From an uncultured Clostridia bacterium (GTDB taxonomy: Bacteria > Bacillota > Clostridia > Oscillospirales > Acutalibacteraceae): a DNA stretch of 64,000 bases. The stretch is taken from the NCBI GenBank assembly GCA_947585745.1, contig CANPXF010000001.1, positions 62,001-126,000 of the forward strand. The letters are read 5' to 3'. The position numbers and the translations under genes were made by a program. The notes below the pieces were generated by a model. That model was not told where the DNA came from. It did no database searches and saw nothing but the letters and a program-made list of their open reading frames with translations. Within the stretch, counting starts at the first letter, position 1. Every line of letters begins with the position of its first letter. This document shows, piece by piece, positions 1-64,000 of this stretch.

Positions 1-1792
1 AAGTATAGGTGAGAATGCATTTTCTTATTGTGAAAGCCTTGAAAGTATAACAATCCCCGACAGCGTTACAAGTATAGGTGAAAGTGCATTTTACTTTTGC
101 ACAAGCCTTGAAAAAGTAATAATAGGTAACGGCGTTACAAATATAGGCGGGAGCGCATTTTATGAATGCACAAGCTTGAAAGATGTAACAATAGGCAACA
201 GTGTTACAAGTATAGGTGAGTATGCATTTTATGAATGCACAAGATTGATAGATGTAACAATCCCGGACAGTGTCACAAGTATAGGTGAAAATGCATTTTA
301 TGAATGCACAAGTCTTACAAGTTTAAAAATAGGCAACAGTGTTACAAGTATAGGTGATTATGCATTTTATTATTGCGAAAGCTTGAAAGATGTAACAATC
401 CCCGACAGTGTCACAAGTATAGGTGAAAATGCATTTTATGAATGCACAAGTCTTACAAGTATAAAAATAGGCAATAGTGTTACAAGTATAGGTGAAGAGG
501 CATTTTACGGATGCACAGGCTTGAAAGATGTAACAATCCCGGACAATGTCACAAGTATAGGCGATTATGTATTTGAAGAATGCACAAGCCTTGAAAGCGT
601 AATAATAGGAAACGGTGTTACAAGTATAGGTGAAGAGGCATTTTATGAATGCACAAGCTTGAAAGATGTAACAATAGGCAATAGTGTTACAAGTATAGGT
701 GATTATGCATTTTATTATTGCGAAAGCTTGAGAGATGTAACTATCCCCAATAGCGTTACAAGCATAGGAAAGAAAGCATTTAAATATTGCACACTTCTTA
801 CAAACGTAACAATCCCCAACAGCGTTACAGATATAGGTTGGGAAGCATTTTACGGTACTGCCTGGTACGATAATCAGCCCAACGGTGTAGTGTACGCAGG
901 AAAGGTTGCCTATAAATATAAAGGAAAATGCCCCGCCACAGTAAATATAAAAGCAGATACTGTAGGTATAGCGGAAGGCGCATTTTCTTATTGTCTAAAT
1001 CCTAAAAAGATAACAGTCCCCAACAGTGTTATAAGTATAGGCGAAAATGCGTTTAGATTTTGTGCAAATCTTCAAAGCATAACAATAGGTAATGGAGTTA
1101 CAAGCATAGGTTTTGGAGCCTTTTCAGATTGCGCAAGCCTAACCGGTATTACTATTCCAAGAAATGTTAAAAATATTGATTCCTATGCATTTGGATATTA
1201 TTATAACTACTATACTGATTATTATGAAAAAATAGATAATTTCATAGTTGCAGGCTACAGCGGTACAGGGGCGCAAAGATACGCGGACAATAACGATTTT
1301 AAATTCACCAACTTAAGTGACGCCCAACCTACAACGCCAGTTTCTAAAACCTCAATCTCCCTCAAAAAATCCTCGGGAAATGTCTATGTAAAGAAAACCC
1401 TGCAGATAAAAGCAACAGTTAAAAACAGCAAGGGCAAAACGACCTACACATCGAGCAACAAAAAGGTTGCAAAGGTCAACTCAAACGGAAAGATAACAGG
1501 CGTTAAAAAGGGTACGGCTACAATTACCGTTACCAACAACGGCGTATCAAAGAAATTTAAGGTAACCGTTAACAATCCTAAGCTGAACAAGAGCAAGCTG
1601 AATCTTAAAAAAGGAAAGACCTTTAAGCTGAAAATTACGGGCAAAGCAGGAACTCAAAAATACACTTCAAGCAAAAAGAGCGTTGCAACGGTAAGCAAAA
1701 AGGGTATAATCGCCGCTAAAAAGAAAGGTAACGCTACCATTACCGTAAAAACCAACGGCTTAAAGCTAAAGTGCAAGGTTAAGGTAAAATAA
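1..1792 (+). CDS. BspA-type leucine-rich-repeat surface protein with two Big_2-like C-terminal domains, 5' end outside window
   Basis: The reading frame is open from base 2, so the tracked TTG at 176 is only an internal codon and the gene begins left of the window. The N-terminal part is an array of 23-residue LRR_5 (BspA/TpLRR) repeats of the form SVTSIGxxAFYxCTSLxxVTIP, visible at DNA level as roughly 69-bp repeats to about base 1180. It is followed by a degenerate cap, then two Ig-like Big_2 modules (YTSSNKKVAKVNSNGKITGVKKG; YTSSKKSVATVSKKG) and a lysine-rich end KVKVK. BspA-like repeats typically serve adhesion or protein binding at the cell surface. No LPXTG or dockerin is visible. The lysine-rich Ig end recurs in other secreted proteins here. 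The family call is sure; the ligand is unknown. Confidence 0.9.
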   Translation, partial: SIGENAFSYCESLESITIPDSVTSIGESAFYFCTSLEKVIIGNGVTNIGGSAFYECTSLKDVTIGNSVTSIGEYAFYECTRLIDVTIPDSVTSIGENAFYECTSLTSLKIGNSVTSIGDYAFYYCESLKDVTIPDSVTSIGENAFYECTSLTSIKIGNSVTSIGEEAFYGCTGLKDVTIPDNVTSIGDYVFEECTSLESVIIGNGVTSIGEEAFYECTSLKDVTIGNSVTSIGDYAFYYCESLRDVTIPNSVTSIGKKAFKYCTLLTNVTIPNSVTDIGWEAFYGTAWYDNQPNGVVYAGKVAYKYKGKCPATVNIKADTVGIAEGAFSYCLNPKKITVPNSVISIGENAFRFCANLQSITIGNGVTSIGFGAFSDCASLTGITIPRNVKNIDSYAFGYYYNYYTDYYEKIDNFIVAGYSGTGAQRYADNNDFKFTNLSDAQPTTPVSKTSISLKKSSGNVYVKKTLQIKATVKNSKGKTTYTSSNKKVAKVNSNGKITGVKKGTATITVTNNGVSKKFKVTVNNPKLNKSKLNLKKGKTFKLKITGKAGTQKYTSSKKSVATVSKKGIIAAKKKGNATITVKTNGLKLKCKVKVK

Positions 1793-1817
1793 TCAAAATA
1801 AAAGCTAAATACACTCA

Positions 1818-1860
1818 AAAGGCAGGCAAAACTGTAAAGCTTTGCCTGCCTTTAATGTTA
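1818..1860 (+). terminator. Rho-independent terminator of the LRR gene
   Basis: A 13-bp perfect stem (AAAGGCAGGCAAA / TTTGCCTGCCTTT) with a 10-nt loop lies 25 bases after the LRR stop codon. The rest of the gap to the tRNA shows no gene. Confidence 0.9.
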
Positions 1861-2044
1861 TTCACTAATTAATTGTGAGTTTAAAATTTCAATCTGAAAA
1901 GGAAATAGATAATAATAATATTACGAACTCGCCTTCCAATATTCAAACGATAGCATCATTAAAAACAAAAAATCTATAGCGGATAGGTATTTTACCTTTT
2001 TCGGCAGAGGTTTTTCTTAAATGAGAAAATGGCTTATTCAAGGC

Positions 2045-2084
2045 AAAAATAATGGCTACGGCATTGTAATATCATACCGTAGCC
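2045..2084 (-). terminator. Terminator of tRNA-Trp transcript
   Basis: On the minus strand GGCTACGG pairs with CCGTAGCC across a 15-nt loop and is followed by ATTATTTTT, eight bases beyond the tRNA CCA end. Confidence 0.8.
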
Positions 2085-2091
2085 AAGATTT

Positions 2092-2167
2092 TGGCAGGGG
2101 CAGAAGGACTTGAACCCTCGGCACGCGGTTTTGGAGACCGCTGCTCTACCAACTGAGCTATACCCCT
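2092..2167 (-). tRNA. trnW: tRNA-Trp (anticodon CCA)
   Basis: The minus strand gives a full cloverleaf of 76 nt with encoded CCA. The acceptor stem AGGGGTA pairs with TGCCCCT (one G-T pair). The D arm reads TAGCTCAGTTGGTAGAGCA, the anticodon arm GCGGTCTCCAAAACCGC with anticodon CCA, and the T arm contains GGTTCAAGTCC. It stands alone between its own promoter and terminator. Confidence 0.96.
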
Positions 2168-2222
2168 ATATGTCTTTTTTTAAGCTAACCGATGTAACAT
2201 CAGTCGTTTTGACGCAGATATT

Positions 2223-2251
2223 ATTTTATCACGCAAACAGTTTTATGTCAA
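2223..2251 (-). promoter_or_regulatory. sigmaA-type promoter for tRNA-Trp
   Basis: On the minus strand, TTGACA and TAAAAT are separated by 17 bp, about 50 bases upstream of the mature tRNA 5' end. Confidence 0.8.
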
Positions 2252-2458
2252 GTTAAATATGCTTTTAATTTTTTGTGTTTTGCAGGATTACAATAGATGT
2301 GTTACAAAAAATATGAGAAGTACCTCTTTATTTGGTAAAATGCTTTTTTCGTTCTCATTATACCAAATTTTAAAGTTACTTCTCTTTTTTATCAGGTCAT
2401 ATCATTTTAACAAATTTCATCTTTTTGCTTTTAACAGCCTACTCAAACTCTATACTCT

Positions 2459-2857
2459 TTAGTCATCCAAATAAACCTGAATAGTTATCTTTATCCAATC
2501 ATTTATGATTTCCTTTTTTCTGATTTTGCCATATAACAGCTTCCCCGCGTCCATAAGACGCGAGAGGATTTCATTTGAGTGGCGCGGAATATATCCGAGT
2601 TTATTTCCCTTTTCATCCCTCAAGACAATTGCGCGTTCGTCATATTCATTATCGGGTTCACGGAAAAACTGTATCTTCTTGCCCTCCGTAAGCTCCGGCT
2701 CAAGCTCGTGAATATTATCAATATGACTTGTCCCGGCAATATGCACATCTATCAGATATATTTTATTTTCAAAAGGCTTAGCTAAATCAATACCTCCGTG
2801 CAGAGCGGAGATAATATTATTTCTGTCAAGCTTAATAATATCAGCCATCTGTATCAC
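2459..2857 (-). CDS. HIRAN-domain protein
   Basis: The 132-aa product is almost entirely a HIRAN domain (about residues 30-130): an AGTSHID stretch, then FFREPDNEYDERAI and KLGYIPRHSNEILSRLMDAGK, which are the family hallmarks. HIRAN domains bind 3' ends of single-stranded DNA in HLTF-type proteins, and stand-alone bacterial copies are thought to sense damaged or stalled DNA. Its start overlaps the end of the upstream J-domain gene by 17 bases, so the two are translationally coupled. No catalytic domain is attached, so it probably acts as an adaptor. The family call is secure; the role is inferred. Confidence 0.85.
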   Translation of the reverse strand: MIQMADIIKLDRNNIISALHGGIDLAKPFENKIYLIDVHIAGTSHIDNIHELEPELTEGKKIQFFREPDNEYDERAIVLRDEKGNKLGYIPRHSNEILSRLMDAGKLLYGKIRKKEIINDWIKITIQVYLDD

Positions 2858-3659
2858 CTAACATTTGATTCAAGCGTTTTTTATAATACTCATAGGTATC
2901 TCTGTAATAATCAAGAGCCCGTTTGAGTTCATCTATCTCGGCGTTCAACTTTTCTTCATTTAAAAGAATGTCCTTTTTATTGTATGGAAACTCACTTTTT
3001 ATTCTTTCAATACTGCCACGCATTACCTCAATTTCCCGTATCAACTCTTCCTTGTGCTTCTTTAATTTGTCAAGTGAGCTTCCGCTATCCTCTATCGGCG
3101 CCTTTTCATCAATTGATTCCGCAAGGAGGTTAACCATACGCAATTCTTCAATATCCCCGTGCTCATATGCCTCAACCGCTTTTTGGAACAGTTCGATTTC
3201 TCTTTTTGTCGCTTTAGAGTTTAAATCAGGATGCAATTTCTTAACAACATTCCGATAGAGCTTCTTAAACTCCCTGCTTTCTTCCTCGGTCATCATTTTG
3301 CATTTTGAGAGTCTGTCCGCTTCATTTATATCATTTAGCATATCTTCGAGTTTCTGTTTGTACTCGGAATACTCTCTGTCAAGCTGTGCTTCTACAAGCG
3401 GTATGAAAACGACTTCATTCCTATTCAGCTTTGCCTGAACAAGCTCAATCTTTCTTTTAATTCGTTCCACATCGCAATAATACTGATAGACCTTGTATTC
3501 ATACGCTCCGATTGTCATACAATATTTCACGCGCAGATTCTGACATTCCACCATCATAAGGTCGTCTTTTTCAAGAATAATATCCGTGAGTTCTGCTCTG
3601 AGAATCTCTATATCCTCACACAGCTCCTTGTATTCATCGCTGACAACAAGCCCGCTCAT
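2841..3659 (-). CDS. Coiled-coil protein with central J-domain-like segment
   Basis: This 272-aa protein is mostly charged heptad-rich coiled coil (residues 1-110 and 190-265). Around residues 125-170 it reads FKKLYRNVVKKLHPDLNSKA followed by an ELFQKAVEAYEHGD helix, which is the helix II-HPD-helix III core of a DnaJ domain. J domains stimulate the ATPase of DnaK-type Hsp70. It is not DnaJ itself: no Gly/Phe region or zinc finger is visible and the domain is internal. It overlaps the downstream HIRAN gene, suggesting the products work together. The J-like call rests on HPD plus helix pattern; substrates are unknown. Confidence 0.7.
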   Translation of the reverse strand: MSGLVVSDEYKELCEDIEILRAELTDIILEKDDLMMVECQNLRVKYCMTIGAYEYKVYQYYCDVERIKRKIELVQAKLNRNEVVFIPLVEAQLDREYSEYKQKLEDMLNDINEADRLSKCKMMTEEESREFKKLYRNVVKKLHPDLNSKATKREIELFQKAVEAYEHGDIEELRMVNLLAESIDEKAPIEDSGSSLDKLKKHKEELIREIEVMRGSIERIKSEFPYNKKDILLNEEKLNAEIDELKRALDYYRDTYEYYKKRLNQMLGDTDG

Positions 3660-3897
3660 ATTAACACCGCCTTTGCAGTTATTATAATTATAACATTGAA
3701 ATGATAAAATTCAATAAAATATTGATAATTAATAATAATTATGCTCGTTATAATAATTCTCGGTATCCTTATAGAAATCCTCGGGATTTTAATTATCAGG
3801 CGGTTATGGGAGCACTCATTTTATTTGGAGCCGTTTGAGTTGGTATAAAAACACTCCATTCTTTATCTAAGCTATCACACATCTTGTTTCTCTGCAA

Positions 3898-4848
3898 CTA
3901 TTTTTTCCGAATTTTCCAAATATCCAAATTATCCAAATATTTTTCTCTTGTGTCACTATTCAATCGAGCTGAAGGATGATATGCGTAAATAATTTTCATT
4001 TTTTTGCATTTATAAGTATTAAAATATTCTTCGTCTGCAAAATAATCCTTTATTCCAAAATAATCCTCAATATCTTCTTCACCAAGCTCTACAACTTTTG
4101 AAGTTGGCCTTTCTTTGATTTTAAGCTTTTCTATCATTCCTTTAATAATTTTTTTATAGAATTCATCCGAGAAATCACGTTTGATATGTCTTTCATAGCC
4201 TTTACCACTGATAAACAACAAGTGAGTCGGTCTCAGAATATTAATCTCGTGCCAATAGATATTTCTATCCTCGCTTTTTTTACCATTGTATTCATATGTA
4301 AATGTATCGTACAGTTTATCAATATCTCCGTTACAAGGAGTATAATTGCCGTTTACGGAAGATTTGTTGAGATTATTGTTGAGGATTGAAAGCACCTTTG
4401 CTTCAAGCTCCTCTGCTTTATTGGCATCTTTGCCGTCTTTTTTTATTCCGCTTATGACTCTCCTGGTTTTAAGATATTGCGTTTCCCGACAATCCGATTT
4501 AGGAATATCACTGTTTTTATCATCTCGATGCGCAATTGCATAATCATATCTGTAGTATCCATCTTGCTGATAGCAATCACTCTTTTCTATCAACTGCCCG
4601 TCTTTGGTATGCGCTTCCTTACCATACACCATAATCTTGTGTTTTGCGTTGATATATGAATCAAAACAGGTCAGTAATTGTACTCCGTTATAACCATCCG
4701 GCTTAATATCGGAATTTCTTGCCTTTTCTTCCATCGATTTATAAAATGCCTCATACATCGCATTGAGTTCGGCATTCTTCTCTTCAGTTCTTTTTTTACG
4801 AGTATTGTTTTCAAATATTTTTGTGTTTGAGTAATTTTTGCATGCCAT
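3898..4848 (-). CDS. Uracil-DNA-glycosylase-superfamily-like protein
   Basis: I take the start at the ATG at 4848 (MACKNYSNTK) because TAGGGGGGATT lies just upstream; the tracked ORF adds 22 residues without a ribosome site. The 316-aa product has IMVYGKEAHT near residue 70, RPTHLLFISGKGYE near 215 and YHPSARL near 300. These resemble motif 1 (G-x-E variant), the central strand and the HPS motif of a divergent UDG-like family. UDG-superfamily members remove damaged or deaminated bases, but many divergent members lack proven activity. Another possibility is a defence-associated nucleic-acid-binding protein. It is somewhat AT-rich and sits alone. Confidence in the fold is moderate and in the reaction low. 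Confidence 0.5.
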   Translation of the reverse strand: MACKNYSNTKIFENNTRKKRTEEKNAELNAMYEAFYKSMEEKARNSDIKPDGYNGVQLLTCFDSYINAKHKIMVYGKEAHTKDGQLIEKSDCYQQDGYYRYDYAIAHRDDKNSDIPKSDCRETQYLKTRRVISGIKKDGKDANKAEELEAKVLSILNNNLNKSSVNGNYTPCNGDIDKLYDTFTYEYNGKKSEDRNIYWHEINILRPTHLLFISGKGYERHIKRDFSDEFYKKIIKGMIEKLKIKERPTSKVVELGEEDIEDYFGIKDYFADEEYFNTYKCKKMKIIYAYHPSARLNSDTREKYLDNLDIWKIRKK

Positions 4849-4906
4849 TGAAATCCCCCCTAAATTGATATGCACCCCAAAGATTATAATCAAAAGGTTA
4901 TAGCCG

Positions 4907-4944
4907 AAAGCCACCCCGATTATTTAAAAATACAGGGTGGCTTT
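4907..4944 (-). terminator. Terminator downstream of the propeller-like protein gene
   Basis: AAAGCCACCC pairs with GGGTGGCTTT across an 18-nt AT-rich loop, about 40 bases beyond the stop at 4985. The structure could act in both directions. Confidence 0.75.
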
Positions 4945-4984
4945 TAGTGATTTTTTCAGTTTTAATCTACCGAATTTTTATAAT

Positions 4985-7594
4985 TTATTTTACTTTTACT
5001 TTAATTTTAAGAACCTTTGCGTGGTTTACTGTAATTTTGAGTGTAGTTTTGCCCTTTTTCAGACCTACAATTTTAATTTTGGAAGCTGTTGCCTTGCCCT
5101 TAATTTTAGCAATTTTTGTACTATTGTACTTATTATTAAGAGCAGACGCTTTACCCTTAATCTTTATTGTAAGGGTATTTCCCTTTTTGACCTTATATAC
5201 TTTTGACGCATTTACTGCTTTGTTTTTGTAAATAAGCTTTGGGTTTGAGGTTACCGTTCCTTTAAACGTCAGCTTTTTTGAGCCTACTTTTACAGTTACT
5301 GTACCCGAGCCCTTTTTCAGGAAGGTTACCTTGCCCTTTGAAGATACTTTTAGAATTTTCTTGTTATTTGAACTATAAGTTATCTTCTTTCCGCCTGCGT
5401 TATTTACAACAATTCTGTAGGTGCTTCCCGCGGATTTTTTTACGCTTTTATTTGCAAGGGAGGGAGCGGATGTTGTTGGTTTTGCGGAAGTCGGGTCAGT
5501 CGGCTCTGTTGTCGGATTGGTTACCGTGGGGTCGGTCGGATTGGTTGTCGGATTGGTTGCTGTCGTATCAGCGGAAGTATCTGTCGTTGAGGGAGTTGTT
5601 TCAACAGCTTTAACATTCCATACCTGTGTACCGTAGAAAGGATTAGCTGTGCCTAAAATAAGACCTGAATTATTAACAGCAAAAACTCTGCAACCGTGGT
5701 TATACGGGTCGCCAAATCCGTTTGTTGTTATCGTTTCAACATTCATATCTTTATCAATGGTATAAAGGTCAAAGCCTCTCTCCGCCCTTGATAAGTAAGC
5801 ACTGCAGGTGATAATTGATTTCATTTTATTAAGAGTTTCACTTGAAAGCACTTTCTCAAACTTGGATTTTATATAAGAGGAGAAACGGTCGGATAAATTT
5901 TTAAAACCGTCAAAAGCCTTTTTATACTCCTCGTATACGTTAACGCTAATTCCTTTATCTATATTATCCTCCACCTTCTCAAGTGAATCCGCGAGAGAAA
6001 GCGCCTGATTTTTCGTATTCGTTCCTGCGAACGCTGTAATTTCATTGCTGTCGGTAGCAACCTGAGAATCCCCTGTGCTCGGCTCCGTCTGAATACTTCT
6101 TAAAAAATCAATAAGATATCCTATCTGTCTTTCCCACTCTTCGGGCGTCATCTCAAGTAAATCACCGTTTGTAAACTGTCCGATTGTTTCAAGCAAACTG
6201 CTTGTATCGAACGTACCTACATACAGTTTTCCGTCAAACTCCTGCATTCTCCAGATGTACTGATTCTCTTTTTTGCCAAAGCCCGAACCGTAACCTGTAA
6301 TACTGCCGTCAGGGAACATTTTGTCAGCGTCGCCCATTACAAGTTCAACATTTTCTTTCTTGTCCATTCTGTAAAGGTTGACGGATTGTTTAAGATTCGC
6401 ATTTATAAAGTCGCAATCTGTATTAAAGAGGATTTTTTCAAGAGCTATTTCCTCATCATTATACTCACCTATATAAAGGTAGTCATTGTAAACATAAAGG
6501 TTTGCGGCTCCGCTTCTTGTTCTTTCGGGGTCAATACCGAAAGTATACTTAGCCCCGTCTTTTTCCTGGTCGCCCGCAACAGATGTCCACTTCCACTGTC
6601 CTTTTGAATCCGTATCTCCACGTACTATCGCAAATGACTGCATTGAATTTTCGTCGGGCTTATTATCAGACGTACCCGTACAAAGCACAACATAGAGAGA
6701 ATCGTTATATTCAATCATATCCCAAATTGAACCGCCGTAGATGCTGTCAGGATAATGATACGCGGGATAATTGTATAAATCATCCATATCGGCTATTACC
6801 TTAAATGAGTCGGGGTCGGAAGGATTATCAGTTTCGCAGATATATGCCCCGTCAAGTCCGACAAGGCTTATCATAAGCTTGCCCTTATATGTGCAAATAC
6901 CGCGGATACCTACACAAATACCCTGCTGATAAGCTTTGTAATAATCCGCCTGTGAAATACTCTGATAAACAAGCGTCATTTCATCATTTTCGGGATTAAG
7001 CTGATAAATGCTTGGCAAACCGTTTACGGAACCGCAGAAATAGAACTTTCCGTTATATTCAACAGCGTTTCTGAACAGTACGTTTGTTCCTGTAGTTGCT
7101 TTTGACATAAGGAGCTTTACATCTCCTGTTTTCGTGTTAAGCTTAACAAAGATACCCTGCGGGTCTCCTCCGTCTTCCTCACCGTAAAAGAAGGTTCCGT
7201 TAAACATAGTGTCAAAAGCTTTTTTAATAGCCTCTTCGTCATACTGATGTCCAAGAACAGACTTCATAAACGAAAGCGTCTGCAACATAGCATTGGCGCA
7301 GGTGCCGATATAAACATAGTCGCCGTATCCTACGGCTGACCACGAATAGTTTTGCGCGCGGTCGCCTACACCTGTAATATTGTCGGTAACCGTTCCGTTG
7401 CCTGCATAATCCACAATACCGTCAGGGCTTTTTATGCCGTTATCTTTATGCGACAACTTATCCGCCGTATATTTGCCGTCGGAAGAATAATATGATGAAC
7501 CCTTATTATCCTCAACAGCAAATGCCGTACTAACGGAAATTACAGATGAAATAAGGGTTACTACCAACAAGATTGACAAAATTTTTGTTTTCAT
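4985..7594 (-). CDS. Secreted propeller-like protein with Thr/Pro linker and lysine-rich Ig C-terminus
   Basis: The 869-aa product begins with a clear signal peptide (MKTKILSILLVVTLISS...AFA). Residues 60-670 carry recurring strand patterns such as YVYIGTCANAML, GKFYFCGSVNG, GKLMISLVGLDGAYI and DYLYIGEYNDEE, as expected for a beta-propeller with blades ending in Y-I/V-G. No catalytic motif is evident. A Thr/Pro-rich linker (NPTTNPTDPTVTNPTTEPTDPT) leads to two Ig-like Big_2 modules and the end KVLKIKVKVK. It is probably surface-exposed or secreted and binds a glycan or protein. The plus-strand ORFs over the linker are antisense shadows. Family function is unknown; export is certain. Confidence 0.75.
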   Translation of the reverse strand: MKTKILSILLVVTLISSVISVSTAFAVEDNKGSSYYSSDGKYTADKLSHKDNGIKSPDGIVDYAGNGTVTDNITGVGDRAQNYSWSAVGYGDYVYIGTCANAMLQTLSFMKSVLGHQYDEEAIKKAFDTMFNGTFFYGEEDGGDPQGIFVKLNTKTGDVKLLMSKATTGTNVLFRNAVEYNGKFYFCGSVNGLPSIYQLNPENDEMTLVYQSISQADYYKAYQQGICVGIRGICTYKGKLMISLVGLDGAYICETDNPSDPDSFKVIADMDDLYNYPAYHYPDSIYGGSIWDMIEYNDSLYVVLCTGTSDNKPDENSMQSFAIVRGDTDSKGQWKWTSVAGDQEKDGAKYTFGIDPERTRSGAANLYVYNDYLYIGEYNDEEIALEKILFNTDCDFINANLKQSVNLYRMDKKENVELVMGDADKMFPDGSITGYGSGFGKKENQYIWRMQEFDGKLYVGTFDTSSLLETIGQFTNGDLLEMTPEEWERQIGYLIDFLRSIQTEPSTGDSQVATDSNEITAFAGTNTKNQALSLADSLEKVEDNIDKGISVNVYEEYKKAFDGFKNLSDRFSSYIKSKFEKVLSSETLNKMKSIITCSAYLSRAERGFDLYTIDKDMNVETITTNGFGDPYNHGCRVFAVNNSGLILGTANPFYGTQVWNVKAVETTPSTTDTSADTTATNPTTNPTDPTVTNPTTEPTDPTSAKPTTSAPSLANKSVKKSAGSTYRIVVNNAGGKKITYSSNNKKILKVSSKGKVTFLKKGSGTVTVKVGSKKLTFKGTVTSNPKLIYKNKAVNASKVYKVKKGNTLTIKIKGKASALNNKYNSTKIAKIKGKATASKIKIVGLKKGKTTLKITVNHAKVLKIKVKVK

Positions 7595-7635
7595 AAATAA
7601 TCACCTTTCTTATAATATTATGGTTGTAAATACCA

Positions 7636-7680
7636 GTAAAATAAGGCTCTATAATAAACGTCGGGGTAACAAATAGAGCC
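7636..7680 (-). terminator. Terminator of the STAS/zinc-ribbon operon
   Basis: On the minus strand GGCTCTAT and ATAGAGCC form an 8-bp stem followed by TTATTTTACT, directly after the zinc-ribbon stop codon. Confidence 0.7.
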
Positions 7681-7688
7681 TGAAAAGC

Positions 7689-7880
7689 TTACTCAACTAT
7701 TATATTGGGAGATACCATTACAACACTTTTGCACTTATTACAACGAAATTCACGGGATAAACTCACATCACTTGCAGGCGTTGTATAATAACCCTCTCCA
7801 CAGTCCATACAAGCTATTTTTTCGCCCTTTTGTAATCTATTGATTATGCCTATAATGCTTTTTGGCTTTTTTGTGTCCAT
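7689..7880 (-). CDS. Small zinc-ribbon protein
   Basis: This 63-aa protein has two CxxC knuckles (CMDC at about residues 24-27 and CNKC near 48-51) separated by about 20 residues, the layout of a rubredoxin-like or zinc-ribbon fold. The upstream sequence GAAGGGCGG fits a ribosome site. It follows the STAS gene by 50 bases on the same strand and shares its terminator, so it is probably co-transcribed with the anti-anti-sigma gene. No enzymatic motif is present; it may be a regulatory or metal-binding accessory. The gene call is good and the role unknown. Confidence 0.6.
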   Translation of the reverse strand: MDTKKPKSIIGIINRLQKGEKIACMDCGEGYYTTPASDVSLSREFRCNKCKSVVMVSPNIIVE

Positions 7881-7930
7881 ATCCGCCCTTCTTCCAATTT
7901 AGTTCAGGGTAATTATCCGATTATCTGAAA

Positions 7931-8230
7931 CTAATCTTCTATATTCAAAACAGACGACAGATTAGTAATTTTCAGAATTTCCATAACATTTTTATTGGCG
8001 GACCTGACTGTAAATCCGCCCTTTTCAGACATAAGCTTATGCGCCATTACAAGAACCCTCAGGCCTGCCGAGGAAATATATTCAAGCTTTGATAAATTGA
8101 GAGTTATTTTTTCACATTCGTCAGCCTGAAGTTTTATTTCATTCTCAAGCTCGGGGGCGGTAAGCGTATCCAATCTTCCGTCTATAGAAATAATTACCGT
8201 CTTATCTTCCTTGATTGTATTAATATTCAT
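7931..8230 (-). CDS. STAS-domain anti-sigma factor antagonist (SpoIIAA/RsbV-like)
   Basis: The 99-aa protein is a complete STAS domain: a strand IISIDGRLDTLTAPEL, then ITLNLSKLEYISSAGLRVLV, where the SSAGLR serine is the usual phosphorylation site, and a C-terminal helix. RsbV/SpoIIAA proteins bind an RsbW-type kinase when unphosphorylated and are reset by SpoIIE/RsbU phosphatases. Both partner types occur in the divergent NRPS locus (17522-17938 and 17935-19878), and the MATE gene carries a third related domain. It has its own strong promoter at 8263-8291. Family call is very secure; pairing with these particular partners is inference from position. Confidence 0.92.
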   Translation of the reverse strand: MNINTIKEDKTVIISIDGRLDTLTAPELENEIKLQADECEKITLNLSKLEYISSAGLRVLVMAHKLMSEKGGFTVRSANKNVMEILKITNLSSVLNIED

Positions 8231-8262
8231 ACTCTTCCTCCAAAAGCCATTAATATAAATAT

Positions 8263-8291
8263 ATTTTATTACAAGTAATCCGGACTGTCAA
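8263..8291 (-). promoter_or_regulatory. sigmaA-type promoter for the STAS gene
   Basis: The minus strand reads TTGACA, a 17-bp spacer, then TAAAAT, about 30 bases before the STAS start codon. Confidence 0.8.
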
Positions 8292-8338
8292 CTTTAAAAT
8301 AAAATTAAATAAAATATGAGATATTTGGTTGCTTTTTA

Positions 8339-8367
8339 TTGTAAAAACAGAGAAAATATGATATATT
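8339..8367 (+). promoter_or_regulatory. Probable sigmaA promoter for the MATE-NRPS operon
   Basis: TTGTAA and TATATT with a 17-bp spacer lie about 40 bases before the MATE start, back to back with the STAS promoter. The -35 is imperfect, so this promoter is the weaker or regulated one of the pair. Confidence 0.55.
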
Positions 8368-8408
8368 AAATGCAAAATATACTAATGTATAAAAATACGG
8401 AGTAAAGA

Positions 8409-10130
8409 ATGACGCACACTTTATTAAAGCGAAACTCAAATATAATCAACAAAAAATATATGGAATACTTTTTGCCCACGGTGCTTACCGCAATGGCGAA
8501 CAATATCGCGATTATGGTGGACTCCGTGCTTGTGGGCCAGCTGGTGGGAAGCGCCTCAATGGCGGCGATTAACCTGCTGTCCCCTGTTACACAGCTTTAC
8601 TTTTCACTTACCATTCTTTTCGGTCTCGGAGCGTCAACAATAATTTCATACGCAAAGGGAGTAAACGACAAGAAAACGGCGGACAAAACCTTTACCGCCG
8701 TAATTGTGTCGCTTCTGCTGTTCAGCGCCCTGCTTATGGCGTTGCAGTTTATATTTTTAAACGATATAGCGTCTGTTCTGACGTCTATACCCAAATTAAA
8801 GCAACAGCTGATACTCTATTACGTTCCGTTTATAATCGGCACTCCTTTTTCAATGTTTCTTCCAAGTATTGTTCATTGTATAAGAAGTGACGGCAGACCG
8901 ACATTCGCGTCTAATTTAATAATAATTTCAAACGCGATAAATCTTACGATGGATATAGTTCTTATGGGACCGTTCAGAACGGGGATTATCGGCTCCTCAA
9001 TCGCAACGGTTATAGGAAACGCGGTTGCCTTTGTGATTATGTTGAGCCATTTTAAAAATCCGAACAACACTCTTCATTTTGATTTTTCGGCTGTCAGAAA
9101 TCCGAGAGAGCTTTTTAAAAGCTTTTGTTCTATGTTTACCACGGGTCTTTCGGGAGCGCTCGGAACGCTTCTCATCGTGGTAAGAATGTTTTTCTTAAAC
9201 AGTATGATACAAAATTCAGCCGGCGCGGAGGGTATGGTGGCAATGTCCGTTATATCATCAAGCCAAATATTTATATCCGCGTTTATAACGGGCGCGTCGC
9301 AAACTATGATACCCATTGTAAGCGTGCTTTTGGGAGAAAAAGACTTTGCGGGTATTAAATTCGCTTTCAGAAAGGCAATGTATATTCTTTTAATCGCGAG
9401 TACCGCTATTGTGCTTGTAATTGAGATGTTCCCCGAATTTGTCGCCCGCCTTTTCGGAAATATGACGCAAACGGAAATGCAGGTCATTGTCCCCGCTTTG
9501 AGAATCAGCTCCTTATCCTTCCACGGACTTGCGCTGTCCTTCCTCATAATGTATTACTATATGGCTACAACGAAAAAAGGTTTTTCCGTTACAATATCCG
9601 TATTAAACGGAATTGCGCTCATTATTCCCTGCGTATATTTTATGGATTTGCTCTGGGGAGTTAACGGAATCTGGACAGCGATGACGGTCGCTCAATACGG
9701 AACCCTGCTTGTGCTTGCCGTAATGTTGATAGTCACCATAAAAAAATCCGACGGAAGATACAAAAACTTTTATTTGCTTGACGAAAAAAGCAAGAACGAA
9801 ATTATGTCCGTTTCCGTAAACACTGATTTTTCGGAAAATACAATCGATGAATATTTATCCGAAAACCTCACTGCCGACAACGAAACAACGCTCAGCGTAA
9901 CATCGGCGATAACTCATATATTTTCTGAAATAAAGTCGTCGGGCTCAAAGAAAAACAAGGCTGTTGATATTGACATAAGAATAAGATACGAGAACAACAG
10001 CTATATAATTCTTATGCTCAGCAACGGAAACGAACTGAACAGCCCCAATCTTATTTATGAAAACAATACATATAAAAGCTTTGAATGTACAACAGCTTTG
10101 GGAATGAATTTAATCAAAGTAATTATATAA
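8409..10130 (+). CDS. MATE-family exporter fused to a degenerate RsbW-like HATPase domain
   Basis: Residues 1-445 are a typical 12-segment MATE (NorM/DinF) multidrug exporter driven by H+ or Na+. The remaining 130 residues are cytoplasmic and unlike any usual MATE tail. They align in order with the RsbW-like gene 17522-17938: SVTSAITHIFSEI takes the place of the N box (AVEEAFVNIASYA), SNGNELNSP the place of DRGIPFNP, and TALGMNLIKVI the place of GGLGIELIKRS. The catalytic Glu/Asn and Asp appear lost, so the tail may bind the STAS protein without kinase activity. A GGAG ribosome site precedes the ATG. Sixty bases separate it from the NRPS with no terminator, so it is the likely exporter of the NRPS product. 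The MATE call is sure; the tail assignment is moderately sure. Confidence 0.85.
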   Translation: MTHTLLKRNSNIINKKYMEYFLPTVLTAMANNIAIMVDSVLVGQLVGSASMAAINLLSPVTQLYFSLTILFGLGASTIISYAKGVNDKKTADKTFTAVIVSLLLFSALLMALQFIFLNDIASVLTSIPKLKQQLILYYVPFIIGTPFSMFLPSIVHCIRSDGRPTFASNLIIISNAINLTMDIVLMGPFRTGIIGSSIATVIGNAVAFVIMLSHFKNPNNTLHFDFSAVRNPRELFKSFCSMFTTGLSGALGTLLIVVRMFFLNSMIQNSAGAEGMVAMSVISSSQIFISAFITGASQTMIPIVSVLLGEKDFAGIKFAFRKAMYILLIASTAIVLVIEMFPEFVARLFGNMTQTEMQVIVPALRISSLSFHGLALSFLIMYYYMATTKKGFSVTISVLNGIALIIPCVYFMDLLWGVNGIWTAMTVAQYGTLLVLAVMLIVTIKKSDGRYKNFYLLDEKSKNEIMSVSVNTDFSENTIDEYLSENLTADNETTLSVTSAITHIFSEIKSSGSKKNKAVDIDIRIRYENNSYIILMLSNGNELNSPNLIYENNTYKSFECTTALGMNLIKVII

Positions 10131-10190
10131 ACCATAGTCCGCTTGCATAAAACAAAGATTACTGCCGCTAAATGAAAGGAGTTTTATTAA

Positions 10191-13100
10191 ATGAACACAA
10201 AAAAATATCCGATGTCAAAAACGGAATACGGAATGTATTTCTGCTTTGTATCCGAGCCTCAGGGACTGGAGTATAATCTGCCGTTTACCTTGAAGTTCAA
10301 AAAGCCTTTTGACATTGAAAAGCTGAAAACGGCGTTTTTGAAGGTTATATCAAATCATCGGAATTTAAAAAGCTGTTTTGAAACGGATAAAGACGGAAAG
10401 GTATGGCGTAAAATTTCCGATAAACCGATTGAAGTTGAAATAATTAAAACCGATAATGAGGATATTACCCCTTATGTAAAGCCGTTCGACCTTTCAACCG
10501 GTCCCTGTATGAGAGCGTACATATTCGACCGTTCGGACAGCGTAGAGCTCCTTTTTGACGTTCACCATATCATATTTGACGGCACATCCTCCGAAATCTT
10601 TGTAAAAGAGCTTGACTCGGCATTTCGCGGAGAGGAGCTGATTGCGGAAAAATACTCCGCCGTTGATTTCGCTGTTGACGAGCAAAAGCGCCTTGAAACA
10701 GACGAGTTTGAAAAGGGGCGCCGATATTACGGGGCGCTCCTTGACGAGGCGGAAACCGATATGATTCCTCTGCCCGACAAGGATCCAAAAGAAAAAATCC
10801 CGAAAAGCGTAAAATACATATTAAAACAAACAACTCCTGATGAAACACGCGCGTTTTCCCATAAAAATCAAATCAGAACGAGCGCGTTGTTTTATTCGGC
10901 GTTCGGTTATGTACTGTCTAAATACGCGGGTAGCGAGAACAGCGTGTTCTCAACTGTATTTAACGGACGAAACGGGGAAACTGCGGACTCAATAGGTATG
11001 TTTGTAAAGACCTTTCCCGTTGTCTGTAAACCAGGCGGAGGCAAAATTATCGATTACATAAGAGAAATTGACGGGCAGATAGGTCAAAGCCGAAGTCACA
11101 GCCTGTTCTCTTATGCCGACATATGCGCCGAAATGGATATAAATCCGCAGGTTTATTTCGCTTATCAGGGAGATTTTGCGAATACGAATCCCGTTTCCGT
11201 GTGCGGACAGGACACATACCGCGTACTCAATTTCACAAATGAGCTTAAAGTTGAGCTTAACTTTATACTTTACCGCAAAGAGGGAAAATTTGAAATTGAA
11301 TGTGAATACAACTCAGGCGCGTACACAGAGGGATTTATCAACGGTATTCTTGAGGCTTTGGACAAAGCCGTAAACGAATTTACCGTAAATGACGAGCTTA
11401 ATGAGGTTGACATTTTAAGCCAAAGCCAGCTTGAAATACTAAATTCCTTTAACGATACCGATGTCCCCTATGACGATACAAAAACATTTATTGACTTATT
11501 CCGAGAGCAGGTAAGGCTCCGCCCCGATAAGACCGCCCTTGTTTTCAAGGAAAACAGATATACCTACAGACAGCTTGACGAAATCACAGACAAAATCGCT
11601 TTTTATCTCAGAGGTAAAAACTGCGGTACGGAGGACGCCGTCGCTGTTTTGACAGGCCGTAGCGAATATATGACTATCTGTTCAATCGGCGTTTTGAAAT
11701 CGGGCGCGGCATACGAACCCCTTGACCCCACACATCCCGCCGAACGCCTGCAGTTTATGATAAAGGACGCGAACGCAAAAGCGCTTATCGCGGACGAAAA
11801 TTTCCTGCACCTCGTGCCCGACTTCGCGGGCGATATACTTAAAATCAGCGATATAAAAGATTTGCCCGCCTGCGCGACTTCTCTGCCCAAACCCGCTCCA
11901 AAAGATTTATTCGTACTGCTCTACACTTCGGGTTCAACGGGAACGCCGAAGGGCTGTATGATTACACACGGAAACCTGACAAACTTTATACACTGGTCAC
12001 ACAGAATCAATGAAATTACAGAAAAAAGCTCCTCCGCCGCGTACGCAAGCTACGGCTTTGACGCTCATATGATGGATATTTACCCCTACTTATCATTCGG
12101 CGGAACAGAGTATATCATTCCCGAAGAAAACCGTCTTGACTTAATGTGGATAAACGATTACTGCAGGGAAAACGGTATTACAAATATATTTATGACAACA
12201 CAGGTCGGCAGGGCTTTTATGACCTCAATAGACAACATCGCGCCTAAGATTATCAGTACGGGCGGAGAAACCCTGGTACCCTTTGAACCGGTCGGCGGAG
12301 TTAAATTCTACAACCTTTACGGCCCTACCGAATGTACTATTATTTCTACCTACTTCCTCGCGGATAAATATTACGACCCGTTCCCTATAGGAAAGCCCGT
12401 CAACAACGCACATATGTATATCGTTGACAAAAATCTCAAAAGGCTTCCCGTGGGAGCGGTGGGCGAACTGTGCATTTCGGGTCCGCTTGTGTCGAGGGGC
12501 TATCTTAACCGTCCCGAACAGACGGAGAAAACCTATGTTAAAAACCCGTTTGACAGCGACAAAGCCCACAGCGTTCTTTACCATACGGGCGATATTGTTA
12601 AATTTATGAACGACGGAAACATCTCCTATGTAGGCAGACGCGACGGAATGGTGAAAATCAGAGGTTACCGCATAGAGCTTTCCGAGGTTGAGGCCGTTAT
12701 AAGAGAATACGTCGGTATAAAAGACGCGACCGTTGTGGCAAAGGATTTGCCGACGGGCGGAAAATGCATTGTTGCGTATATAGTCTCCGATGAAAAAACA
12801 GACATTGACAAGCTTAAGGACTTTATCGGGGAGAAAAAGCCGTACTTTATGATACCCGAGGCGATAATGCAGATAGACAGTATTCCGCTTAATGTAAACG
12901 GCAAGGTCGATAAACGCAAGCTTCCCGAAATCAAGGCGGGAGATGCGGAAAAATCGGAGGAAACATCCAACCGCCCGCTCAACTCTCTTGAAACAAAAAT
13001 TGTTGGTATTATAAAGGGCATAACGGGAAACGATGATGATATAAACGTTTCCGCCGACTTAATGCGCGCGGGTATGACCTCTCTGTCAATAATCAAGCTC

Positions 13101-16100
13101 GCAGTGGAGCTTAATAAAACATTCGGCTATGACGCGGAAATAAAGCGCCTTATGAGCGGATGCACCGTATTATCGCTCGAGGATGATATTGTTGAGTATC
13201 TTTTGGAAAATATAGGAAATGAAAAAAATCCGTACGATGAAAGCGATTCCGTCAAAGCCGTTAAAAAGGATTATGCTCCCCTCTCCTACACCCAGTACGG
13301 CGTTTACTCGGAATGTATGAAGCGCCCCGGGGATACATTCTACAATATCCCGTTTTTCTATAAATTTCCTCTCTCATTTGATGAGAAAAAGCTGGCGTCG
13401 GCGATTGAAAAGGTTCTCTCCTCTCACCCGTATATCTTCACACGTCTGACTATAAAAGACGACGACGTGGTACAGATTAAGCATAGCTCCGAAAATTTTT
13501 GCGTTCCTGTCAAAATTATGAACGAAAAAGAGCTTGAAAGCTACAAAAAAGGCTTTGTAAAGCCATATAAACTGATGGACTCACAGCTGTTTAAAATAGA
13601 AATAATTAAAACGGAAAAGGGAATTTATCTCCTTTCCGACTTTCACCATATTATTTTTGACGGCGGTTCAATGGGACTGTTTATAGGCGACTTAAAGAGT
13701 TGTTACGAGGGCGGAGAAATTTCCGCTGAAGCATACGACTACTTTGACTACGTTAATGAGGAAATCAAAAACAAGTCGAGCGAGGAATTTAAAAATGCGG
13801 AAAAATATGTTTCGGATATGCTCTCCGAGTGCGAAAGCGCTGACGAGCTCACCCCTGATTTGGGAGGACTTCCCGAAAACGGAAGCTCCGATATGGTATC
13901 GATACCGTTCGATATGGAGTGTATATCGAAATTCTGCGCGGAAAACGACGTTACGCCCGCGCATCTGTTCCTCGCCTCCGTTATGTATGTCGTTTCAAGG
14001 TTTACAAACAGCCGTAACGCGTATATCAACACAATCAGTAACGGCCGTTCCGATATGAGGCTGAACAACTGCTTCGGTATGTTTGTAAAAACGCTTCCAT
14101 TAGGCTTGGAAATTGAGGATATTTCCGCTATTGAGCTCGTTAAATCCGCAAAGGATTTGCTTATCAATTCAATTTCCAATGAGATTTATCCTTACGCAGA
14201 CGTATGCCGAAAATACAATTACGCTCCGAATATTATGTACGCTTACCAGCTCGGTGTTTCCGACGATGTTTACATCGACAACGAGCTGATTGAAAATGAT
14301 ATGATAGGCGAGCGAAAGGTTAAATTTAAAACGGGCGTTTATATCGAGGACAATAACGGTCAGGAATGTATCGACGTATTGTATAACAACGCTGTATACA
14401 GCAAAGAGCTTATGGAAACGTTCGCGAACGCCGTAAAGACCGTTACCGAAAAAATTATAAAAGCTCCCGAGCAAAAAGTCCGTAAAATCTCAATGCTCGA
14501 TAAAACGAATGCTGAAAAAATCGAGAGCTTTTCACAAACTGAAATTAAAGAACCCGAAATTAAACTTTTACACGAGCTTTTTGAAAAGCAAGTAGCTTTA
14601 CATCCCGACAAAACGGCGCTTGTCGCGTGCGACGGAAAATACACATATTCACAGCTTGATAAGCGCGCGAATATAATCGCCAACAACCTGATTGCAAAGG
14701 GCGTTAAAAAGGGCTGTAGAGTAGTTATTCTTCTTGAAAGAACCTCTCGGTTCTTCGCCTCTATGCTCGGTATTCTTAAGGCGGGAGCGGCGTTTATTCC
14801 GACCTGTCCCGAATATCCGAAAGAGCGTATTGAAAATATAATCGAAGACAGCGGCGCTGATTTTGTTATAACCTTCGGCGAGCTTCTTAACCGTTATGAA
14901 AAAACGGTTGATATTGCAGAGCTTGAAAAGGGAAGTAATGACGAAAGGCCCGCAGTTGACATTTCCCCCGAAGACCTCGCCTATCTTATCTACACCTCTG
15001 GCTCAACAGGAAAGCCAAAGGGCGTAATGTTAAGGCATATAGGTATCGCAAGCTTCCTCACGGACAACAAACATAATCTTCCGATAAGCTACATTACCGA
15101 AAACTGCAAATGCTACGGTTCGGTTACAACAATTTCATTTGACTTGTCGCTGAAAGAAACTATGGGCTCTCTGTGCAACGGAATTACTCTTGCTTTCGCA
15201 AGTGATGACCAGACAATGAATCCTATGTCGCTCGCGCAGTTCTTCAAGGAAAACAACGTAGACGCGTTTAACTCCACGCCGTCAAGATTATTAGTTTATA
15301 TGGAGCTCCCCGAATTTGAGCAGGCGATGAAAAACTGCAAGGTAATCCTTTCAGGCGGAGAAAAATACCCCTACAAGCTTTTACAGGTTCTCAAAGAAAA
15401 AACCGACGCAAAAATCATCAACACCTACGGCCCTACCGAAGTTACGGTTTCGTCAAACGCGAAGGACCTTACCTTCGCCGACGAAATTTCCGTCGGTAAA
15501 CCGCTGTTGAATTATAAGGAATACATAGTTGACCTTGACGATAACAAACTGCCCGCAGGCGTAACAGGCGAATTGATTATCGGAGGTTTGGGCGTTGCTT
15601 TAGGCTATAATAATCTGCCACAACAAACAGAGAAATCCTTTATAGAATATGAGGGACAGAGATTTTACCGTTCGGGCGACTACGCAAAATGGAGAGAAAA
15701 CGGCGACGTAATTATCCTTGGAAGAAAAGACAATCAGGTAAAATTAAGAGGTCTGCGTATCGAGCTCGGGGAAATTGAAAAATCCCTCACAAATATTGAG
15801 GGTGTCCGCTCTGCCGTAGTAGTCATTAAAAAGCTCGGAAATGAGGACAACCTCTGCGCCTACTATACCGCTGACAGGCAAATGGATATAGATTTTCTAA
15901 AGGATGAGCTGAAGAAAACCCTTACCGAATATATGATTCCCGCCTTCTTTAATCAGCTTGAGGAGCTTCCCCTCACTCCAAACGGAAAGGTAAATCTCAA
16001 GGCCTTGAGCGAGCCTGTTATCGCGGAAAAAAGTAAAAAGAATATCGAAAAGCCCGCTAATACCGTGGAAAAACAGTTCTGCAAAATTTTCGCCGATATT

Positions 16101-17480
16101 TTAAATATTGACGAGGTATCCGCAACCGACAGCTTCTTTGATTTAGGCGGTACGTCGCTTACCGTAACAAGAGTTGTAATTGAGGCGAGCAAAATTGATT
16201 ACGACATAGCCTACGGCGACGTGTTCTCATACCCGACTCCGAGAATGCTCGCAAGGCTTGTAATGGGCTCGAAGAAAGGCGATGACGGCTTTGATAATCT
16301 CGCAAGCTACGATTACGGCAATATCGAGAACGTTCTTGCAAAAAATACCGTTGACAGCTTCTTAAAAGGAGAAAAGCAGATAATCGGCGATGTAATTCTT
16401 ACGGGCGCAACGGGATTCCTCGGAATTCATATTCTTTATGAGCTTCTTAAAAGCTATAACGGAAACGTATACTGTATGCTCCGAGGAAGGGGCGATACCT
16501 CCGCTCGGGAAAGACTTCAAAATATGTTCTATTATTATTTCGAGGAAAACATATTGGAAGAATACGGCAAGAGAGTACGTATTGTTGACGGCGATATTGT
16601 AAGAAAAGAATCATTTGACGCTTTATCTGAATTTAAAGCCGACACATTCATAAATTGCGCGGCAAACGTTAAGCACTTTTCAAAGGGTACTGATATTGAA
16701 GACGTAAACTATCACGGCGTACAGAATATACTCGAATTTTGTAAAAACACGGGAATAAGACTTGTCCACGTTTCTACAATGAGCGTAGGCGGTATGTTTA
16801 TAGGCGAACCGGGAGAGGTTACGCACCTTAAAGAAAATCAGCTGTACTTCGGTCAGACCTTGAACTCTAAATACACAAACGCGAAATTCCTCGCGGAGCG
16901 TGAAATTTTGGAGAACGCCTCAAAGGGTATGAATGTAAAGATAATGAGAGTGGGAACACTGGCGCCGAGAGAACGCGATGGAGAATATCAGATAAACTTC
17001 ACCACCAACAGCTTTATGGGCAGACTTAAATCCACATTTCTTATAGGCTCTTATCCCTACGAGAGTATGGACTCGCCCTTTGAGCTTTCGCCTATCGACT
17101 ACACGGCAAAGGCTGTTTTACTTCTTGCGCAAACTCCGAAGGAGTGTACCGTATTCCACCCGTATAACAATCATTCACTTCTTATGAACGATTTGTATCT
17201 TGAGATGGGTATGACCGGACTTAGCGCCCGCCCCGTTGAAAATGACGAGTACGAAAAAGCTTTGGACGAGGCAAAGAAAGATTCTGAAAAAGCGAAGGTT
17301 TTGTCAAGCTTTATCGCCTATGAAAATATGGGACACGGCAAAAAGACCTACTCCGTCGGCAAAAGCAACGCCTTTACAATGCAGATACTTTACAGGCTCG
17401 GATTCAGATGGCCCGTTACCTCGCTTGATTATATGAAAAGATTTCTTGTAGCTTTAAAAGGACTGGATTTTTTCGAGTAA
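10191..17480 (+). CDS. Nonribosomal peptide synthetase, C-A-T-C-A-T-reductase, probable N-acyl dipeptide aldehyde synthetase
   Basis: The 2429-aa enzyme has domains in this order: C1 (1-405, HHIIFDG near 126), A1 (415-910, LLYTSGSTGTPKG near 577, NGKVDKRKL), T1 (925-1010, AGMTSL), C2 (1029-1440, HHIIFDG near 1152), A2 (1460-1940, LIYTSGSTGKPKG, NGKVNLKAL), T2 (DLGGTSL near 1983) and a short-chain-dehydrogenase-type thioester reductase (2065-2429, TGATGFLG; YTNAK as YxxxK). The reductase implies NAD(P)H-dependent release as an aldehyde or alcohol. An N-terminal C domain is typical of starter modules that attach a fatty acyl group. Hand-aligned pocket residues are roughly D-A-M-F-I-T-L-I-I-K for A1 and D-L-K-N-I-S-T-V-S-K for A2, too divergent for me to name substrates. 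An AAAGGAG site precedes the ATG. The T domains need an Sfp-type phosphopantetheinyl transferase, not present in this window. Architecture is certain; product class is a family-based inference. Confidence 0.95.
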   Translation: MNTKKYPMSKTEYGMYFCFVSEPQGLEYNLPFTLKFKKPFDIEKLKTAFLKVISNHRNLKSCFETDKDGKVWRKISDKPIEVEIIKTDNEDITPYVKPFDLSTGPCMRAYIFDRSDSVELLFDVHHIIFDGTSSEIFVKELDSAFRGEELIAEKYSAVDFAVDEQKRLETDEFEKGRRYYGALLDEAETDMIPLPDKDPKEKIPKSVKYILKQTTPDETRAFSHKNQIRTSALFYSAFGYVLSKYAGSENSVFSTVFNGRNGETADSIGMFVKTFPVVCKPGGGKIIDYIREIDGQIGQSRSHSLFSYADICAEMDINPQVYFAYQGDFANTNPVSVCGQDTYRVLNFTNELKVELNFILYRKEGKFEIECEYNSGAYTEGFINGILEALDKAVNEFTVNDELNEVDILSQSQLEILNSFNDTDVPYDDTKTFIDLFREQVRLRPDKTALVFKENRYTYRQLDEITDKIAFYLRGKNCGTEDAVAVLTGRSEYMTICSIGVLKSGAAYEPLDPTHPAERLQFMIKDANAKALIADENFLHLVPDFAGDILKISDIKDLPACATSLPKPAPKDLFVLLYTSGSTGTPKGCMITHGNLTNFIHWSHRINEITEKSSSAAYASYGFDAHMMDIYPYLSFGGTEYIIPEENRLDLMWINDYCRENGITNIFMTTQVGRAFMTSIDNIAPKIISTGGETLVPFEPVGGVKFYNLYGPTECTIISTYFLADKYYDPFPIGKPVNNAHMYIVDKNLKRLPVGAVGELCISGPLVSRGYLNRPEQTEKTYVKNPFDSDKAHSVLYHTGDIVKFMNDGNISYVGRRDGMVKIRGYRIELSEVEAVIREYVGIKDATVVAKDLPTGGKCIVAYIVSDEKTDIDKLKDFIGEKKPYFMIPEAIMQIDSIPLNVNGKVDKRKLPEIKAGDAEKSEETSNRPLNSLETKIVGIIKGITGNDDDINVSADLMRAGMTSLSIIKLAVELNKTFGYDAEIKRLMSGCTVLSLEDDIVEYLLENIGNEKNPYDESDSVKAVKKDYAPLSYTQYGVYSECMKRPGDTFYNIPFFYKFPLSFDEKKLASAIEKVLSSHPYIFTRLTIKDDDVVQIKHSSENFCVPVKIMNEKELESYKKGFVKPYKLMDSQLFKIEIIKTEKGIYLLSDFHHIIFDGGSMGLFIGDLKSCYEGGEISAEAYDYFDYVNEEIKNKSSEEFKNAEKYVSDMLSECESADELTPDLGGLPENGSSDMVSIPFDMECISKFCAENDVTPAHLFLASVMYVVSRFTNSRNAYINTISNGRSDMRLNNCFGMFVKTLPLGLEIEDISAIELVKSAKDLLINSISNEIYPYADVCRKYNYAPNIMYAYQLGVSDDVYIDNELIENDMIGERKVKFKTGVYIEDNNGQECIDVLYNNAVYSKELMETFANAVKTVTEKIIKAPEQKVRKISMLDKTNAEKIESFSQTEIKEPEIKLLHELFEKQVALHPDKTALVACDGKYTYSQLDKRANIIANNLIAKGVKKGCRVVILLERTSRFFASMLGILKAGAAFIPTCPEYPKERIENIIEDSGADFVITFGELLNRYEKTVDIAELEKGSNDERPAVDISPEDLAYLIYTSGSTGKPKGVMLRHIGIASFLTDNKHNLPISYITENCKCYGSVTTISFDLSLKETMGSLCNGITLAFASDDQTMNPMSLAQFFKENNVDAFNSTPSRLLVYMELPEFEQAMKNCKVILSGGEKYPYKLLQVLKEKTDAKIINTYGPTEVTVSSNAKDLTFADEISVGKPLLNYKEYIVDLDDNKLPAGVTGELIIGGLGVALGYNNLPQQTEKSFIEYEGQRFYRSGDYAKWRENGDVIILGRKDNQVKLRGLRIELGEIEKSLTNIEGVRSAVVVIKKLGNEDNLCAYYTADRQMDIDFLKDELKKTLTEYMIPAFFNQLEELPLTPNGKVNLKALSEPVIAEKSKKNIEKPANTVEKQFCKIFADILNIDEVSATDSFFDLGGTSLTVTRVVIEASKIDYDIAYGDVFSYPTPRMLARLVMGSKKGDDGFDNLASYDYGNIENVLAKNTVDSFLKGEKQIIGDVILTGATGFLGIHILYELLKSYNGNVYCMLRGRGDTSARERLQNMFYYYFEENILEEYGKRVRIVDGDIVRKESFDALSEFKADTFINCAANVKHFSKGTDIEDVNYHGVQNILEFCKNTGIRLVHVSTMSVGGMFIGEPGEVTHLKENQLYFGQTLNSKYTNAKFLAEREILENASKGMNVKIMRVGTLAPRERDGEYQINFTTNSFMGRLKSTFLIGSYPYESMDSPFELSPIDYTAKAVLLLAQTPKECTVFHPYNNHSLLMNDLYLEMGMTGLSARPVENDEYEKALDEAKKDSEKAKVLSSFIAYENMGHGKKTYSVGKSNAFTMQILYRLGFRWPVTSLDYMKRFLVALKGLDFFE

Positions 17481-17521
17481 ATATTTTATAAACAGGTTTG
17501 TTAAAAATAAAGGAACAATAA

Positions 17522-17938
17522 ATGAAAATACGGCTTAAAGCGACCACGGAAAATTTAACAAAACTTATATCTTCCTGCGAGAATTATCTCATATCGGAGT
17601 TTTCATCTGGCGACGGCTTTAATCTTTTGATTACAGCCGTCGAGGAAGCCTTTGTAAACATAGCAAGCTACGCCTACAAAAATGAAACGGGCTATGTGGA
17701 TTTTGAAATTTCTCGTATAGATAACAATCGGGTAAAAGTAATTTTTACAGACAGAGGAATACCCTTTAACCCGATTATGTTTAACAGCGGGGAAAATGTA
17801 GAAAACAACCTTGACATACTTATTCCCGGAGGACTCGGAATCGAATTGATTAAACGTTCAATGAAAAATCTGCGGTACAAATACATAAACGAAAAAAACA
17901 TTTTTTCATTTGAGGCAATACGGGAGAAAAGCAAATGA
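17522..17938 (+). CDS. RsbW/SpoIIAB-like serine kinase (anti-sigma type HATPase)
   Basis: This 138-aa single-domain GHKL ATPase shows the N box AVEEAFVNIASYAY, G1 box DRGIPFNP and G2 box GGLGIELIKRSM. Proteins of this class phosphorylate a STAS antagonist and sequester a sigma factor or another target. It lies 41 bases after the NRPS and its stop overlaps the start of the phosphatase gene (ATGA), the usual kinase/phosphatase pairing. Unlike the MATE tail, its catalytic boxes look intact. No sigma factor gene lies beside it. The natural substrate would be the STAS protein at 7931-8230, which is inference. Confidence 0.9.
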   Translation: MKIRLKATTENLTKLISSCENYLISEFSSGDGFNLLITAVEEAFVNIASYAYKNETGYVDFEISRIDNNRVKVIFTDRGIPFNPIMFNSGENVENNLDILIPGGLGIELIKRSMKNLRYKYINEKNIFSFEAIREKSK

Positions 17939-19878
17939 AAACAAAAGCTGTTATTATAAAAAGACAAATTATCGGTTTTATCCTGTGTACTCTTATACTC
18001 GCCGGCTTAAATATAATGACCAGAACTATTCCCTTACTTAATGATTACGGAGAATTTAGAGTATCAGGCTTTTTCTCGGTATTTGCCGGAATGTTCTTCG
18101 GCCCCTCGGGCGCTTTAGGATGCGCGGTCGGAAATTTTTTATCGGACTTGTACAGCGATTTAAACTTTGCAAATGTATGCGGATTTTTAGCTAACTTTCT
18201 TTTTGCCTGGCTTCCCTATCGTCTGTGGCATACTCTGTTTCCCGTTGAAAAACACAAATTACAATATATAACCTCGAACACTACTCTGCTAAAATATATC
18301 TTTATAATCGTTTTTTCAACCGTAGCTTCAATGTCTCTGCTTTCATCTTCATTTGATATTTTAGGCATATGCAAATTTAATGTTTCTTTTACACCTGTTG
18401 TTCTTTATGATATTTACTTTGCCCTTTTCTGGGGAACAACAACTTTTCTTATTGTTTACAGACTGTTCCCGCAATATATTCACATTCCCTATAAGGTGTA
18501 TAATTACAGTTATAATCATAAAAGATACCTGCCCGACTACATAATTTGTCTTGTTATAATTATTGCCGTTATATTTAGAATTTTGCTTTCAGGACCCGAT
18601 GGAAACAGGTCGCTTTCAGAAGATGTTTTGGACGCTGTTATTATTTCATTTACAATCGTTCTTGCGTTTCTTCCAATTAGAAGAAGCGGAAAAAAAGAAC
18701 CGAACGGGCAAACCGGGTTTAAAAAAAGCAAAGGACTGCAATCCCAAATAATAACGGTATTTTTTCTGTTTATTGCATTCAGCACAAGTGTTTTCGCGTC
18801 GATGCTTTCATTTGACACCTTTAATTATATAAACAGATACGTAGGCATAAAATTTTATCTTGAAACCTTGCTTGTCAATATTTTTAAACAGGTAAATCTC
18901 TGCGGATTTTTGTTTATCCTTTTACTTATGATTCTACTTAATTGGATAGAAAAAAGAATAACACGGTATGTAACAAAAATAGCCGATACCGCGGATAACT
19001 TTGTTGAAAACGGACTTAAAACAGATTTTCCCAAATTAAATAAGGACAAGATAAGCGATGAAATTCTGATGCTGGCAAGCTCCTATAAAAAAATGTCGTC
19101 GGACATTGCGGGCTATATTAAAGAAGTCGAGGAGCATACAAAACGCGAGGAAAACATAAGACTTACCATAGATATGGCGGCAAAAATACAGGCAGGTATT
19201 CTGCCCAAGCCTCTTAACGACAAAAAGTTTTCACTTTCCGCTTATATAAAACCCGCAAAAATTGTCGGCGGTGATTTTTACGACTACATAAAGCTCGACG
19301 ACGACAGACTGCTTTTATGTATAGCGGACGTGTCGTCAAAGGGAATCCCTGCGGCTATGTTTATGGCATTGGCAGGTATACTGGTAAAATGCAACAGAAA
19401 TCTTTCTCCCGAAAAAATCCTTTACAATGTAAACAATTATCTTTGCGAAACAAACAGCGAGAATATGTTTGTAACAATGTTCGTAGGAATTATCGACCGC
19501 AAAAAAAGAGTTTTTGAATTTGCAAACGCGGGCCATAACTACCCCATTATCAAAAACGGGGGCGAAATTAAATGGCTTAAAGCACAGCCCGACCTTATGG
19601 CGGGGGTATTTCCCGAAATCACCTATCATCTTAACAGTATCGACATTAAAAGTGATTTTGAGGTTTTCGTTTATACCGACGGTATAAACGAGGCGGAGGA
19701 TTTAAACAGTAACTTTTTCGGAAATGAACGGCTTGAAAAGCTTTTTAAAACGGTCAGTATGTTAAACGCGGGCACAGACGAACAGCTCAAGCTTATAATA
19801 AAAGAAATTGAGGGCTTTACAAAAGGCGCGAAGCAATCAGACGATATTACCGCGATGATTATAAAAATCAATGAATAA
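17935..19878 (+). CDS. Membrane-bound SpoIIE/RsbU-type PP2C serine phosphatase
   Basis: The N-terminal 240 residues are hydrophobic, with segments such as GFFSVFAGMFFGPSGALGCAVGNFLSDL that resemble the S-component fold of ECF transporters or a small-ligand sensor. A second membrane pair (about 265-330) leads to a HAMP-like linker (340-385). The PP2C domain (395-647) keeps the metal motifs: GGDFYDY, ADVSSKGIPAAM, YTDGINEAED and QSDDITAMII. Enzymes of this type dephosphorylate a STAS protein and thereby switch the partner kinase. The start overlaps the kinase stop by four bases. The ligand sensed by the membrane part is unknown; a precursor or the exported peptide is possible. Family call is very secure. 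Confidence 0.93.
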   Translation: MKTKAVIIKRQIIGFILCTLILAGLNIMTRTIPLLNDYGEFRVSGFFSVFAGMFFGPSGALGCAVGNFLSDLYSDLNFANVCGFLANFLFAWLPYRLWHTLFPVEKHKLQYITSNTTLLKYIFIIVFSTVASMSLLSSSFDILGICKFNVSFTPVVLYDIYFALFWGTTTFLIVYRLFPQYIHIPYKVYNYSYNHKRYLPDYIICLVIIIAVIFRILLSGPDGNRSLSEDVLDAVIISFTIVLAFLPIRRSGKKEPNGQTGFKKSKGLQSQIITVFFLFIAFSTSVFASMLSFDTFNYINRYVGIKFYLETLLVNIFKQVNLCGFLFILLLMILLNWIEKRITRYVTKIADTADNFVENGLKTDFPKLNKDKISDEILMLASSYKKMSSDIAGYIKEVEEHTKREENIRLTIDMAAKIQAGILPKPLNDKKFSLSAYIKPAKIVGGDFYDYIKLDDDRLLLCIADVSSKGIPAAMFMALAGILVKCNRNLSPEKILYNVNNYLCETNSENMFVTMFVGIIDRKKRVFEFANAGHNYPIIKNGGEIKWLKAQPDLMAGVFPEITYHLNSIDIKSDFEVFVYTDGINEAEDLNSNFFGNERLEKLFKTVSMLNAGTDEQLKLIIKEIEGFTKGAKQSDDITAMIIKINE

Positions 19879-19886
19879 TCAAAATT

Positions 19887-19911
19887 CCGTTCATTCACAT
19901 TTAATGAACGG
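19887..19911 (+). terminator. Hairpin after the phosphatase gene
   Basis: CCGTTCATT pairs with AATGAACGG over a 7-nt loop, eight bases after the stop. The T tract is poor (TTCGCG), so termination may be partial or factor-dependent. Confidence 0.5.
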
Positions 19912-19943
19912 TTCGCGCAGCGCCGCTAAAGTTGTTTATTGGG

Positions 19944-20489
19944 ATGGTAGCGAAAAAGGGGTGTGTAATTATTCTGAATAAAAAAACATTAATTATTTCA
20001 TGGGTAATTTTGATAGCAATGTTAAGTCTATTTGTTGGTTGTAATTCTTTAAAAGATAATGTAAAAGAAATAACGGCAAGTTCAGGGAATAAAACTATAC
20101 CTGTTTTCTCTAACGGAGAAGACTTTAAAACAATAATGAAATCTCTAAGCTTAGAAGAGTTGGTTTACATCAAAAATAAAGAACGAGTGTTGATTAAATT
20201 TAATGAAAAAAGCCCAAAAAACATACAATTAACTGAACACATTTTAAATAAAAACGGAACACCTAAGTTTGCCTCTGAAAAAACAGGAAAAATAATTAAA
20301 ACGAAATTGGATAAAAATAAAACTTCTTTTAAAGTCGAACCCAATTTAGCTGCGTCATTAAGCTCAAATGGCAATGATTTTAATCCCGGGGCAACGATAA
20401 AGGGATACCACCTTGTTTGTGATTGGGGTAACAATCAGTCAGACTATTATTTTGTTATAAGAGGTGACGCGGCTGTTTCAAACAAATAG
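19944..20489 (+). CDS. Putative lipoprotein of unknown function
   Basis: The protein carries a lipobox-type signal (ISWVILIAMLSLFVGC) followed by about 150 residues rich in Lys, Asn and Ser without a domain I recognise. The start is unclear: the tracked TTG at 19932 and the ATG at 19944 lack a good ribosome site, while AAAAGGGG sits just before an ATT-ATT-CTG-AAT run that would give a normal signal peptide. A non-canonical start or an error is possible. Its AT-rich codon use differs from the NRPS locus, and a hairpin separates the two, so membership in that locus is doubtful. Confidence 0.6.
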   Translation: MVAKKGCVIILNKKTLIISWVILIAMLSLFVGCNSLKDNVKEITASSGNKTIPVFSNGEDFKTIMKSLSLEELVYIKNKERVLIKFNEKSPKNIQLTEHILNKNGTPKFASEKTGKIIKTKLDKNKTSFKVEPNLAASLSSNGNDFNPGATIKGYHLVCDWGNNQSDYYFVIRGDAAVSNK

Positions 20490-20792
20490 CCGGAAAATCT
20501 TTTCAAATTGTATTGTTATAAAAATTTAATATTATGTAAAAATAATTCTTATAACATAATTAGTGAAAAACACCGGGTTAATTATAAACTTGTGTTTTTT
20601 CATTTTTTAAATTCTCCGTGTACCCTGATAACGCGTTTTTACTTTTTTATTCGTAAAATTGACAATACTCAAATAAGGTTGTCAAATTGTTAATATAATT
20701 GATATTAAATAATATAATTAATAATAAAAATTAACGCCTGCCTTTTCGGCAGGCTTTATATGCGTTTTAATAAATATTCGGAGGAAATACGA
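20490..20792. other. Intergenic stretch with one hairpin
   Basis: AT-rich and without a convincing gene. The tracked 61-aa ORF at 20508 has no ribosome site or recognisable features. A strong stem GCCTGCC/GGCAGGC at 20736-20754 with a short T run (TTTAT) lies 38 bases before the MATE start. It may end the lipoprotein transcript, although its position next to the ribosome site would also allow attenuation. Confidence 0.5.
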
Positions 20793-22157
20793 GTGGGAAG
20801 AAAAATAGATATGACAAAGGGCAAGCTCGGCGGAAAAATTATCCGATACACAATTCCGCTTGCTGTAACAGGTATTTTACAACAGCTTTTTAACGCGGCG
20901 GACATAGCTGTCGTGGGGCAGTTTTCGGGAAAAGAGGCGATGGCGGCTGTAGGCAGTAACGCTCCCGTCATAGGAATATTAATAAACCTGTTTGTCGGAA
21001 TTTCGCTTGGCAGTAATGTAATTATCGCGAAATCCATAGGACAGGGCGACAAAAAGCAGGTTTCAAAGGCGGTACATACTTCCATTATCGTCGCGCTTAT
21101 AGGCGGTATTATCATTACAATACTGGGCGAGATATTCGCGCCGGAGGTTGTCAAGCTGTTACAAGTCCCCGACGAAGTGTTCCCGCTTTCCGTAAAATAT
21201 CTTAAAATATATCTTTTGGGAATGCCCGTAATTTTACTCTATAACTTTGAATCCGCTATTTTCAGAAGTTGCGGAAACACAAAAACACCGCTTATTGCGC
21301 TTGTTGTTTCGGGGGTTCTCAATGTAATTTTCAACCTCGGATTTGTTGCGGGCTTTGGTATGGACGTTGACGGAGTTGCCATTGCGACGGTTTTGGCAAA
21401 TACAATCAGCTCCGTAATCCTTTTCATCGCTTTGATGAAAACGGATTTGTCGGTTAAGGTTTCGTTACGGAAGCTGAGGATACATAAAAACGTTCTTGTC
21501 CAAATTTTAAAAATCGGGGTTCCCGCGGGCGTTCAGGGTATGATATTCTCATTCGCTAATATTATCATTCAGTCAGCCGTCAACAGCCTCGGCACAACGG
21601 TTATCGCGGCGTCGTCGGCGGCATTTAATCTCGAAATTTTCGCATACTATATTATGAATTCATTCGGTCAGGCTTGTACGACGTTTATAGGACAAAATTA
21701 CGGCGCGGGTAAAAACGAAAGATGTAAAAAAACCTTAAAGCTCTGCCTTTTGCAATGCGCCGTCGGCACCGTCACAATTTGTGTGCTTATATTGATTTTC
21801 TCAAAACAACTGCTCTCTGTATTCAATACGGACCCCGATGTAATATCCGTCGGCTGTGCCAGACTTTCGTACATTTTCTTCGCCTACATTTTCAGCATAT
21901 GGCAGGAGGTTCTCTCGGGATATCTGCGCGGATTCGGCGTGTCTTTTATTCCCGCGCTTTGCTCGGTTCTGGGAATATGCGGAATCCGATTGGTATGGAT
22001 TTTTACCGTATTCGGTATGTCGCCGACCTTTGATACAATTATGCAGGTTTACCCTTTAAGCCTCGGCATCACCGCATTATTGATTTTAATTGCCACAATA
22101 ATAATTAAACCGTCAAAAAGATACTTTGCAAGTAAAACGCCTGAAATTACAATCTAA
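20793..22157 (+). CDS. MATE-family efflux protein
   Basis: I choose the GTG at 20793 (MGRKIDMTKGKLGGKI) because TTCGGAGGAAATAC lies 8 bases upstream; the tracked ATG at 20760 would place this site inside the gene. The 454-aa protein has the 12 hydrophobic segments and the PLAVTGILQQLFNAADIAVVGQF start common to MATE exporters of Clostridia. It lacks the C-terminal ATPase-like tail of the first MATE in this window. MATE proteins export cationic drugs and metabolites with Na+ or H+. It is followed by a flavodoxin-fold oxidoreductase 64 bases downstream, possibly co-transcribed. Substrate unknown. Confidence 0.9.
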   Translation: MGRKIDMTKGKLGGKIIRYTIPLAVTGILQQLFNAADIAVVGQFSGKEAMAAVGSNAPVIGILINLFVGISLGSNVIIAKSIGQGDKKQVSKAVHTSIIVALIGGIIITILGEIFAPEVVKLLQVPDEVFPLSVKYLKIYLLGMPVILLYNFESAIFRSCGNTKTPLIALVVSGVLNVIFNLGFVAGFGMDVDGVAIATVLANTISSVILFIALMKTDLSVKVSLRKLRIHKNVLVQILKIGVPAGVQGMIFSFANIIIQSAVNSLGTTVIAASSAAFNLEIFAYYIMNSFGQACTTFIGQNYGAGKNERCKKTLKLCLLQCAVGTVTICVLILIFSKQLLSVFNTDPDVISVGCARLSYIFFAYIFSIWQEVLSGYLRGFGVSFIPALCSVLGICGIRLVWIFTVFGMSPTFDTIMQVYPLSLGITALLILIATIIIKPSKRYFASKTPEITI

Positions 22158-22221
22158 AAGCATTTAAAATTTGCTTATTTTATCCGTCATATAAATACGC
22201 AAAGGCAGGAGGTATTCAAAT

Positions 22222-22794
22222 ATGATTCTTGTGATTGACTGCTGTATAAGAGGAAAAAATTCCTCCACAAAAAAATTATATGAAAGTTATCTGAATACGC
22301 TTGAAAATAAAGATGACGTCGAGACATTATACCTATGCGAACAGCCGATAGCCCCGCTTGATGCTCGGACTCTTGAGCTTCGCGACAGGCTTATTGAACA
22401 AAAAAATTTCGGGCATAAAATATTCGGCTACGCAAGGCAGTTTCGTCACGCGGACGAGATAGTAATCGCCGCGCCGTATTGGGACCTTTCATTCCCTTCG
22501 CTCTTGAAAGTTTATTTTGAACAGGTTTCCGTCAGCGGAGTGACCTTCGGATATGAGAAAGACGAATGTGTCGGGTACTGCAAAGCAAAGCGTATGCTGT
22601 ATTTCACCACTTGCGGAGGTTACCTGAATCAGAAAAATCTCGCGTCTGAATACATTAAGGCTTTGGCTGAAATGTTTGGAATTTCAAATTTTTATGCTTA
22701 CGCCGTTGAGGGAATGGATATTGACCCGTCAAAAAGAGATGAAATACTAAAAAAAGGTATCGAGCGTATTATGTCCGAGATAAAAAACAATTAA
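22222..22794 (+). CDS. Flavodoxin-fold NAD(P)H-dependent oxidoreductase
   Basis: The 190-aa protein begins MILVIDCCIRGKNSSTKKLY, where the SST segment fits the FMN phosphate loop of the Flavodoxin_2/azoreductase-NQO fold. The conserved AAPYWDLSFPSLLKVYFEQV and FTTCGGYL segments match the flavin- and partner-binding loops of this family. Such enzymes reduce quinones, azo or nitro compounds with FMN. A GGCAGGAGGT ribosome site precedes the ATG. It may be co-transcribed with the MATE gene upstream. The physiological substrate is unknown. Its proximity to the NRPS locus (5 kb) is not evidence of involvement. Confidence 0.8.
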   Translation: MILVIDCCIRGKNSSTKKLYESYLNTLENKDDVETLYLCEQPIAPLDARTLELRDRLIEQKNFGHKIFGYARQFRHADEIVIAAPYWDLSFPSLLKVYFEQVSVSGVTFGYEKDECVGYCKAKRMLYFTTCGGYLNQKNLASEYIKALAEMFGISNFYAYAVEGMDIDPSKRDEILKKGIERIMSEIKNN

Positions 22795-22840
22795 AATCCG
22801 ATTTATAATTAAAGCTTTTTATGCGACAAACAAATAAATG

Positions 22841-22885
22841 AATTTATCCCCCCGATTTATTAAAATCGGAGGGATAAATTATTTT
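22841..22885. terminator. Bidirectional terminator between convergent genes
   Basis: AATTTATCCC...CCGATTT pairs with AAATCGG...GGGATAAATT with one mismatch and a 4-nt loop. Both sides are T-rich, serving the oxidoreductase on one strand and the FIVAR-protein operon on the other. Confidence 0.85.
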
Positions 22886-22896
22886 GGGAAATAGTG

Positions 22897-25482
22897 TTAT
22901 TTTGTATCAACGGTTTTTGCCTTGCTCCAGTCGGAATAAAGCTTTTTGCCCTTTACCGTTTGGTATGTGCGGATACGAACGTAGTAAGTCTTTTTAGACT
23001 TCAGATTTTTGATTTTCTTAGACGTAATATTATTATTTTTAACCTTAATTGTATCCGCTTTCTTAAAGCTCTTTTTAAGGCTGTACTCAATCTCATAACC
23101 CGAGGTCTGCTTTGTGTTTTTCTTCCACTTTACAACTATCGCTTTCTTTTTAGGTGTAATCTTTTTAAGCGCGGTACCTTTCGGATTTACTTTAAATGTC
23201 TTTGTTATTGTACCCGAATAACCGCCCTTACCTGTAATAATTACGGTAGCCGTACCGACTTTCTTGTTCCCCTTATAGCTTACCTTATAATCTCTTCCAA
23301 GCTTTAGAATCGTTTTGCCGTCGTTTACCGTTATTTTCTGAATAACAGCCTTGCCCGTATAGGATTTATCCTTTATACCAAGAACAGTAAATTTGCTTAT
23401 ATCCGCGCGGGGAGAAGGCATCAATTCGATATTATCCGTCGTCGGCTCTGCATTTTCTTCGTCGGGTAAGGTCGCGGGTGTTGTCGCCTCTGCGTTTTCC
23501 TCAGTCGGCTCGTTTTTATCTGTAGCAGGCTCTGTTTTTCCGTCTGTAGACTCGTTTTTATCTGTGGCAGGCTCTGTTTTTCCGTCTGTAGGCTCAACCG
23601 CCAATTGAGGATATTTTTCTGTGTTCGGCGGTACGGTATCATCACACGCCTCCCCGCTTGATGACGGCGCGGTTTCAGACGAACTGCTCGATTGTACCTC
23701 CGCAGGGTCTGTAACCGTCGGCTCTAAGCTTATGTCAGGCTCTTTGTTTTGCGGTGTTTGTTCGGAGGATTCCGAAATATCCGTTTCAAAATCAGTCGGA
23801 ATCACATCAAAATGGTTGTAGTAATTCGGCTCGGCATATTTCACATAAGGGCTTTCTTTTAAGACCTCTATCGCTTTCCAAACAATCTCTTTAGTCTTTT
23901 CCGTAAATTTTACATAGTAAATATTGTGCTCCGAGGAGCCGTGAGCCAAAAATCTTACCGATTCAATCTCAAAGTCGGAAAGTAACCCCTCAACCGTCGG
24001 ACCTCCTGTGTATAAACCGACAAGGACCGCTCCAAACTCGTAGCCCTCCTCCAATTCCTCTTTTGAGGGACCTGTCGGCTTGGTTGCCGTCGGAAACGTG
24101 CTTTCCGTTGTTTCGTCTGATGAGCCGTATTTTTTACTTATCCAGTTATCTCTCGCGTTAAGCAATGCGTCAAACATTTCCTCAAGCTGTTCGTCGGACG
24201 CGTTCTCATCGCCGAGTAATTTTTCAGCTTTTTCGTATTCTGTTATAAACGCTTTATACAGCTCCTCATCATTACAGCTCTCATCAATCTCGGAAGACGC
24301 TCCCGAAACAAGTCTTTTTAACTTCTCTCTCGCAGTCATAAACGGGGGTTCTACAGGAAGTGTGTTGTAATAATTCGGCTCGGCATATTTCACATAAGGG
24401 CTTTCTTTTAAAACATCTATCGCTTTCCAAACAATCTCTTTAGTCTTTTCCGTAAATTTTACATAGTAAATATTGTGCTCCGAGGAGCCGTGAGCCAAAA
24501 ATCTTACCGATTCAAGCTCAAAGTCGGAAAGCAACCCTTCAACCGTCGGACCGCCTGTGTATAAACCGACAAGAACCGCTCCGAACTCGTAGCCCTCCTC
24601 CAATTCGTCCTTTGAGGGACCTGTCGCGGGTTCTCTTGTCGCAGTTTCAGTCGGCTCCGTTACCTTAATCAAGTGAATTTTCGCCTGAAGTATTTCTGAA
24701 TACGCCGATTCAAACTGTTCATCCGTGGCATTGACGTCATCCAATAATCTAACTGCCTTTTCGTAAGCCGAGGTGTACGCTCTGTATGATTCCTCGGTGT
24801 AATCTTCCGCTTTAAAAAGTGAATAGTCCTTTACCTCATTCTCCAATCTGTATTTCGGACCGTCGTCGGGAATGTAATCAAACAAGTTCCAGTAATGGGG
24901 TTCTGCCGAATACACATCGGAGCTTGATTTGAGAACCTCTACAGCTTTCCAAACTATATCCTCCGTTTTCTCCTTAAATCTTACATAGAGAATTGAATTT
25001 TTCGGATTATCGTAAGGGTAAATACTCACCGACGAGATATCAAATTCGGACAGCAATGACTGAACCGTCAAATTGTCCGAGTTAAGCTCTGCAAGAACCG
25101 CTCCGAACTCGTAGCCCGCCATCCACTCGTCAGTCCTGGACCTTTTGCCTGTTTCACGGTCTACCGTAACCATACGAACCTTTTCGCCGAGCAAATCCAT
25201 ATACGCGTTTTCAAGCTCTTTGTCCGAGGCGTTTTCATCATTAAGTAATTTAACCGCGTTTTCGTATGCCGCGGTAAACAGTCTGTACGAACCGGGGGCA
25301 TAGTCCTTTTCATCGACGTTTGAACATTCAGATATAACCGTCGCCAGTATATCGCGCGCGTCGGTATAAACCGAAACGTCTTCTACACCGCCCGAAGCCG
25401 CGAAAACGCACGGAGCGCATCCAATCAATATCAGCGCCGATAATAATACGGCCGTAAATTTTTTCAGTGATTTTACGCTCAT
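22897..25482 (-). CDS. Secreted protein with alternating FIVAR and I9-propeptide-like domains, Ig-like and fibronectin III end
   Basis: After a signal peptide come three FIVAR-type helical modules (e.g. YTSAYEKAVRLLDDVNATDE) alternating with three 75-residue domains ending VKYAEPNYY. These have the strand-helix-strand and V-x-x-AEPNY signature of subtilase propeptides (inhibitor I9/fervidolysin type), yet no protease follows. The second and third copies are almost identical in DNA (262 bp, 549 bp apart). Next are a Glu/Pro/Thr linker with TEPATDKNE repeats, a bacterial Ig-like domain (SYTGKAV...GYSGT) and a fibronectin III domain. It is probably the last gene of the ECF sigma operon. A tandem protease-binding or inhibitor function is inferred; the domain assignments are by eye. 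Confidence 0.75.
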   Translation of the reverse strand: MSVKSLKKFTAVLLSALILIGCAPCVFAASGGVEDVSVYTDARDILATVISECSNVDEKDYAPGSYRLFTAAYENAVKLLNDENASDKELENAYMDLLGEKVRMVTVDRETGKRSRTDEWMAGYEFGAVLAELNSDNLTVQSLLSEFDISSVSIYPYDNPKNSILYVRFKEKTEDIVWKAVEVLKSSSDVYSAEPHYWNLFDYIPDDGPKYRLENEVKDYSLFKAEDYTEESYRAYTSAYEKAVRLLDDVNATDEQFESAYSEILQAKIHLIKVTEPTETATREPATGPSKDELEEGYEFGAVLVGLYTGGPTVEGLLSDFELESVRFLAHGSSEHNIYYVKFTEKTKEIVWKAIDVLKESPYVKYAEPNYYNTLPVEPPFMTAREKLKRLVSGASSEIDESCNDEELYKAFITEYEKAEKLLGDENASDEQLEEMFDALLNARDNWISKKYGSSDETTESTFPTATKPTGPSKEELEEGYEFGAVLVGLYTGGPTVEGLLSDFEIESVRFLAHGSSEHNIYYVKFTEKTKEIVWKAIEVLKESPYVKYAEPNYYNHFDVIPTDFETDISESSEQTPQNKEPDISLEPTVTDPAEVQSSSSSETAPSSSGEACDDTVPPNTEKYPQLAVEPTDGKTEPATDKNESTDGKTEPATDKNEPTEENAEATTPATLPDEENAEPTTDNIELMPSPRADISKFTVLGIKDKSYTGKAVIQKITVNDGKTILKLGRDYKVSYKGNKKVGTATVIITGKGGYSGTITKTFKVNPKGTALKKITPKKKAIVVKWKKNTKQTSGYEIEYSLKKSFKKADTIKVKNNNITSKKIKNLKSKKTYYVRIRTYQTVKGKKLYSDWSKAKTVDTK
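23816..24077 (-). repeat. Intragenic direct repeat, copy 1 (partner at 24365-24626)
   Basis: About 262 bp encoding one I9-like domain, repeated at 24365-24626 with only scattered substitutions. The offset is 549 bp. The first I9-like domain of the same gene is much more diverged, so this copy arose recently. Confidence 0.85.
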
Positions 25483-25516
25483 TAAAACACATCTCCTTTC
25501 AGAATGAGCAATGATT

Positions 25517-26452
25517 TTATTTTGTAACCTTAACCTTTATTTTGAGGGTTTTAACCTTATTGACTAATATTTTCAGGGTAGTCGTACCCTTTTTCAGTCC
25601 TTTTATTTTTATTGTTTTTGAGGTTTTCTTTGAGGTAATCGCCGCGCGTTTTGTATTGGTGTATTTGTTATTGTACTCTGACGCTTTCCCCGTTAATTTC
25701 AACTTCTTTGTCTTTCCCTTTTTAACTTTTACAAAAGTCACCTTTTTGCCGTTTGAGGTAAGCTTCGGGTCGTCCTCAACCGTATAATTTAATCTCACCT
25801 CGAACGCCGACCCGTATATTGCCGTAACAGTCGCCTTGCCCTTTTGTCTGGCGGTAATTTTGCCGTTTTTCACGGATATAACCTTAGAATTTGATGATTT
25901 CCAACGCTTTACCTTGCTTTTGTTCGCTATCGGGATTTTCACCGTCTTTCCCGATTTGATTTTTATTCTCGAGGCGGTTGACCCCGATTTAACTGTAAAG
26001 CTGTGAAAATTATCAACAGAATAATCTCCTTTGCCCCAAAATATAATCGCGTCACTATCCGAAATATACTCCCCGAACAGCTCCATACTTAACGGATTCA
26101 AATCCTTCATTACAATTTCAATGCAATTATACTCATCGTCGTCACGCAAATTGACGCTCACAATATTACCAAGTACTATTTTGAAATATTCTTGTGAAAA
26201 TTCCATCGAGTTTCTGTTATTAATATAGTACAGGATTGTGTTTTCAAGCTCTTTAAGCTCCGAGCTCGTGTATGTAACACCGCGCTCCTGTTTTAGCATT
26301 TTCAGGTAATCGGTGTACCAATAATAATTCTTGTTCGGGTCGTTTTCGTCATATACGTTGAATTTTTCATCGCCTATGGTGAGAGCGGACGCGGAAACCG
26401 CGCCTGAAACTAAAATTGTGATAATCAAAAAAAGCGACATAAGTTTTTTCAT
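25517..26452 (-). CDS. Secreted protein with lysine-rich Big_2-like C-terminus
   Basis: The 311-aa product has a signal peptide (MKKLMSLFLIITILVSGAVSASA) and a unique domain of about 130 residues starting GDEKFNVYDENDPNKN. It then carries a Big_2-type Ig module (WKSSNSKVISVKNGKITARQKG) and a lysine-rich module ending TLKIKVKVTK, nearly the same as the end of the 869-aa propeller-like protein. It lies 40 bases below the anti-sigma gene and 34 bases above the FIVAR gene on the same strand, so it is probably part of a four-gene operon. Cell-surface location is likely; function unknown. Confidence 0.75.
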   Translation of the reverse strand: MKKLMSLFLIITILVSGAVSASALTIGDEKFNVYDENDPNKNYYWYTDYLKMLKQERGVTYTSSELKELENTILYYINNRNSMEFSQEYFKIVLGNIVSVNLRDDDEYNCIEIVMKDLNPLSMELFGEYISDSDAIIFWGKGDYSVDNFHSFTVKSGSTASRIKIKSGKTVKIPIANKSKVKRWKSSNSKVISVKNGKITARQKGKATVTAIYGSAFEVRLNYTVEDDPKLTSNGKKVTFVKVKKGKTKKLKLTGKASEYNNKYTNTKRAAITSKKTSKTIKIKGLKKGTTTLKILVNKVKTLKIKVKVTK

Positions 26453-26492
26453 AATTGCACCTTTTTACTGAATAAAGCTTTATTCAGCGTTA

Positions 26493-27299
26493 TTATAAAG
26501 TTGATACATAATACCGCCCTTTTTCATCGAGCGTTATTTTTGTTGTTATTGTCTGCGATGTTTTATCGGAGTAATTAGCGGTTATTTTTACAGTGCCTCC
26601 AAAGTACTTTGTATAGTCCTTTTCGGTTTTCAAAAGAGAGTTAATCTCCTTTGAGGCAAGGCGGTCGTTTTTTAGCGTAGAGGGTACCATAGTTATATCG
26701 GCAGTCAAATCCTCGGTCAATTTTTCGCAGTTTGGAATCCAGTTGACGACCTTATTTCCCTTGTACGGAATTTTTCCCTTTTTGAGAATTGACGCGCTCT
26801 CGCTGTAGAGAGAGCCGTTACCCGAACATTCTACGCTGTAGCTTGTGATTTTATCGCCCGAAATTTTAAAACTTATTGGCGACGGGACTATGACCGTTCG
26901 TTTTTCCACGGTATCGCCCGATTTGGGGTTTGCGGTATCGTCGAGAATCTCACGTCCGTTTGCGCCGCTGTAAACTACACGCTGTTTTTTCTTTTGGACA
27001 CCGTTTGAATCCTTTATCAGCGATTTTTTTGAGCCGACTGTCGCCTTGCTGTCCGCATTATCGAGAGCATACGCGGTAACGCTCAGACTTGTCTGACTGT
27101 CCGCGCCGAGGTTGAAAAGGTTTCCTATGCTGTCCGAAAACAAAACGATAAAAAGCGCAACGCATACCGCTGACGCGGACGTTGAAAGCGCCTTGATTTT
27201 ATTTTTTCTCTTTTTATAACGGACAAACAGCTCCTCCGCTCCGCGGGTAAAAGCATATTCGCCGAACTGGCTGTCTATCTGTAATCTTAAACTATTCAT
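26493..27299 (-). CDS. Transmembrane anti-sigma-like protein paired with ECF sigma
   Basis: The 268-aa protein has a short cytoplasmic N-terminus (about 38 residues), one membrane helix (ALSTSASAVCVALFIVLF) and an extracellular domain ending in YSDKTSQTITTKITL. Its start overlaps the sigma gene stop by eight bases, the usual coupling of ECF sigma and anti-sigma. I see no HxxxCxxC zinc motif, so it is not a classical ZAS protein. The C-terminal strand pattern resembles that of the other anti-sigma candidate at 61489-62433. The signal sensed is unknown. Role inferred from position and topology. Confidence 0.7.
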   Translation of the reverse strand: MNSLRLQIDSQFGEYAFTRGAEELFVRYKKRKNKIKALSTSASAVCVALFIVLFSDSIGNLFNLGADSQTSLSVTAYALDNADSKATVGSKKSLIKDSNGVQKKKQRVVYSGANGREILDDTANPKSGDTVEKRTVIVPSPISFKISGDKITSYSVECSGNGSLYSESASILKKGKIPYKGNKVVNWIPNCEKLTEDLTADITMVPSTLKNDRLASKEINSLLKTEKDYTKYFGGTVKITANYSDKTSQTITTKITLDEKGRYYVSTL

Positions 27300-27789
27300 T
27301 ATTATCCTCCGTGAGGTAATCTTTCAGCTTAAATTTAGCCGTTCGCAACCGATAAGCAACATTCGGCACGGAGATTTTCAAAATCTTTGAAATCTCCTTA
27401 TGGGTAAGCTCCTGATAATAGTAAAGCACTACTACCTCTCTAAGCTCCACGGGCAACGCCTTAATTGCCTCGATTACACTAAGCCTGCTGTCGATATTTT
27501 CTTCGCTGTATGTATGTGAAAGGACGTCAACATCTTCCTTCGGGGTCTCAAAGGAGGATTTTTTCCTAAGTCTGTCCTTGCAGATGTTTATGGCTATGCG
27601 CGTCAGCCAGGTTTTGGCGCTTGAGCTTTTGTTAAAGCTGTGCAGTTTGCAAAGCGCCTTGTAGAAGGTCTCCTGTGTCGCGTCCTCCGCGAGCTGATAA
27701 TCTTTTAACATCATCGCGCAGACTCGGAAAATATTTTCTCTGTATTCGACATATGTCTTTTCAAACTCAACCATGGTTGTTTCTTTCAT
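27292..27789 (-). CDS. ECF-type RNA polymerase sigma factor
   Basis: Region 2 is clear: VEYRENIFRVCAMMLKDYQLAEDATQETFYKAL with TWLTRIAINICKD. Region 4 is PVELREVVVLYYYQELTHKEISKILKISVPNVAYRL. I prefer the ATG at 27789 (MKETTMVEF) because GCGGGAG lies just upstream; the tracked start at 27819 follows AAAGG less well spaced. At about 165 aa it has the normal ECF length with no extra domain. It heads an apparent operon with its anti-sigma gene and two secreted surface proteins, which are likely regulon members. The target promoter cannot be deduced from one copy. Confidence 0.92.
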   Translation of the reverse strand: MKETTMVEFEKTYVEYRENIFRVCAMMLKDYQLAEDATQETFYKALCKLHSFNKSSSAKTWLTRIAINICKDRLRKKSSFETPKEDVDVLSHTYSEENIDSRLSVIEAIKALPVELREVVVLYYYQELTHKEISKILKISVPNVAYRLRTAKFKLKDYLTEDNNE

Positions 27790-28052
27790 ATCGACTCCCG
27801 CGTATTGACCCCCTTTCATAATATTAGACGGATAACTGATACAGTTTTATAGTACCATAAATAAAAAACTTAAAAACAAGAAATTTTTTCTGTCCGGTAA
27901 ATTTATAGGAACCCCCGATAAGCGTACTTTAATATCGTTCTTTTATTTAACAAACCTTTTCATATCACACTGCCTTAGTTAGCATCCGACCCTTTGCCGT
28001 AAACGGCATAGAGTCTGTCCCTTAATGTTATTTTTAATAGAAGATTTCATAC

Positions 28053-28874
28053 TTAAAAAATCTTTCTTGCCTTGATAACAAATGCTGTTGGGAGCATAAG
28101 CGCTTTTTTGCTGAAATCCGTATTTGCGATTTTGGCTTTCTCTCTGTCAGTTTCTTCAAATAGCCTCTCAATTACAAAGCCGTTATCAGCCAAAGCGTTA
28201 ATATATGTACTTAACATACGGTTTGAAAGCATAATTTCCTTATTGCTCATATCTGCAAGGTACCATTCTTCATCAAAGTAAGAATTGCTGAATATAAACT
28301 TATCGTTTTCAACAGACACGCATTTGTGTATTGGGTGCGACCAACCGAAAACAAATAAACCGCCCTTTTTAAGGTATGAATAAATGCGATTAAACGTTTT
28401 ATCTAAATCGGTTGTCCATCCAATGCCGTAAACCGAATATACCAAATCAAAATATTCTTTCGGCAAACCGCATTCGTCCTCCATTGGCGAACATACAAGA
28501 TTAGCGTTGACACCCGTTGACTTTAGATGTTCTTTTGTCCTTTTAATCTGATTAGGGGAAATATCAAGTCCCCACAAATCATTTGCTCCGCGCTTATTGA
28601 CATATTCCAACGAGCGTCCATTCCCGCAACCAATTTCAAGAACACTTTTATCACTTAAATCACCGAGCAGATTCAGCTTGTCCTCGGACGGCAAAAAACC
28701 TCCCCAAGAAGGCAGAGAGGTCGACCCTAAAAATTCACTGCCTATCGTATTCCAAAACTCTGTATTAGTTCTGTGCGCCTCATTCACGTTCATCTCTGTA
28801 TTAACCGCACGACTTAATACTCTGCCTGCAACAATATTGTTTTTTTGCGAGTCCGAACTTTTAACTTTTTTCAT
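28053..28874 (-). CDS. Class I SAM-dependent methyltransferase
   Basis: The 273-aa protein carries motif I VLEIGCGNGRSLEYV at about residue 80, an acidic motif II (LWGLDISPNQIKRT), and LVYSVYGIGWTTDL as the post-motif strand, which identify a Methyltransf_11/25 fold. The N-terminal 60 residues (NEAHRTNTEFWNTIGSEFLG) resemble small-molecule or quinone-type methyltransferases. It has an AGGAGGAAGAT ribosome site before the ATG and sits alone, separated from the acyltransferase genes by a terminator. The substrate is unknown. Confidence 0.88.
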   Translation of the reverse strand: MKKVKSSDSQKNNIVAGRVLSRAVNTEMNVNEAHRTNTEFWNTIGSEFLGSTSLPSWGGFLPSEDKLNLLGDLSDKSVLEIGCGNGRSLEYVNKRGANDLWGLDISPNQIKRTKEHLKSTGVNANLVCSPMEDECGLPKEYFDLVYSVYGIGWTTDLDKTFNRIYSYLKKGGLFVFGWSHPIHKCVSVENDKFIFSNSYFDEEWYLADMSNKEIMLSNRMLSTYINALADNGFVIERLFEETDREKAKIANTDFSKKALMLPTAFVIKARKIF

Positions 28875-28989
28875 ATATCTTCCTCCTTATAATTTTATCT
28901 GCTCAAACTAATTTAAAATATTTATATTTTGTATTATACCATATATAAAAATAATGTAACACCGCAATTTGCACTTAAAGGGCATTATA

Positions 28990-29016
28990 AAAAGCGAACG
29001 TACCGTGTACGCTCGC
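28990..29016 (-). terminator. Terminator of the acyltransferase/remnant transcript
   Basis: On the minus strand GCGAGCGTAC pairs with GTACGTTCGC (one mismatch) over a 3-nt loop and is followed by TTTTTATAAT. Confidence 0.85.
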
Positions 29017-29061
29017 CTTATTGTATTATTTTGTTGTAATATGTCAGCTTTAAATCGCATA

Positions 29062-29167
29062 TTATTTCAGACTGAATTTTACGCTTACGTCTGAACAGCC
29101 GACTGCTTTTTCAATGGCGGTCGGGGTCTCTATATACCCGAGCTTTGTGTAGCTGTAGGAGGTTTTA
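29062..29167 (-). pseudogene. 3' remnant of a paralogue of the secreted Ig protein at 32148-32810
   Basis: The minus strand encodes KTSYSYTKLGYIETPTAIEK...VSVKFSLK and a stop, matching the last 34 residues of the intact gene (KTSYSYTKLGYIENPSSLAK...VRVKFTLK). About 38 bases are identical in DNA at an offset of 3086 bp. Similarity stops exactly at the acyltransferase stop codon, so the rest of the paralogue was replaced or deleted. Confidence 0.85.
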
Positions 29168-30280
29168 TGCTTTGGCTTTCAGCCTTTTTTGGTTTATCTT
29201 TTTTACAGTCCAATTATATAACAGCACGAATATTACCGAAAAAATTATATCTGCTATAAATAGAATTACGCTATCAAAAACCATTTCTCTGTTGATAGCA
29301 GGAATAAACTCAAAAATTCTATGAATCTGTCTGGAAACAATAATTATGAGAGATATTATGATATCATGACATGCCATAAAAGCAAATGAATTTACACCGA
29401 AAAACTTTAAAAACTTTGACTTATTTATAAGCTGGGATATTAACAATACTGCTATCGTTCCTATAACTCCCGTTATGTATAACAAAATACCATTATTCAG
29501 TTTTCTGTCACCTATAGACACTATTCCGTTTCTAAAAGCAACAACCGAACAAACCACTGCCAAGATTATTACCGCAATCAGTATAATTATTGAATTAACC
29601 CGAATTTTTTTATCTTTCTTTTGTTCAAAAATAAATCTATTAAAATAAGGTTTTGCAAGGTTGCCTATAGCATAGAAACCTACTGAAAAAAAGGCAGAGC
29701 AAAGATTCCAAGGTAAAAAAGATGTATCTACAGGACAATAACTTGATTCAAGATACCAACCTAATATTCCTAAAACCGTTACAATAGCAATAATAAAAAA
29801 CTTGTTTTTTAATTTGGCAATAAAATAGTACATTATTTGAATTACCAGCAAACAAGTTATAAACCACAACGGACCATTTATTAACATAACATGTGCATAC
29901 TGAGCAATAAATATCTGAATGAAATTATTTATAATCGTTTGTATTGTATCAGTACCTATACCGGAATAAATATATCTAAGAACTATATACAAGAGAAATG
30001 AAAACAAACAGAAAACAAGATATGGACACACAATATGAATTAGCCTGGTCTTAATAAATGTCTTAAACGAGGTATATTTCTCCTGATTATAACAATAGCC
30101 CGAAATCAAAAAGAATAAAGGCATATGGAAAGAATAAATAATAACTTTTGCATTATAAAATTCACTCGCAAATGCAAAAACATGTCCCGCTATTACAAGT
30201 AATATTCCTATTCCCTTTGCTACATCAATCGCATCATTCCTTTTCCTTTTATTTGCCAATACTGCACTTGTCCCACTCAA
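29165..30280 (-). CDS. Membrane acyltransferase, family 3 (OafA / fucose 4-O-acetylase-like)
   Basis: About ten hydrophobic segments follow the family 3 start NDAIDVAKGIGILLVIAGHVF, in which the H is the conserved catalytic candidate; SFHMPLFFLISGYCY is the second hallmark. These integral membrane enzymes O-acylate cell-surface glycans or exopolysaccharides. The start codon is TTG, preceded by AGGGGTG. The gene is clearly AT-richer than its neighbours, suggesting transfer. Its 5' flank is a 90-bp copy of the 3' end of the XRE gene (30280-30369) and its 3' flank is the truncated Ig gene. Confidence 0.87.
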   Translation of the reverse strand: MSGTSAVLANKRKRNDAIDVAKGIGILLVIAGHVFAFASEFYNAKVIIYSFHMPLFFLISGYCYNQEKYTSFKTFIKTRLIHIVCPYLVFCLFSFLLYIVLRYIYSGIGTDTIQTIINNFIQIFIAQYAHVMLINGPLWFITCLLVIQIMYYFIAKLKNKFFIIAIVTVLGILGWYLESSYCPVDTSFLPWNLCSAFFSVGFYAIGNLAKPYFNRFIFEQKKDKKIRVNSIIILIAVIILAVVCSVVAFRNGIVSIGDRKLNNGILLYITGVIGTIAVLLISQLINKSKFLKFFGVNSFAFMACHDIIISLIIIVSRQIHRIFEFIPAINREMVFDSVILFIADIIFSVIFVLLYNWTVKKINQKRLKAKA

Positions 30281-30369
30281 AAAAACACCCCTATATTTTT
30301 TGATTTTTATTTAATTTTTCTTTCCAAATATTCAAAATTATAATTTATCATCATTTTTGTAAGGCTTTT
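30280..30369. repeat. 90-bp direct repeat, copy A
   Basis: Identical at 88 of 90 positions to 31580-31669, exactly 1300 bp away. In copy B it covers the last codons of the XRE gene and its 3' flank; here it is a detached fragment (KPYKNDDKL-like codons out of context) serving as leader of the acyltransferase. Confidence 0.92.
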
Positions 30370-30394
30370 TATTATACATTATTTATACATCAGT

Positions 30395-31501
30395 TTATAC
30401 AAAACTCAATATATTAATAATTTTGTGATATATCTTCCCCATAACACTAACTAAAAAATCGGCAAATTTATGTAATTTGATAAATGCGAAAATCTTTTTA
30501 AATATTAAACCAATAATCGTACAGGCAAAATAGATTACAAATGAATACAACAGTAAAACAGCAACTAACATAAGCGGGTTTGAATTTGCGTATTCTTTAA
30601 TCATATCTTTCTGAATATATGTAAAAACCAGATAATGAGTACTTATTATATAAACATAAAATGATACCGAGGAAACCTTTAAAATACCCTTTGCTTTTTT
30701 TATTTCTATCTTCGTAAAGAAACAGAACAGTAGTAAAGAGCCTATCACTAATAACGGCGAATTATAAATTAAAAATTTAAAACCTTTTACGCTCTCTATA
30801 CCACAGGATTTTACAATAAAATCAACAGAAATTACCCCAAAATAATTAAACAAATATGCTAAAAAAGATACTAATAATATTTTATATTTACCAAACTTTC
30901 CAATTCCATATAAACGTATGTATGCTCCGCACAGATACAAATACATAAGCCAAATCGGACTGTATCCCTCTGCAACCTTAAAGAAATCTCCTCCCATAAT
31001 GTTGCCTGCAAACGCAAAACCCGATAATAAAATAAAACCGATAAGTAATATTTTCAGCAAAGATTGTTTTCTAAGTTGTAAAACGGCTTTATTTAACAAC
31101 GGCATTGCTATAAATACACATATATAAGAACCAAAATACCAATACTCACCTGATAATACCGGAAAATACGGGAATATCATTTCCGCTTTTTTTAAATTAA
31201 ACTGAGAAAAAAGAATAAAAGCTGTAGTAATAATAAATGAATAAAAAATTACTTCTAACCATAGGTTGATTATCCTATTTAATCTGTTTTTTGAATATAA
31301 ACATACGTATCCGCTAATCAGCGCGTATATATTGACCGCGCCGAAGCAAAGGTTTTCTATGAAATAAGCCAAATAATAATTCACCGAGCCAAAATCGGTA
31401 TTGTTAAGGATTCCTCCCTTATTCAGACAATGTAGCATAACTATCATATACATAGACACTATTCGAGCTATCTCAATCCCATATATCCTTTTATTTTGCA
31501 T
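30395..31501 (-). CDS. Membrane acyltransferase, family 3, second copy
   Basis: The 368-aa protein starts KRIYGIEIARIVSMYMIVMLHC, with the conserved H in the first membrane helix, and contains SGEYWYFGSYICVFIAMPLLNK, typical of the EPS-type acyltransferase 3 branch. It has AAAGGGAG before the ATG. It is only distantly related to the other copy at 29165-30280. It lies entirely between two 90-bp direct repeats, so recombination between them would delete it and place the other acyltransferase directly behind the XRE gene. AT-rich base use supports acquisition from elsewhere. Confidence 0.87.
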   Translation of the reverse strand: MQNKRIYGIEIARIVSMYMIVMLHCLNKGGILNNTDFGSVNYYLAYFIENLCFGAVNIYALISGYVCLYSKNRLNRIINLWLEVIFYSFIITTAFILFSQFNLKKAEMIFPYFPVLSGEYWYFGSYICVFIAMPLLNKAVLQLRKQSLLKILLIGFILLSGFAFAGNIMGGDFFKVAEGYSPIWLMYLYLCGAYIRLYGIGKFGKYKILLVSFLAYLFNYFGVISVDFIVKSCGIESVKGFKFLIYNSPLLVIGSLLLFCFFTKIEIKKAKGILKVSSVSFYVYIISTHYLVFTYIQKDMIKEYANSNPLMLVAVLLLYSFVIYFACTIIGLIFKKIFAFIKLHKFADFLVSVMGKIYHKIINILSFV

Positions 31502-31579
31502 AAAAACTCCCTTTTAATGTTATACAGATATATAAAAAACAAATTGATTTACGCCGATTATTTCTATATGTTTTCGGCT

Positions 31580-31669
31580 AAAAAACACCCCTATATTTTT
31601 TGATTTTTATTTAATTTTTCTTTCCAAATATTCAAGATTATAATTTATCATCATTTTTGTAGGGCTTTT
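31580..31669. repeat. 90-bp direct repeat, copy B (overlaps 3' end of XRE gene)
   Basis: Partner of 30280-30369. This is probably the original copy since it contains the intact C-terminal codons and stop of the XRE regulator. Confidence 0.92.
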
Positions 31670-31874
31670 CAACAGACGTTCTCCCCAGTATATAATCGGT
31701 GCTCGTATTATAAAAATCTGCAATAGCAATGAGAACTTCCGTGGGAATGTCGCGCATACCAAGCTCATAACGTGAATATGCAACCTGACTGCAGTTAAGA
31801 TATTCTGCCAGTTGACGCTGCAACAAATCATTGTCTTCTCTCAGCTCTCTTATCCTTTTATACATAGTCACCAT
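31638..31874 (-). CDS. XRE-family helix-turn-helix regulator
   Basis: This 78-aa protein is a Cro/C1-type HTH: RIRELREDNDLLQRQLAEYLNCSQVAYSRYELGMRDIPTEVLIAIADFYNTSTDYILGR, covering all five helices, with a short tail. Nothing but the DNA-binding domain is present. It is upstream of the acyltransferase genes on the same strand and may control them. Its 3' end is duplicated 1300 bp away. The second overlapping minus ORF (31607-31831) is a shadow. Confidence 0.9.
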   Translation of the reverse strand: MVTMYKRIRELREDNDLLQRQLAEYLNCSQVAYSRYELGMRDIPTEVLIAIADFYNTSTDYILGRTSVEKPYKNDDKL

Positions 31875-32051
31875 TTCTCCGAAATTTTTTATTATTATAA
31901 AATATACTGAATTGGCATTTGGATATATAAACCAAAACGGTTTATGATTTTGTCATAATTTGTCATAAAATACTATCTGAAATAAATTATTGGATATTCA
32001 TTAACAAAAGACTGTGTTACTAATACAAAAATGTATTTTGAAATAACTTTA

Positions 32052-32090
32052 AAAAAATGGCCTTGGAACTTGTGTTCCAAAGCCATTTTG
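32052..32090 (-). terminator. Terminator of the secreted Ig-protein gene
   Basis: AAAATGGC-c-TTGGAAC pairs with GTTCCAA-a-GCCATTTT around a 4-nt loop and is followed on the minus strand by TTTAAAGTTATTT. Confidence 0.85.
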
Positions 32091-32147
32091 CTTTAAAGTT
32101 TTAAAAAATTTTCACTCAAATAAATGCCCTTATTTTTAAGGCGTATG

Positions 32148-32810
32148 TTATTTTAAGGTGAATTTTACTCTCACTTTTGAATTTCCTACTGTTTTCGCGA
32201 GAGATGACGGGTTTTCTATATACCCGAGCTTTGTGTAGCTGTAGGAGGTTTTAAAGGTTTTATAGAAAAGCACGAGGCAATCGTCACCGTAGAGCATAAT
32301 ATCTCCGCACTTGATTTTTGAAACCGCCTTTTCATTTGCGGGAAGGGATTTGTCAAAATAATAATACTTTTCGTTGCCGTTAAGCTCGCTCATATTCAAG
32401 GTCATCGGCAAAAGCTTTTTCAATTTCTTCGCTGAGTTGTTATTGTAAAGGCGCGCGGTAAATTTCTTTCCCTTAACTGTGACGTACATTTTAGAGAGGC
32501 CTTTGCTCTTTACCGTAACTCTGCATTTATATTTTTTGCCGTTTTTTGCCTTGACGGTAATTACCGCTTTGCCTGCTTTTCTGCCCTTTACTATGCCCTT
32601 TGAGCTTACCGTAGCGACCGATTTTTTAGAAGATTTAAAGGATTTCGCCTTACCGCCGTTAAGCTTAAGGGTGAAGCTTTTTCCCGTGTAAATAGTTTTT
32701 GATTTATGATTAAGCCTTGCCTTTGCCGACGCGGAAAAGTCACACGAAACTATCAGCAGAGCTGTCAGAAAACACAAAACAACGCTTTTAAATTTAACGG
32801 AATTTTTCAT
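32148..32810 (-). CDS. Secreted protein with Big_2-like Ig module
   Basis: The 220-aa protein has a signal peptide (VVLCFLTALLIVSCDFSASAKA) and a Big_2-like module (FKSSKKSVATVSSKGIVKGRKAGKAVITVKAKNGKKYKCRVTVK). Its C-terminal domain of about 110 residues ends SYSYTKLGYIENP...VRVKFTLK. The same C-terminal sequence survives as a remnant at 29062-29167, so the gene was once duplicated. The GNAT gene lies one base upstream of its start on the same strand (32812 stop), suggesting one transcript. Surface location likely; ligand unknown. Confidence 0.75.
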   Translation of the reverse strand: MKNSVKFKSVVLCFLTALLIVSCDFSASAKARLNHKSKTIYTGKSFTLKLNGGKAKSFKSSKKSVATVSSKGIVKGRKAGKAVITVKAKNGKKYKCRVTVKSKGLSKMYVTVKGKKFTARLYNNNSAKKLKKLLPMTLNMSELNGNEKYYYFDKSLPANEKAVSKIKCGDIMLYGDDCLVLFYKTFKTSYSYTKLGYIENPSSLAKTVGNSKVRVKFTLK

Positions 32811-32811
32811 T

Positions 32812-33399
32812 TTATCCCAACCTTTTTCTCATTACCGCCTGTCCGTCACACTGCAATTCCTCGACAAAGCCGTTTTTCTCAAATAGCCTGTACGGTCCGT
32901 GATAATCAAACAGGTCAAAATCTTCACTTATTTTTGCATAACCTTCTACAGCCAAACAGCCGTTTTCCTTTGCATCGTCACATACACGCTTAATCAGCGC
33001 GGAGGCTATTCCCTTTTTTCTGTACTCAGGCGCTATTTCAAAACAGACAATTGATACGGTTTTTCCGCACACGGCTTTCCTTGCAAATTCGGGGACAAAT
33101 CCCGTATAACTTTCTATATCACAGGCGTTACACCAGCCTATCGAAACATCCCCGCCATATGCAAGGTATCCGTAAATCTTGCCTTTTTTAAGCATATCAA
33201 CGGCGTATTTGCGAACAGTTTCTTTTACCCCGTTTATCTTAAACTCACTGACCATTTTCTGAATTTCTTCTTCGCTCTGATTAGCAGAAGTGCAATAGCA
33301 GGGAGCGTTCGGGTTTCCGTCGGAAAAAGCCCTGTTGTCAAAGAAGTCGAGGTAATCGCCGATACGTTCCTTTGTCAGAGGTTTTATTGTAATATTCAT
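32812..33399 (-). CDS. GNAT-family N-acetyltransferase
   Basis: I prefer the ATG at 33399 (MNITIKPLTKERIGDYLDFF) with AAAAGG upstream; the tracked start adds six residues. The acetyl-CoA loop appears as IAPEYRKKGIASALIKRVCDDAKENG, the R/Q-x-x-G-x-G/A motif A of GNAT enzymes. The preceding GYLAYGGDVSIGWCNACD and the end YRLFEKNGFVEEL fit the fold. Cys-rich pieces (APCYCTSANQ) recur in GNAT enzymes of Clostridia. Substrate is unknown. Its stop abuts the next gene, suggesting co-transcription with the secreted Ig protein. Confidence 0.85.
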   Translation of the reverse strand: MNITIKPLTKERIGDYLDFFDNRAFSDGNPNAPCYCTSANQSEEEIQKMVSEFKINGVKETVRKYAVDMLKKGKIYGYLAYGGDVSIGWCNACDIESYTGFVPEFARKAVCGKTVSIVCFEIAPEYRKKGIASALIKRVCDDAKENGCLAVEGYAKISEDFDLFDYHGPYRLFEKNGFVEELQCDGQAVMRKRLG

Positions 33400-33480
33400 A
33401 TTATTAAACCTTTTCATATGTATTTTACGTTATCTTATCATAACTGCCTGATATTTTCAATAATTTTCTCCGCTCGCTAA

Positions 33481-33513
33481 AAAATGACTGAAATTAAAAC
33501 TTTCAGTCATTTT
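33481..33513 (-). terminator. Terminator of the metal-importer operon
   Basis: AAAATGACTGAAA pairs perfectly with TTTCAGTCATTTT over a 7-nt loop, and the minus strand continues TTTAGCG. It lies 25 bases after the permease stop. Confidence 0.9.
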
Positions 33514-33537
33514 CTTTAATATTAAGCTAACAATTTA

Positions 33538-34389
33538 TTACATAAATCTGACGGAAAGCTTTCCCGCGACGGAGAAAATAACGAACACAACAATATCAAC
33601 CGCCACAATCGTTGAACCGACAGGGGTTGAGAACACTACGGAAATTAAAATTCCGAGCAACGCGCAAAATACCGAAAGCACGGCCGAGCAGACTGTAACC
33701 GACTTAAAGCTTTTAAACACCCTCATTGCCGACAGCGCGGGAAAAATCACGAGCGCCGATATTAAAAGCGAACCGACAAGGTTCATCGCGAGAACGATTA
33801 TCACGGCAATTATTACGGCAATAAGAAGATTATAAAGCTTTGCTCTTGTTCCCGTCGCCTGCGCGAAATTTTCATCAAAAGTGACGCTGAAAATTTTATT
33901 GTAGAACATAATGAATACAGCCACAACAACCGCGCAGAGAATTACGCTCATTATAACCTCGTCAGACGTTAAGGTAAGGATTGAGGTCGAGCCGAAAAGG
34001 GTTGAGCACACATCTCCCGAAAGGTTACTCGATGTGGAAAAGATATTCATAATGAGGTAGCCGACGGCGAGCGCCCCGACGGAAATCATAGCGATTGACG
34101 CGTCGCCCTTTATGCGTGTGTTCTGACCTGTACGGAGCAAAAGCACGGCGCAAATTACCGTTACAACCAATACGAACGGCATATCGTTGGTAAGCTTTAA
34201 AACCGAGGCAATCGCAATCGCTCCGAAAGCGACGTGGGAAAGCCCGTCGCCGATAAATGAAAAACGCTTTAATACGAGAGTCACGCCCAAAAGAGAGGAG
34301 CAAAGCGCGATTAAAACACCGACAATCACGGCGTACCGCACGAAAGGATACTGAAGATACAAAACAATCTTATCTATTATATCAGCCAT
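33538..34389 (-). CDS. znuB: Zinc/manganese ABC transporter permease (ZnuB-like)
   Basis: The real start is the ATG at 34389 (MADIIDKIVLYLQYPF), behind AAAGGAG; the tracked ORF reads back into the ATPase gene. The 283-aa protein has eight or so hydrophobic segments and the family sequence LVLKRFSFIGDGLSHVAFGAIAIA, the EAA-like region of the ABC-3 permease family. It overlaps the ATPase gene by eight bases. Permeases of this family carry Zn2+ or Mn2+ across the membrane. Metal choice cannot be told from sequence; a Fur-type regulator upstream favours zinc. Confidence 0.9.
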   Translation of the reverse strand: MADIIDKIVLYLQYPFVRYAVIVGVLIALCSSLLGVTLVLKRFSFIGDGLSHVAFGAIAIASVLKLTNDMPFVLVVTVICAVLLLRTGQNTRIKGDASIAMISVGALAVGYLIMNIFSTSSNLSGDVCSTLFGSTSILTLTSDEVIMSVILCAVVVAVFIMFYNKIFSVTFDENFAQATGTRAKLYNLLIAVIIAVIIVLAMNLVGSLLISALVIFPALSAMRVFKSFKSVTVCSAVLSVFCALLGILISVVFSTPVGSTIVAVDIVVFVIFSVAGKLSVRFM

Positions 34390-35086
34390 TGTATTCTCCT
34401 TTCGCAAAGCCTTTGGAAATGTCGCTTTCAAGGTATTCGCTCTTTGCGCCGAAAAAATTTTTATCCCCGATATGAAGAATTTTATCGGCGTATTTTACCG
34501 CTTGTATATCGTGCGTAATCATAATAATTGTAATATCGTATTTTTTATTCAGCTCTTCTATGAGCTTATACATATCCGACGTAACCTTCGGGTCAAGTCC
34601 CGCCACGGGTTCGTCGAGTAAAAGAATATCCTGCGTGGCGCAAAGCGCCCTCGCCAAAAGAACTCTCTGCTGTTGTCCGCCCGAAAGCTCGCGGTAACAG
34701 CGTTTTTTCAGCTTTTCGAGCCCCATTTTTTCAAGGTTTTTTTCCGCGAGTTGTTTTTCAGCCTTATTATAAAACGGGCGGAGTCCGCAACGGCTCTGAC
34801 AGCCCGACAGCGTAACCTCCCAGACCGACGCGGGAAAATCACGCTGTACCGCCGTCTGCTGGGGCAGATAGCCGATACCGCCGCGTTTGAGTCCGCCGTC
34901 TGTCAGAATCCTGCCCTTTACAGGCGTAATAAGTCCGAGCATCGCTTTCATAAGCGTAGTTTTGCCCGAGCCGTTTTCGCCGACTATACAAAGATAATCT
35001 CCCTTGTTAACCTCAAAATTCAGATTGTGAATAACCTCATAACCGTCGTAGCCTAAGCAGAGGTTTTTGCAGGTAAGTTGAGCCAT
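34382..35086 (-). CDS. znuC: Zinc/manganese ABC transporter ATP-binding protein (ZnuC-like)
   Basis: The 234-aa ATPase has Walker A GENGSGKTT, Q-loop LPQQTAV, signature LSGGQQQRV, Walker B DILLLDEPVAGLD and the switch His in MITHDI. Length and the sequence LCLGYDGYEVIHNLNFEV fit the metal-importer subfamily. It lies 11 bases after the binding-protein gene and overlaps the permease. It energises import of the metal delivered by the lipoprotein at 35098-36048. Confidence 0.93.
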   Translation of the reverse strand: MAQLTCKNLCLGYDGYEVIHNLNFEVNKGDYLCIVGENGSGKTTLMKAMLGLITPVKGRILTDGGLKRGGIGYLPQQTAVQRDFPASVWEVTLSGCQSRCGLRPFYNKAEKQLAEKNLEKMGLEKLKKRCYRELSGGQQQRVLLARALCATQDILLLDEPVAGLDPKVTSDMYKLIEELNKKYDITIIMITHDIQAVKYADKILHIGDKNFFGAKSEYLESDISKGFAKGEYNG

Positions 35087-35097
35087 TTCGTTTCTCC

Positions 35098-36048
35098 TTA
35101 TTTTAGCGCGCGCTTTAAAATTTTAAGATTATTTTTCATAACCGAAAGATACGTTGTTTTATCCTCGGACTGCTCTAATGTTACGGACTGCATAGAGTTT
35201 AACGTCAGTATTTCCTGATTTTTCGACCTTGTGCAGTTTTTCACCGTCCGAGCCAGCGAACCGTCGGAGCCGTCTATCTGAAAAATCGAGTTTAATTTAA
35301 GCTCGTCAATTTTTTTCGCGAGAAAAGTAATTGTTTCAAAGCTTGCCTCGGCGTCAGCCTCACAGCCCGGAAACGCGGCGTAGTAGGAAAGTCCGTAGTC
35401 GTCAAACATATACCGAAACGGAAAACGGTCCGCGAAAACAAGCGTCTTTATCCGCGCGTTCTCAACAACGGTTTTGTAATCCCTGTCAACCGCGCTGAGC
35501 CTTTTGATATACTTTTTTGTATTTAAAGCGTATTCGTCTTTATACTCCTCGTTAATTTCACCGAGTTTTCCGCTTATATAACCGCAAAAAAGCTCGGCAT
35601 TTTTAAGCGACAGCCAGACGTGCTCGTCGTTTTCGGCTTCTCCGCTCTTTTCTCCCTGCATACCCTCGACAATTTCCTCCCGTTTTACGTCATCGCTTAA
35701 AACGTCGAGAAGATTTACGACTGTCATATTTTTGTTTACCGCCTCTTTGAGCGCGTCCTCCATCCACTCGTCGGACTCACCGCCTGTATAGATAAACATA
35801 TCGCAGTTTGAAATTTTTACAATATCCTCCGCGGAGGGCTGAAAGCTGTGGGGGTCGACGCCGTTGTCGATAAGCATTGTAACCTCCGCGCTGTTTCCCG
35901 CAATTTCCCTTACCCAATCGTAAACGGGAAAAATCGAGGCGACTATATTTATTTTTCCGTTTTCATTACCATTTTCCGCTTTTGCGCATCCGCTCATAAT
36001 GCAGATTAACAACAAAACTGATATACAAAACGCCGTGATTTTTTTCAT
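35098..36048 (-). CDS. znuA: Zinc/manganese-binding lipoprotein (ZnuA/AdcA-like)
   Basis: The 316-aa protein has a lipobox (LLICIMSGC) and the cluster A-I fold of metal-binding proteins: IVASIFPVYDWVREIAG, DPHSFQPS with the first metal His, and DEHVWLSLKNAE with the second. The usual third His in the H-x-A-F-x-Y block is replaced: the sequence is FADRFPFRYMFDDYGLSYYAAFPGC. The usual long His/Asp-rich loop is absent apart from GEAENDEH. The site may therefore be a variant, perhaps using Asp or Cys. It is followed directly by ATPase and permease genes, so the importer is complete. Confidence 0.88.
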   Translation of the reverse strand: MKKITAFCISVLLLICIMSGCAKAENGNENGKINIVASIFPVYDWVREIAGNSAEVTMLIDNGVDPHSFQPSAEDIVKISNCDMFIYTGGESDEWMEDALKEAVNKNMTVVNLLDVLSDDVKREEIVEGMQGEKSGEAENDEHVWLSLKNAELFCGYISGKLGEINEEYKDEYALNTKKYIKRLSAVDRDYKTVVENARIKTLVFADRFPFRYMFDDYGLSYYAAFPGCEADAEASFETITFLAKKIDELKLNSIFQIDGSDGSLARTVKNCTRSKNQEILTLNSMQSVTLEQSEDKTTYLSVMKNNLKILKRALK

Positions 36049-36096
36049 ATATTTAACCTCAATAAAGTCTTGTAATAAAATTTATCTTTATAAGCG

Positions 36097-36516
36097 TTAC
36101 TCACGAATGCCGTTTTCGGATTTACCGCTGTTTTGGCACTTAGCGCACACACCGTAAAGCACGGTTTCGCCCTTGTCAATCGAAAAATTTTCATTTTCAG
36201 CTACGCTGGTTATGAGCGAGTTTGCAACCGAGGTCTGCATATGATACGTCTTTCCGCATTTTTTACAGCTTAAATGCAGACATTCCCTGCACCTCTCATC
36301 GTCAAGGTACCGATAGACCGCCTCGCGTTGACTGCTGTTTGGGGCGCGTCTGATTTTTCCCTCCGATTCCATATCGGCAAGGTTTCGGTACACGGCGCTT
36401 TTGCTGATTTTATCTGCAAGCGCAAGCGCAATCTGATTAGCGGAAATGTTTTCATCAACGTGCTTTGAAAGATATTCAGTAAGAATTTTTCTCTGTTTTG
36501 TAATATACTTTGACAT
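36097..36516 (-). CDS. Fur-family metalloregulator (Zur-like)
   Basis: Start chosen at the ATG at 36516 (MSKYITKQRKILTEYL); the tracked extension would run through the promoter's operator. The protein shows the Fur winged helix (ENISANQIALALADKISKSAVYRNLADMESEGKIRR) and two CxxC pairs: CRECLHLSCKKCGKTYH and CAKCQNSGK for the structural zinc. It is the first gene of an operon with the ABC metal importer (48-base gap). Target metal is inferred as zinc from its neighbours; a Mur-type or PerR role is not excluded. Confidence 0.87.
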   Translation of the reverse strand: MSKYITKQRKILTEYLSKHVDENISANQIALALADKISKSAVYRNLADMESEGKIRRAPNSSQREAVYRYLDDERCRECLHLSCKKCGKTYHMQTSVANSLITSVAENENFSIDKGETVLYGVCAKCQNSGKSENGIRE

Positions 36517-36530
36517 TACGGCCACCCTCG

Positions 36531-36553
36531 AATTTGCGAATATTTCGCAAATT
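36531..36553. promoter_or_regulatory. Perfect 23-bp palindromic operator at the Fur/metal-importer promoter
   Basis: AATTTGCGAA and its exact inverse TTCGCAAATT flank a central TAT. The site lies between the -10 box and the start codon of the Fur-family gene, overlapping the probable transcription start, so a bound repressor would block the operon. The half site differs from the classic Fur, PerR and Zur boxes. Confidence 0.8.
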
Positions 36554-36582
36554 AGTATAACACGCGCATAATTAAAAGTCAA
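36554..36582 (-). promoter_or_regulatory. sigmaA-type promoter of the Fur/metal-importer operon
   Basis: On the minus strand, TTGACT, a 17-bp spacer, then TATACT immediately precede the palindromic operator. Confidence 0.85.
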
Positions 36583-36663
36583 ACAAAATTATATTTAAAA
36601 TTTCTGCCTTTTCCCCGTTTAATACAGCTTTATCCGCAGATACTATATTATCGGAGGCAGAAT

Positions 36664-37341
36664 ATGGACATTTTAAAGGTTATACTCGCGTCGTTTTTTT
36701 CCGCGGCGCTGTTATTTGTTGTTGCAAAATTTATCGGTCACAAGCAGATTTCACAGCTTAACTTTTTTGACTACATTACGGGAATTACAATCGGCTCAAT
36801 CGCCGCCGAGATTGCCACAACGCTCGAAAAACCGTGGTGGAAACCGATAGTTTCTATGATTGTTTACGGAGCGGTTTCAATTTTATTAAGCGTATCGGCC
36901 GCAAAGTTCCCGAAAATGAGAAAATATATCAACGGAACGCCGACAATAATAATGAACAACCAAAAGCTCTACAGAAAAAATATGAAAAAAGCAAAGCTCG
37001 AGCTAAGCGAATTTATGCTTATGTGCCGAAAAGAGGGCTATTTTAATCTCGAGGACATTCAGACCGCGGTTTTTGAGTGCAACGGAGAGCTGACAATTCT
37101 TCCGACAAGCTCAAAGCGCCCGCTCAATCCCGAGGATATATGCCTTACGCCCGAGCCTGAATATATAAGCGCGGAGGTAATTATGGACGGAAGAATTTTG
37201 GACGAAAATTTAAAACGAATGGGACTTGACAAAATATGGCTTAATAAACAGCTTGAAAAGCAGGGCTATAAAAACGCTAAGGAAGTTTTTCTCGGGGTTT
37301 GCGACAGCAACAACAAACTCACCCTGTATAAAGGCGAATAA
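36664..37341 (+). CDS. DUF421 (YetF/YcaP family) membrane protein
   Basis: The 225-aa protein has three N-terminal membrane helices with the family motif SQLNFFDYITGITIGSIAAEIA, then the cytoplasmic DUF421 domain (GTPTIIMNNQKLYRKNMKKAKLELSEFMLMCRKEGYFNLEDIQTAVFECNGELTIL). In B. subtilis such proteins (YetF, YdfR and others) are linked to membrane or spore germination functions; the biochemical role is undefined. It has a CGGAGG site and an apparent own promoter. It is divergent from the Fur operon. Confidence 0.9.
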   Translation: MDILKVILASFFSAALLFVVAKFIGHKQISQLNFFDYITGITIGSIAAEIATTLEKPWWKPIVSMIVYGAVSILLSVSAAKFPKMRKYINGTPTIIMNNQKLYRKNMKKAKLELSEFMLMCRKEGYFNLEDIQTAVFECNGELTILPTSSKRPLNPEDICLTPEPEYISAEVIMDGRILDENLKRMGLDKIWLNKQLEKQGYKNAKEVFLGVCDSNNKLTLYKGE

Positions 37342-37432
37342 AGCAATTAAAAAAATCATTTGCCATCGTTTTCCTGTTTCAACAAAGAATTTACGATAAA
37401 GCAAATGAGCAAAATAAAATTGAGGTGATTGT

Positions 37433-37711
37433 ATGTCAAAAAAAGGAATGAAACGTCCGCAGAGAACCCATAATCAGGAAAGAAACGAGCTTCCTCCCGT
37501 ACCCGAAATTCAGGGAAACGCGAAACACACCAAGGAGAAAGCCCGCCCGATAATCGCGGGAACCGAGTACACTCCCCAGAAGGTCTACCACACAAAGCCA
37601 TATAAAAAGGAAAGGCCCATTTCATCGGTTTACGCCGTACTCGATAACGACCTCGCGAGGGATAATCTTGAAAATGATATTCCCGACGCGGATTTGCACG
37701 ATTTAAAATAA
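37433..37711 (+). CDS. Small basic hypothetical protein
   Basis: This 92-aa product has no domain I know. It is hydrophilic with a basic, Pro-rich first half (KRPQRTHNQERNELPPVPEIQ) and an acidic end (DNDLARDNLENDIPDADLHDLK), probably disordered. It has a good GAGGTGATT ribosome site, follows the DUF421 gene by about 90 bases and ends before the hairpin repeat at 37741. An ORF on the opposite strand over the same bases lacks a ribosome site and is rejected. Confidence 0.6.
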   Translation: MSKKGMKRPQRTHNQERNELPPVPEIQGNAKHTKEKARPIIAGTEYTPQKVYHTKPYKKERPISSVYAVLDNDLARDNLENDIPDADLHDLK

Positions 37712-37740
37712 GTTTAAACAATCAAACTCCTGTTAAAAAC

Positions 37741-37800
37741 GCATCCCCAAACGTATCTGCACTATCCAAAACAAGACAGAGGCAGAAACGTTTGGGGAAA
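37741..37800. repeat. Intergenic repeat, single truncated copy, forming a hairpin
   Basis: Contains the family core in reverse orientation (CTATCCAAAACAAGACAGAG) flanked by TCCCCAAACG and CGTTTGGGGA, which pair into a strong stem. Placed between convergent genes, it may also terminate transcription. It is followed by TTAATTC-type heptamers. Confidence 0.75.
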
Positions 37801-37829
37801 TTTAATTCTTAATTTTTAATTTTTAATTC

Positions 37830-39347
37830 CTAATTCTCTTCGGGCAGTTCAAACCAGAAGGTCGAGCCGAAACCGACCTTGCTGTTAACTCCGTAGCGGG
37901 CGCCGTGCAAATCAAGAATATTTTTTACAATTGAAAGCCCCAGTCCAGTACCGATAACTCCCCGCTTATGCTCCTTGTCAACCTTATAATATCTGTCCCA
38001 AATATATTCGAGCTTATCGGAGGGGATACCGTTTCCGTGGTCGGTTACTTCAATCCTCACGCGCTTGTTGCCGACCTTTTGGGTTACAATTACAACCTTG
38101 TCGTCACCGCAGTGATTAATCGCGTTGTTGATAAAGTTATATATAACCTGCCCTAATTTCACCTTGTCGGCATATACATATGCGTTTTTGTCATACTTAA
38201 AGCTTATGTTATAGCCCTCTTGCTCTCTGAGCTTTGTGTAGCGTTTGAAAATTTCGTTAATCTCGTCAGTAAGGCTAAACTGCTCCCTGTCAATTTCAAT
38301 AGCTCCCGACTGGAGCTTTGAGAGGTCGAGCATATCGTTTACAAGCGACGAGAGCCTGTTCGCCTCGTCTATAATCACCTGAACATTTTCGGGCGTGTTC
38401 TCTCCGGGCAAATCACGCATAACCTCGCCGTAGCCCGTAATCATTGTGAGCGGAGTGCGCAGGTCGTGGGAAATATTCGCAATAAGCTCCTGCCTTAGAT
38501 TGTCCGTTTTCTGAAGCTCTTTTCGGGTTATGTTAAGCGTGTCGCTAAGCTCGTTTACTTCGAGATAACCCGTGCTGTCAAACTCAACGCCGTAGTTTCC
38601 GCGCGCAAGCTTTTTGATTGTTGTATTAATTTCAACAAGCGGACGCGATAGCCTTTTTGATACTATAAATGCGAGTATAATCGCAAAGACTATAAAAACT
38701 ATACTCACGACAGTAAGCTGTATTCTGATTGTATTTACAACCGAATCGACGGGAGTAATCATCGCCGTAATAAGCACAAAACATTCTTCTGTTCCGCCAA
38801 GCTTTAAAATTTGGGCGTATACAAGATTTTCAACAAGGCTTCCGCCTCGTCCCCTGATTCTCCAACCCGATATTCCCGCAAATTCATCAGCGGACGCCTC
38901 TGCGCCTTCAAACGAAAAGCTTACTCCGTTTTCTTCAGCGGACGAGGTGGAAATATATTTCCCCCCCGCCTCGCGCGCAAGCCTATAGTACGAATACACA
39001 ACGTGCATATTTATATCGCGAAGTCCCGAAGGGTTGTTGTATTCGCTGTCATATTCCTTTGTCATTATCGCGTCCGTGGAGTTATAAACATAAACGCTCA
39101 TTTCGTTCTCGCGGGATATGTTAAAAATCTTTGTCGCCGTGTCATCCCCGCTTTCTATACTTCTTGTAATCTCTGAGGCATATCCTTTCACCTGCGACTG
39201 GCGGATAAGCTTGTAGCAGGTTTCGAGAAAGGCAATCTGAAAAATCCATAAAAACACGAGCATAGCGACCGAAAAAGCTATAAAATAGATACTAAGCTTG
39301 TACCTTAACGGAAGGCTTTTCCAACGCGAAATTTTAGTTTGTTTCAA
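37830..39347 (-). CDS. Membrane sensor histidine kinase
   Basis: The 505-aa kinase has two membrane helices (about 17-36 and 210-232) flanking a 170-residue extracellular sensor domain, a HAMP segment (KRLSRPLVEINTTIKKLARGNYG), the H box NISHDLRTPLTMITGYGE, N box NFINNAINHC and G boxes ITDHGNGIP-like and GTGLGLSIVKNILDLHG. It overlaps the response regulator gene by 14 bases, a standard two-component pair. Family resemblance is to PhoR/WalK-like kinases. The signal is unknown, and no dedicated target gene is adjacent. Confidence 0.93.
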   Translation of the reverse strand: MKQTKISRWKSLPLRYKLSIYFIAFSVAMLVFLWIFQIAFLETCYKLIRQSQVKGYASEITRSIESGDDTATKIFNISRENEMSVYVYNSTDAIMTKEYDSEYNNPSGLRDINMHVVYSYYRLAREAGGKYISTSSAEENGVSFSFEGAEASADEFAGISGWRIRGRGGSLVENLVYAQILKLGGTEECFVLITAMITPVDSVVNTIRIQLTVVSIVFIVFAIILAFIVSKRLSRPLVEINTTIKKLARGNYGVEFDSTGYLEVNELSDTLNITRKELQKTDNLRQELIANISHDLRTPLTMITGYGEVMRDLPGENTPENVQVIIDEANRLSSLVNDMLDLSKLQSGAIEIDREQFSLTDEINEIFKRYTKLREQEGYNISFKYDKNAYVYADKVKLGQVIYNFINNAINHCGDDKVVIVTQKVGNKRVRIEVTDHGNGIPSDKLEYIWDRYYKVDKEHKRGVIGTGLGLSIVKNILDLHGARYGVNSKVGFGSTFWFELPEEN

Positions 39348-40011
39348 AACGATACCCTACCCCCCGAAGCGTAACTATACATTTGCTGTACGGACCGAGC
39401 GATTTTCTTAAAAGCTTTATATGCGTATCCAAGGTTCTCTCGTCGCCGAAAAAGTCATATCCCCACACCTCAGAAATAAGCTTTTCCCTCGTAAGCGCAA
39501 GCCCCTTGTTCTTAACCATATAGAAAAACAACTCGTATTCCTTTGGCGTCATCTGCGCGCGTTCGCCGTCGATTGTGACAATTCTCGCGGAAAAATCAAC
39601 CGTAAGCCCCTCATATTTAAAAATATCCTTTACATTCTGCTCCGAATTGTTTGAACAGCGCTTAATTACCGCGTTTACACGCATCATCAGCTCCCTCGGA
39701 GAAAACGGCTTTACAACATAATCGTCGCTTCCAAGCTCAAAGCCGTGGATTTTATCGTATTCCTCGCCCCGCGCGGAAAGCATAATAACGGGAGTGTTTG
39801 AAAATTTTTTGATTTCCCTGCACGCTGAAAAGCCGTCAAGCTCGGGCATCATAACGTCCATTATAATAAGGTCGTACTTATTTTTTCGGCAGATTTCAAT
39901 CGCCTGCATTCCGTCAACCGCCTCATCAACGCTATGCCCCTCAAACTCCGCGTACTTTTTTATAAGCTGTCGTATTCTGAACTCATCGTCAACTACCAAA
40001 AGCCTGCTCAT
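39334..40011 (-). CDS. OmpR/PhoB-family response regulator
   Basis: The 225-aa protein has a receiver domain with the phospho-acceptor in YDLIIMDVMMPELDG, Thr/Ser and Lys positions (VIMLSARGEEYDK, YVVKPFSPREL), and a winged-helix domain ending KSLGPYSKCIVTLRGVGYRF. It pairs with the histidine kinase encoded downstream. GGGAGGAATAAA is its ribosome site. A TATAAT-like -10 lies about 40 bases upstream but I could not identify a good -35. Confidence 0.95.
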   Translation of the reverse strand: MSRLLVVDDEFRIRQLIKKYAEFEGHSVDEAVDGMQAIEICRKNKYDLIIMDVMMPELDGFSACREIKKFSNTPVIMLSARGEEYDKIHGFELGSDDYVVKPFSPRELMMRVNAVIKRCSNNSEQNVKDIFKYEGLTVDFSARIVTIDGERAQMTPKEYELFFYMVKNKGLALTREKLISEVWGYDFFGDERTLDTHIKLLRKSLGPYSKCIVTLRGVGYRFETN

Positions 40012-40140
40012 TTTTATTCCTCCCGCAATTTTTGCAATTATACAAATATTTTAATATCACAATGTGAAAACTGTATGTCGAAAAACAAAATTTCTTATGA
40101 TATAAATATACCATAAACCACGTGTTTTTCAAATAATAAA

Positions 40141-40169
40141 TTGATTTAATCGCTTTTTTGTTTTATAAT
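40141..40169 (+). promoter_or_regulatory. sigmaA-type promoter of the fumarase operon
   Basis: TTGATT and TATAAT with a 17-bp spacer, about 35 bases before the fumarase alpha start. Confidence 0.75.
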
Positions 40170-40203
40170 ACTTATCAAAAGATTTTAAAATTAAGGGGTT
40201 ATT

Positions 40204-41052
40204 ATGGAAACACGAGTTATTAAGTCAAGCGAAATAACAGAAACCGTTAAAAGGCTTTTTATGGACTGCAATTATTTTATCGGCGACGATATTATGAACG
40301 CGCTTAAAAACGCGCGTGATAAAGAGGATAACGACACAGCTAAGAGCGTTCTTTCGCAGATTATTGAAAACGACGAGATTGCCTCCAATGAACAAATCCC
40401 GATGTGTCAGGACACGGGTATGGCGGTGCTTTTCGTTGAATACGGCGACAAGGTGTGTATTGACGGAGATTTTGAAAGCGCTGTTGAGGAGGGCGTGCGC
40501 AGAGCGTACGACGAGGGATATTTGAGAAAGAGCGTTGTTTTTGACCCCGTTTTCGACAGAATTAACACAAAGGACAACACCCCCGCGATTATTCACACAA
40601 AAATTGTTTCGGGCGATAAAATAAAAATCACGGCAGGCGGAAAGGGCTTCGGAAGCGAGAATATGTCGGCTGTAAAAATGGTCACCCCGTCTTACGGAGC
40701 GGAGGGCGTTAAGGATTTTATTCTTGAAACGGTTAAAAACGCAGGTCCGAATCCCTGTCCCCCGATTGTTGTCGGAGTGGGAATCGGCGGTACTTTTGAA
40801 CGCTCGGCACAGCTTGCGAAAAAGGCGACGTTCAGAAGTATTGATACGGAAAATCCCGACCCGCGCTACGCTGAAATGGAAAAAGAGCTTTTAGAAAAAA
40901 TAAACAAAATGGGCTTTGGCCCCGCGGGCTTGGGCGGAAAGACAACAGCGCTCGGCGTAAACATTGAAGTAAGCCCCACACATATTGCCGGAATGCCCGT
41001 CGCGGTTAACATATGCTGTCACGCCGCGAGACACAAAACCGCCGTTATTTAA
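40204..41052 (+). CDS. fumA: Fumarate hydratase class I, alpha subunit
   Basis: The 282-aa protein matches the N-terminal half of iron-sulfur class I fumarases. The three cysteines expected for the 4Fe-4S cluster are seen in [27 protein letters not shown] and [15 protein letters not shown]. The enzyme interconverts fumarate and malate; in anaerobes without a full cycle it usually runs toward fumarate. The beta subunit gene follows after 46 bases, the split form usual in Clostridia. Tartrate dehydratase subunits are similar, so substrate is inferred from family frequency. Confidence 0.92.
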
Positions 41053-41098
41053 TTTACATAAAAACGATATTATATTAACAGATACATAGAGGTAAAAT

Positions 41099-41647
41099 AT
41101 GAAAAGAATTACACTTCCGCTGACAGACGAACAGATAAGCACGCTCAAGGCAGGCGACAGCGTTTTGCTTTCGGGTACAATGATAACAGGCAGAGACGCC
41201 GCCCACAAAAGACTTTTTGAGTTAATACAAAACGGAGAAAAGCTCCCCGTTGATATAAAAGACGAAACGATTTACTATGTAGGCCCCGCCCCCGCAAAGC
41301 CGGGTTACGCGGTAGGTCCCGCAGGTCCGACATCAAGCTACAGAATGGATAAATATGCTCCCGCCCTGCTTGATATGGGTTTAAAGGGTATGGTCGGAAA
41401 AGGCAGGCGAAGTGATGAGGTTATTGACGCGATTGTCCGCAATCACGCGGTCTACTTTTGCGCGATAGGCGGAGCCGCCGCGCTTATAGCAAAGAGCATT
41501 AAAAAAACCGAACCCATTTGCTACGAGGATTTGGGTACGGAATCTGTAAGAAGATATTATGTCGAGGATTTTCCCTGCATAGTCGCGATAGACTGCGAGG
41601 GCAATAATATTTATATGTCCGCGTCAGACATTTCAGCTCCTATTTGA
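41099..41647 (+). CDS. fumB: Fumarate hydratase class I, beta subunit
   Basis: The 182-aa protein is the C-terminal half of class I fumarase. It shows SGTMITGRDAAHKRLFELI, YYVGPAPAKPGYAVGPAGPTSSYRMDKYAP and GGAAALIAKSIK, the family's substrate-binding segments. It forms the active enzyme with the alpha subunit just upstream. No gene follows for 500 bases; that gap is filled with the intergenic repeat family. Confidence 0.92.
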   Translation: MKRITLPLTDEQISTLKAGDSVLLSGTMITGRDAAHKRLFELIQNGEKLPVDIKDETIYYVGPAPAKPGYAVGPAGPTSSYRMDKYAPALLDMGLKGMVGKGRRSDEVIDAIVRNHAVYFCAIGGAAALIAKSIKKTEPICYEDLGTESVRRYYVEDFPCIVAIDCEGNNIYMSASDISAPI

Positions 41648-42150
41648 AATTCATATCCCCCAGACGTTTCTTCCTCTATCTCACTTTGGATATAGAGGAC
41701 AGGTTCTTTTTAGATTTTCCACATCATACATTTCAGTCCCTTTTTTTATATCTCTACGTCAAACATTGCAGTCCCTCTCTAAAAAGCATATCCTCCAAAC
41801 GTTTAAGCCTCTGTTTTGTTTTGGATACGGAGGATATGTTCTGCGGAAAATCTCTATCAAACATTTCCTCTAAATATAATTTGAATAGGAATAAAAAGTT
41901 TACCTTTAAATCCAATTCTTAATTCTTAACTCTTAATTCTTAATTTTTTATATCCCCACGTCATACATTGCAGTCCCTCTCGGAAAATTCATATCCCCCA
42001 AACCTTTCTGCCCCTGTCTTGTTTTGGATAGAAAGGACAGGTTCTGCGGTAAACTTTTTAAAAACTTTTCCTTTCTATATGTTTTGAAAAGGAAATAAAA
42101 GTTTACCTTTAAATCTAATTCTTAATTCTTAACTCTTAATTCTTAATTCA
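41648..42150 (+). repeat. Cluster of three intergenic repeat units with heptamer runs
   Basis: Three same-direction units at about 41648-41712, 41750-41846 and 41950-42049, each with the box CATATCCCCCA (or CCTCCA), the core TTTGGATA and an end like GGTTCTGCGG. Two are followed by a spacer ending AAAAGTTTACCTTTAAATC and runs of TTAATTC-type heptamers. No gene is supported here; the tracked 92-aa ORF at 41644 lies in the repeats. Confidence 0.85.
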
Positions 42151-42151
42151 T

Positions 42152-42178
42152 AAAGCGCGGTTCAATCCGCGCTTTTTT
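42152..42178. terminator. Terminator shared by fumarase side and GNAT gene
   Basis: AAAGCGCGG and CCGCGCTTT pair over a 6-nt loop with T runs on both strands. The GNAT stop codon overlaps its edge. Confidence 0.85.
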
Positions 42179-42680
42179 ACTTGCCGTTTTCTATCTCATA
42201 ATAGTAGACGACAATATCCTCATATTCATTTTTTCTGTTTAAAAAACCTTTGGGAATTACTCCCAATGCCTTAAACCCGAGTTTTTTATACAGCTTATGC
42301 GCCGAAACATTGCTCTTTACAACAGCGTTAAACTGCAAAATTTTAAAGCCGTTTTCCCCCGCGCGCTCTATGCTGTCGCGGACTAATTTTTCACCGATAT
42401 GAAGTCCGCGGAATTCAGATTTTACAGCATAGCTTGCGTTGCTTATATGTCCGCACCGTCCCACGTTGTTGGGGTGAAGAATATAAAGTCCCAAAAGCTT
42501 TTTGCTGTCTGTATCCTCGCAAACTCCGCAATAGCTTTGCCCCTCAAAAAACTTTACCGCTTCCTCAAAGTCAAGCGGTTCAATCTGCGGAAACGCGGTC
42601 CCCTCCGTAACGACCTCGTTCCAAATTTTCATCATTTCTTCTATATCATTTTCGTTATAATTTCGTATTTTTATTTCCAT
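42177..42680 (-). CDS. GNAT-family N-acetyltransferase (PAT/BAR-like)
   Basis: The 167-aa protein reads IKIRNYNENDIEEMMKIWNEVV at its start and has motif A in SEFRGLHIGEKLVRDSIERAGENG and the end LYKKLGFKALGVIPKGF, matching the phosphinothricin/L-amino-acid N-acetyltransferase branch of GNAT. Substrate specificity is unknown. It sits between a terminator and the 42.8-kb transcript. Confidence 0.9.
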   Translation of the reverse strand: MEIKIRNYNENDIEEMMKIWNEVVTEGTAFPQIEPLDFEEAVKFFEGQSYCGVCEDTDSKKLLGLYILHPNNVGRCGHISNASYAVKSEFRGLHIGEKLVRDSIERAGENGFKILQFNAVVKSNVSAHKLYKKLGFKALGVIPKGFLNRKNEYEDIVVYYYEIENGK

Positions 42681-42734
42681 AAACTCTCCCTTTAAAGCCG
42701 AAAAACTGCTCCTTTACCTTCGGCTTCAGCCTAA

Positions 42735-42782
42735 AAATATCGGGAAGATGATGCTGGTAAATCCAACATATCTTCCCGACAT
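42735..42782 (-). terminator. Terminator after the 46-aa peptide gene
   Basis: TCGGGAAGAT and ATCTTCCCGA pair perfectly; the minus strand continues TATTTTTAGG. Confidence 0.9.
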
Positions 42783-42789
42783 CGGTTTG

Positions 42790-42930
42790 TTAGTTCTGAT
42801 CTCCTATTATCTCCTCTTCGTCAATATCGTTAACGTCCTTAGCGATACCGTTGTCCTCAACGCTTGTCAAAAGCGTATCGGAAACCTCATACTTTATAAC
42901 TTCCATTTCGGGTGAAATATACCTTTTCAT
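42790..42930 (-). CDS. Small acidic 46-aa peptide, absent from the ORF track
   Basis: The minus strand encodes MKRYISPEMEVIKYEVSDTL followed by LTSVEDNGIAKDVNDIDEEE and a short end. AGGAAGATTTCT precedes the ATG and a clean terminator follows the stop. It starts 24 bases after the secreted Thr/Ser/Glu-rich protein gene on the same strand, so both share one transcript. The pattern 'M-K-K/R-Y-x-x-P-E-M-E-V-x-x-x-E-x-x-D-x-x-x-T-S' is one I associate with many short unannotated ORFs of gut bacteria, whose function I do not know. A peptide precursor is possible but no modification enzyme is nearby. Confidence 0.65.
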   Translation of the reverse strand: MKRYISPEMEVIKYEVSDTLLTSVEDNGIAKDVNDIDEEEIIGDQN

Positions 42931-42954
42931 AGAAATCTTCCTTTCTTTATATCT

Positions 42955-44559
42955 TTATTCTATCGCGTCGTAGGGATTGACCCGCGCCTCGGAGCTGACA
43001 ATAACCGTTCCGTCAGGCTTGACTACATACGCGTAGAAATAAATCTTTGTTGTTTTCTCAACCTTGCCAACGTCAATATACGGAGCGTAAATAAACTGAT
43101 ACTGCCCTGACTCGTTGGCAAGTCCCACCTCTGAATTATGTACTACAATTCCGTTTTCCGCTTTTTTAGTACCCGATTCAACCTCGGTTACCGCCTCTTT
43201 TACTAAATCCTCCGCGTTTTCAGAGGTTGTAAACGCAATTCCCATTCTGGAATAATCGTCAACCTTTGCGGTAGCGACAAGCTGAATTAAAACCTTTTGC
43301 CCGCTGACCGAAAGAGAATTAAATATAATTGAAGCAAACTCGTCGGCCGTTTTCTCGGTTTCCCGCGTCACGACGTCAATATCTCCAGTTACAAAGAATT
43401 TAAACGTCTTTCCCACAGCGACAACCTTAGAATCAATCAAAAAGCCCGATTCCGTATCGGTTGTAATCGTTTCAACATCCATATAATGCTTTACGGAATA
43501 TTCCTCGCCGTTCAGAGTTATTATATATTCCTTCGGTGTAGCTTTAAGGTTTACCTCAACCGTCGTATCGCCTGTAAACCTTGCGTCGCCGACGGAGTAA
43601 TCGTTGTAGGGATTTTTAATGCTCGGATAACAGGCAACCGCAAGCTCCTCGGCGGAAATTTTTTTCTCGGTTTTGTAAGTACGTGTTAAAAATGTATCCT
43701 CTGTACCGTTATTGTAATTATATGTTACGGTATAGGTAATCTCCTTTGGTTCGGGATTTGTCGGGTCGGTTTCTGTCGTAGTTTCAGTAACCGGCTCTGT
43801 AGTTTCGCTCTCGGTTGTCGGCTCCGTACTTTCGCTTACCGTGGTAGGCTGTGTAGTTTCACTCTCGTTTGTCGGCTCCGTGCTTTCGCTTACCGTAGTG
43901 GGCTGTGTAGTTTCACTCGCGGTTGTCGGCTCTGTGCTTTCGCTTACCGTGGTGGGCTCTGTAGTTTCGCTTTCGGTTGTCGGCGCCGTGCTTTCGCTTA
44001 CCGTGGTGGGCTCTGTAGTTTCGCTTTCGGTTGTCGGCTCCGTGCTTTCGGTAGTCGGGTCGGTTGAGTTGTTTTCGGGATTATCAATATCCACAATACC
44101 GCTTGTTATGACCTCTCCGTCAATAACGTTAGCATAACGGTATGAGATATTTCCCCCGTCAATCAACCCGATTGAGAAAAACTCGCTGAGCGCGGTTTCA
44201 AGAGCCTTTTTATCATAATCTCCGTTTACCTTGAATTGAACGGTAATCATTGCGGCGCCGTTCTTAAACACAAACGGGGAACTGACATCGGTCGCGTTAA
44301 AAACAATTTTATTTCCCGTATCGGCATAGTAACTGTGGCTTCCATTGTCATAAACGACTACGGATTCCACGCTTAAAGCGTCGGGATAGCTAAGCTCCCC
44401 GTCAAAAGCAACTATAGAATCGTCGCAGGTTACAACATATTCATAGGTTATCGTGTCCCCATCAACCGCAACCGCGGTAGAGGTAACACACAAAAATGCC
44501 GATATAATTATTAACACCGTTAAGAAAACAGATGTTAATCCTCTTAATCGCAATTTCAT
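42955..44559 (-). CDS. Secreted protein with cohesin-like N-domain and Ser/Thr/Glu-Pro repeats
   Basis: The 534-aa product has a signal peptide (FLTVLIIISAFLCVTSTAVA). A domain of about 125 residues (TITYEYVVTCDDSIVAFDGELSYPDALSVES) follows whose strands and VQFKV end resemble a cohesin or carbohydrate-binding jelly roll. Next are about five 18-residue repeats SESTEPTTESETTEPTTV, then two more beta-rich domains (YTVTYNYNNGTEDTFLTRTY and a C-terminal module). No anchor motif is visible. The antisense ORF 43841-44137 mirrors the repeats and is rejected. Probably an extracellular, possibly glycosylated protein; cohesin similarity is tentative. Confidence 0.72.
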   Translation of the reverse strand: MKLRLRGLTSVFLTVLIIISAFLCVTSTAVAVDGDTITYEYVVTCDDSIVAFDGELSYPDALSVESVVVYDNGSHSYYADTGNKIVFNATDVSSPFVFKNGAAMITVQFKVNGDYDKKALETALSEFFSIGLIDGGNISYRYANVIDGEVITSGIVDIDNPENNSTDPTTESTEPTTESETTEPTTVSESTAPTTESETTEPTTVSESTEPTTASETTQPTTVSESTEPTNESETTQPTTVSESTEPTTESETTEPVTETTTETDPTNPEPKEITYTVTYNYNNGTEDTFLTRTYKTEKKISAEELAVACYPSIKNPYNDYSVGDARFTGDTTVEVNLKATPKEYIITLNGEEYSVKHYMDVETITTDTESGFLIDSKVVAVGKTFKFFVTGDIDVVTRETEKTADEFASIIFNSLSVSGQKVLIQLVATAKVDDYSRMGIAFTTSENAEDLVKEAVTEVESGTKKAENGIVVHNSEVGLANESGQYQFIYAPYIDVGKVEKTTKIYFYAYVVKPDGTVIVSSEARVNPYDAIE

Positions 44560-44634
44560 AAGGAATCCTCCTTAACTAATTCAACATAGTCTACAAAAAT
44601 ATTATACTATATTAAAAAATTTTTTGCAATATTT

Positions 44635-45465
44635 TTATATAAAAATTTCCGGGTGCATACGGCTGTAATGAAAAATATATTGCTGGGCAATTCCCGCGTA
44701 ATCGCCGAAATCGTTTTCCGTCATATTCGGAAACAGCTTTTCGAGCGCACGGCGCATCCAAACATCAACGGGAAACGCCTCAATCCTGTGAAGTCCGAAA
44801 AGCAGAGCGCAGTCCGCGACCTTACCTCCAACGCCTTTAATTTTCATAAGCTCCGCGCGCGCCTCGTCGTACCCGATATTTCGGCATTTCTCCAAATCTA
44901 CCTCACCGCTTGCGACCTTTCTCGCTCCGTCTATTATGTATTTGTGCCGAAAGCCCGCGCGAATCGGGGATAAATCCTCGGGAGATAACGACGCGAGCGT
45001 TTCTGCCGTCGGAAAAGCGTAAAAATCATCAATTTTTTCTCCAAAATTTTCGCAAAGCCTTTCTATTATACCCTTAATACGCTTTATGTTGTTGTTCTGC
45101 GAAATTATAAAACTGCAAAGCGCCTCCCACGGCTCCTGTCGTAATATTCTTATTCCCGGGGCATAGGCGCACGCCTCCTTTAAAATCGGATGAATTTCAC
45201 TTATCTGCCCGCGGATTTTCCCGTAATCAAGCTCCAAATCGAGATAATTTTTCCAGATATTTTCAAAATCTTCTTCGGTTGTGTTGTCGATATAAAGATT
45301 TTCGCCGTCTGAATAAACTATAACCTTTCTTCTGAAAGCGACACCGCTGAATTTACCGCTGTTTTCAACCCAGCGAAAGCTCTGACCGCAGTCGAGAGTC
45401 TGCGCCAAATCGAGGTCGCTCACCCCCGTAATTTTAACGCCGTTTTCTGTTTTTAAACATTCCAT
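44635..45465 (-). CDS. ogg: 8-oxoguanine DNA glycosylase/AP lyase (OGG1-type)
   Basis: Start taken at 45465 (MECLKTENG) after TAAGGAGTAAGG; the tracked start adds 20 residues. The protein shows LDCGQSFRW, typical of OGG1 N-domains, and the HhH-GPD motif MKIKGVGGKVADCALLFGLHRIEAFPVDVWMRRAL with the catalytic Lys (GGKVAD) and Asp (PVDVW). It excises 8-oxoguanine and nicks the abasic site. The length (276 aa) fits bacterial OGG1 proteins of Clostridia. It is divergent from the DUF6062-like gene. Confidence 0.92.
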   Translation of the reverse strand: MECLKTENGVKITGVSDLDLAQTLDCGQSFRWVENSGKFSGVAFRRKVIVYSDGENLYIDNTTEEDFENIWKNYLDLELDYGKIRGQISEIHPILKEACAYAPGIRILRQEPWEALCSFIISQNNNIKRIKGIIERLCENFGEKIDDFYAFPTAETLASLSPEDLSPIRAGFRHKYIIDGARKVASGEVDLEKCRNIGYDEARAELMKIKGVGGKVADCALLFGLHRIEAFPVDVWMRRALEKLFPNMTENDFGDYAGIAQQYIFHYSRMHPEIFI

Positions 45466-45554
45466 TTCCTTACTCCTTAAAAACCTTAAAATAAGTATAC
45501 CATATTTCGGCGCGTTATGGTACAATTAATATATAAAAAATTACGAGGTAAATT

Positions 45555-46244
45555 ATGAAAGAAAACATCTGTACAATTCCTATTAACGATTTATTTAAAC
45601 CAAAAGACGGCTGTCCGATTTGCAGGATGGAAAAAATGCTGGAGGAAACGTACGTCGATTTCGTAGTCGGCGACGCGATGATGGAGCCGAATATAAGGAT
45701 TGAAACAAATAAAAAGGGATTTTGCCACAGGCATTTTTCAAAAATGTTTTCAGCCGGGCAAAAGCTTCCGAACGCGCTGATTATGGAATCGCACCTGAAG
45801 TCCGTTATCGACAGCGTTCTGCCGAAAAAGGCGGGGACAAAGCCCGACAAAAAGTCGCTTGAAAAGATAACGGAGCTTTCCGAGTCGTGCTATGTGTGCG
45901 ACAGAATCGACCGCGATATACACCACCTCCTCGCGACTGTTTTCTCTGAATATCAAAAGTCGGACGAATTCAGAACGCTCTACAGGGAACAGCCGTTTAT
46001 CTGCCTTAATCACTACGCGTACATAATGAAAGACGCTATGGGAAAGCACGGTATTGGCTCAAAATTTATGAAACAGTTTAACGAGGACACCTATAAGCTT
46101 ACAAAAAATTATCTTTTAAAGCTCAAAGACGACACCACATATTTCTGCTCAATGTTCGACTACCGAAACAAAGGCAAGGATTTTGGGGAAAGCAGGGATG
46201 CGCTTGAAAGAAGCATCGAGTATCTGACAAAGGAAAAACCGTAA
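45555..46244 (+). CDS. DUF6062-like cysteine-rich protein
   Basis: The 229-aa protein has two zinc-knuckle-like halves: CPICRMEKMLEETYVDF...GFCHRHFSKMF and SCYVCDRIDRDIHHLL...PFICLNHYAYIM, each a CxxC plus C-x-x-H pair. This duplicated pattern is typical of a Clostridia family known to me as DUF6062, function unknown. A GAGGTAAATT ribosome site precedes the ATG. It is divergent from the ogg gene; this pairing may be chance. Confidence 0.8.
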   Translation: MKENICTIPINDLFKPKDGCPICRMEKMLEETYVDFVVGDAMMEPNIRIETNKKGFCHRHFSKMFSAGQKLPNALIMESHLKSVIDSVLPKKAGTKPDKKSLEKITELSESCYVCDRIDRDIHHLLATVFSEYQKSDEFRTLYREQPFICLNHYAYIMKDAMGKHGIGSKFMKQFNEDTYKLTKNYLLKLKDDTTYFCSMFDYRNKGKDFGESRDALERSIEYLTKEKP

Positions 46245-46629
46245 TATAAAAGCGTTCACAGTATTTTTAACCTCGTTTCTTTTCTGATAAAGGTAAATTT
46301 GTTCATAAATTCACCCCTCTTAAATGGAAAATATTATAATTTTTTTTGACATTAATATTATTGACACAGATATGTCTTTAAGATATAATTAATTCTATCA
46401 GGGATAAAAGGAGGGTACTAAAACAAAAATTCACTTATTATATAAAGTAACGGAGGGTATAGTAAAAAATATTTAATAAAATGACCTTTAAAATCAGCAG
46501 AAATCCGATGTCCGACAAATCATCAGTATAAATTTCCTTTAAAGTCTTTTGATGTCGGAAAATAAATTTGCAATAAAACAGCAATAAAATTATAAAACAT
46601 ATATTAAATAAGTCAGAAAGGAAAAACCA
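46245..46629 (+). other. Long leader region of the DUF3298-type gene
   Basis: No gene of convincing size. After the promoter at 46361-46389 there is an untranslated leader of about 230 bases. It holds two similar Shine-Dalgarno-like strings (AGGAGGGTACTAAAA, GGAGGGTATAGTAAAA) without a following ATG. It also has an inverted pair (CCGACA...TGTCGG) and a possible 16-codon ORF (46478 region, MTFKISRNPMSDKSSV). Confidence 0.5.
46361..46389 (+). promoter_or_regulatory. Consensus sigmaA promoter with long leader
   Basis: Perfect TTGACA and TATAAT with a 17-bp spacer. The start codon is 240 bases downstream. Confidence 0.88.
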
Positions 46630-47340
46630 ATGAAAAAAATATTATCAATAATTTTATCCATTTCAATACTTTTCAGCGTAACTGCGATTTTATCTGTTCC
46701 CGCTACAGCGAGCGCCGCCTCCAAAACGGGCAAAAAATATGTTACATATAAAACCATTAACAAGAATATTAAGAAAAACGGAACATTGATTTTGAAGGTA
46801 AAAGCAAAATATCCTCACTTGAAGTCAAAGTCAAAAGCGGCTAAAAAGGTTAATAAATTCTTTGCAAATCAAATCAAAAAGGATATCAAAGAAATTAAAA
46901 AATTAGCTGAAAAAGATTATTCAAATATTAACAAAAATTCAAGTGATTATTATAAATATAATGAAAATATTAAGTTGACATATAACAAAAAAAATAAATA
47001 CTCTTTTAAAAGTAATTGTTCCGGATATACCGGTGGCGTTCACGGCTACAGTTCTGTCACAGGATATAATTTCAGCAAACAAACAGGTAAAAAAATACCA
47101 AATTCCAAACTGACAAAATACAGCGATAAAGCGTTAAAAAAGAAAATTGTAAATAAGGTTAAGGCGAAAATCAATAAGAATCCAAAAAATTATTTTGACA
47201 ACGCTTTGCAGACCGTCAAAAATTGCAAGATAAATAAATTCAATGTTTGGTTAGATGCAAAATACCTTTATGTGTATTTTAATGAATACGAGTTGTCGAG
47301 TTATGCAAACGGACCTACTCAGATAAAAATTAAACTCTGA
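46630..47340 (+). CDS. Secreted lysine-rich DUF3298-type protein
   Basis: The 236-aa protein has a signal peptide (ILSISILFSVTAILSVPATASAA). A domain of about 190 residues contains YTGGVHGYSSVTGYNFSKQTGKKI and DAKYLYVYFNEYELSSYANGPTQIKI, the marks of DUF3298/DUF4163 as seen in RsiV and PdaC-like proteins. RsiV binds lysozyme, so a muramidase- or glycan-binding role is possible, but no catalytic domain is attached. It is AT-rich and very lysine-rich. It has an AGAAAGGAAAA ribosome site and its own promoter. Confidence 0.78.
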   Translation: MKKILSIILSISILFSVTAILSVPATASAASKTGKKYVTYKTINKNIKKNGTLILKVKAKYPHLKSKSKAAKKVNKFFANQIKKDIKEIKKLAEKDYSNINKNSSDYYKYNENIKLTYNKKNKYSFKSNCSGYTGGVHGYSSVTGYNFSKQTGKKIPNSKLTKYSDKALKKKIVNKVKAKINKNPKNYFDNALQTVKNCKINKFNVWLDAKYLYVYFNEYELSSYANGPTQIKIKL

Positions 47341-47364
47341 ATTTAATATTATAAGATTCCAAAT

Positions 47365-47400
47365 AACCCCCTCCGCATAAATGCGGAGGGGGTTGAGTTT
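47365..47400. terminator. Bidirectional terminator
   Basis: A 13-bp perfect stem (AACCCCCTCCGCA / TGCGGAGGGGGTT) with loop TAAA lies between the convergent DUF3298 and glgB genes. Confidence 0.92.
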
Positions 47401-47435
47401 ATTTTTCTTAGGCTCTGATTTTTCAGCGGTCTTTT

Positions 47436-49811
47436 TTAGTCCGCTTTTTCAGCGGTTTCTTTCTTTACCGCCGCTTTTGAGGCGGGTTTTTCTGCAATTT
47501 TTTCAGCGCCGCTCTTTTTATTAGCCGTCTTTTTGGGAGCGGGCTTTTTCGCTGTTGTTTTCTTAACCGTTTTTTTCTTAGTTTCTCCCTCAGGCTTAGG
47601 CATAGTGTGGTTATATTCAAAAGCAATCATCGAAAGCGGAGGAACGTCGACCTCGATGCTCTGCTTCTTGTAGTTCCACGCAACTCTTTGCGCCTTTTTG
47701 TCGGTCTGAACGTAGTCGCCCGTACCGCCGAACTGCTCGTCGTCGCTGTTGAATACCGCCTTATAGTTTCCGAGGTTCGGAACGCCTACGCGGTAGCCCT
47801 CGCGCGGAACGGGAGTAAAGTTGCAGATAAAGAGTACAGATTTCTTTCCGTTCTTCGTCTTACGCACAAGGCTTACGATTGAGCTTTGCGCGTCGTCACA
47901 GCTCATCCACTCAAATCCCGACGGGTCAAAGTCGAGCTCATACATCGCGCTGTGCGAAAGGTAAAAATGCTGGAGCGCGCGGAAGTACTTCTGCATATTT
48001 GCGTTGTTTTCGTTGTCGTCAATTAAAAACCACTGCAATCCGACTTGTGAATTCCACTCGTCATATTGAGCGAAATCCTGTCCCATAAAGAGGAGCTTTT
48101 TGCCTGGGTGGGCGTACATAAAGCCGTAAGCTGTACGCAGATTCGCAAACTTCTGCCAGTCGTCGCCAGGCATCTTATTAATCATCGAGCATTTTCCGTA
48201 AACGACCTCGTCGTGGGAAAGAACCTGAATAAATTTTTCAGTATAAGCGTAAATCATAGAGAAGGTCAGCTTGCCGTGTTCATACTGGCGGTAAACGGGG
48301 TCTTTTGAGATATACTCCAAAAAGTCGTTCATCCAGCCCATATTCCATTTTAGCGCAAATCCAAGACCGTCCTGCTCAACGTCCTTTGTAACTCCTGCCC
48401 ATGCCGTACTCTCCTCCGCGATTACAAGAGTGCCGGGAGCGTACTGCTCAACCATAGAATTGAGGTGTTTAAAGAACTCAACGGCGTCTAAATTTTCCCT
48501 GCCTCCGTAAATATTCGGAAGCCACTGGCCGTCGCTCTTGCCGTAGTCTAAGTAGAGCATAGACGCAACCGCGTCTACTCTCAGACCGTCGATGTGGAAT
48601 TTATTAAGCCAGTAAAGTCCGCTCGCGATAAGGAAGTTTCTGACCTCGTTTCTCTCATAGTTAAATATAAATGTTCCCCAGTCGGGATGCTCTCCCCTCC
48701 TCGGGTCGGGGTGCTCGTACAGGCAGGTGCCGTCAAAACGTCCCAGACCGTGACTGTCCTTCGGGAAATGGGCGGGTACCCAGTCAAGAAATACTCCTAT
48801 TCCCTTCGAGTGCATATGGTCGATAAAGTACATAAAATCTTGAGGAGTTCCGAAACGCGACGTCGGGGCGAAGTAGCCCGTTACCTGATAACCCCAGCTT
48901 CCGTCAAACGGGTGCTCCAAAATGCCCATTAACTCTATATGTGTGTAGCCCATATCCGAAACATAATCCGCAAGCTGGTCCGCTACCTCTCTGTAGCTTA
49001 AAAACGAGCCGTCCTCGTGCTGACGCCAAGAGCCGAGATGAACCTCGTAAATCGACATCGGCTTGCTCTCATATCCGCCCTTTTTGCGCTCGTCAATCCA
49101 CTTTTCGTCTTGCCATTCATAGGAGCTTAAATCTGTAACGATTGAGGCGGTATCGGGGCGCATTTGCTGAGTATAGCCGAACGGGTCGGTCTTATCAACG
49201 CAGAAGCCGTCAACGGTCTTAACCTGGAATTTATACATTTCATTCTCGCTTATACGTGGAATAAAAATCTCGTGAACGCCCACCTGGCTTACCTTGCTCA
49301 TCATATGTATCGCGGGGTCCCAGTTGTTAAAGTTTCCGATAACGGAAACTCTCTGCGCGTTCGGAGCCCACACGTTAAACAGCACACCCTCAACTCCGTT
49401 AATCGTTTTCTTGTGAGCGCCGAGCTTATCGTAAAGGTTGTAATGAGTTCCCTGACCGAACAGATAACCGTCAACCTCGCTGAACTGCACGGGAAAAAAG
49501 TTACTGTCCTCGTTTTCGTAGTAATTTCCTTCCTCGTCCCAGGCGCGGTAGTAATAGTTAAAAACTCTGTCCGTATGAACGTTAGCGGCAAAAATACCCT
49601 TTTCGTGTATCAGAAAAGCGCGGTGAATTTCGCCTGTATCCTTGTTTACAAATTCCACGGAGTTGCACTGCGGAAGATAAACCGCAATCCTTAGTCCGTA
49701 CTCCGTAAAATGAGGTCCCAAAAGTCCGCGGGGCATATTATTATACATATACGCAACCTGCGTGAGATACTCCTCGTTAAAAAGCTTTCTCATATTGTAG
49801 TCAATTTCCAT
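47436..49811 (-). CDS. glgB: 1,4-alpha-glucan branching enzyme with lysine/alanine-rich tail
   Basis: This GH13 enzyme introduces alpha-1,6 branches into glycogen. After a CBM48 domain (VSVIGNFNNWDPAIHMM) the catalytic domain shows DWVPAHFPKD, GLRVDAVASMLYLDYG (nucleophile Asp), VIAEESTAW (acid Glu) and LSHDEVVYGK. The first 730 residues are a normal length. An extra 60-residue tail, KKKTVKKTTAKKPAPKKTANKK..., resembles histone H1 or HU-tail Lys/Ala/Pro repeats and is unusual for GlgB. It may bind polyanions or tether the enzyme. No other glg gene lies nearby in the window. Confidence 0.96.
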   Translation of the reverse strand: MEIDYNMRKLFNEEYLTQVAYMYNNMPRGLLGPHFTEYGLRIAVYLPQCNSVEFVNKDTGEIHRAFLIHEKGIFAANVHTDRVFNYYYRAWDEEGNYYENEDSNFFPVQFSEVDGYLFGQGTHYNLYDKLGAHKKTINGVEGVLFNVWAPNAQRVSVIGNFNNWDPAIHMMSKVSQVGVHEIFIPRISENEMYKFQVKTVDGFCVDKTDPFGYTQQMRPDTASIVTDLSSYEWQDEKWIDERKKGGYESKPMSIYEVHLGSWRQHEDGSFLSYREVADQLADYVSDMGYTHIELMGILEHPFDGSWGYQVTGYFAPTSRFGTPQDFMYFIDHMHSKGIGVFLDWVPAHFPKDSHGLGRFDGTCLYEHPDPRRGEHPDWGTFIFNYERNEVRNFLIASGLYWLNKFHIDGLRVDAVASMLYLDYGKSDGQWLPNIYGGRENLDAVEFFKHLNSMVEQYAPGTLVIAEESTAWAGVTKDVEQDGLGFALKWNMGWMNDFLEYISKDPVYRQYEHGKLTFSMIYAYTEKFIQVLSHDEVVYGKCSMINKMPGDDWQKFANLRTAYGFMYAHPGKKLLFMGQDFAQYDEWNSQVGLQWFLIDDNENNANMQKYFRALQHFYLSHSAMYELDFDPSGFEWMSCDDAQSSIVSLVRKTKNGKKSVLFICNFTPVPREGYRVGVPNLGNYKAVFNSDDEQFGGTGDYVQTDKKAQRVAWNYKKQSIEVDVPPLSMIAFEYNHTMPKPEGETKKKTVKKTTAKKPAPKKTANKKSGAEKIAEKPASKAAVKKETAEKAD

Positions 49812-50006
49812 AACTAATCCTCATTTCTGTTTTGAAATTAGAATATAATAGATTGCACAGCACGGATTTTTCGACACCTTGTGCATTTTACTATATTTAT
49901 ACAGAAATTATATATTATTTTTATATATTTTTCTATAGTCACTTGATTAAATTAGTTGTTTATGCTACTATAATAACAAAAATGTCTATTAACAGGAGAT
50001 GCGTAT

Positions 50007-50549
50007 ATGGATTTAAGAGTAAAAAGGACAACAAAAAACATAAAAGACGCGTTTTACGAACTCAGAAAAAAGAAAAGCGTAGAAAAAATAAGCGTAAAAG
50101 AACTAAGCGAGCTCGCTATGATTAACAAGGCTACCTTTTACCTCCACTACCGCGATATATACGAGCTTTCCGACAAGCTTGAAAACGAGCTTATCGGCGA
50201 AATTATTGACGATTTACGGGGCGTTGATTTCACAGCGGGCGAGGAAAATTTTAAGTTGTTTTTCAAAAAAATAAGCAACTCTATTCTAAGTCATAAGGAA
50301 GAAATTAAAACTCTTTTTTCGGGTTATGAAAACAATCATTTCATAAATCACCTTGAAAATAAGCTTAAAGAATACATTTTCTCCGCCTTTCCCTCGATTG
50401 AAAACAACATAAACAACAATATCTTCATCACGTTTATAATTCACGGCGCATATCAAACCTACATACGCAACACCTCGGTAAACTCTGAAATTCTTGTCGA
50501 AGCTACAACAAATTTTCTGTTAAAGCTGATTGACTCATATACATTTTAA
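50007..50549 (+). CDS. TetR/AcrR-family regulator
   Basis: The 180-aa protein begins with the TetR HTH: RTTKNIKDAFYELRKKKSVEKISVKELSELAMINKATFYLHYRDIYELSDKL. The C-terminal ligand domain (TetR_C-like, NSILSHKEEIKTLFSGYENNHFINHL) fits regulators of small Clostridia exporters. A CAGGAGATGCGTAT ribosome site precedes the ATG. It sits 87 bases upstream of an ABC exporter gene pair and probably represses it. The inducing drug or metabolite is unknown. Confidence 0.9.
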   Translation: MDLRVKRTTKNIKDAFYELRKKKSVEKISVKELSELAMINKATFYLHYRDIYELSDKLENELIGEIIDDLRGVDFTAGEENFKLFFKKISNSILSHKEEIKTLFSGYENNHFINHLENKLKEYIFSAFPSIENNINNNIFITFIIHGAYQTYIRNTSVNSEILVEATTNFLLKLIDSYTF

Positions 50550-50579
50550 TTGAATTATATATTAAAATCCTATAAGCTA

Positions 50580-50607
50580 TTGACTTAATTTTTATATAAA
50601 ATAAAAT
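50580..50607 (+). promoter_or_regulatory. Probable promoter of the ABC exporter operon
   Basis: TTGACT and TAAAAT with a 16-bp spacer between the TetR stop and the ABC start. AT-rich surroundings make exact choice uncertain. Confidence 0.55.
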
Positions 50608-50636
50608 ATATATAGGTAATAAAAAGGAGCAGATTT

Positions 50637-53009
50637 ATGGGAAAGATATTTAAGAATTTTATACCCCACGGAAAATTTGTTGTTCTTATAATTATTCTTC
50701 TAATCATACAGGCGTACTGCGACCTGGCTCTTCCGCAGTACACGTCGAATATTATAGACACAGGTATCCAGAACAAGGGTATAGAGCATATTCTGCCTGA
50801 AAAAATGACGGCGGAAGAATACAGATATGCCGATTTATTTATGGAGAAAAGCGAACGGGAAAGCTTTATGTCCTCCTATAAAAAAGACGGCAAGTATTAC
50901 ACCCGTACCGTAAACGACGGCAAAGAGCTTTATAAGCTTGACGAAAAGCTTATCGTTCCGATTTTTATGGATTACAGTATGTCCTCGCTCTCCGTTGATA
51001 CCTTTCTCGATATGGTTTCAAAAAATATCGGCGGAAAGTCTGATTCTATGCAAACGGAAAAATTAAGCGTTCAAGCGCTTGAAAAGCTGTTCGGCATTAA
51101 ACTGCCCGTTTTCACTCAAAAAACCGAAAGCGAAGACGGAAGCAAAATCGAAGAAAAGCATATTGACGCGCGTTCGTTTTTCAAAAAGCTTGTTGACGGC
51201 GCAACAATAAAAATAAAAACGGAAAATTCACAGGAGATTGAAGTTCCCGTTAAAATAAAAAAATCCGCTCTGCTCTCCTCGAGAAAAACAATGCAGAAAA
51301 AAATCGACTCGCTCGGAACTGACACCCTGAAAAGCGCGGGAATTGCCTTCGCCGTAAACTGCGACAAGCAGGCGGGCGTTGATATAGACAAAATCCAAAC
51401 CGATTACCTATGGTTTTCGGGCTTTAAAATGGTATTAGTCAGTATTATCCTTTCCGCCGCGGCAATTGTCGCGGGTCTGTTCTCCTCGATTGTCGGCTCA
51501 AAGGTCGGTATGGAGCTGAGAGGAAAGGTGTTCAAAAACGTCATCGGATTTTCAAACGCGGAAATTGAAAAATTCTCCACAGCCTCCCTCATCACCCGAA
51601 CGACAAACGATATACAGCAGATTCAAATGGTATCGGTAATGCTCTTGAGAATGGTGCTTTACGCTCCGATTATCGGTATCGGCGGAGTTATAAAGGTAGT
51701 CGGCACAGGCGCGAGTATGTGGTGGGTTATAGCCCTGGCGGTATTCGCTATTATCCTTATGGTAATCGTTCTTATGGGGCTTGCGATGCCCAAATTCAAG
51801 CTTATGCAAAAGCTTGTTGACCGTGTTAACCTCGTTTCACGCGAAATCCTCACGGGTATTCCCGTTATCAGGGCTTTCGGGCGTGAAAAATGGGAGGAGG
51901 AGCGATTTGACGAGGCGAACAAAAATCTCACAAAAACAACCCTCTTTACCAACCGCATTATGACGTTTATGATGCCTTTAATGACCGTGCTGATGAACTT
52001 AGTTTCCGTGCTGATTGTCTTTGTCGCGTCAGGTCAGATAAACGACGGAAATATGCAGGTCGGCGAAATGACCGCCTTTATTACATATTCTATGCAGATA
52101 ATAATCAGCTTCTTAATGCTTACAATGATGTCGATTATGCTCCCGAGAGCCGCTGTTGCCGCTACGAGAATCGACGAGGTAGTCAACACAAAATCGACAA
52201 TTGTCGACAGCGAAAACGCGCAAACGCTTAAAAGGGGCGCGGGAACTGTTGAGTTTAAAAACGTCAGCTTTAAATATCCTGACGCCGACGAAGACGTTTT
52301 GAGCAATATAACATTTACTGCAAAATCGGGCGAAACTACGGCAATTATCGGTTCAACGGGAAGTGGTAAATCAACGCTTGTAAACCTTATTCCGAGGCTC
52401 TACGACGTAAGCGGAGGAGAAATTGATATTGACGGAAAGGATATAAGAACCGTAACTATGAAATCCCTGCGCGAACAAATCGGATATGTTCCGCAGAAAG
52501 GGATTCTGCTCAGCGGTACTATCGCCTCAAACCTCCGCTACGGCAACAAAAACGCCACGGACAGCGAAATAGAGAAAGCGGCTCAAATCGCAATGGCTAC
52601 AGAATTTATCGAGGCTAAAAACGACCGCTACGAAAGTGAAATTTCACAGGGAGGAACTAACGTATCGGGCGGTCAGAAGCAAAGGCTTTCAATCGCCAGA
52701 GCTATTGCGAAAAATCCGAAAATCTATATATTTGACGACAGCTTTTCGGCGCTCGATATGAAAACCGACAAACAGCTCAGAAAAGCCCTCTATAAAAACG
52801 TAAAGGACAGCACGGTGATTATAGTAGCGCAGAGAATTTCCACAATTATGGACTCACAGCAGATTATCGTACTCGACGACGGAAAAATCGCGGGAATAGG
52901 AACGCACGAACAGCTTTTGGAAAACTGCGGAGAATATCTTGAAATTGCCAAATCACAGCTTTCCGAAAGGGAATTGGGACTTGAAAAGGAGGTCGGACAA
53001 AATGGCTGA
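50637..53009 (+). CDS. ABC exporter half-transporter with large extracellular insertion and non-canonical Walker B
   Basis: The 790-aa protein has a membrane domain with an unusual hydrophilic insertion of about 200 residues between the first and second helices (residues 50-255), and a nucleotide-binding domain: GSTGSGKSTLVNLI, VSGGQKQRLSIARAI, IYIFDDSFSALD. In Walker B the catalytic Glu is Asp (FDDS), which marks the degenerate ATP site of heterodimeric exporters such as BmrC/D and TM287/288. Its partner follows, with eight bases of overlap. Likely a drug or peptide exporter under TetR control; substrate unknown. Confidence 0.9.
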   Translation: MGKIFKNFIPHGKFVVLIIILLIIQAYCDLALPQYTSNIIDTGIQNKGIEHILPEKMTAEEYRYADLFMEKSERESFMSSYKKDGKYYTRTVNDGKELYKLDEKLIVPIFMDYSMSSLSVDTFLDMVSKNIGGKSDSMQTEKLSVQALEKLFGIKLPVFTQKTESEDGSKIEEKHIDARSFFKKLVDGATIKIKTENSQEIEVPVKIKKSALLSSRKTMQKKIDSLGTDTLKSAGIAFAVNCDKQAGVDIDKIQTDYLWFSGFKMVLVSIILSAAAIVAGLFSSIVGSKVGMELRGKVFKNVIGFSNAEIEKFSTASLITRTTNDIQQIQMVSVMLLRMVLYAPIIGIGGVIKVVGTGASMWWVIALAVFAIILMVIVLMGLAMPKFKLMQKLVDRVNLVSREILTGIPVIRAFGREKWEEERFDEANKNLTKTTLFTNRIMTFMMPLMTVLMNLVSVLIVFVASGQINDGNMQVGEMTAFITYSMQIIISFLMLTMMSIMLPRAAVAATRIDEVVNTKSTIVDSENAQTLKRGAGTVEFKNVSFKYPDADEDVLSNITFTAKSGETTAIIGSTGSGKSTLVNLIPRLYDVSGGEIDIDGKDIRTVTMKSLREQIGYVPQKGILLSGTIASNLRYGNKNATDSEIEKAAQIAMATEFIEAKNDRYESEISQGGTNVSGGQKQRLSIARAIAKNPKIYIFDDSFSALDMKTDKQLRKALYKNVKDSTVIIVAQRISTIMDSQQIIVLDDGKIAGIGTHEQLLENCGEYLEIAKSQLSERELGLEKEVGQNG

Positions 53010-54819
53010 TACTCCCAGAAGAAGAGCAAGAGGACCTATGGCTCCCGTCGAAAAGGCGAAGAACTTTAAGGGTACGATAAGAAAGCTGATTAAATACATA
53101 GGGCGCTACAAAATCGCCGTTATTATCGTAATGATTTGCGCCGCGATTTCGACCGTTTTCTCCGTTATCGGCCCGAAAATACTCGGAAACGCGACTTCGG
53201 AAATCGCAAGCGGACTGATGAAAAAAATTCAGGGCACAGGCTCGATAGATTTAAACGCCATAGGATTAATACTTTTGAGCGTGCTTTTGCTTTATTTAAT
53301 AAGCGCGGGATTTATGTTTGTTCAGGGCTGGCTTATGACGGGAATAACGCAGAAAATCTGTTACCGTATGCGCAGGGATATTTCCGAAAAAATCAACCGT
53401 ATGCCTCTTAAATATTTTGAGAGCAGAACGTACGGCGAGGTGCTTTCGAGGATTACAAACGATATTGATACTCTCGGAATGGGCCTTAACCAGAGCATAA
53501 CGCAGATTATCACCTCCATTTGCACCGTTTTCGGAATTTTAGTAATGATGCTCACGATTTCGCCGTTGATGACGCTTATCGCAATAATCATTCTGCCTGT
53601 TTCAGCTTTGCTTTTAAGCTCTATAGTAAAGGTTTCGCAAAAGCATTTCCGCGCACAGCAAAAACACCTCGGTATCATAAACGGAATTGTTGAGGAAAGC
53701 TACGGCGGACACCTTATAATTAAGGCGTACAACAAAGAAAGCGATACCTTGGATGAATTTGAGAAAACGAATAAACTGCTTTATAATTCAGCGTGGAAGT
53801 CACAGTTTCTGTCGGGTATGATGATGCCCCTTATGATGATTGTCAGCAACCTCGGCTATGCGGCTGTTGCGATTTCGGGCGGTATTTTGGCGATTAACGG
53901 AGTTATCCGTATCGGCGATATTCAGGCGTTTATCCAGTACGTCAAGACCTTTACACAGCCGATTCAGCAGATTTCACAGGTTATTAATCAGGTTCAGAGT
54001 ATGACGGCGGCGGCTGAAAGAGTTTTTGAGTTTTTAGACGAGGACGAGGAAATTCAGACGGTTGAAAATCCCGCCGACATCAAAAATATTAAGGGCGACG
54101 TTGAGTTTGACCACGTCAGCTTCGGATATGACGAAAATAAAATCATTATCCACGATTTTTCGGCAAAAATAAAAAGCGGACAGCGTATTGCCATAGTCGG
54201 CCCGACGGGCGCGGGTAAAACTACAATGGTTAAACTGCTTATGCGCTTTTACGATGTAAACGGCGGAGCAATTAAAATTGACGGTCATAATATAAAGGAC
54301 TTTAACCGCAGAGAGCTGAGAGAGGCGTTCGGAATGGTGCTTCAGGATACCTGGCTTTTCAACGGCACGATTATGGAAAATATCCGCTACGGACGGCTCG
54401 ACGCCACTGACGAAGAGGTAATTTCGGCGATTAAAGCGGCTCACGCCGACCGATTCATAAAAACGCTCCCAAAAGGCTACAATATGGTTTTAAACGAGGA
54501 CGCGAGCAACGTAAGCCAGGGGCAGAAACAGCTCCTCACAATCGCGAGAACTATTCTCTCCGACAATCCCATTCTTATTCTTGACGAGGCGACCTCATCT
54601 GTAGATACCCGAACCGAATCGAGAATTCAGCGCGCTATGAACAACCTTATGAAGGGAAGAACAAGCTTTATTATCGCCCACAGGCTCTCAACAATTAAGG
54701 ACTCGGACTTAATTCTTGTAATGCGCGACGGCGATATAATCGAGCAGGGTACTCACGACGAGCTTCTCAAAAAAGACGGATTTTATGCTGAACTTTATAA
54801 CAGTCAGTTTGAACAGTAA
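53002..54819 (+). CDS. ABC exporter half-transporter, catalytic partner
   Basis: Start chosen at the ATG at 53002 (MADTPRRRARGPM) behind AAAAGGAGGT; the tracked ORF extends into the upstream gene. The 605-aa protein has six membrane helices and a canonical ATPase domain: GPTGAGKTTMVKL, NVSQGQKQLLTIARTI, ILILDEATSSVD with the catalytic Glu, and the switch IIAHRLST. Together with the preceding subunit it forms a heterodimeric exporter. A 28-base perfect hairpin at 54981-55008 may terminate the operon within the repeat cluster. Confidence 0.93.
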   Translation: MADTPRRRARGPMAPVEKAKNFKGTIRKLIKYIGRYKIAVIIVMICAAISTVFSVIGPKILGNATSEIASGLMKKIQGTGSIDLNAIGLILLSVLLLYLISAGFMFVQGWLMTGITQKICYRMRRDISEKINRMPLKYFESRTYGEVLSRITNDIDTLGMGLNQSITQIITSICTVFGILVMMLTISPLMTLIAIIILPVSALLLSSIVKVSQKHFRAQQKHLGIINGIVEESYGGHLIIKAYNKESDTLDEFEKTNKLLYNSAWKSQFLSGMMMPLMMIVSNLGYAAVAISGGILAINGVIRIGDIQAFIQYVKTFTQPIQQISQVINQVQSMTAAAERVFEFLDEDEEIQTVENPADIKNIKGDVEFDHVSFGYDENKIIIHDFSAKIKSGQRIAIVGPTGAGKTTMVKLLMRFYDVNGGAIKIDGHNIKDFNRRELREAFGMVLQDTWLFNGTIMENIRYGRLDATDEEVISAIKAAHADRFIKTLPKGYNMVLNEDASNVSQGQKQLLTIARTILSDNPILILDEATSSVDTRTESRIQRAMNNLMKGRTSFIIAHRLSTIKDSDLILVMRDGDIIEQGTHDELLKKDGFYAELYNSQFEQ

Positions 54820-54829
54820 GAGGAATTAT

Positions 54830-55390
54830 AGAGTTAAGAATTAAAAATTAAGAATTTTTATATTTCTTCGCCAGACATTGCAGTCCCTCTCTAAAAAACA
54901 TCTCCCCCATACAACTGTGCCTCTGTCTTACTTTGGATAGAAAGGATAAAGTTCTGCGAAAAATCTTTATATATAAAAATTCTCCCTATCTAACTTTAGA
55001 TAGGGAGATTAATTTTTCTGTTAATATAGGCTTTTTAAAAAGTCTACCGCAGAACCTGTCCTTACTATCCAAAACAAGATAATGGCACAACTGTTTGGGG
55101 GAGATGAATTGTCCGAGAGGGAATGCACGAGTAAAGAATTAAGAATTAAAAATTAATAATTAAGAATTAATAAGTTAAAGGTAAACTTTTTATTCCTTTT
55201 AAAATCGGATTTAGAGGAAAAGTTTCTAAAAAGTCTAAAAAGTCTACCGCAGAACCTGTCCTCCCTATCCAAAACAAGACAGAGGCAGAAAGGTTTGGGG
55301 GATATGAATTATCAGATAGGAGCTGAAATGTCTAACGAAGAGATATAAAAAAGGAATGCACGGACTGACGTGGAAAATATAAAAATTTTT
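54830..55390. repeat. Cluster of three intergenic repeat units, first one inverted relative to the others
   Basis: Units at about 54862-54958 (forward), 55047-55128 and 55247-55348 (reverse), plus a partial end near 55350. Between the forward and first reverse unit lies a 12-bp perfect stem (TCTCCCTATCTA / TAGATAGGGAGA) with a 4-nt loop. Heptamers of the TTAAGAA type fill the spacers. No gene is present. Confidence 0.85.
54981..55012 (+). terminator. Perfect hairpin inside the repeat cluster
   Basis: Twelve perfect pairs with loop ACTT, followed by TTAATTTTT. It is the first good terminator after the ABC operon. Confidence 0.7.
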
Positions 55391-55502
55391 GTATAGTTTA
55401 ACATATATTTCTTTAAAATAAGAAAAATTTGCTTGTTTTTCCTAACCGCATTGATTTTTTTGTTTTTTCGGAAATAGTAAAAAATGTGACAAAAAATGAA
55501 TG

Positions 55503-55528
55503 GTTACAGAAAGATTACAAAGGTTACA
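55503..55528. promoter_or_regulatory. WalR-like binding site upstream of the 3D-domain gene
   Basis: GTTACA-N5-ATTACA, the reverse complement of the WalR consensus TGTWAH-N5-TGTWAH, followed by a third GTTACA three bases on. It lies about 140 bases upstream of the -35 box. The site match is seen; use by WalR is inferred from known regulation of 3D-domain proteins such as YocH. Confidence 0.45.
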
Positions 55529-55618
55529 GGAAAGTAATTCCCCGATTTCTTGCAAAACTAACAAAAAATGAAGGCTTTTTATAATGAATTAAAGGAAATA
55601 AAAAGAAAAATGTATGGT

Positions 55619-55643
55619 ATTTTGACGAATACATCGTCAAAAT
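55619..55643. promoter_or_regulatory. Perfect inverted repeat upstream of the 3D-gene promoter
   Basis: ATTTTGACGA and TCGTCAAAAT flank ATACA, 28 bases before the -35 box. It could be an operator or end an upstream transcript; there is no T tract. Confidence 0.5.
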
Positions 55644-55670
55644 GCACAAAAACTTAATTTCAAAATTGTT

Positions 55671-55699
55671 GACAATTTTCTGTTTTGCTCGTATAATTC
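55671..55699 (+). promoter_or_regulatory. Consensus sigmaA promoter of the 3D-domain gene
   Basis: TTGACA and TATAAT with a 17-bp spacer, about 80 bases before the ATG. Confidence 0.88.
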
Positions 55700-55778
55700 T
55701 ATCGTAGCAAAAAAACAGGCGTATTCGTCTGCAAGTTTTGTTGCAAATCTTTTTAATTGAATACTAAGGAGAAATTTA

Positions 55779-56798
55779 ATGGCAAACACAGAAAATCAGC
55801 GTCCAGCCATTAAGGTAATCACAGCCGTTGCTGCCGTGGCTATCTTATGGACATCTGTTTTTTCCGTATCAGCACAGGCAATTTCTGACGAAAATTCAAC
55901 CAATACGGAAACGCAAGTTAGCGACGAACTTCTTGTTCTTCCTAACGGAGACGCAATTGTAAGTAACAAGACGGGCGATTTTGATATTGTCGACGGAGTT
56001 ACTGTAAACATCAAAGTGGGAGCAAAGGGCTATAAAAAGTACGACGTTCCCAAGACAGACGTAGAGGACGCGCTCGAGCACGCGAACATCAAGCTCGGCG
56101 AGTACGATACGGTTGACAAGAGCCTGAAGGCTAAGGTAAAGGAAAACACAAAGATTAAAGTAAACCGTGTTTCCTTTAAAAAGACGACCAAAACAAAGAA
56201 AGTAATGTACAAGACAGTAAAGAAGAAAACAGCTTCTTTATATGTCGGACAGAAAAAGGTTACCAAAAAGGGTAAAAAGGGCTCAAAGAGAGTTACCTAT
56301 ACCAAGAAAATTGTCAACGGCAAGATTACCAAGACAATTGTATCGGCAACCAAAATCACGAAGAAGTCAAAAAAGGAAGTTGTACTTGTAGGTACAAAGC
56401 GCAAAAACTACCAAATGCTCGTAAACAACCCGACTTCGTTCAAAACAAAGTCTAAGGGCGGAATCGGAACGCTTTACGACCATAACGGCAAGAAGATTGC
56501 GTATAAAAAGGTAGTAAAAGGACCCGCTACCGCGTACTCCTCAGAGGTAGGCGCGTATACGGCGGTCGGAAGCCGAGTTCATATCGGCGGTGTGGCGGTT
56601 AACCCGAGAGTAATTCCGTACGGCTCAAAGCTTTATATCCAAAGCCCCGACGGAAGCTTCGTCTACGGCTACGCTGTAGCGAATGATACAGGCGGATTTG
56701 TTTACACAAGCAATACCGTTGTCGACCTTTTCTATCCTAAGGAAAGCACCTGTATCCAGTTCGGCAGAAGAAATGTAAACATATATGTTTTAGCGTAA
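55779..56798 (+). CDS. Secreted 3D-domain cell-wall protein (RpfB/YabE-like, DUF348-G5-3D)
   Basis: The 339-aa protein has a membrane anchor or signal (VITAVAAVAILWTSVFSVSAQA), a DUF348-type ubiquitin-like segment (VTVNIKVGAKGYKKYDVPKTDVEDALEHANIKL), a lysine-rich G5-like region and a C-terminal 3D domain. The three conserved aspartates are seen in QSPDGSFVYGYAVANDTGGFV and NTVVDLFYP. 3D domains occur in lytic transglycosylases (MltA-type) and resuscitation-promoting factors. The G5 part is unusually lysine-rich. It is likely to act on or bind peptidoglycan. A good GGAGAAA site precedes the ATG. Confidence 0.87.
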   Translation: MANTENQRPAIKVITAVAAVAILWTSVFSVSAQAISDENSTNTETQVSDELLVLPNGDAIVSNKTGDFDIVDGVTVNIKVGAKGYKKYDVPKTDVEDALEHANIKLGEYDTVDKSLKAKVKENTKIKVNRVSFKKTTKTKKVMYKTVKKKTASLYVGQKKVTKKGKKGSKRVTYTKKIVNGKITKTIVSATKITKKSKKEVVLVGTKRKNYQMLVNNPTSFKTKSKGGIGTLYDHNGKKIAYKKVVKGPATAYSSEVGAYTAVGSRVHIGGVAVNPRVIPYGSKLYIQSPDGSFVYGYAVANDTGGFVYTSNTVVDLFYPKESTCIQFGRRNVNIYVLA

Positions 56799-56826
56799 AA
56801 AACGGCTCCAAGCGGAGCCGTTTTTA
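56799..56826 (+). terminator. Terminator of the 3D-domain gene
   Basis: AAAACGGCTCC and GGAGCCGTTTT pair over loop AAGC and are followed by T. Confidence 0.92.
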
Positions 56827-57018
56827 CTTTTCTTTATGGACTCGGGTTGCCGATAAGGCGCTAACCGCTGTGACTTAACAAGCTTTTACGAAATGTTTGA
56901 ATAGCCCTCTTTTTTTATCATATAATTAAGGCGGACTGATTATAAAGCTTATTGTCTTTACTCCGAATTAAAATTATGCTATAATAAAATTTAACTGAAA
57001 TTAATTATAGGTGATAAT

Positions 57019-58476
57019 ATGGTAATTAAAAAGGTCCGCACACGTTACGCTCCGTCGCCGACGGGATTTATGCACGTCGGAAATTTGAGAACAGCGCTTT
57101 ATGAATATCTGATTGCTAAGTCAAACGGGGGGGATTTTGTACTCCGTATTGAGGATACCGACAGGGAACGATATGTTGAGGGAGCTGTCGATGTAATTTA
57201 CGACACGCTCAAAACTGCGGGAATTATTCACGACGAAGGCCCCGACGTCGGAGGAGAGTTCGGCCCCTACGTTCAGAGCGAGCGCAGAGAAATGTATATG
57301 CCGTACGCTCAAAGGCTCATAGACGAGGGAAAGGCTTACCGCTGTTTCTGCTCTAAAGAAAGGCTCGAGGAGCTTTCGCAAAGCTCCGAGTTCGGCGGAT
57401 ATGACAGGCATTGCCGCGACCTCAGCGAGAACGAAATCAATGAAAAGCTAAAAGAGGGTATCCCGTACGTTATACGACAAAAAATGCCGTTAAGCGGAAA
57501 AACGACGTTTTCTGACGCGGTATTTGGAGAAATTACAGTCGACAACAGCGAGCTTCAGGACCAAATCCTTATAAAGGCAGACGGTTATCCGACCTATAAT
57601 TTCGCGAACGTAATCGACGACCATACTATGGGGATAACCCACGTCGTGCGCGGAAGCGAGTATCTTAGCTCAACGCCTAAGTATAATCTTCTTTACGAGG
57701 CGTTCGGCTGGGAAATTCCAACTTACGTTCACCTGCCCCTTATTATGGGCAAAAACGAGGACGGCTCCGTGAGCAAGCTGAGCAAACGCCACGGCTCAAC
57801 GGGTTTCGAGGATTTGATAAATGACGGTTACCTGCCCGAGGCGGTAATTAACTATATCGCGCTTTTAGGCTGGTGTCCCAAGGACAATCAGGAAATTTTC
57901 TCAATGAAACAGCTCGAGGAAAGCTTTTTTATCGAGGGAATTTCAAAGTCGCCCGCCGTATTCGATTACGATAAGCTTTTGTGGTTTAACGAGCAGTATA
58001 TTAAGGCGATGAGCGCCGAGGAATTTACAGAGCGCGCTATGCCTTATTATAAGGAGGTTTTCGGGGACAGTGACGTTGATTATTCAAAATTTGCGGGAAT
58101 TTTACAACAGCGGCTCGAAAAATTCACCGACATTCCCGAAAAGATTAAATTCTTCGCGGAGCTTCCCGAATATGAAAAGGATATATTTATAAATAAAAAG
58201 AGCAAGACAAATCTTGAAAACGCCCCCGTAAATCTAAAGGAGGCGTATGAGAGATTAAAGGCTCTGCCGAATTGGACGTTTGATGCCATACACGATTGCC
58301 TTATCAATATGGCGGTTGAAAAGGAGCTTAAAAACGGAACGGTTATGTGGCCCGTTCGTATCGCGGCGGCGGGACAAAAAGTAACGCCCGGCGGAGCGAT
58401 TGAAATTCTCGATATTTTAGGCAGAGAAGAGAGCCTTAAAAGGCTTGAAAAGGGACTTGAAAAATTAAGAAGTTAA
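57019..58476 (+). CDS. gltX: Glutamyl-tRNA synthetase
   Basis: The 485-aa class I synthetase charges tRNA-Glu. The HIGH motif appears as [17 protein letters not shown], and the KMSKS-type loop as [16 protein letters not shown]-like and anticodon-binding C-domain segments follow. GlnRS is encoded 11 bases downstream, so charging of tRNA-Gln may be direct rather than through GatCAB, and this GluRS may be discriminating. A TATAAT-like -10 lies upstream. Confidence 0.96.
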
Positions 58477-58487
58477 GAGGAATTTTT

Positions 58488-60161
58488 ATGGACGAAAATA
58501 AAGAAGTAATGTCTAATAATTTTATACATCAGTTTATTGACGAGGATATTGCCGAGGGCGGAGATTACTACGGAAAAAAGGTTCACACCCGTTTTCCTCC
58601 CGAGCCGAACGGCTATCTTCATATAGGACACGCGAAGGCGGTTTTTGTAAATTTCGCGACAGCCGATAAGTACGGCGGACTTTGCAACCTCCGTATGGAC
58701 GACACCAACCCGACCAAAGAAGACGTCGAGTATGTGGACGCCATAAAGGAGGATATAAAGTGGCTCGGCTTTGACTGGGGGGACAGATTTTACTACGCCT
58801 CGGACTATTTTGAGCAGATGTACGGCTACGCGGTTGAGCTTATAAAAAAGGGACTTGCGTATGTCTGCGAGCTAAGCGGAGAGCAGATGCGCGAGTACCG
58901 CGGAGATTTGACTACTCCCGCGAAAAGTCCATACCGCGACCGCCCGATTGAGGAGAGCTTAGACCTTTTTAAAAGAATGAGGAACGGCGAATTTGAAGAC
59001 GGCGCGATGACGTTAAGGGCGAAAATTGACCTCGCGTCGGGTAATTTTAATATGCGCGACCCTGTAATCTACCGCATAAATCATATGAAACACCACAGGA
59101 CGGGAGATAAATGGTGCATTTATCCGATGTACGATTTCGCTCACCCGATTGAGGACGTTATCGAGGGAATTACGCACTCGCTCTGTACGCTTGAATTTGA
59201 GGCACACAGACCCCTGTACGATTGGGTTGTCGATAATATTTCGGCTGAAAATAAGCCGAGACAGATTGAGTTTTCAAGGCTGGGAATCAACAACACCGTA
59301 ATGAGCAAGCGCAAGTTGAGAAGGCTTGTGGAGGAAAATTACGTCAGCGGTTGGGACGACCCGAGAATGCCGACTCTTTGCGGACTGAGAAGACGCGGAT
59401 ACACGCCGAAAGCCATACGGACCTTTACCGACCAGATTGGTCTTTCAAAGGTTAATTCAATCGTCGATTACAGCTTTTTGGAGCATTGTCTGCGCGACGA
59501 CTTAAATGAAAATGCAAAGCGTGTTATGGCGGTTTTAGAGCCTGTTAAGCTTGTTATCACAAACTATCCCGAGGGGAAAACCGAGGAATTTGAGATTGAA
59601 AATCATCCGCAAAGACCCGAAATGGGAAGCCGTAAGGTGACATTCTCAAGAGAGCTTTATATCGAGTCTTCAGATTTTATGGAGGAGCCGATAAAGAAAT
59701 ATCAGCGTCTTTATCCGTCGAACGAGGTGCGTATAAAGGGCGCGTATATTGTAAAATGTACGGGCTGTAAAAAGGACGAGAGCGGAAACGTTGTCGAGGT
59801 TTACGCCGAGTACGACCCCGAAACCCGAGGCGGAAACACCCCCGACGGGAGAAAGGTGAGGGGCACTATTCATTGGGTTAACGCCGACGACTGCGTTGAC
59901 GCGCAGGTACGACTTTACGATAATCTCTTTACCGTAGACGATCCCGACTCGGGCGAAAAGGATTTTATTGAATATATAAATCCTGAATCCCTTGTTGTCC
60001 TGAACGGGTGCAAGCTTGAAAAATCCCTCGCAGGCACGGAAAAGTCGGACCGTTTTCAGTTTATGCGTCAGGGTTATTTCTGCCTTGACAGCAAGGACAG
60101 CGCGGAAAATAACCTCGTGTTTAACCGAAGCGTCAGCTTAAAGGACAGCTTTAAAAAGTAA
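58488..60161 (+). CDS. glnS: Glutaminyl-tRNA synthetase
   Basis: The 557-aa enzyme has [21 protein letters not shown] (HIGH), [17 protein letters not shown], and [27 protein letters not shown] (MSK loop), all characteristic of GlnRS, with the two beta-barrel anticodon domains at the end. GlnRS came to bacteria from eukaryotes by transfer and is uncommon but known in Clostridia. It directly follows gltX and shares its transcript. Its TAAGAGGAATT ribosome site lies between the genes. Confidence 0.96.
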
Positions 60162-60174
60162 AACCTGTCATTGT

Positions 60175-60203
60175 TATGCCTAAACAGGCATATGAGGCTT
60201 TTT
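60175..60203 (+). terminator. Probable terminator of gltX-glnS
   Basis: GCCT pairs with AGGC before TTTTT, with an inner alternative stem ATGCCT/AGGCAT. The stem is short. A second hairpin with an 11-bp stem (GTCAGCATTAT / ATAATGCTGAC) lies at 60273-60310 without a T tract. Confidence 0.6.
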
Positions 60204-60416
60204 AAGGTTATAACAGTTCGTACCCGATTATTTCAGAGGGTTTAATTGAAAATTTATATTAGGATTTAAAACGTCAGCATTATACTGTGAAATTTAAGCA
60301 TAATGCTGACGAAATACTATATTACGGCTGTAATAAAAGAATTAAGAGTTTATGAAATTAAAGACCGTAAATAGATTTTCTTGATTAACTTTTTCAGTTA
60401 CTGATAAGGAGATTTT

Positions 60417-60815
60417 ATGAACATATTTTATTATCCTGTTATACTTATTGATAATATTGATAAGATTTTTTTAGCAGTAGATAATGACTTTTTGTTTTAT
60501 TGCATAGTCGTTTTATTTGTTTTGGCCGCAATTAGTTTGCCAATTTTAATATCATTGACCAAAAAAGAAAAGATGAGAGATAATATTCTGTTTTATGTTG
60601 TTTTATCTTTCATTTGTTTAGTATTATCGCTTTCATTAGTATGGTTTGTTTCTATACCTTTCGTGCTTTTTTTAGTTCAATTTATTGCCTTTGTTTATAA
60701 CAATTATGACAACACTAAGAACAAAATTAAAAAAAGCGGAGTTGTATCAATTTTATTTGTATTTGTCGGGTTTATTATTCTATTGAATTTAATTTGCTCG
60801 GTAGTTGAGGTGTAG
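60417..60815 (+). CDS. Small membrane protein of unknown function
   Basis: The 132-aa protein has about four hydrophobic helices (FYCIVVLFVLAAISLPILISL, ILFYVVLSFICLVLSLSLVWFV, FVLFLVQFIAFVY and the C-terminal one). No family recognised. An AAGGAGATTTT site precedes the ATG, and the next gene begins two bases after the stop, so the two form an operon. Both are clearly AT-richer than the neighbouring synthetase genes and may have been acquired. Membrane location is sure; role unknown. Confidence 0.6.
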   Translation: MNIFYYPVILIDNIDKIFLAVDNDFLFYCIVVLFVLAAISLPILISLTKKEKMRDNILFYVVLSFICLVLSLSLVWFVSIPFVLFLVQFIAFVYNNYDNTKNKIKKSGVVSILFVFVGFIILLNLICSVVEV

Positions 60816-60817
60816 AA

Positions 60818-61318
60818 ATGGAAAAGAATTTAGGATTAAACAAGCCTTTAAAAATTCAAACCGTAATAATAATTTTGTTAATTTTTATTTTTATAATACT
60901 TGAAACATATTGTATCGTTTTTCAATGGTATAACGATAATAAAAAAAGCAGTTATGATTTGGTATATCTTGAGAAGATATATAATGAAGATGAAAAGCTT
61001 TTTAATAACTGCGCCGAACGGATAAATGAAAATAACATTTTAACGATTTCTCATAATAAAAGCGATATAAATAATATTAAAAACAGCGTCTTAAATAATA
61101 CGCTGTATTATGAATTTGCGGGTACTAAAAAAAGTCTTAACGGTTATTATGATGTTGAAAAGCTTTTCGATAAGTACGATTTTGACGTTATTGAAAGGGA
61201 AGATGATAAAATTTATTTATCGTATTTTTCCCCGTCAATACAATTGGTTTATTCAAAACATAAAGTAAAAAACAGCAGGCGGATTTCAGACTTTTGGTAT
61301 GTGGAATACATTTTGTAA
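60818..61318 (+). CDS. Membrane-anchored protein of unknown function
   Basis: The 166-aa protein has one N-terminal helix (TVIIILLIFIFIILETYCIVFQW) followed by an exposed, Asn/Lys/Asp-rich domain of about 130 residues (YDVEKLFDKYDFDVIEREDDKIYLSYFSPSIQLVYSK). No domain recognised. Its gene follows the four-helix protein gene after two bases with GAGGTGTAG as ribosome site, so the two probably act together. AT-rich. Confidence 0.6.
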   Translation: MEKNLGLNKPLKIQTVIIILLIFIFIILETYCIVFQWYNDNKKSSYDLVYLEKIYNEDEKLFNNCAERINENNILTISHNKSDINNIKNSVLNNTLYYEFAGTKKSLNGYYDVEKLFDKYDFDVIEREDDKIYLSYFSPSIQLVYSKHKVKNSRRISDFWYVEYIL

Positions 61319-61442
61319 AAATTGATTCGCAAACTAAACACACTTGCGCGCCATAGTAATTACATTTTATATTTATGTCACAAAAGAGAAAACAACAAAT
61401 ATTCTGTTAAAAACATAATAAGTTTTAATATAAACATAAAAC

Positions 61443-61472
61443 AGGGCGCGCCGTCATCTGTCGGCGCGCCCT
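61443..61472 (-). terminator. Terminator of the second ECF sigma operon
   Basis: AGGGCGCGCCG and CGGCGCGCCCT pair over an 8-nt loop and the minus strand continues GTTTTATGTTT. The GC-rich stem stands out against the AT-rich surroundings. Confidence 0.88.
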
Positions 61473-61488
61473 AAAAGGGGAATGGCTG

Positions 61489-62433
61489 TTAGTTTTCAAT
61501 TACAAAATCAAGTTTTTTGTTGCCCGTATATTTGAGCTTGATTGTTTTCGTTTCTGTCGTATTGTCCGTGTAGGTTACCGTGACCAGTATTTCAGCTTTA
61601 TTTAATGTCTTTTTCTGAATTTCCTTTTCAAGCTGTTTGTATCTTGTGTCAGTACGCTTTAAAGTGTTAATCTCCTTAACCCGTTTTGCAATCTCCGTAT
61701 CGCTGTGGTCGCTTTCAAGGAGAAGAGTAAAACACTTTGACTTGAACTCATTTTTCAGAATAACCTGCTCGCTTCCGTCAACATTCTTTGAATTGTCGTA
61801 GGTGAAACCGTCGCAGACCACGCTGTATTTTTTGTCCGCGTATTTTTTAAATTCTTCAAGAGTGTACTGCGAGTTTTTAAGGCTGTTATAATCGCTGAAA
61901 TCGGCGAGCGCCTTTTCTTTAATATAATTCTTTCCGACCGTCGACGGCTCCAAGTCAAAAAGTATTCCCTTTTTCGTGGATTTAAGATTGATTGTCTTTA
62001 CGTTCGTACCTATAAAATTCAGATTTTCTATTACAAAATATTCGGCGAAATAGTCGTAATATCCGTCTTTCAGATACGGACTTCCGTCGGGGTTATCCAT
62101 AAAAAAGCCTGACATTGCCGTATCTGAATATCCCCGGGTTATATAGTTATCGTTTCCGTTTAACGCCTCGGCGTTCGCAACGATTGAGAACGAATTTCTC
62201 GGCTGTCCGAGGCTTCCTAACCCTATAAATGCTCCCGTAGCGAATAAAATCAGCGCGAGGGTGACGGCAATCGGTTTTAAGCTAAAAGCGGACTTTCTTT
62301 TCCTTTTATTGTATTTTTCATTTTTCATATCCTCTTTTGCCTGATACATCTTTGCGGATAAAATGTTTTTCTGCTCACGGCTAAGACCTATGGAGTCGTT
62401 TTCCATTTTATATTTGTTTACATCAAATGTCAT
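61489..62433 (-). CDS. Transmembrane anti-sigma-like protein
   Basis: The 314-aa protein has a cytoplasmic N-terminal segment of about 50 residues (GLSREQKNILSAKMYQAKEDMKN), one membrane helix (PIAVTLALILFATGAFIGL) and an extracellular part ending ILVTVTYTDNTTETKTIKLKYTG, the same end pattern as the anti-sigma candidate at 26493-27299. It overlaps its sigma gene by 11 bases. No zinc motif is visible. The signal is unknown. Confidence 0.72.
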   Translation of the reverse strand: MTFDVNKYKMENDSIGLSREQKNILSAKMYQAKEDMKNEKYNKRKRKSAFSLKPIAVTLALILFATGAFIGLGSLGQPRNSFSIVANAEALNGNDNYITRGYSDTAMSGFFMDNPDGSPYLKDGYYDYFAEYFVIENLNFIGTNVKTINLKSTKKGILFDLEPSTVGKNYIKEKALADFSDYNSLKNSQYTLEEFKKYADKKYSVVCDGFTYDNSKNVDGSEQVILKNEFKSKCFTLLLESDHSDTEIAKRVKEINTLKRTDTRYKQLEKEIQKKTLNKAEILVTVTYTDNTTETKTIKLKYTGNKKLDFVIEN

Positions 62434-62923
62434 TGTAATGCTCCCTTTCTAAAATTATTTTGAGCTTTTCCCTGCCCCGCGCAAGCCTTTGCTTTACCGC
62501 CGAGCGGGAAATTTTGAGGACCTTTGAAATTTCGTCTGTTTTCATATCCTCATAGTAGTGCAAATATATTACGGTACTGTATTTTTCGGAAAGCTTTCCA
62601 ACGGACTGCAACAGGGTTAAGTCCCTGTAATTCTGATTAAACTCAAGATTTTCAGCCTCGCTTAAACTTATATCTCGGTTTCTGCACGCCTTTTTCATCA
62701 AATCTTTTGAGCAGTTGACGGCTACCCGTATAAGCCACGCCTTGAGATGTTCCTTGTCCTTAATTTTGTCCGTGTTTTTTATAAGACGTATAAAAACCTC
62801 CTGACAAACGTCGAACGAGTCCTGTTCATTGTGAGTTATATTCAGAGCTATTCTGTAAATGGTGTCGGAATATTCATTTACAGCCTCTTCGATAAAATTA
62901 TCAGCGCTAAACAATTTCATCAT
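62423..62923 (-). CDS. ECF-type RNA polymerase sigma factor
   Basis: The 166-aa protein shows region 2 (YSDTIYRIALNITHNEQDSFDVCQEVFIRLIKNTDKIK with HLKAWLIRVAVNCSKDLMK) and region 4 (YSTVIYLHYYEDMKTDEISKVLKISRSAVKQRLARGREKLK). A GGAGGAAAG site serves a double ATG, so the start may be at 62923 or 62920. Its partner anti-sigma follows with overlap. It differs from the first ECF factor in this window and has no surface-protein genes in its operon. Confidence 0.93.
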   Translation of the reverse strand: MMKLFSADNFIEEAVNEYSDTIYRIALNITHNEQDSFDVCQEVFIRLIKNTDKIKDKEHLKAWLIRVAVNCSKDLMKKACRNRDISLSEAENLEFNQNYRDLTLLQSVGKLSEKYSTVIYLHYYEDMKTDEISKVLKISRSAVKQRLARGREKLKIILEREHYNDI

Positions 62924-62959
62924 CTTTCCTCCTTTGTAAATAACACGAACAACTCTTCC

Positions 62960-63625
62960 AAAAAGTTACTTTTATATATCCACGTCAGACATTGCAGTCC
63001 CTATCTGACGGTTCATCTCCCCCAGATGTTTTTGCCCCTGTCTCGCTTTGGATAGTAAGGACAGGTTCTGCGGTATGCTTTTTAAATTTTTTAAAAACTT
63101 TTCCGCTCTATCTTTTTTGAATAGGAAATAAAAGTTAACCTCTAAATCTAATTCTTAATTTTTAATTTTTAATTCTTAATTTTTTACCCGTGCAGTCCCT
63201 CTCTGACGGTTCATCTCCCCCAGATGTTTTTGCCCCTGTCTTGTTTTGGATACAGAGGACAGGTTCTGCGGTATGCTTTTTAAAATTTTTAAAAACTTTT
63301 CCGCTCTATCTTTTTTGAATAGGAAATAAAAGTTAACCTCTAAATCTAATTCTTAATTTTTAATTTTTAATTCTTAATTTTTTACCCGTGCAGTCCCTCT
63401 CGGACAAATCATATCCCCCATACAATTGTACCTCTGTCTTGTTTTGGATAGAAAGGATAAAGTTGTGCGAAAAATCGTTATATATTAATATTGAAAATTT
63501 TACTTACATTTTTCTACCGCAGAACCTGCCCTCTCTATCCAAAGTAAGATAGAGGAAGAAAGGTTTGGGGGATATGCTTTTTAGAGAGGGACTGCAATGT
63601 CTGACGTGGAGATATAAAAATTCTT
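62960..63625. repeat. Cluster of four intergenic repeat units, including a 198-bp tandem duplication
   Basis: Forward units at about 62975-63073, 63190-63271 and 63388-63470, and a reverse unit at 63517-63617. The first two, with spacer and heptamers, form a nearly exact 198-bp tandem repeat. The last two face each other. The region between the sigma gene and the CAP gene holds no other feature except the CAP ribosome site. Confidence 0.88.
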
Positions 63626-63707
63626 AATTTTTAAATATTAAGCCATATATTACTTGTTGAATTTCTCATTTTATTATCATATAATTAAAGATAAAAGGAG
63701 AGATTTT

Positions 63708-64000
63708 ATGAAAAAGATAACAAAACCGCTTGCGGTTATTTTATCATTATTAATTCTTATGTGTTCGTTCGCTGTTTCCGTTTCGGCCGCGGACAGCGTT
63801 GAGGTTAAAGGCAATTTTGACTACAATAACGCGTCTGAAATGCTTAGACTGGTAAACAATTTAAGAGCGGAAAACGGCGCGGGAAAACTTGAAATGGATA
63901 TGACTCTCGTTAATCAGGCGATGATACGCGCGGCAGAATGCGCGGTGTCGTTTTCTCATACAAGACCGAACGGCAAAAGCTGGAGTACATATACAAGTTG
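63708..64000 (+). CDS. Secreted CAP/SCP-domain protein, 3' end outside window
   Basis: Not in the ORF track because the window ends inside it. From the ATG at 63708 (AAAGGAGAG upstream) it encodes a signal peptide (PLAVILSLLILMCSFAVSVSA) and the start of a CAP domain: ASEMLRLVNNLRAENGAGKLEMDMTLVNQAMIRAAECAVSFSHTRPNGKSW. This is the first helix and the H-T-R-P-N-G-x-x-x loop of bacterial SCP/PR1 proteins such as YkwD. Function of bacterial members is unclear. At least 97 codons are visible. Confidence 0.9.
   Translation, partial: MKKITKPLAVILSLLILMCSFAVSVSAADSVEVKGNFDYNNASEMLRLVNNLRAENGAGKLEMDMTLVNQAMIRAAECAVSFSHTRPNGKSWSTYTS

Follow-up and report, generated by a model that had tools for sequence, protein, structure and literature searches.

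Sigma factors are the main known targets of Rsb-type switches, and a few enzyme targets are known beside them. The anti-sigma kinases RsbW and SpoIIAB (HATPase_c_2, PF13581) have their fold order in common with the C-terminal tail of the MATE exporter described here, and descent of the tail from this family is detectable; unlike in these kinases, the tail is fused to a transporter, the catalytic Glu, the Asn and the G1-box Asp are replaced, and the G2 box and the ATP lid are deleted. Non-sigma outputs of such switches have been described in Pseudomonas, where SiaC activates SiaD (PMC8457831), and for SiaABC (PMC7647112). Like the locus reported here, SiaABCD of Pseudomonas aeruginosa combines a PP2C phosphatase, a kinase and a STAS-like protein, and has a non-sigma target (PMC7647112, PMC8457831). 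That target is a diguanylate cyclase bound through its stalk, whereas the candidate target here is an exporter carrying a kinase-like domain. SLC26/SulP transporters likewise bear a partner-switch-type domain at their cytoplasmic end (PMC8256260), but the fused domain is STAS, whereas the protein in this study fuses the kinase side, to a MATE exporter. We found no paper on such a switch beside dipeptide-aldehyde NRPS clusters and, in a search that covered few subscription journals, no account of what a MATE-HATPase_c_2 fusion does.

Organization of the locus

The window, i.e., the whole 64,000-nucleotide stretch that was analysed, originates from a gut Clostridia bacterium. Between positions 7931 and 19878 it encodes a STAS protein on the reverse strand followed, on the forward strand, by a MATE exporter, an NRPS, an RsbW-like kinase and a PP2C phosphatase (Table 1). 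A STAS protein with its phosphoserine, an intact kinase and a SpoIIE-type PP2C phosphatase are thus all present in one locus and, unlike in RsbW/SpoIIAB systems, no sigma factor gene was found among the genes of the cluster. The membrane half at the N-terminus of the phosphatase weakly resembled QueT (PF06177, 7.4e-6, below cut-off) and may be a ligand sensor; in the corresponding phosphatase of the related locus L175, a 5TM-5TMR_LYT domain and a weak HAMP match take the place of this half.

The NRPS has the C-A-T-C-A-T-reductase order of dipeptide-aldehyde synthetases and is the only such enzyme encoded in the genome. Its two modules and terminal reductase are shared with the clusters of AusA (Staphylococcus) and ruminopeptin (Ruminococcus bromii; PMC12327764), with AusA as the best named model. 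Judging from the domain order and from gut precedents (PMC12327764), the enzyme probably makes a dipeptide aldehyde or pyrazinone.

The exporter contains two MatE repeats (PF01554 in two stretches), and its membrane part ends at approximately residue 440, leaving about 130 residues beyond; a 573-residue protein and an extension of this length were confirmed at the coordinates given in the preliminary description. Five MATE genes of the same genome matched the window protein, and the tail region was matched by the window gene only. The cluster is closely followed by another MATE gene, which has no tail.

Table 1. Features of the window and of related loci (window coordinates unless a locus is named).
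Feature	Coordinates	Strand	Evidence
STAS anti-anti-sigma-type protein; phosphosite YISSAGLR intact	7931..8230	-	family-model match
MATE exporter with C-terminal pseudo-HATPase domain, 573 aa	8409..10130	+	PF01554 1.3e-25
MATE membrane domain, residues 1-443	8409..9737	+	
Conserved, positively charged linker after the last membrane helix, KKSDGRYKNFYLL...	9738..9791	+	alignment; low model confidence
Lid-less pseudo-HATPase_c_2 domain, residues 464-573	9798..10127	+	profiles, AlphaFold model, alignment
Former N box TSAITHIFSEIKSS; catalytic Glu replaced by His503, Asn by Glu507	9900..9941	+	alignment
Former G1 box MLSNGNELN; Asp replaced by Ser538	10014..10040	+	alignment
Deletion point of G2 box, ATP lid and following helix	10065..10076	+	alignments and models
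C-terminal beta hairpin SFECTTALGMNLIKVII, best conserved part (VLGMNxIKxII)	10077..10127	+	alignment
NRPS, C-A-T-C-A-T-reductase	10191..17480	+	AusA is closest named model
RsbW-like kinase; N, G1 and G2 boxes intact	17522..17938	+	HATPase_c_2 1.4e-11; alignment; model
Membrane SpoIIE-type PP2C phosphatase	17935..19878	+	PF07228 1.8e-36
Second MATE gene, tail-less	20760..22157		
STAS...HATPase_c_2 protein	L053:9809-11404		
STAS...HATPase_c_2 protein	L055:8230-9816		
STAS...HATPase_c_2 protein	L056:8090-9637		
STAS...HATPase_c_2 protein	L063:4366-5985		
STAS...HATPase_c_2 protein	L064:10452-12041		
260-aa protein between MATE and PP2C genes	L062:2930-3712		no Pfam match
260-aa protein between MATE and PP2C genes	L069:10132-10914		no Pfam match

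Ancestry and predicted fold of the tail

The tail had been described as resembling the RsbW-like protein of the same cluster. Pairwise BLAST between the two gave a non-significant E of 0.35, the HATPase_c_2 and RsbW models of Pfam and NCBIfam did not match the window tail directly, a search of its own genome with PF13581 at E ≤ 10 did not retrieve it, and a search of PDB sequences with the tail returned nothing useful. Since the window tail alone is invisible to family models, its ancestry was resolved through relatives that bridge to HATPase_c_2. A profile built from 22 non-MATE RsbW-type domains only, with the MATE tails left out, scored the window tail at 11.9 bits and its close relative L013 at 15.0 bits, compared to a maximum of 6.3 bits among 880 shuffled tails. 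Profile-profile alignment (hhalign) of the six-member window clade with MATE tails whose N-box and G1 residues are intact gave an E of 1.2e-9 over 112 columns, and the controls STAS and PP2C aligned over only 10 and 24 columns, respectively. Some homologous tails from other genomes matched Pfam HATPase_c_2 above its cut-off (L010/P0006, 6.2e-8; L147, 1.5e-9; L108, 6.6e-19). A hit to L011, a penicillin-binding-protein-like sequence, was false and was discarded.

The AlphaFold2 model of the tail, computed from four orthologues without templates and of modest confidence (pLDDT 65), predicted the order strand-helix-helix-strand-strand-(short helix)-strand-strand, i.e., a Bergerat-type fold from which the third helix is missing. 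The RsbW-like kinase, modelled at equal alignment depth, had the same order and additionally the helix H105-113 that is absent from the tail. The 12 best PDB matches of the tail model in Foldseek were all SpoIIAB, RsbW or UsfX (best E 9e-4, probability 1.00), so that structure prediction of the tail alone recovered the fold anticipated for it. The claimed resemblance thus stood in profiles and fold, above chance, and failed at the level of pairwise BLAST. On this combination of sequence profiles and predicted fold, together with intermediate forms in relatives, the last ~110 residues of the exporter are descended from an RsbW/SpoIIAB-type ATPase domain (HATPase_c_2). That the tail is unrelated to RsbW and resembles it by chance would agree with the BLAST and Pfam results, but was rejected as hardly credible given the Foldseek fold match, the profile-profile alignment and the intermediate forms among relatives.

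Loss and retention of motifs

The alignment bore out the replacements read in the preliminary description: His503 stands in place of the catalytic Glu, Glu507 in place of the Asn and Ser538 in place of the G1 Asp; the 'NG' of the G1 box is retained. The G2 box reported there (LGMNLIK) turned out to be the last strand. LGMNLIKVII lined up with the strand that ends the domain, which reads LGLNNLT in relatives, and the segment comprising the G2 box, the lid and the helix after it has been deleted. With the N-box Glu and Asn, the G1 Asp, the G2 box and the ATP lid of HATPase_c_2 domains all missing, the window tail is best read as non-catalytic and would no longer phosphorylate.

The comparison covered 80 MATE tails, selected for their resemblance to tails that are mainly NRPS-linked; Glu, Asn and Asp were kept in 57 and degenerate in 23. 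Motif loss was confined to these MATE tails, whereas all separate or phosphatase-fused HATPase domains (43/43) kept the three residues, with a GGLG-type G2 box. The phosphosite serine of STAS was conserved in 53 of 53 proteins. In MATE tails with intact N-box and G1 residues the G2 box was reduced too, usually with one Gly left, and kinase activity of those tails is therefore only putative. MATE tails outside the NRPS clade (L052-L072 and others) mostly had Cys for the G1 Gly (RDNC; ENDC in 22 of the 80 rows) and HIGI where others have GGLG.

Evolutionary history and selection

In a quick tree of the MATE part, from which L012 and L013 were left out (same contigs as L134 and L135), the window protein fell among 10 rows that are lid-less and NRPS-linked and form a well supported group. 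The sister set of 11 comprised three intact rows (L146-L148) and eight without the catalytic Glu, and two more decays occurred elsewhere (L062/L069/L106, without NRPS, and L165/L168). Intermediates from intact to lid-less were thus found within one MATE tree. Counting the fewest changes, the N-box/G1 residues were lost about four times, an approximate number because the tree came from a short search, several branches were long and the rows had been picked by similarity to mainly NRPS-linked tails.

Between orthologues, dN/dS was 0.13-0.35 for the tail, 0.16-0.20 for the RsbW-like kinase and 0.05-0.07 for the membrane part, and at the protein level the tail evolved approximately 3-4 times faster than the membrane domain. 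Its conserved portions were the first strand and the terminal hairpin, in which VLGMNxIKxII was nearly invariant over the 10 lid-less rows. Tail dN/dS well below 1 together with this motif speaks for a non-catalytic role that the tail has kept, and purifying selection on the tail makes a regulatory role reasonable. Evolution faster than that of the membrane part, the deleted lid and the repeated independent decay would also suit a vestige kept solely for folding or stability of the exporter and carrying no signal; we consider this a real, if unlikely, alternative, as the dN/dS of the tail is nearly as low as that of the kinase of the cluster and the hairpin motif has hardly changed.

Distribution and gene neighbourhood

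Among 161 genomes in the genus, 97 carried the MATE-HATPase fusion. Of these, 92 also had an NRPS condensation domain and 5 did not, whereas 14 genomes had the domain only and 50 neither (p 6e-23, uncorrected for kinship and obtained with a tail profile that favours NRPS-type tails). Within the fetched stretches, an NRPS was detected for 48 of the 52 NRPS-clade rows vs. 1 of the remaining 28. Most fetched fusions adjoined an AusA-like NRPS, and STAS, kinase and PP2C genes were often close by as well. Wide occurrence of the tail away from STAS or NRPS genes was named in the preliminary description as counter-evidence. This was half borne out: many MATE proteins whose tails keep the N-box and G1 residues lacked an NRPS, and often had no switch gene nearby either, whereas the lid-less form was found beside NRPS genes only (10/10 rows).

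STAS and PP2C or kinase genes were frequent, though not universal, neighbours of the fusions, and in relatives the STAS gene often directly adjoined the MATE gene. No switch gene lay nearby in 22 of the 57 intact fusions, some of them on short contigs, so the architecture does not depend on a local switch. The proposal that decay of the tail needs a separate kinase in cis was not supported: kinases also lie beside intact tails, many contigs end early, and no kinase was found near the degenerate tail of locus L142/L174, which has a STAS gene.

Two further protein types were observed near related exporters. Proteins of ~530 aa with a STAS front and a HATPase_c_2 end were encoded near intact MATE-HATPase genes without NRPS at five loci, in two of which (L053 and L055) Pfam placed an aminoglycoside-phosphotransferase-like (APH) domain between the two parts. 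The 260-aa proteins come from L062 and L069, where the MATE tail has decayed and an NRPS is absent.

Proposed mechanism

The complete switch, with its intact phosphosite and kinase, the lack of a sigma factor in the cluster and the kinase-like domain of the exporter together suggest that export is the output. Overall, we prefer the reading that a dead, lid-less RsbW/SpoIIAB-type tail, from a widespread MATE-HATPase_c_2 family, docks the local phospho-switch to export, and assign it a probability of about 0.5. The tail would have originated in widespread MATE exporters fused to HATPase_c_2 domains with intact N-box and G1 residues, and would now serve as a cytoplasmic docking domain for the PP2C phosphatase/RsbW-like kinase/STAS switch. 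Through it, the switch would probably act on export of the NRPS product directly, rather than via a transcription factor. We infer that the tail binds a switch component, most likely dephosphorylated STAS and otherwise the free kinase, and that this binding would gate transport. At its core, the preliminary description is supported by both sequence and model: a degenerate Bergerat-type domain is fused to an exporter whose cluster also contains the complete switch and an NRPS.

HATPase_c_2 anti-sigma kinases dimerise, and the tail might instead pair with the free RsbW-like kinase, holding it at the exporter or tuning its activity as other pseudokinases do. The preservation of kinase domains (43/43) while tails decayed and the conserved first strand and terminal hairpin are consistent with such a pair, but the relatives L047, L049 and L094 have a kinase-phosphatase fusion in the membrane instead, and we regard the pairing as a real, if improbable, alternative. 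The preferred docking reading was first put forward in a more specific form, in which dephosphorylated STAS binds the tail in the manner of RsbW and opens or closes the exporter. The complete STAS/kinase/PP2C set with its intact phosphoserine and the frequent adjacency of STAS and MATE genes favour this form. However, the N-box Glu and the ATP lid belong to the known contact surface between STAS proteins and their kinases (PMC10120452), and the tail has neither, which weakens a canonical binding mechanism, and L051 has an NRPS and a MATE-HATPase fusion with no STAS within reach; gating of this specific kind is possible, if doubtful.

More broadly, we tentatively suggest that in gut Clostridia a PP2C/kinase/STAS 'export partner switch' may act directly on a secondary transporter through the fused kinase-like domain, which would have turned into a pure receptor in several lineages, with catalysis left to the separate kinase. 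If true, an exporter with a kinase-side domain would provide direct, transcription-independent control over the release of gut peptide aldehydes, and the graded series within one genus, from tails with intact N-box and G1 residues to lid-less ones, lets the importance of each part of the domain be tested.

Follow-up and report, generated by a model that had tools for sequence, protein, structure and literature searches.

Does an acyltransferase gene lying between two nearly identical direct repeats, both of which carry the end of a neighbouring regulator gene, mark a system for exchanging surface enzymes, or is it what remains of a gene's arrival? The locus in question lies in a stretch of 64,000 nucleotides of an uncultured Clostridia bacterium with a gut-type genome (hereafter the window), and an earlier note on this DNA had proposed that it resembles a swap cassette for glycan decoration. 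Our best reading is that the repeats are the scar of a recent single-gene insertion and not a switch. We think it probable that acyltransferase 2, as we call the framed gene, is an acquired single gene inserted between an XRE-type regulator gene and acyltransferase 1 with duplication of about 90 bp of target, and that the site is a hotspot for such events. Read along the minus strand, the locus comprises, in order, secreted protein, XRE, repeat copy B, acyltransferase 2, repeat copy A, acyltransferase 1, a diverged fragment of the secreted-protein gene, and methyltransferase, with the following coordinates in the window:

28053-28874, minus strand: methyltransferase gene
29025..32133, no strand assigned: segment in place of which the sister species G183 has 3074 bp of different genes
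29026..29167, minus strand: diverged copy of the 3' end of the gene at 32148-32810, fused to the acyltransferase 1 stop codon
29165..30280, minus strand: acyltransferase 1, 371 aa, Acyl_transf_3 (PF01757), downstream neighbour
30280..30369, minus strand: repeat copy A, putative duplicated target, between the two acyltransferase genes
30395..31501, minus strand: acyltransferase 2, 368 aa, Acyl_transf_3 (PF01757), putative inserted gene, with its own upstream AAAGGGAG
31580..31669, minus strand: repeat copy B, the last 9 codons of XRE, its stop codon and 58 bp downstream
31638..31874, minus strand: XRE-type HTH regulator, 78 aa, upstream neighbour, 3' end duplicated
32148..32810, minus strand: secreted Big_2/cyclophilin-like protein gene, bordering the variable region

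Self-comparison of the window bears out the repeats reported in the earlier note, which are 90 bp long (30280-30369 and 31580-31669), identical at 88/90 positions (97.8%, two mismatches) and spaced 1300 bp apart, and it likewise confirms the extent of the duplication of the XRE 3' end and flank across the acyltransferase gene. The alignment of A with B scores 170, as against at most 33 with shuffled flanks. A whole-genome search gave no third copy, the next matches being short and due to chance, and the repeat was not found in viral contigs. The first bases of copy A, AAAAGCC, lie within former XRE coding sequence, and at its other end stands AGGGGTGTTTTTT, probably the region where ribosomes bind for acyltransferase 1. 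Following AGGGGTGTTTTTT, copy A passes into a TTG, presumably the start codon of acyltransferase 1, and copy B passes into the leader of acyltransferase 2. The repeated stretch is the entire junction between XRE and acyltransferase 1, so that both genes keep their ends and stay intact. Because the CCC codon of copy B is the codon present in a 90%-identical XRE homologue of genome G022, copy B is probably the original and copy A the duplicate.

The unit between A and B holds a single open reading frame, that of the Acyl_transf_3 protein, and, in agreement with the earlier note, no transposase or integrase is seen among the scanned neighbouring genes. Judging solely by their Pfam family, both enzymes may acylate a cell-surface glycan. 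They give no BLASTP alignment with one another (E 0.66) and their nearest relatives differ. No relative of acyltransferase 2 above 40% identity appeared in the searches made: genomes and viral contigs contained no close relatives, an order-wide search at a cut-off of 1e-60 returned only the query itself, phage records had no match to the region, and plasmid records yielded distant acyltransferases only (26-45% identity). A PDB search with the acyltransferase profile returned only one marginal and uninformative match. The possibility that XRE is an acyltransferase-specific regulator was considered and rejected, as its homologues lie in unrelated surroundings, one of them before a purL-like gene, and none of 19 other loci with XRE homologues has an acyltransferase within about 1.5 kb.

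On either side of the site, the flanks of the sister species G183 are about 92-96% identical to the window. Similarity ends at window position 32134, 14 bp past the stop codon of the secreted-protein gene, and resumes at 29024, before the methyltransferase gene; the 3074 bp segment between these points encodes an XRE protein and two membrane proteins, followed by a second XRE gene together with a YpsA/SLOG gene. Gene content at the site is thus variable, as the earlier note had expected. There is no DNA-level match to the window's XRE, acyltransferase 1 or acyltransferase 2 anywhere in G183, the A/B repeat is absent from this site in that species, and the genes of the G183 segment have no match in the window's genome. 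The XRE and YpsA/SLOG pair of G183 is itself framed by 128 bp direct repeats (94%), which start within the final codons of the preceding gene and pass through a terminator-like hairpin. As repeat-framed genes are present in both species, one site has taken insertions framed by duplicated junctions in both, and the comparison shows what appears to be a gene-insertion hotspot. The exact empty site, consisting of XRE, a single repeat copy and acyltransferase 1, was not found because the sole close relative, G183, lacks all three genes.

All four repeat copies, namely A, B and the two at the G183 hotspot (L114 6572-6702 and 7651-7781), begin with AAAAGCC, which in these copies sits within or close to the final codons of a gene. 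This is possibly a microhomology used in joining, or chance; as a recombination signal it was rejected, since it is missing in two further framed loci, L156 and L193, described below. The two species differ elsewhere as well. A small lipoprotein-like gene is 98.9% identical between them and occupies different positions (window 19955-20612, L114 8710-9367), lying 8 kb from the methyltransferase gene in the window and adjoining it in G183. This gene is single-copy in both species, has only short matches in 161 other members of the genus, and shows no visible target duplication. At window 46251-47362 (about 1.1 kb), G183 holds approximately 10 kb instead (C21 1380-11688).

The A/B pair is enclosed by an outer direct repeat. 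Over 119 bp, the fragment at 29049-29167 shares 77% identity with the 3' end of the window's own secreted-protein gene, and the outer fragment is 80% identical over 143 bp to the sister copy of that end. The two species differ by about 4-6% at the same place, far less than the members of the outer repeat differ. The outer repeat looks older than the A/B pair, and the outer fragment may be a target duplication of earlier date or may equally be DNA that was imported.

Framed acyltransferase genes were also sought among 80 distant homologues of acyltransferase 2 obtained by profile search, with their flanks (627 kb). Only two direct-repeat pairs of at least 35 bp with a spacing of 0.7-3.5 kb occur in these loci, and both frame the acyltransferase (2/80, in other Clostridia): the repeats come from the 5' end of spoVT in L156 (104 bp, 96%) and from the 5' end of a ygjP-like gene in L193 (38 bp, 97%). 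In L157, a relative collinear at 77%, the upstream copy of spoVT is missing. In L202 (3700-5300), an acyltransferase 94% identical to the L156 gene lies in unrelated surroundings beside degenerate spoVT/AbrB-like 5' ends, the upstream remnant being judged by eye. At a score of at least 60, three of 86 acyltransferases are framed (index case included) as against one of 305 neighbouring control genes, the single control in question being a dispersed repeat; Fisher p values are 0.07 at score 50 and 0.02 at score 40. Framed acyltransferase genes may therefore be modestly enriched over controls, which is suggestive only.

A plausible sequence of events is that a horizontally acquired acyltransferase 2 entered between XRE and acyltransferase 1, and that the insertion copied about 90 bp of target, by which the ends of both neighbours would have been preserved; the same mode of insertion may have brought other genes to this site in the sister species. 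We infer that the gene was inserted rather than its flanks copied, and that the earlier order was XRE followed by acyltransferase 1. RecA-dependent deletion between such direct repeats is expected at some low rate, and could later remove acyltransferase 2; excision is possible, with no sign that it is used or regulated. The likeliest route would be one in which homology or a few shared bases anchor one end and end-joining completes the other, with homology-assisted illegitimate recombination (PMC2884548) or integration of a small circle as the main candidates. Several features that this account leads one to look for are found: the gene lies between direct repeats of roughly 100 bp (90 bp here), the repeat is the end of a neighbouring host gene and both neighbours are whole, and the inserted unit carries neither transposase nor integrase. 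The uniqueness of the repeat in the genome and the intact state of XRE and acyltransferase 1 argue for target duplication, as do the CCC codon kept by copy B, the different gene content of G183 with its insertion framed by 128 bp, the cases of L156 and L193, and the displaced L202 gene.

An integrated small circle that already bore the 90 bp would look no different, and this counts against target duplication, as do the missing empty site and the modest size of the enrichment. The XRE 3' end would in that case have stood in front of acyltransferase 2 beforehand, and one copy would be donor DNA and not duplicated target, delivered either by one-crossover integration of a small circle or by homology-facilitated illegitimate recombination of donor DNA that bore this end. 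The two differing sites in 90 are what donor and recipient might show, the outer repeat (77-80%) has diverged much further than the two species have and fits imported DNA, and homology-assisted illegitimate recombination has been proposed for such dimorphic loci (PMC2884548). However, the searches made gave no donor in which an XRE end adjoins acyltransferase 2, and the same chance arrangement would be needed again for spoVT, for ygjP and for the insertion in G183, so that we regard a donor-borne repeat as somewhat unlikely.

The swap or switch cassette, in which the repeats would excise or exchange acyltransferases behind XRE and so vary surface decoration, draws on the facts that 90 bp direct repeats allow RecA deletion and that the locus differs between species. 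The earlier note's prediction that recombination would bring the remaining acyltransferase directly behind the regulator also holds, as the predicted deletion product is XRE, 57 nt and then acyltransferase 1, read from its own ribosome-binding site inside the repeat. Against this, no recombinase is seen nearby, the repeat exists in two copies only, and neither G183 nor the searched relatives yielded an alternative acyltransferase between these repeats, a comparison that the earlier note had suggested. The sister site moreover lacks any acyltransferase and any XRE of this kind, XRE homologues are unlinked to acyltransferases, and the two enzymes are unrelated by BLASTP; we consider a switch very unlikely, and the repeats fit an insertion by-product better than a recombination system. 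The gene order of XRE, repeat, acyltransferase, repeat, acyltransferase could also recall an XRE-acyltransferase unit that was duplicated in tandem and then lost its second XRE, but this is highly improbable and already contradicted: only the XRE 3' end is repeated, and the two acyltransferases neither align nor share nearest relatives. Nor are the repeats at all likely to be copies of an interspersed element or an integron-like recombination site. The genome does contain a dispersed intergenic repeat of about 100 bp, but A and B are two copies genome-wide and distinct from that family, they have no Rfam match, their folding is weak and non-significant, and no integrase is seen.

Insertion of a gene with long target duplication, the reading that we prefer, was reportedly described in Helicobacter pylori by Nobusato et al. 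2000. Later papers (PMC3874152, PMC1643837, PMC3031569), two of which review it (PMC3874152, PMC1643837), connect it with restriction-modification genes and put the duplications "in the order of 100 bp"; such genes are given as its usual cargo (PMC1643837), an association outside the definition itself; the cargo at our locus is an acyltransferase and not a restriction-modification system. As the mode is described in these papers, our cases resemble it in having a transposase-less gene, direct target repeats of about 100 bp and intact neighbours, and in a repeat length that differs from case to case (38, 90, 104 and 128 bp here). They differ from the H. pylori cases, as described there, in that the cargo is an acyltransferase, or XRE with YpsA/SLOG, in Clostridia, and in that the precise empty site was not found. 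The mode of insertion is thus already known, and the cargo and lineage appear to be new. Homology-facilitated illegitimate recombination is similar in joining a foreign gene by homology at one end and non-homologously at the other, so that related genomes come to differ in the segment present at a site (PMC2884548), although a complete duplicated target of 90-128 bp is not specifically predicted by its described products. In integrons and cassette arrays, too, direct repeats of about 100 bp stand between single genes, but no integrase is seen here, and the repeats, as neighbour gene ends that vary case by case, look unlike a shared palindromic site.

To our knowledge, the entry of transposase-less single genes into bacterial chromosomes is largely unexplained. 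The recurring signature of a single gene with 40-130 bp copies of a neighbour's end on either side offers a simple test across gut Clostridia, and extends the restriction-modification pattern to surface-modifying enzymes and other cargo. One could go further and propose that Acyl_transf_3 genes of Clostridia spread as self-contained single-gene units with target duplications of 40-130 bp, by an unknown enzyme or pathway. We think this unlikely; if true, the spoVT-ended acyltransferase of L202 would be such a unit, carrying its own repeat ends.

The other repeats aligned from the 262-kb contig are either coding repeats or members of a dispersed intergenic family. The dispersed family, approximately 100-200 bp long and present in both orientations, is seen at window 37750-37840, 41600-42150, 54834-55385 and 62970-63640; it contains ACGTCAGACATTGCAGTCCCTCTCGG together with a CCCCTGTCTTGTTTTGGATA box and is present elsewhere on the contig too. 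Window 1-838 holds a 69 bp tandem repeat of about 12 copies within a coding region (ORF 176-1792), which probably encodes a repetitive surface protein.
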